NCBI GenBank assembly: GCA_902805995.1
Contig: CADCUU010000301.1
Location: 1-13,119 of the forward strand
Reading direction: 5' to 3'
DNA: 13,119 nucleotides
From: an uncultured Rubellimicrobium sp.
GTDB lineage: Bacteria; Pseudomonadota; Alphaproteobacteria; Rhodobacterales; Rhodobacteraceae
The notes under the pieces: generated by a model
What the model was told of the DNA's origin: nothing
What the model saw: the letters and a program-made list of their open reading frames with translations, nothing else
Database searches by the model: none
Shown: one piece after another, positions 1 to 13,119 of the stretch
How positions within the stretch are numbered: the first letter of the stretch is position 1
How the letters are laid out: every line of letters begins with the position of its first letter
Translations under genes and position numbers: made by a program

Positions 1-19
1 TCCCGACAAGATGCGGCGG

Positions 20-56
20 CCCCCGGGCCAGCGAAGGCTGGTGGCGGAGCTTTTTT
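20..56 (+). terminator. Probable intrinsic terminator of an upstream gene
   Basis: A perfect 5-bp stem, CCAGC (28-32) and GCTGG (37-41), closes a GAAG tetraloop. It can be extended through a bulge by C/G pairs (around 20-24 with 43-47). A run of six T follows at 51-56. The T-run on this strand means it would end a plus-strand gene lying to the left of the window. The nine bases between the inner stem and the T-run make it imperfect unless the extended stem forms. Confidence 0.5.
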
Positions 57-120
57 ATGGGCCGCTCGTGTTCCTTTGACATGGCGGCACTAGCTCGCAA
101 GCGGTGCGGGCGCTGTCCTG

Positions 121-1869
121 ATGCCCGCGGGGTATAGGTGGCGCATGGTCGGAGATGAGCCTTATGGGGCAACCGGAGCGCATGTCGTGCCTCCCTTCCT
201 TGCGGGGGGCGGGGCCTGCGGGGATCTGATCGCGGAGCGGGACTGGGCGGCGACTCCGTTGGGTCCGATTGAGAGCTGGCCCGTGAGCCTCCGGACGGCG
301 ATTGCCATCATGTTGCGATCCAGGGACCCGAAGGCCCTCCTCTGGGGCGCCGAGGCCATCTTCCTGCACAACGATTCCTATGTCCTGATCTCCGGCGGGC
401 TGCGGCCCGAGCTGATCGGGGGACGGGCGCTCGAGCTATGGCCCGACCATGCGCCCTTCCTGCGGGAGGTCCTGGAGCGGGGGCTGGCGGGGGAAAGGGT
501 CTCGTTCCGGGGGCACGCCTTCACGATCATGCGGCGCGGGGCGGCGGAGACGATCCATCTCGACCTCGACTATGTGCCCGTCCCGGACGAGGACGGCCGG
601 GCCGCCGGGCTCCTCGCCAGCATCTCGGACGCGGCCCCGCCGGTGGTGGGCGAGGCCGACGGGGAAACTGCTGGGACGGTGCAGGCACGGGGGGCGGCAG
701 CGGGCGGCGGCAGCGCGGAGGAGAAGGACGACCGGCTGGGCAGCCTGATCCGGATCGCGGGGGGATTCGCGCATGACTTCAACAACCTCCTGACCCCCGT
801 GGTGGCCGGGCTCGACATCGTGCGGCGCAGGGTTCCCGACGAGCGGTCGCAGCGGCTGATCTCGGGGGCGCTGCAATCGTCGGAGCGGGCGGCGGGCCTG
901 GTCCAGCGCCTTCTGGCCTTTGCCGGGAAGCAGCGGCTCAACCCGCGGCCGATGAGCCCCTCGGGCGTTCTGGAGGGGTTGTCCGACCTGATGAGGCCCG
1001 TCCTGCGGCCGGAGGTCGACCTCCGTATGGACGTGCCGCCGGACCTGCCCGCGGTGATGGCCGATCCGGAGCAGATCGAGGTCGCGCTCCTGAACCTCGT
1101 GGCGAATGCCCAGGATGCGATGCCGGCGGGCGGGAGGCTGACGATCAGCGCCGAGCTGGTGGACACGGAGGACGACCCTGTCCCCGGGCTCCGGCCCGGG
1201 CAGTATGTGAGCCTTGCGGTTTCGGACACAGGGCAGGGCATGGACGCCGATACGCTTCGGCAGGCCGTCGAGCCCTTCTTCACCACCAAGCAGGCGGGGC
1301 AGGGGACGGGCCTCGGGCTGTCGATGGTGCATGGGTTCGCGGCCCAGTCCGGGGGCATGTTCCGCCTGCTGAGCGAACAGGGTCGGGGCACCGCGGCGGT
1401 GATGTTCTTGCCCGTGGCGACGTCGGAGGCGCGTCCGGCGGAGACGGGGGAGGGCGTGCATCGCGCCATCGTGCTTCTGGTCGATGACGAAGACCTCGTG
1501 CGCCTTGCGATGGCCGAGGGGCTTCGCGAGCTTGGCTACGACGTCGAGGAGGTGTCCAGCGCGTCCGAGGCACTTGACGCCATCGCCGCAGGGTTCCGGC
1601 CGGACATCCTGATCACCGACCACATGATGCCTGGGATGAAGGGATCGGATCTCGCCCGCGAGGTGAGCCAGCGCCTTCCGGGGCTGCCGATCCTGATGGT
1701 CACCGGCTTTGCCCAGCTTCCGCCGGAGGAGACGCGCGGCATTCATGTGATGGGCAAGCCTTTCCGGCAGGCCGATCTAGCGAGCCAACTAGCGCTGATG
1801 CTCGACCCGGCACGGCGGAACGTGGTGCAGCTCTACCTGACCTCGCCGCTGCCGAGGAAGGGGCACTAG
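121..1869 (+). CDS. Soluble hybrid sensor histidine kinase (PAS-like, HisKA, HATPase, receiver)
   Basis: A 582-residue hybrid kinase that should autophosphorylate on His and pass the phosphate to its own C-terminal receiver. An N-terminal PAS-like sensor module covers about residues 35-170, with a W..TPLGP...WP signature near its start. It is followed by a Gly/Ala-rich low-complexity linker. HisKA carries the phospho-acceptor His218 in GGFAHDFNN. The HATPase has the N box (LLNLVANAQDAM, Asn325/Asn329), G1 (D369-TGQG), F box (E384-PFFTTK) and G2 (GQGTGLGL, 394-400). The receiver (about 450-565) has acidic Asp455/Asp456, phospho-acceptor Asp500 and Lys546. All catalytic residues are present. 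No membrane segment is seen, so it is probably cytoplasmic. The start is uncertain: ATG 121 has a poor ribosome binding site. ATG 145 and GTG 187 (GGAG eight bases upstream) are alternatives that keep every domain. The output partner is unknown. Confidence 0.9.
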   Translation: MPAGYRWRMVGDEPYGATGAHVVPPFLAGGGACGDLIAERDWAATPLGPIESWPVSLRTAIAIMLRSRDPKALLWGAEAIFLHNDSYVLISGGLRPELIGGRALELWPDHAPFLREVLERGLAGERVSFRGHAFTIMRRGAAETIHLDLDYVPVPDEDGRAAGLLASISDAAPPVVGEADGETAGTVQARGAAAGGGSAEEKDDRLGSLIRIAGGFAHDFNNLLTPVVAGLDIVRRRVPDERSQRLISGALQSSERAAGLVQRLLAFAGKQRLNPRPMSPSGVLEGLSDLMRPVLRPEVDLRMDVPPDLPAVMADPEQIEVALLNLVANAQDAMPAGGRLTISAELVDTEDDPVPGLRPGQYVSLAVSDTGQGMDADTLRQAVEPFFTTKQAGQGTGLGLSMVHGFAAQSGGMFRLLSEQGRGTAAVMFLPVATSEARPAETGEGVHRAIVLLVDDEDLVRLAMAEGLRELGYDVEEVSSASEALDAIAAGFRPDILITDHMMPGMKGSDLAREVSQRLPGLPILMVTGFAQLPPEETRGIHVMGKPFRQADLASQLALMLDPARRNVVQLYLTSPLPRKGH

Positions 1870-1884
1870 GCATTCGATGTCCTG

Positions 1885-1901
1885 CTGGCCCTGAGGGCCG
1901 G
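1885..1901. terminator. GC hairpin between convergent genes, possible terminator
   Basis: GGCCC (1887-1891), TGA loop, GGGCC (1895-1899), with one further C-G pair outside a T-G wobble. It lies in the 78-bp gap between the convergent kinase and Rrf2 genes, where a bidirectional terminator would be expected. There is no T-run on either side, so this is only a candidate. Confidence 0.25.
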
Positions 1902-1947
1902 GCCGCCCTGGCGGGGCTGTTCCGCTGCAAGCGCGCGTTGGGGTGGC

Positions 1948-2406
1948 TCATGCTGGGTTCCGGGGCTCCTCGTGCGGGGCATGATCGGCACGGAGGAGTT
2001 CGAAGTCCTGCCGCACCTCGGCCAGGGTCCGGCTTCCGAGTTCAAGGAGCAGAACGGCCTCGGCCTTGGCGAAGGCGTTTGCGAGGGTGGCGTTCACGGC
2101 CCTTTCCACGAGGCATTCGGGGTGGTCGCGCGCCGGACCCAGGGCAAAGACCGATCCGGGGCCGAGAGCCTCGTGGATGTCGCGAAGGGTGATCCGGTCG
2201 AGCGGGCGCGCGAGCCGCCAGCCGCCGTGGTGACCCTTTTCGGAGTGGACGAGGCCGCGGTCGCGCAGGCCCGCCATGGTGCGCCGCACGACCACGGGAT
2301 TGGTGTTGAGCATGGCCGCGATGGCTTGCGAGGTCGCGGCGCCCTCGTGCTCGGCCATGTGGATGAGGACGTGAAGCATGCGCGACAGGCGCAGGTCCTT
2401 GCTCAT
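1948..2406 (-). CDS. Rrf2-family transcriptional regulator with a single cysteine
   Basis: A 152-residue DNA-binding regulator, a normal length for Rrf2. The N-terminal winged helix-turn-helix (about residues 1-82) includes the typical recognition-helix pattern TNPVVVRRTM and a wing ending in GHHGGWRLARP. The rest is a helical dimerisation region. IscR and NsrR use three clustered cysteines to bind an Fe-S cluster. Here only one cysteine is present, Cys98 in HPECLVERAV, so it probably does not bind a cluster in the IscR manner. Thiol-redox sensing through Cys98 is an inference. The start at 2406 is set by AAAGGAG five bases upstream; the open frame continues further but would read through the divergent gene. 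It is divergent from the CPYC flavoprotein gene and most likely controls that gene and itself. Confidence 0.88.
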   Translation of the reverse strand: MSKDLRLSRMLHVLIHMAEHEGAATSQAIAAMLNTNPVVVRRTMAGLRDRGLVHSEKGHHGGWRLARPLDRITLRDIHEALGPGSVFALGPARDHPECLVERAVNATLANAFAKAEAVLLLELGSRTLAEVRQDFELLRADHAPHEEPRNPA

Positions 2407-2437
2407 GGAGGCTCCTTTCCCGGGTCGGGCCTGTCTG

Positions 2438-2466
2438 GAGTTAGGCCCTCCGGGCGCCTTTCGCAA
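2438..2466 (-). promoter_or_regulatory. Candidate promoter of the Rrf2 gene
   Basis: Read on the minus strand, TTGCGA (2466-2461) and TAACTC (2443-2438) are separated by 17 bp, ending about 31 bases before the Rrf2 start. This is a fair match to a housekeeping sigma-70 promoter for such GC-rich DNA. It rests on sequence resemblance only. Confidence 0.35.
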
Positions 2467-2485
2467 CTCAGACTGTGACATCACC

Positions 2486-2515
2486 TTGACAGGTCGTCCA
2501 TCATGTAACACATGA
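2486..2515 (+). promoter_or_regulatory. Candidate promoter with overlapping 15-bp palindromic operator
   Basis: A perfect TTGACA (-35 type) sits at 2486-2491. Sixteen to eighteen bases downstream, where the -10 should be, there is no good TATAAT match (ACACAT or ACATGA at best). The perfect inverted repeat TCATGT-AAC-ACATGA (2501-2515) lies across this position. A small repeat ACCT-TGAC-AGGT (2483-2494) overlaps the -35. The site is 45 bp upstream of the flavoprotein start and faces the divergent Rrf2 gene. It is the obvious candidate binding site for that regulator, which would then block RNA polymerase directly. Confidence 0.5.
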
Positions 2516-2559
2516 AGTTCTATTTGTGGCCGCAAGGCCCGTTCGGGAAGGAGAGCAGC

Positions 2560-3450
2560 ATGATGTACGAGGCCATCGTGATCGGAGGCAGCTACGCCGG
2601 GATTTCGGCAGCGCTTCAGTTGGCCCGCGCGCGACGGCGGGTGCTGGTAATCGACGCCGGGGAACGCCGGAACCGCTTTGCCGCGACCTCGCACGGGTTC
2701 CTGGGTCAGGACGGGCGCGCGCCGGGCGAGATCGTGGCGGAGGCGCGGGACCAACTCCTCCGCTATCCGAACGTGGCCTGGCATTCGGGGCTGGCCTTGT
2801 CGGCCCGCCGCGCGGGCGAGGGCTTTGCCGTCGAGATCGGAGACGGCGCCGTGCAGGGGGATCGCGTGGTCCTCGCTGTCGGGGTGAGCGACACCCTGCC
2901 GGACGTGCCGGGCCTTGCGGAGCGCTGGGGCCGGTCGGTCTTTCACTGCCCGTATTGCCATGGCTACGAGCTGAACCAGGGGCGGATCGGCGTCCTCGCC
3001 GGGTCGGAGCTGTCCATGCACCACGCCCTCCTGCTGCCTGACTGGGGTCCGACGACGTTCTTCCTGAACGGGACCTTCGAGCCCGACGCCGAGCAGCGTG
3101 CCGAGCTGGAACGGCGGGGCGCCGTGGTGGAGCGGACGCCGGTCGCGCGCGTCACGGGGGAGCGGGCCGACGTGGTCCTAGCGGACGGGCGCGAGATCTC
3201 GCTCGACGGGCTCTTCACGCTGAGCCGCACCCGGCCCTCGGGCACGCTGGCGGGGCAGTTGGGCTGCCGGCTGGAGGAGAGCCCGATGGGCCGGTTCATC
3301 GCGGTGGACGGGATCTTCCGCACTTCCGTGCCGGGCGTGATGGCCTGCGGGGATGCGGCGCGGGCGGCAGGGTCGGTGGCTCTCGCGGTGGGGGACGGGG
3401 CCATGGCCGGGGTCAGCACGCATCGCTCGCTGATCTTTGGGCCGGGCTGA
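2560..3450 (+). CDS. NAD(P)/FAD-dependent oxidoreductase, thioredoxin-reductase-like with CPYC disulfide
   Basis: A 296-residue two-domain flavoprotein of the thioredoxin reductase fold. The FAD-binding dinucleotide motif is at the N-terminus (VIGGSYAG, residues 7-14) and the second FAD contact near the C-terminus (ACGDAA, 262-267). The redox pair is Cys130 and Cys133 in HCPYCHGYE. True bacterial thioredoxin reductases have CATC. CPYC followed by HGYE is typical of the dithiol-oxidase/TrxR-like branch that includes fungal GliT-type enzymes. The central pyridine-nucleotide region (VLAGSELS, about 145-152) lacks the canonical GxGxxG/A and HRR motifs, so NADPH use is doubtful. The start is ATG 2560 because AAGGAG lies six bases upstream; an in-frame ATG at 2512 would place translation inside the palindrome and add 16 unlikely residues. 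Its physiological substrate is unknown. The divergent Rrf2 gene suggests redox-responsive expression. Confidence 0.88.
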   Translation: MMYEAIVIGGSYAGISAALQLARARRRVLVIDAGERRNRFAATSHGFLGQDGRAPGEIVAEARDQLLRYPNVAWHSGLALSARRAGEGFAVEIGDGAVQGDRVVLAVGVSDTLPDVPGLAERWGRSVFHCPYCHGYELNQGRIGVLAGSELSMHHALLLPDWGPTTFFLNGTFEPDAEQRAELERRGAVVERTPVARVTGERADVVLADGREISLDGLFTLSRTRPSGTLAGQLGCRLEESPMGRFIAVDGIFRTSVPGVMACGDAARAAGSVALAVGDGAMAGVSTHRSLIFGPG

Positions 3451-3532
3451 GGTTCGGGGGCGGGGTGGTCGGCCCGCGTTGGGTCTTGGAGGGCTTCGGT
3501 AGTGCGGTGTCCAGGTTGCCCGACGGCGGCCG

Positions 3533-3551
3533 AACAGGTCACCGCCCTGTT
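3533..3551. repeat. Inverted repeat between flavoprotein and GNAT genes
   Basis: AACAGG (3533-3538) and CCTGTT (3546-3551) are separated by seven bases, 104 bp upstream of the GNAT start. No T-run follows, so it could be an operator or a weak transcript-end hairpin. No clear promoter was seen in the 204-bp gap. Confidence 0.25.
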
Positions 3552-3654
3552 GAACGGGGGGACGGGACCTTGGCTTTCGGGCTGTTTGCGGGTCCTGATC
3601 ATGGGATGGCGGGGGTTTCGGCCCTGCTCCCGACGGGCACCCCCAGGAGTGACG

Positions 3655-4485
3655 ATGACTGACGCGGCACCTGTTTTCTCTCCCATGGGGCCGGAGCATC
3701 TGGCTGGGGCGGTGGCCTTGTCCTGGGCCGAAGGGTGGGCCCACCGCCCCGAGGACTGGGCACTGGTCCTGTCGAACTCGCGCGGGGTGGTCGGGCTGTG
3801 CGGGGACCGGGTGGTGGCCACGGCCGTCGCATCCCCATTCGGGGCGGTCGCGACCGTGAACATGGTCATCGTGGCGGATGACATGCGTGGGCGGGGGCTT
3901 GGGCGGCAGGTGGTGGAGCACGCCATGGGACGGGTGGCGGCTGAGACGTGGCACCTCGTGGCCACAACGGAAGGGCTGCCGCTCTATGCGAAGCTGGGGT
4001 TCGAGCCCTGGGGCGAGGTGAGCCAGCACCAGGGGGTCGCAGAGGCAGCCCCGGGCGGGCTTCCCGAGGAATGGGCGGGCGATGCCGACCTGCCGGCGCT
4101 GATCGCCTTGGACCGGGCGGCAAATGGCATGGACCGGGGCTGGCTCATCGAGGCGCTGATGCGTGTTGGGCGTATCCTCGTGCTGCGGGAGGAGGGCGAG
4201 GTTGCGGGCCTCGCGGCCCTGCGGCGCTTTGGCCGGGGGGAACTGGCCGGTCCTATCGTGGCGCGCACGAAGGAGGAAGCGCGGGCGCTGCTGGCGACGG
4301 TCCTGGCCCATTGCGCAGGCCGGTTCCTGCGGGTGGACATCCCGGAGGGGACGGGGCTTGGCGCTGTGCTGGGCGCGCATGGCCTCCTGCCCGTCGGGGG
4401 TGGCATTTCCATGAGGCGGGGGCCCGTGCCGCAGGTGCCGGGCCCGCATCGCAGGTTCGCGCTGGCCTCTCAGGCGGTGGGCTGA
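3655..4485 (+). CDS. GNAT family N-acetyltransferase with C-terminal second domain
   Basis: A 276-residue protein, about twice a single GNAT domain. The N-terminal half (about residues 5-130) is a GNAT acetyltransferase. The beta-strand NMVIVADDM leads into the acetyl-CoA pyrophosphate loop RGRGLGR (78-84), and LYAKLGF (110-116) is the usual late motif. The C-terminal half (about 150-265) contains LVLREEGEVAGLAALRRFG and a further strand pattern. It resembles the Acetyltransf_18-type second domain found in GNAT proteins of this length. The acetyl acceptor cannot be told from sequence. The start at ATG 3655 is favoured by AGGAG five bases upstream; the frame is open back to 3502 but without family similarity. 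It has no visible functional link with its neighbours. Confidence 0.82.
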   Translation: MTDAAPVFSPMGPEHLAGAVALSWAEGWAHRPEDWALVLSNSRGVVGLCGDRVVATAVASPFGAVATVNMVIVADDMRGRGLGRQVVEHAMGRVAAETWHLVATTEGLPLYAKLGFEPWGEVSQHQGVAEAAPGGLPEEWAGDADLPALIALDRAANGMDRGWLIEALMRVGRILVLREEGEVAGLAALRRFGRGELAGPIVARTKEEARALLATVLAHCAGRFLRVDIPEGTGLGAVLGAHGLLPVGGGISMRRGPVPQVPGPHRRFALASQAVG

Positions 4486-4730
4486 TGCGGCGGGGCGGCT
4501 GAGCGGCGCGGCCCTCAATGATTCGAGACTGTCGCTAGGTTGTGTGGGGGTGCGTCCTGTCGCGAGGGCCCGTTCGCTGCCCTCGCGTTCGGGGGCCCAT
4601 TGTCGCGTCCGAGGTGGAAGCCAGCGCGATGCGCCTTACCTTCGCCGCGCAGAACAATGCCGGACGTGGCGGCTGGGGCGATAGGCTCCGGGCCGGCCCG
4701 AGCCGGAGGACACCGAGGCGAGGGGACGAC

Positions 4731-5486
4731 GTGGCCGAGGGGCAGGGCTCAGGCGAATCAAGTCCGGACATCCTTCGGGGCAGCCGGCTTCTGGAAGGCT
4801 TGTCCGAGGCGGATCGGAACATCCTGCGGCCGCTCCTGTCGAGGGTGGTCCTTCGCCAGGGCGAAGCGCTGTTCCAACCCGGGGAGGAGGTCACCTCGGT
4901 CCATTTCCCCTGCGGCGGAACGACGATCGCGCTGGTCGTCCTGTTGCCCCCGGCCGAGATGGCCCAGGCCGGCGTCATCGGGTGCGAGGGGGCGGTGGGC
5001 GCGGTCGTGAGCCGTGGGCGCAAGCCGGCCTTCGTGCGCGCCGTGGCCCAGATCCCCGGCGAGGCCTGCCGGATCGAGGTCGATGCCCTGGAGGAGGCGC
5101 AGTCCCGCTCCCCGACCCTGGCGGACGCCATCGCGCGCTATTCGGACTGCCTGCTCGCGTATCTGCTGCAGGCCGTAGCCTGCAACCGGCTGCACACGCT
5201 CGAGCAGCGGATGGCGAGCCTTCTGCTGTGGGTGCAGGACCGACAGGAGCGGGGGGATCTTCCCCTCACCCAGGAGGACTTGGGCGCGATGCTGGGTGTC
5301 GGCCGAACCTACGTGACGAAGACCGCGGCGGCCTTTCAGGCGCAGGGGTTGATCGGCTATCGGCGCGGGCACATCCGGGTCCTGGACCGGCCCGCTTTGT
5401 CGGCACGGTGCTGCCCCTGTCCGTCGCTGGTCCGAGACCATTTCGAGCGGGTCCTGCCCGGGGTCCATCCCCTCCCGGCAGCTTGA
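4731..5486 (+). CDS. Crp/Fnr-family transcriptional regulator, first of a tandem pair
   Basis: A 251-residue regulator with an N-terminal cyclic-nucleotide-binding-fold domain (about residues 20-140) and a C-terminal Crp-type winged helix (about 178-225, LTQEDLGAMLGVGRTYVTK). The effector loop (GCEGAVGAVVSRGRKPAF) does not match the classical cAMP site. The N-terminal Fe-S cysteines of Fnr are absent, so the ligand is unknown. A Cys-rich tail (ARCCPCPSLVRDHF) and the ending VLPGVHP are features of a large alphaproteobacterial subgroup. The chosen start is GTG 4731, preceded by GAGGGG five bases away. It gives a length and N-terminus matching the paralogue downstream. Alternatives are ATG 4629 (285 residues) and GTG 4542 (314 residues), whose extra residues look non-coding. 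It is followed after 162 bp by its paralogue. Confidence 0.85.
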   Translation: MAEGQGSGESSPDILRGSRLLEGLSEADRNILRPLLSRVVLRQGEALFQPGEEVTSVHFPCGGTTIALVVLLPPAEMAQAGVIGCEGAVGAVVSRGRKPAFVRAVAQIPGEACRIEVDALEEAQSRSPTLADAIARYSDCLLAYLLQAVACNRLHTLEQRMASLLLWVQDRQERGDLPLTQEDLGAMLGVGRTYVTKTAAAFQAQGLIGYRRGHIRVLDRPALSARCCPCPSLVRDHFERVLPGVHPLPAA

Positions 5487-5535
5487 CCGGGAGGCCGGGA
5501 ATACACGGCAGGCGAGCAGACGAACGTGTCTTCTT

Positions 5536-5578
5536 TCTGTCGAGTTGTAGACAGACGTGTGCCTTCTGATGCTATAGT
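5536..5578 (+). promoter_or_regulatory. AT-richer promoter region with palindrome before second Crp/Fnr gene
   Basis: The perfect inverted repeat TCTGTC (5536-5541) and GACAGA (5550-5555) has an 8-bp spacer. It overlaps a weak -35 (TAGACA, 5548-5553). A good -10, TATAGT, is at 5573-5578, with a long 19-bp spacer. The region is clearly less GC-rich than its surroundings. The two-fold symmetry, the position over the -35 and the two flanking Crp/Fnr-type genes make it a candidate operator for one or both. The second gene therefore probably has its own promoter. Confidence 0.42.
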
Positions 5579-5648
5579 TCACCCGAAAGCGGGGTGCGTC
5601 CGGATCCTGTGATCCGCGTGCCGATGTGAGCCGGGGGACGAGTTGACG

Positions 5649-6419
5649 ATGCGACAGGGGCAGGGACGGCGGCGCGCCGGCGTGGCGAAAGGCGTGGGCC
5701 CGTCCAGCCGCCTTCTGTCGGCCCTTGGCTACGAGGATCGCGCCCTGCTGGCCCCCCATCTGGCCGCGGTCCAGTTTGTCAGGGGCTCCATGCTGTTCGA
5801 CGCGGGCGACGACGTGGTGAGCACGCATTTTCCCTGCGACGGGACCATGGTGTCGCTCGTGGTCGCGCTGCCCGACGGCGCCCTGGCCGAGACGGCAACC
5901 GTGGGCCGCGAGGGGGCGATCGGCGGGATCGTGTCGATGGGCCACAAGCCCGCCTTTGCCCGGGCCGTGGTGCAGATCGGGGGCCCGGCCCTGCGGATCG
6001 ACACGGCGCGGCTGGAGGAGCTGAAGATGCAGTCGCCCAGCCTTCGCGACACCATCTCGCGCTATGCCAACTGCCTGATCGCGCAGATCCTCCAGTCGGT
6101 GGCCTGCAACGTCATGCACAGCCTGGAGCCGCGGTTCTGCCGCTGGCTCCTGATGGCGCAGGACCGATCCGGGGGAAGCCTCGTCCCGCTGACCCAGGAG
6201 TTCCTGGCCGAGATGCTGGGCGTGCAGCGCACCACGGTGACGGCGGTGGCGGCCTCGCTTCAGGCGCGCAACCTCATCGCCTATGCGCGGGGGCGGATCA
6301 CCATCGTGGACCGCGCCGGGCTGGAAGCGGTGGCCTGCGGGTGCCACGACGCCGTGGTGCGTCACTTCGAATGCGTGCTTCCGGGCGTTTATCCCTTGTT
6401 TGGAGGGGCGCCGGCATGA
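5649..6419 (+). CDS. Crp/Fnr-family transcriptional regulator, second of a tandem pair
   Basis: A 256-residue paralogue of the preceding regulator, alignable over nearly its whole length with roughly half the residues identical by eye. The nucleotide-binding-fold domain spans about residues 25-145, including HFPCDGT and VGREGAIGG. The Crp-type helix-turn-helix is about 180-228 (LTQEFLAEMLGVQRTTVTAV). The tail VACGCHDAVVRHFECVLPGVYP retains a CxC pair and the conserved ending. The recognition helix differs from that of the first copy (QRTTVTAV against GRTYVTKT), so the DNA targets may differ. The start is ATG 5649; a TTG at 5643, nearer the GGGGGA at 5633-5638, would add two residues. It ends 124 bp before the giant kinase gene, so co-transcription with it is possible but not shown. 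Confidence 0.86.
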   Translation: MRQGQGRRRAGVAKGVGPSSRLLSALGYEDRALLAPHLAAVQFVRGSMLFDAGDDVVSTHFPCDGTMVSLVVALPDGALAETATVGREGAIGGIVSMGHKPAFARAVVQIGGPALRIDTARLEELKMQSPSLRDTISRYANCLIAQILQSVACNVMHSLEPRFCRWLLMAQDRSGGSLVPLTQEFLAEMLGVQRTTVTAVAASLQARNLIAYARGRITIVDRAGLEAVACGCHDAVVRHFECVLPGVYPLFGGAPA

Positions 6420-6444
6420 AAGAGTTCGCCTGCTTCCGGGGGGT

Positions 6445-6517
6445 CGGACGGTGCGTCCGTGTTCGGCCCCGCGTCGCTATGTCGTTTGCTGCGTCCAGTG
6501 CGGGCCAGTTTTGCCCG
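6445..6517 (+). promoter_or_regulatory. Two hairpins in the leader of the giant kinase gene
   Basis: CGGACG-GTG-CGTCCG (6445-6459) is a perfect 6-bp inverted repeat. CGGGC (6501-6505) and GCCCG (6513-6517) flank a seven-base loop. Both lie in the 124-bp gap before the kinase, upstream of its ribosome binding site at 6528-6536. The first could be an operator or an RNA hairpin. The second has its T-run in the loop, not after the stem, so it is not a standard terminator. No convincing -35/-10 pair was found in the gap. Confidence 0.3.
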
Positions 6518-6543
6518 AACATTCCCTAGAGGAAGGCCCGGCC

Positions 6544-9500
6544 ATGAGTCATCCGACCCAACGCGACAGTCAGAGCCGCAAGCCCGCCGCCTGGAAAGGG
6601 GAAGTGGACTTCCGCGCCCTTGCCGACAGCCTGCCGGGACTGGTCTTCGTCTGTGACGCCTCGGGGGCCTGCATCTTCACCAACACCCGTTATCAGGAGT
6701 TCACGGGCCTGAGGCGGGACGAATGGCTCGGCGCCGGTTGGGCGGAGGCGATCCATCCCGACGACCGCCTGGCCACCGTGGAAGGCTGGATCGCCGCCGT
6801 CGCCGTGGCGGAGCCCTACGAGGTGGAGTACCGGCTACGTGCGGCCGACGGGGATCATGCGTGGTTCCTGGTCCGGGCGACGCCCGTGCGCGAACATGGG
6901 CGGGTGGTGCGCTGGGTCGGGCATGCCACCGACATCGAAGACGCCAAGCGCGCCGGGGCGGCCCGCGCGGCGGCCCTGTCCGCCACGGTGGACCAGTGCA
7001 GGACGGACCAGCGCGCTGCCGAGGCCTTTGCGGCGCGGCTCGTGGAGGCGACCACCGACAGCATCAAGACCCTGTCGCCGGACGGCCGCGTCCTGTCCTT
7101 GAACTCGGCGGGCCTCGCCTCCACCGACGCCACCTGCGTCGAGGATGTCCTGGGGCGGCCTTGGGTCGAGAGATGGCGCGGGACGGGCTACCATGTCGCC
7201 GCGCAGCAGGCCATCGAAGTCGCCCGGGCGGGCGGGGTCGGGCGGTTCGTGGGGCGGCACCGGAGGCCGGACGGCGGCCTCGCATGGTGGAACGTGATCA
7301 TCACGCCGATCCGCGACGCGATGGGCCGGACGGAGCGGCTCCTGTGCGTGGCGCGCGACGTGACAGACGTGAAGGAGGCCGCCGAGCGTGCCCGCCTCAT
7401 CGCCGAGACGGTCCGCGAGGTCTTCTATCAGGTGGAGATCGGGAGCGGGCGGATCAGCTATGTGAGCCCCGCCTACGAGGTGGTCTGGGGCCGGTCCGCC
7501 GCGGAGCTCGTGGCCGATCCGCTGGCCTGGATGGAGGCGATCCACCCCGAGGACCGCCCCAAGGTTCAGGAGGCCATGTCGCGCCAGCGCCGGGGCGAGG
7601 CGACGCGCCGCGAGTACCGGATCCTTCGCCCCGATGGCGAGTTGCGATACGTCCGCGACCTCTGCCATCCGGTGTTTGACGCCGAGGGACGCACTGCGCA
7701 GGTGGTAGGCGCGATCGAGGACATCACCGAGATCACAGAGATGAGGGCGCGCGCCGCCGCGGCGGACGAGGCGCGCTACCGTGGCGTCTTCGAGCACGCC
7801 ACGGTGGGCATCGCGCGCGTGGCCCTGGACGGGCGGTTCCTCGAGGTGAACGGCCATTTCTGCGAGATGCTGGACTACAGCCGGGAGGAGCTGCTGGCGG
7901 GCGGGTTCCAGGAGATCACCCATCCGGAGGACCTGGACGCCGACCTCGCCAACGTGGCCACCCTTCTGGACGGCCGGGCCGAGTCCTACAGCATGGAGAA
8001 GCGCTACATCACGCGGACGGGCCGCGTGCTGCGCGCCAACCTTACCGGGGGGATCGTGCGGGCGCCGGGGGGGACGGCCGACCATTTCGTCGCGGTGGTG
8101 CGGCCCCTGCCGGACGGGGGCGCCGTGGACGAGGCTGAGTTCCGGGCCCTGCAGGACAGCGAGCGCGCCGCGGCCTTCCGACTCGATCTGGCGGATGCCC
8201 TGCGAACCCTGGACGATCCAGCCAGCATGATGGACGCTGCGACGGAACGTTTGGGCCGGCATCTGGGCGTGGCGCAGGTGGGCTTTGCCGAGGTGGACGA
8301 GTCGGGTCAGCACATCGCCGTTCACTGCGTCTGGGGCGACGGACGGGTCCCCTCGGTGAGGGGCACCTGGCGCATGGACGATTTCGGGCCGCAGTTCATT
8401 GCCGACATGAAGGCGGGCGCGACCATCGTCATCCCCGACGTGGCCGCGGACTTCCGTACCAACGCCGCCCAGGTGCTGGAGGCCTACCGTGGGATTGGCA
8501 CGCGGGCGATCCTGAACCGCGGGCTGCTGCGCGACGGGAGGATGACGGCGCTCCTCTTCATCCACCATCACGAGCCGCGCGACTGGTCGCCGTCCGACGT
8601 GGCCCTGGCCGAGGAGGTCGCCGAGCGGCTCTGGTCGGCGGTGGAGCGGGTGCGGACCGAGCGGCAGCTCGTGGAAAGCGAGGCGCTGGCGCGGGACCGC
8701 CTGGCCGAGCTCGACCAGCTCTACCTCCATGCGCCGGTGGGGCTCTGCACTGTTGACCGCGACTACCGGCTGACGCGCATCAACGCGCATATGGCGGAGA
8801 TCAACGGCGTCCCGGTCGAGGAGAGCCTGGGCCGGACCATGTGGGAGGTCGTCCCTGACCTAGCCCACCACCTCGTCGAGGTGTACCGACCGGTGCTGGA
8901 GCGGGGCGAGCCCGTGCTGGACGTGAGCCTGCACGGAGAGACGCCGGCCTTGCCGGGGGTCCCGCGCGACTGGCTGGCCAACTACTTCCCGTTGCTTTCA
9001 GGCTCCGGCGAGGTGATGGGCCTCATCGGGGTCGTGGTGGAGGTCACCGACCGCAAGCGGGCGGATGAGCGGCTGGCCGAAAGCGAGGCGCGGTTCCGTG
9101 CGATCACCGACGCGATGCCCCAGATCGTCTGGTCCACGCTCCCCGACGGCTTCCACGACTTCTACAACGCGCGCTGGTACGAGTTCACCGGCGTGGCCGA
9201 GGGTTCCACCGACGGCGAGGGCTGGAACGAGATCTTCCATCCCGAGGATCAGGCCAGGTCCTTGGCGCGGTGGTCCCAGAGCCTTGGGTCCGGGGAGCCC
9301 TACGAGATCGAGTATCGCCTTCGCCACAATTCGGGCGAGTACCGGTGGGTGCTGGGCCGGGCGCTGCCGATCCGCAACGACGCGGGCGAGATCATCCGCT
9401 GGATGGGCACCTGCACCGACATCCATGAAATCGTGGAAACACGACAGGCCCTAGCCGAAAGCCGCCTGGACGTCGAAAGGGCCAAGGCCGAGCTGGAGAC

Positions 9501-11202
9501 CCGGGTGGCCGAACGCACGGCGGCCCTGGAGGAGGTGGCGCGCACGCTGCGCGAGGAGATGGCCCGGCGGGAGGAGGCGCAGAGCCATCTGCTCCAGGCC
9601 CAGAAGATGGAGGCGCTGGGCCAGCTCGTGGGCGGCGTGGCGCATGATTTCAACAATATCCTGGCCGCGGTGCAAGGCGCGTTCGCGGTGCTGGACCGCC
9701 GGGTGGACAACCCGAAGCTGAAGCCGATCATCGAGCAGGGACAAAAGGCCGGCGACCGGGCCGCCGCCCTTGTGCGCCAGATGCTGGCATTCGCGCGGCG
9801 GGAGGACGTGGCCCCGAAGGTCGTGGAGACGGGGGAGCTGGTTGCCAGCCTGGAGGGGATGATCTGCCACACCGTGGGCGCGCGGGTCGCCTGCCAGTTC
9901 GACATCGCCCCGAACGCCTGGCCGGTGCTGGTGGACCCCCATCAGCTGGAGGTCACTCTCCTGAACCTTGCCATCAATGCGCGGGACGCGATGGAGGGCG
10001 AGGGGACGCTTCGGGTCGGCGTGCGCAATCTCCGGCCGGGGGAATGGCGGCCTGGGCTGCTCGGCCCGGGGGACCACGTCGTGCTGACGGTGGCCGATAC
10101 CGGCGTCGGCATGGACGCCCCCACCATCGCGCGCGTCTTTGAGCCGTTCTTCACCACGAAGCCGGTGGGGCAGGGCACCGGGCTCGGACTCGCGCAGGTG
10201 CATGGCTTCGTCCAGGGCGCGGGCGGCGCGATCCATGTCGAGAGCACGCCGGGGCAGGGGACGACCATGTCGCTCTTCCTGCCGCGCTCGGCCATTGCGG
10301 CCTCGGCCGAGGCGGTCGCGCCGATCGTGTCGCCGGCGTTGCATGGCCGCGCGACCCTTCTGGTCGTCGACGACGACGAACAGGTACGCCCGGTCACGGC
10401 GGCCTATCTGCGGGACCTGGGCTATTCCGTGATCGAGGCGGCGAGCGCTGGCGCCGCCCTGGCCCTTTCGCGGATCCACGGCATCGACCTGCTGCTGTCG
10501 GACGTAGTCATGCCCGGCAGCGACGGCCCGACCCTCGCGCGGCAGCTTCGGGCCGAGCGGCCGTTCCTGCCGGTGGTCTTCATGACTGGCTTCACCGGCG
10601 AGCATCGTCTGGAGGGCGAGGCGGTCCTGACCAAGCCCTTCACCGGCCCGACGCTGGAGTTGCATATCCTGCGGGTCCTGGGCCGCATCGACAGCCGGGC
10701 GGCCGAGCGGCTGGGCACGCCCCCGCGTGAGCCCGAGCGGCTTCTGCTCCGGATGAAGGCGCCGAACCTGCGCCTCGCCCATGAGCGGTGGAGCGGCGCA
10801 CGCAGCGGGCGGCGCCTGCCCGACCTTACGAACTTCGACGCCGCGGGCCTCGACACCGGGGCGATGATCCTGCTGCGGCCGGAATCCGAGGGTGCACGGC
10901 TGGATTTCCGTGTCCTGACCGTGGGCGAGGACCTGAGCCAGCGTCTGGGCGAGCCTTGGGAAGGCCGTCTCATCACGCCAGAGGCCGAGGTGGCGCTGGG
11001 CTCCATGGAGGAGGCCTACCAGCGCTGCCTCGCGACGCTGGCGCCGACCTATGAGTGGGCGAGGTTGCGGCTGGGCGACAGGGTCGTGCGGTTCGAACGC
11101 CTGCTGTTGCCCTTCTCCGTGGACGGGGCGAACATCTCGCAGCTGCTGGGCCTGATCCAGTTCGACGAGTCGGATGCGCCGATGCCGGACCACAGGGGTT
11201 GA
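6544..11202 (+). CDS. Giant soluble hybrid histidine kinase: six PAS, GAF, HisKA, HATPase, receiver, PAS_5-like
   Basis: A 1552-residue multi-input kinase with no membrane segment. PAS domains lie at about residues 22-135, 160-277, 287-399, 408-525, 722-838 and 848-960, several with the PAC-type HPDD/HPED and DIT/DVT signatures. A GAF domain (about 543-702) sits between the fourth and fifth PAS. A coiled coil (about 962-1020) leads to HisKA with His1034 in GGVAHDFNN. The HATPase shows LLNLAINARDAM (Asn1141/Asn1145), D1185-TGVG, E1200-PFFTTK and GQGTGLGL. The receiver has Asp1276-1278, phospho-acceptor Asp1320 and Lys1364. After it, residues 1400-1548 form a PAS_5/DUF1457-like domain (W1416, LDFRVLTVGEDL, FERLLLPFS), an unusual position. 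The start ATG 6544 has AGAGGAAGG seven bases upstream; the frame is open from 6283 but overlaps the previous gene. The PYP gene follows two bases after the stop. Ligands are unknown. Confidence 0.92.
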   Translation: MSHPTQRDSQSRKPAAWKGEVDFRALADSLPGLVFVCDASGACIFTNTRYQEFTGLRRDEWLGAGWAEAIHPDDRLATVEGWIAAVAVAEPYEVEYRLRAADGDHAWFLVRATPVREHGRVVRWVGHATDIEDAKRAGAARAAALSATVDQCRTDQRAAEAFAARLVEATTDSIKTLSPDGRVLSLNSAGLASTDATCVEDVLGRPWVERWRGTGYHVAAQQAIEVARAGGVGRFVGRHRRPDGGLAWWNVIITPIRDAMGRTERLLCVARDVTDVKEAAERARLIAETVREVFYQVEIGSGRISYVSPAYEVVWGRSAAELVADPLAWMEAIHPEDRPKVQEAMSRQRRGEATRREYRILRPDGELRYVRDLCHPVFDAEGRTAQVVGAIEDITEITEMRARAAAADEARYRGVFEHATVGIARVALDGRFLEVNGHFCEMLDYSREELLAGGFQEITHPEDLDADLANVATLLDGRAESYSMEKRYITRTGRVLRANLTGGIVRAPGGTADHFVAVVRPLPDGGAVDEAEFRALQDSERAAAFRLDLADALRTLDDPASMMDAATERLGRHLGVAQVGFAEVDESGQHIAVHCVWGDGRVPSVRGTWRMDDFGPQFIADMKAGATIVIPDVAADFRTNAAQVLEAYRGIGTRAILNRGLLRDGRMTALLFIHHHEPRDWSPSDVALAEEVAERLWSAVERVRTERQLVESEALARDRLAELDQLYLHAPVGLCTVDRDYRLTRINAHMAEINGVPVEESLGRTMWEVVPDLAHHLVEVYRPVLERGEPVLDVSLHGETPALPGVPRDWLANYFPLLSGSGEVMGLIGVVVEVTDRKRADERLAESEARFRAITDAMPQIVWSTLPDGFHDFYNARWYEFTGVAEGSTDGEGWNEIFHPEDQARSLARWSQSLGSGEPYEIEYRLRHNSGEYRWVLGRALPIRNDAGEIIRWMGTCTDIHEIVETRQALAESRLDVERAKAELETRVAERTAALEEVARTLREEMARREEAQSHLLQAQKMEALGQLVGGVAHDFNNILAAVQGAFAVLDRRVDNPKLKPIIEQGQKAGDRAAALVRQMLAFARREDVAPKVVETGELVASLEGMICHTVGARVACQFDIAPNAWPVLVDPHQLEVTLLNLAINARDAMEGEGTLRVGVRNLRPGEWRPGLLGPGDHVVLTVADTGVGMDAPTIARVFEPFFTTKPVGQGTGLGLAQVHGFVQGAGGAIHVESTPGQGTTMSLFLPRSAIAASAEAVAPIVSPALHGRATLLVVDDDEQVRPVTAAYLRDLGYSVIEAASAGAALALSRIHGIDLLLSDVVMPGSDGPTLARQLRAERPFLPVVFMTGFTGEHRLEGEAVLTKPFTGPTLELHILRVLGRIDSRAAERLGTPPREPERLLLRMKAPNLRLAHERWSGARSGRRLPDLTNFDAAGLDTGAMILLRPESEGARLDFRVLTVGEDLSQRLGEPWEGRLITPEAEVALGSMEEAYQRCLATLAPTYEWARLRLGDRVVRFERLLLPFSVDGANISQLLGLIQFDESDAPMPDHRG

Positions 11203-11204
11203 AC

Positions 11205-11591
11205 TTGAAGTCATCGACACGTCCCGAGTTCGAAGACCCGGACCTTGCCCGGAAGGTGGAAGCCCTGCCCGAGGCGGAGGTGGACGCGCTCCCCTTCGGG
11301 GCCATCCGGCTCGATCCGGAGGGGGTGGTGCAGGTTTACAGCCGGGCCGAGCGGCATCTCTCGGGCTCGGGCGAGCGGGAGCGGCTGGGGCTCGACTTCT
11401 TCAGCCAGATCGCACCTTGCATGAACACGCCGAGCTTCCGGGGCCGGATCGAGAAGGCGCGCGCCGCGGGGCACCTCGACCTTGAATTCGGCTATGTGGG
11501 CGATTTCATCGACCGGGAGCGCGAGCTGACGGTGCGCGTGCAGCCCGCCTCGCAAGGCGGCATCTGGATCTTCATGCGCCGGGAGGATTGA
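11205..11591 (+). CDS. pyp: Photoactive yellow protein (PYP), blue-light sensor
   Basis: A 128-residue PAS-fold protein that aligns with Halorhodospira halophila PYP (125 residues, from memory) with a constant +3 offset and no gaps until near the C-terminus. The chromophore-attaching Cys69 is Cys72 in QIAPCMNTP. Tyr42 and Glu46, which hydrogen-bond the p-coumaroyl phenolate, are Tyr45 and Glu49. Thr50 is Ser53, keeping the hydroxyl. The N-terminal cap and the PFGAIRLD strand are present. Differences are Arg52 to Ser55, Phe96 to Gly99, Tyr98 to Phe101 and Met100 to Asp103. The start is TTG 11205, with AGGGG six bases upstream. TTG 11199 would overlap the kinase stop. Either start implies translational coupling to the giant kinase. 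Chromophore synthesis genes are not in the window, so holoprotein formation depends on genes elsewhere. Confidence 0.9.
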   Translation: MKSSTRPEFEDPDLARKVEALPEAEVDALPFGAIRLDPEGVVQVYSRAERHLSGSGERERLGLDFFSQIAPCMNTPSFRGRIEKARAAGHLDLEFGYVGDFIDRERELTVRVQPASQGGIWIFMRRED

Positions 11592-11872
11592 GGCGGCTCG
11601 CCCGGTCTTCCAGAGGAAGCTGCCCGTGTTGCGGGAGCGGTTGCGCCCTGGGGGGCTGTTCCCTGGCCTCGGCGCTTGAGCCACCCAGGTTGCGCGAACC
11701 GGAGAAAGCGCGGCTTGGGGCGGAGTCCGCCGCTCGCCGTCCTACAACGGGTTGGTCATGCAGGGCCGTCTCGGTCATGGTGAACTTGCGGGCAGGTGCC
11801 GCCGCGACGTGATGTTCTAGTTTTCAGGTGTCGGGACCCGGCTCCGACGCGTGACCGCAGGGAGGTTCGGCA
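11592..11872. other. 281-bp gap between PYP and the next sensor gene
   Basis: No convincing gene. Just after the PYP stop there are two small adjacent hairpins, CTTCC-AGA-GGAAG (11607-11619) and CCCG-TGTTG-CGGG (11623-11635), without a T-run; they could stabilise or end the kinase-PYP transcript. A short palindrome GGCGGA-G-TCCGCC lies at 11719-11731. An AT-richer patch near 11811-11826 may mark the promoter of the next gene, but no clear -35/-10 pair could be assigned. Confidence 0.3.
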
Positions 11873-13119
11873 ATGCCGCCGCACGATGCCGCCGCAGACT
11901 GGCCCCTTGGGGGGACCGAGCCGGCCCGGCTCGTTCGCGCGCATCCCTGGGCGAAGACGCCGTTCGGACCGGTCGAGGGCTGGTCGCCGGCCTTGCGGAC
12001 GATCGTGGACCTGATGCTCGGCTCGGGCACGATGATGTGCCTGATGTGGGGGCCCTCCGCCGCGCTCATCTACAACGAGCCCTATGCCCGCCGCATCGGC
12101 AACGACCACCCGGCCGCCCTGGGCCGATCCGCCTTCGAGGTCTGGCCCGACCTGAGGCACATGTTCGAAGAGCAGTTCGCGCGAGCGCTGGGTGGAGAGG
12201 AGGCGCATGTCCGTGCCCAGCCGCTGCAGCTGGCCGAACGCGGCGCTGCGCCGCGGGATCACTGGTTCGACCTGACCTACACCCCGGTGCGCGAACGCGA
12301 CGGGCGGGTTGTGGGGGTGCTCGTGCGCCTGACGGACACGACAGAGCACATCTTGGCCGACCAGGCCCTGCGCCGAGGCCAGGAGCGGCAGACGTTCCTC
12401 CTTCGCTTGTCCGACGCGCTTCGCTCCCTGGGGAACCCGGTCGAGGTCCAGACGGTGGCCGCGCGGCTTCTGGGGGAGCATCTGCGCGCCAGCGGCGCCG
12501 TGTACGCCGAGAATCTGGGCGACGGAGGGATGGTCGTCACGCCCGACTGCACCGACGACGCGCCCGGATCCGAAAGATCCTGCCGGTTCGACGACCTAGG
12601 CGAGGATCTCCTCCGCGAGATGCGGGCAGGCCGCGCCGTGGTCCGGCCCGATATCGCCAACGATCCCGTGTTGGGCGAAGCCGACAAGGCGGCCCATGCC
12701 GCCCGGCGGATCGGGGCCACGCTGAACGTGCCGCTTGTCCGGGGCGGGCGACTGCTGGCCATCCTGTCCGTTCATTACGCGGCAGCCCGCGACATGACGC
12801 CCGGCGAGGTTGCGCTGGCGCAGGAGGTGGCCGAGCGCACCTGGTCGGCGGTGGAGCGTGCCAGGGCCGAGGAGGCGCTCCGGCACAGCGAGGAGCGATT
12901 CCGCGCTTTGGCCGAGCAGGCCGAGGTCGGGATCGCCATGTCCGACCGGGAGCAGCGGTTCGTCTATGTCAACGACACCTATGCCAGGATCGTCGGGCGG
13001 CGGCCCGAGGAGATCCTTGGCCGGACCATTGAGGACCTGACCGCGCCCGAGGACTGGACGCAGAACAAGCCGCTTCTTGAGGCGGCGCTGTCCGGGGGCC
13101 GGCCCTTCATCATAGAAAA
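11873..13119 (+). CDS. PAS-GAF-PAS sensor protein, probable histidine kinase (3' end outside window)
   Basis: An open frame of 415 codons without a stop, running off the right edge. ATG 11873 is preceded by GGGAGG about seven bases upstream. An N-terminal PAS-like module (about residues 20-155) has the same W..TPFGP...W...LR opening and WGP, YNEPYA and VWPDL pattern as the kinase at 121-1869. A GAF domain follows (about 170-330), ending in VALAQEVAERTWSAVERARAEEAL, which closely matches the GAF end of the giant kinase (VALAEEVAERLWSAVERVRTE). A second PAS begins near residue 340 (EERFRALAEQAEVGIAMSD) and is cut at FII. The GAF has no obvious bilin-binding cysteine, so phytochrome-type light sensing is unlikely. 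A kinase core downstream is expected from family architecture but not seen. Confidence 0.85.
   Translation, partial: MPPHDAAADWPLGGTEPARLVRAHPWAKTPFGPVEGWSPALRTIVDLMLGSGTMMCLMWGPSAALIYNEPYARRIGNDHPAALGRSAFEVWPDLRHMFEEQFARALGGEEAHVRAQPLQLAERGAAPRDHWFDLTYTPVRERDGRVVGVLVRLTDTTEHILADQALRRGQERQTFLLRLSDALRSLGNPVEVQTVAARLLGEHLRASGAVYAENLGDGGMVVTPDCTDDAPGSERSCRFDDLGEDLLREMRAGRAVVRPDIANDPVLGEADKAAHAARRIGATLNVPLVRGGRLLAILSVHYAAARDMTPGEVALAQEVAERTWSAVERARAEEALRHSEERFRALAEQAEVGIAMSDREQRFVYVNDTYARIVGRRPEEILGRTIEDLTAPEDWTQNKPLLEAALSGGRPFIIE

Follow-up and report, generated by a model that had tools for sequence, protein, structure and literature searches.

Does a separately encoded PYP supply an input to the hybrid histidine kinase whose gene lies directly upstream of it? 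The question is raised by the window studied here, a stretch of 13,119 nucleotides from an uncultured Rubellimicrobium sp., for which an initial annotation had proposed a PYP photoreceptor coupled to a six-PAS hybrid kinase. Our answer has several parts of different strength. A functional partnership between PYP and kinase appears highly probable, while a sensor-kinase module with PYP as its input, taken as a whole, is the reading we moderately favour.

The PYP gene and its product

The PYP gene covers positions 11205 to 11591 of the forward strand (387 nt) and encodes, from a TTG start, a PYP-family protein of 128 aa, as indicated by ORF, profile, structure and alignment evidence. This ORF bears out the 128-residue homologue of the initial annotation, but not its start at 11194: there, a Shine-Dalgarno-like AGGGG begins (11194-11198, forward strand, recognised by eye), which lies within the 3' end of the kinase gene at a suitable distance from the TTG at 11205, and the span 11194-11591 cannot be the ORF because it is not divisible by three. 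At the stop/start junction (11199-11207, forward strand) the kinase stop TGA at 11200-11202 is followed by the TTG at 11205, so the DNA confirms that the PYP start lies two bases past the kinase stop, with overlap or near-overlap coupling. Another in-frame TTG, at 11199-11201, runs into the kinase stop, and the resulting TTGA could serve as a 4-nt overlap start at 11199.

The family profile TIGR02373 matches the window protein with an E value of 4.6e-26; the score on this photo_yellow equivalog model is 91.3 bits and stays under the curated cut-off of 143.05. This model recovers only about 20% of PYP homologues (Xing 2022, PMC9664959). In a PDB sequence search all 33 matched sequences are PYPs, PYP mutants or PYP-derived proteins, the best being the Ppr-PYP 1mzu (E 2.2e-20). 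Searching Foldseek with the AlphaFold2 model (pLDDT 87.6) places PYPs or PYP-derived FAST proteins at all ranks from 1 to 40, with a TMq of 0.85 at rank 1. The alignment confirms that Tyr45 (codon at 11337), Glu49 (11349) and Cys72 (11418) are retained and that Ser53 (11361) stands in place of Thr50; further residues on the same forward strand are Met73 (11421), Gly99 (11499), Asp103 (11511) and Trp121 (11565). Membership of the PYP family is defined by Xing 2022 (PMC9664959) through Cys69, which carries the chromophore as a thioester. Judged by Cys69, the Tyr42/Glu46 pair and the modelled fold, the window protein belongs to the PYP family.

The hybrid kinase and its C-terminal tail

The kinase ORF extends from 6283 to 11202 on the forward strand, and six stretches matching the PAS profile TIGR00229 were found in it together with GAF, HisKA, HATPase and receiver domains, which substantiates the six-PAS architecture noted before. 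The ATG at 6544 (1552 aa), chosen by eye, is a more likely start than 6283 because it avoids an overlap with the upstream gene. With the HisKA His (codon at 9643), the HATPase domain and the receiver Asp (10501) and Lys (10633), all on the forward strand, the protein has the hallmarks of a hybrid histidine kinase. It contains no phytochrome domain, and PYP and kinase are separate ORFs. Among the kinases of 19 such gene pairs the H-box is present in 18; the remaining one (L038), cut by a contig end, is seen in part. The front end differs between pair loci and is either of PAS/GAF type or dCache-like.

Behind the receiver the kinase carries a C-terminal tail (10693-11199, forward strand) with a PAS-like fold, a feature absent from the initial annotation. 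An approximate tail sequence scored 16.5 bits against PAS_5 (PF07310), whose gathering cut-off is 22 bits, and the exact translation gave no match at E <= 0.01. On these scores the tail may be a far relative of PAS_5 below the cut-off, and we reject its classification as an ordinary PAS_5 domain. The protein database holds 30 kinases with this tail, and in every one of them it forms the C-terminus. At least eight of the 30 agree exactly with a clade PYP cluster in the length of the longest contig, 93 of the 120 listed PYP clusters having been compared.

Conservation of the gene pair

The adjacency had been regarded as doubtful should it prove unique to this strain. The opposite was found: all eleven genomes (three lineages) for which DNA around a member of the same PYP clade was read have a hybrid kinase gene that the PYP gene directly adjoins or overlaps. 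Each of these PYP genes has an in-frame start codon and immediately follows the gene of a tail-bearing kinase (11/11); the tail is the kinase portion that accompanies PYP. Counted from the final base of the kinase stop, the PYP start codon begins at -3 to +4, and seven of the eleven loci show an ATGA overlap. The tail is absent from all 16 loci (15 distinct regions) that carry other PYPs. Close to home the pair is rare, being detected in one of eight genomes of the same genus and one of 198 of the family, in draws where the best first-look candidates were scored (21 for the family, 11 for the class, 10 for the phylum) and misses are possible.

In the genus Sphingomonas (250 genomes) the PYP of this clade, at 200-219 bits, and the tail, at 212-240 bits, occur in the same five genomes and are adjacent in all five, as judged with profiles that were built with the pair members themselves included. 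A strong tail match is confined to these five, and the next best reaches 32 bits; here 17 first-look candidates for PYP and 14 for the tail were scored, so that misses are possible as well. Apart from generic kinase or receiver matches, no other gene near the pair is common to the three lineages. Chance synteny or descent from one clone is rejected on the basis of the three lineages and the missing common neighbours. Mis-binning of the window is not suggested by its composition, with a GC content of 0.702 and a tetranucleotide correlation of 0.987 with the pooled readable contigs (14 sampled, five of them without readable sequence). The nearest named relative of the GNAT gene in the window is from Tistlia (57% identity), and a Rhodobacteraceae MAG follows with 48%.

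For 19 pairs the distances between PYPs correlate with those between tails (r 0.90), kinase cores (0.87) and receivers (0.90), values equalled in none of 2000 permutations. Since the receiver correlates with PYP just as well as the tail does, the tail is not marked out as the contact by this measure. Nor do fusions support a contact between PYP and kinase, since a PYP profile scan of the 30 tail kinases found none fused to a clade PYP. This and the fact that the interaction is deduced from gene evidence would fit a merely co-expressed PYP that serves some other pathway, the kinase not being its direct target. Such an arrangement is improbable, however, as it would have to account for the pairing in 11 of 11 genomes across lineages and for the joint occurrence or absence of PYP and tail across 250 genomes while the other neighbours vary.

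A distinct PYP clade

In the tree the window protein falls into a distinct and well-supported PYP clade (99/95) which stands apart from Ppr. Clade A of Xing et al. 2022 (PMC9664959) is recognised by its grouping with H. halophila or Ppr-type PYPs; here the fork uniting our clade with clade C is weakly supported (89/76), and the root was placed at the midpoint. The clade is marked by the substitutions N43S, T50S, T70M, F96G and M100D (H. halophila numbering). Residues were counted in 121 sequences, the best 120 of 162 matches plus the window protein: Phe92 is kept in 120 and Trp119 in all 121, Met100 is replaced by Asp in 120, and Phe96 is lost. Identity with clade C is rejected on these residues (Phe92 and Trp119 kept, Met100 replaced) as well as on the tree, and a Ppr-like identity, likewise considered on residues and tree, is probably to be rejected too. 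Plasmid records gave seven matches, all below 60% identity and belonging to other PYPs, and no clade member.

Met100 and Phe96 tune the photocycle in other PYPs. Their replacement across the clade, together with Thr70Met and Asn43Ser, could mean that light has been lost as the signal of this PYP, or is not its sole signal, and that it informs the same kinase of a chemical or redox cue, either as apo-protein or with another ligand or thioester on Cys72. Loss of light sensing has been proposed for some Ppr-PYPs (Xing 2022, PMC9664959). Yet in the same set of 121 (best 120 of 162 matches plus the window protein) Cys69 and Glu46 are invariant and Tyr42 is kept in 115, a retention that would be difficult to account for unless selection acts on a site for a covalently bound hydroxycinnamoyl group.

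Chromophore supply and the input signal

The gene content of the genomes bears on the same question. An apparently functional photoreceptor had been proposed; family and chromophore-site residues agree with this, but the accompanying search of the window genome for tyrosine ammonia lyase (TAL) and 4-coumarate-CoA ligase (pCL) turned out negative. The two aromatic lyases encoded there were both judged by eye to be HutH, with a HutI-like neighbour, and no PYP-type pCL was found in the readable contigs (all but some short ones) of the assembly, which is 85% complete. At the eleven pair loci neither TAL nor a PYP-type pCL lies within 5 kb of the clade PYP; the pCL nearest to a pair is about 7 kb away (G807) and sits beside another PYP gene. 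All five Sphingomonas pair genomes are without a match to an aromatic ammonia lyase, and two of them also to a PYP-type pCL, as searched with a profile of five rows from four of seven control genomes and G807. The remaining eight pair genomes do have a pCL gene, but by the gene positions it accompanies another PYP gene, no more than 2 kb away, and not the pair.

These gene findings favour a PYP that has abandoned light. Against this, missing linkage is common among PYPs, since only 32% of the predicted pyp operons include pCL and 5% TAL, and p-coumarate uptake or unlinked enzymes have been suggested as explanations (Dohmen 2025, PMC12826048). Given the retained site, we consider the loss of light sensing unlikely. 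Light sensing by the window PYP is our preferred reading, held with some reservation; the genes found do not account for a chromophore supply. For the loaded protein, absorption at about 430-445 nm would be predicted from the Ser50 trend in Dohmen 2025 (PMC12826048), and slow dark recovery from Met100Asp. Also unlikely is a photoreceptor formed only with chromophore from outside, which would make the module a coincidence detector of blue light and plant-derived hydroxycinnamates; PYP would dock by PAS-PAS contact on a purpose-built tail, and apo-PYP and holo-PYP would cause different kinase outputs.

Proposed mechanism

We propose that the two genes encode a sensor-kinase module in which PYP would be the detached input subunit of the upstream-encoded hybrid kinase. 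Both proteins would be produced together by translational coupling, and PYP would bind the back end of the kinase, most likely the PAS-like tail behind the receiver; the chances that the tail is the docking site seem to us evenly balanced. Depending on its state, PYP could then change how the kinase phosphorylates itself or how the relay runs via the receiver, and would thereby give the kinase a second input besides the one sensed by its variable front end (PAS/GAF or dCache-like). This second input would most likely be blue light, perceived via a hydroxycinnamoyl chromophore bound as thioester to Cys72, and blue light as the signal of the module is somewhat better than an even bet. Of the earlier proposal, a separate PYP as light input of a two-component kinase, the conserved and coupled pair stands, while the TAL/pCL check speaks against the light.

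Signalling might also run in reverse, with PYP as an output or feedback partner reading the state of receiver and tail. The location of the PYP gene after the receiver and tail would fit this, as would single-domain PAS_5 proteins such as MopJ, which act on other kinases (PMC4432633). But PYP is devoid of an effector domain and published PYP fusions interpret PYP as input, which makes this direction very improbable. What links PYPs to other proteins is so far mostly loose gene neighbourhood or fusion. The clade described here was accompanied by a single type of partner in all cases examined, and with a candidate contact domain at hand, partner, contact site and signalling direction become testable with two small proteins. 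If PYP does bind the tail, the latter might also find use as a portable module for light-dependent docking. As chromophore genes are missing, the pair offers a good case for asking whether some PYPs depend on plant p-coumarate.

Comparison with known systems

That PYP signalling partners are poorly known outside Ppr, as had been stated, is out of date, since kinase genes beside or upstream of pyp were published in 2022 and 2025 (PMC9664959, PMC12826048). A HisKA/HATPase gene upstream of pyp is reported in Table 2 of Dohmen et al. 2025 (PMC12826048) and among the clade A neighbourhoods of Xing et al. 2022 (PMC9664959), and as here the histidine kinase gene precedes a single-domain pyp; the authors already inferred two-component signalling. 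Both surveys state that signal transmission by single-domain PYPs is unknown. The sections of both covered here describe no such clade, constant hybrid kinase, C-terminal tail or co-occurrence test, and the supplements may list some of the genomes; titles and abstracts found in literature searches likewise yielded no description of this PYP clade or the tail.

Ppr (PYP-phytochrome-histidine kinase, Rhodospirillum centenum) and Ppd resemble the pair as proposed here, with PYP as a kinase input, and share with it Ser at position 50. In Ppr and Ppd, however, PYP is fused to phytochrome and a kinase or GGDEF-EAL, whereas in the window PYP is separate, the kinase is of the hybrid type and has a receiver and the tail, phytochrome is lacking, and the clade is separate in the tree. 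The fusion kinases with the order PAS-PAS-HisKA-HATPase-PYP (Dohmen et al. 2025, PMC12826048, Fig. 5) belong to another PYP clade with the canonical APCT motif and are without receiver or tail. We saw such fusions in four genomes of a genus which also holds the pair (L017, L024-L026, L039, L041). Clade C PYPs share with the clade described here the Met after Cys and occur in the same Sphingomonas genomes. They have lost Phe92, Phe96 and Trp119, conserve Met100 and lie near genes for GGDEF/EAL proteins and pCL (Xing et al. 2022, PMC9664959), so that for Phe92, Trp119 and Met100 the two clades are the reverse of each other. MopJ, a single-domain PAS_5 protein of Caulobacter (PMC4432633), is a further case of a PAS_5-type domain in kinase signalling, to which the kinase tail is probably a remote relative; the tail differs in being fused behind a receiver and in scoring under the PAS_5 cut-off.

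The PYP gene and its protein

The PYP ORF (11205-11591, + strand; TTG start, 128-residue translation) begins two bases behind the kinase stop codon (11200-11202), which is overlapped by a second TTG in the same frame. AGGGG at 11194-11198 has, judged by eye, a good spacing to the TTG at 11205. TIGR02373 (photoactive yellow protein) is the sole NCBIfam match of the protein (E 4.6e-26), its 91 bits lying below the model cut-off of 143. A Pfam scan at E 0.01 gave no match; with a looser limit PAS and PAS_4 appear, both under their cut-offs. In the PDB all matches are to PYPs, their mutants or proteins derived from PYP, and ranks 1-40 of a Foldseek search with the AlphaFold2 model (pLDDT 87.6) are all PYPs or PYP-derived FAST proteins. 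These matches, together with the junction, bear out the initial annotation in its reading of a PYP-family ORF behind the kinase gene.

A separate clade of PYPs

In an alignment of 121 rows, comprising the window protein and 120 listed of 162 database matches, the equivalents of Cys69, Glu46 and Trp119 (numbering of H. halophila PYP) as well as Ser at 50 and Gly at 96 are found in all rows, the Phe92 equivalent, Met at 70 and Asp at 100 in 120 each, the Tyr42 equivalent in 115 and Ser at 43 in 109. Classical PYPs of other genomes, used for comparison, have Asn43, Arg52 and Phe96 (10/10). All 26 clade rows of a 57-row tree form one group on a long branch (support 99/95), apart from the classical, Ppr, HK-fusion, MCP-fusion and clade C PYPs. 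Source names among the listed clade matches include Sphingomonas, Dankookia, Sphingorhabdus and a Polaromonas MAG.

In the wide genome draws scoring was limited to the best first-look candidates, so that the counts of clade PYPs are lower bounds: at least one in 8 genomes of the genus of the window, in 198 of its family (one per genus) and in 398 of its phylum, the one being each time the window itself, at least two in 385 genomes of its class (the window and G550), and at least five in 250 Sphingomonas genomes. The family draw also contained classical PYPs in two further genomes. The clade PYP is present in all five genomes of G550's genus; G550 has the same family label as Niveispirillum cyanobacteriorum (G378, Azospirillaceae). 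The assembly of the window's genome comprises 3.03 Mb in 504 contigs (85% complete, 5.1% contaminated).

The kinase-PYP gene pair

The DNA around eleven clade PYPs was compared: the window, Sphingomonas sp. Leaf34 (L004), L028 and L035-L038 from the Azospirillaceae genus, and L077-L080 from Sphingomonas. At all eleven loci a kinase matching the core of the window kinase and carrying its C-terminal tail is directly followed by the PYP gene, although of the L038 kinase, which reaches the contig end, only the last part is visible. Each junction has an in-frame start codon whose first base lies -3 to +4 from the last stop base, and seven of the eleven show an ATGA overlap. The front ends differ: six PAS domains and a GAF domain in the window, one PAS domain in Leaf34, and a dCache-like domain (below cut-off) with PAS domains in L028 and L037. 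At the 16 loci holding a PYP of another kind (L032 and L076 cover one region) the tail is absent, and outside the pair the three lineages have only generic kinase or receiver matches in common. The pair of kinase and clade PYP is a real, conserved module.

In the window two tandem Crp/Fnr-type regulators (HTH_Crp_2; 4542-5486 and 5643-6419) lie directly upstream of the kinase gene. Two further PAS-type signalling proteins flank the pair, a hybrid histidine kinase (121-1869) and a product cut off by the contig end (11873-13119), whose N-terminal parts are alike by eye (ERDWAATPLGP and AHPWAKTPFGP). The region 1948-3450 holds a regulator labelled Rrf2-like by eye on the - strand, divergent to a thioredoxin-reductase-like flavoprotein gene (2512-3450).

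The tail of the kinase

The tail comprises residues 1471-1639 of the window kinase ORF, behind the receiver. Eleven aligned tails share invariant positions including YxRC, P, AR and FERLLLP. The Pfam PAS_5 match is at hint level, below cut-off, and a search for PAS_5 at E 0.01 with the exact tail sequence gave no match; the model (pLDDT 81.6) predicts a PAS fold.

Among 250 Sphingomonas genomes a profile built from these eleven tails reaches 212-240 bits in five and at most 32 bits elsewhere; these are the same five that have the clade PYP, and the two are adjacent each time. In the protein database the tail was found in 30 kinases, always C-terminal, and none of the 30 has a PYP domain after it. 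For eight of these kinases the longest contig has the same size as that of a clade PYP cluster (e.g. 1466690, 193587). Over 19 pairs, eight of them matched solely by this equal size, the distances of the PYP correlate with those of tail (0.90), core (0.87) and receiver (0.90), which shows inheritance of PYP and kinase as a unit; these correlations do not mark the tail, among the parts of the kinase, as the place of contact. It is its occurrence with the clade PYP, and its absence from other kinases of Sphingomonas, the genus tested, that sets the tail apart.

Proposed mechanism

PYP and kinase would be produced together and work as one unit, the clade PYP serving as a constant second input to the rear of a kinase whose front end is interchangeable. 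PAS domains frequently pair with PAS domains, and therefore a contact of PYP and tail beside the receiver would be the simplest geometry. Light acting on a hydroxycinnamate bound to Cys72 may then alter this contact and thereby kinase or relay activity; binding, its site, the direction of the signal and light as the signal are all inferred. Two Ser50 PYPs absorb near 432-434 nm (PMC12826048) and a role of Met100 has been proposed (PMC9664959), from which we predict by analogy a blue-shifted or normal absorption band and slow recovery for the clade PYP.

Chromophore supply

Aromatic lyases (PF00221) were searched in 13 genomes. The window's genome and G587 have two matches each, and the Azospirillaceae genomes G550, G588, G589 and G590 one each; none was found in the five pair-bearing Sphingomonas genomes. 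Both lyase genes of the window's genome (L002, L003) adjoin ORFs that are HutI-like by eye and are therefore most likely histidine ammonia lyases; the two separate pairs represent a paralogous hut locus or contamination. The second lyase match of G587 has a classical PYP and a pCL (4-coumarate-CoA ligase) as neighbours.

A pCL profile, made from AMP-binding genes adjoining PYPs, was searched in 18 genomes. In each of the seven control genomes, which have classical PYPs and four of which supplied the profile, a strong match (at least 314 bits) lies within about 1.3 kb of a PYP gene. Eight of the 11 pair genomes likewise match strongly, in each case within 2 kb of another PYP gene; the pair itself has none so near, the closest being about 7 kb off (G807). 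In Leaf34, G665 and the window's genome all matches were weak and of a generic AMP-binding kind (51.5, 44.5 and 38.9 bits); the absence from the last counts for little because its assembly is incomplete and partly unreadable. The initial annotation had proposed TAL and pCL genes as a test of an apparently functional photoreceptor, and these results speak against such a photoreceptor. Overall the analysis supports the initial annotation in part, the case for photoreception being weaker than stated there and that for the partnership with the kinase stronger. Chromophore could come from imported p-coumarate that a general ligase activates, as suggested for other PYPs (PMC12826048).

Comparison with known systems

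Other PYP architectures were also met. PAS-PAS-HisKA-HATPase kinases with a canonical C-terminal PYP domain (L039:5854-7857, L041:4921-6852, L017, L024, L025) represent an architecture already in PMC12826048; these kinases come from four genomes of a genus that has the pair as well. The genomes G223 and G355, both small and alphaproteobacterial, encode a chemoreceptor signalling domain followed by a C-terminal PYP domain (L044:2885-4774, L015) with Gln instead of Glu46 and AIC instead of APC. At E 1e-10, 26 of the 250 Sphingomonas genomes have a second, clade C-like PYP with an AQCMNN motif (L051-L074, L079:4993-5439, L080:12663-13034, L081:4625-4999), which is often annotated as phosphonate transporter (one Sphingomonas record); in L079 it heads the gene row PYP, GGDEF, pCL-like, EAL. 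In the PYP domain of Ppr-like proteins from G961 and G1081 (L096, L098), Ser replaces the chromophore Cys and Ala replaces Glu46, which fits the proposal in PMC9664959 that light sensing has been lost.

No mention of this PYP clade, of its constant hybrid kinase, of the tail or of their co-occurrence was found in the parts of PMC9664959 and PMC12826048 that were consulted. The general claim of a PYP coupled to a kinase is not new given what these papers report: clade A PYPs adjoin histidine kinases (PMC9664959), and PMC12826048 describes C-terminal PYPs on PAS-PAS-HisKA-HATPase proteins and on MCPs, lists 113 predicted pyp operons, of which 8 have HisKA and 9 have HATPase_c upstream of pyp, and infers PYP signalling into two-component systems.
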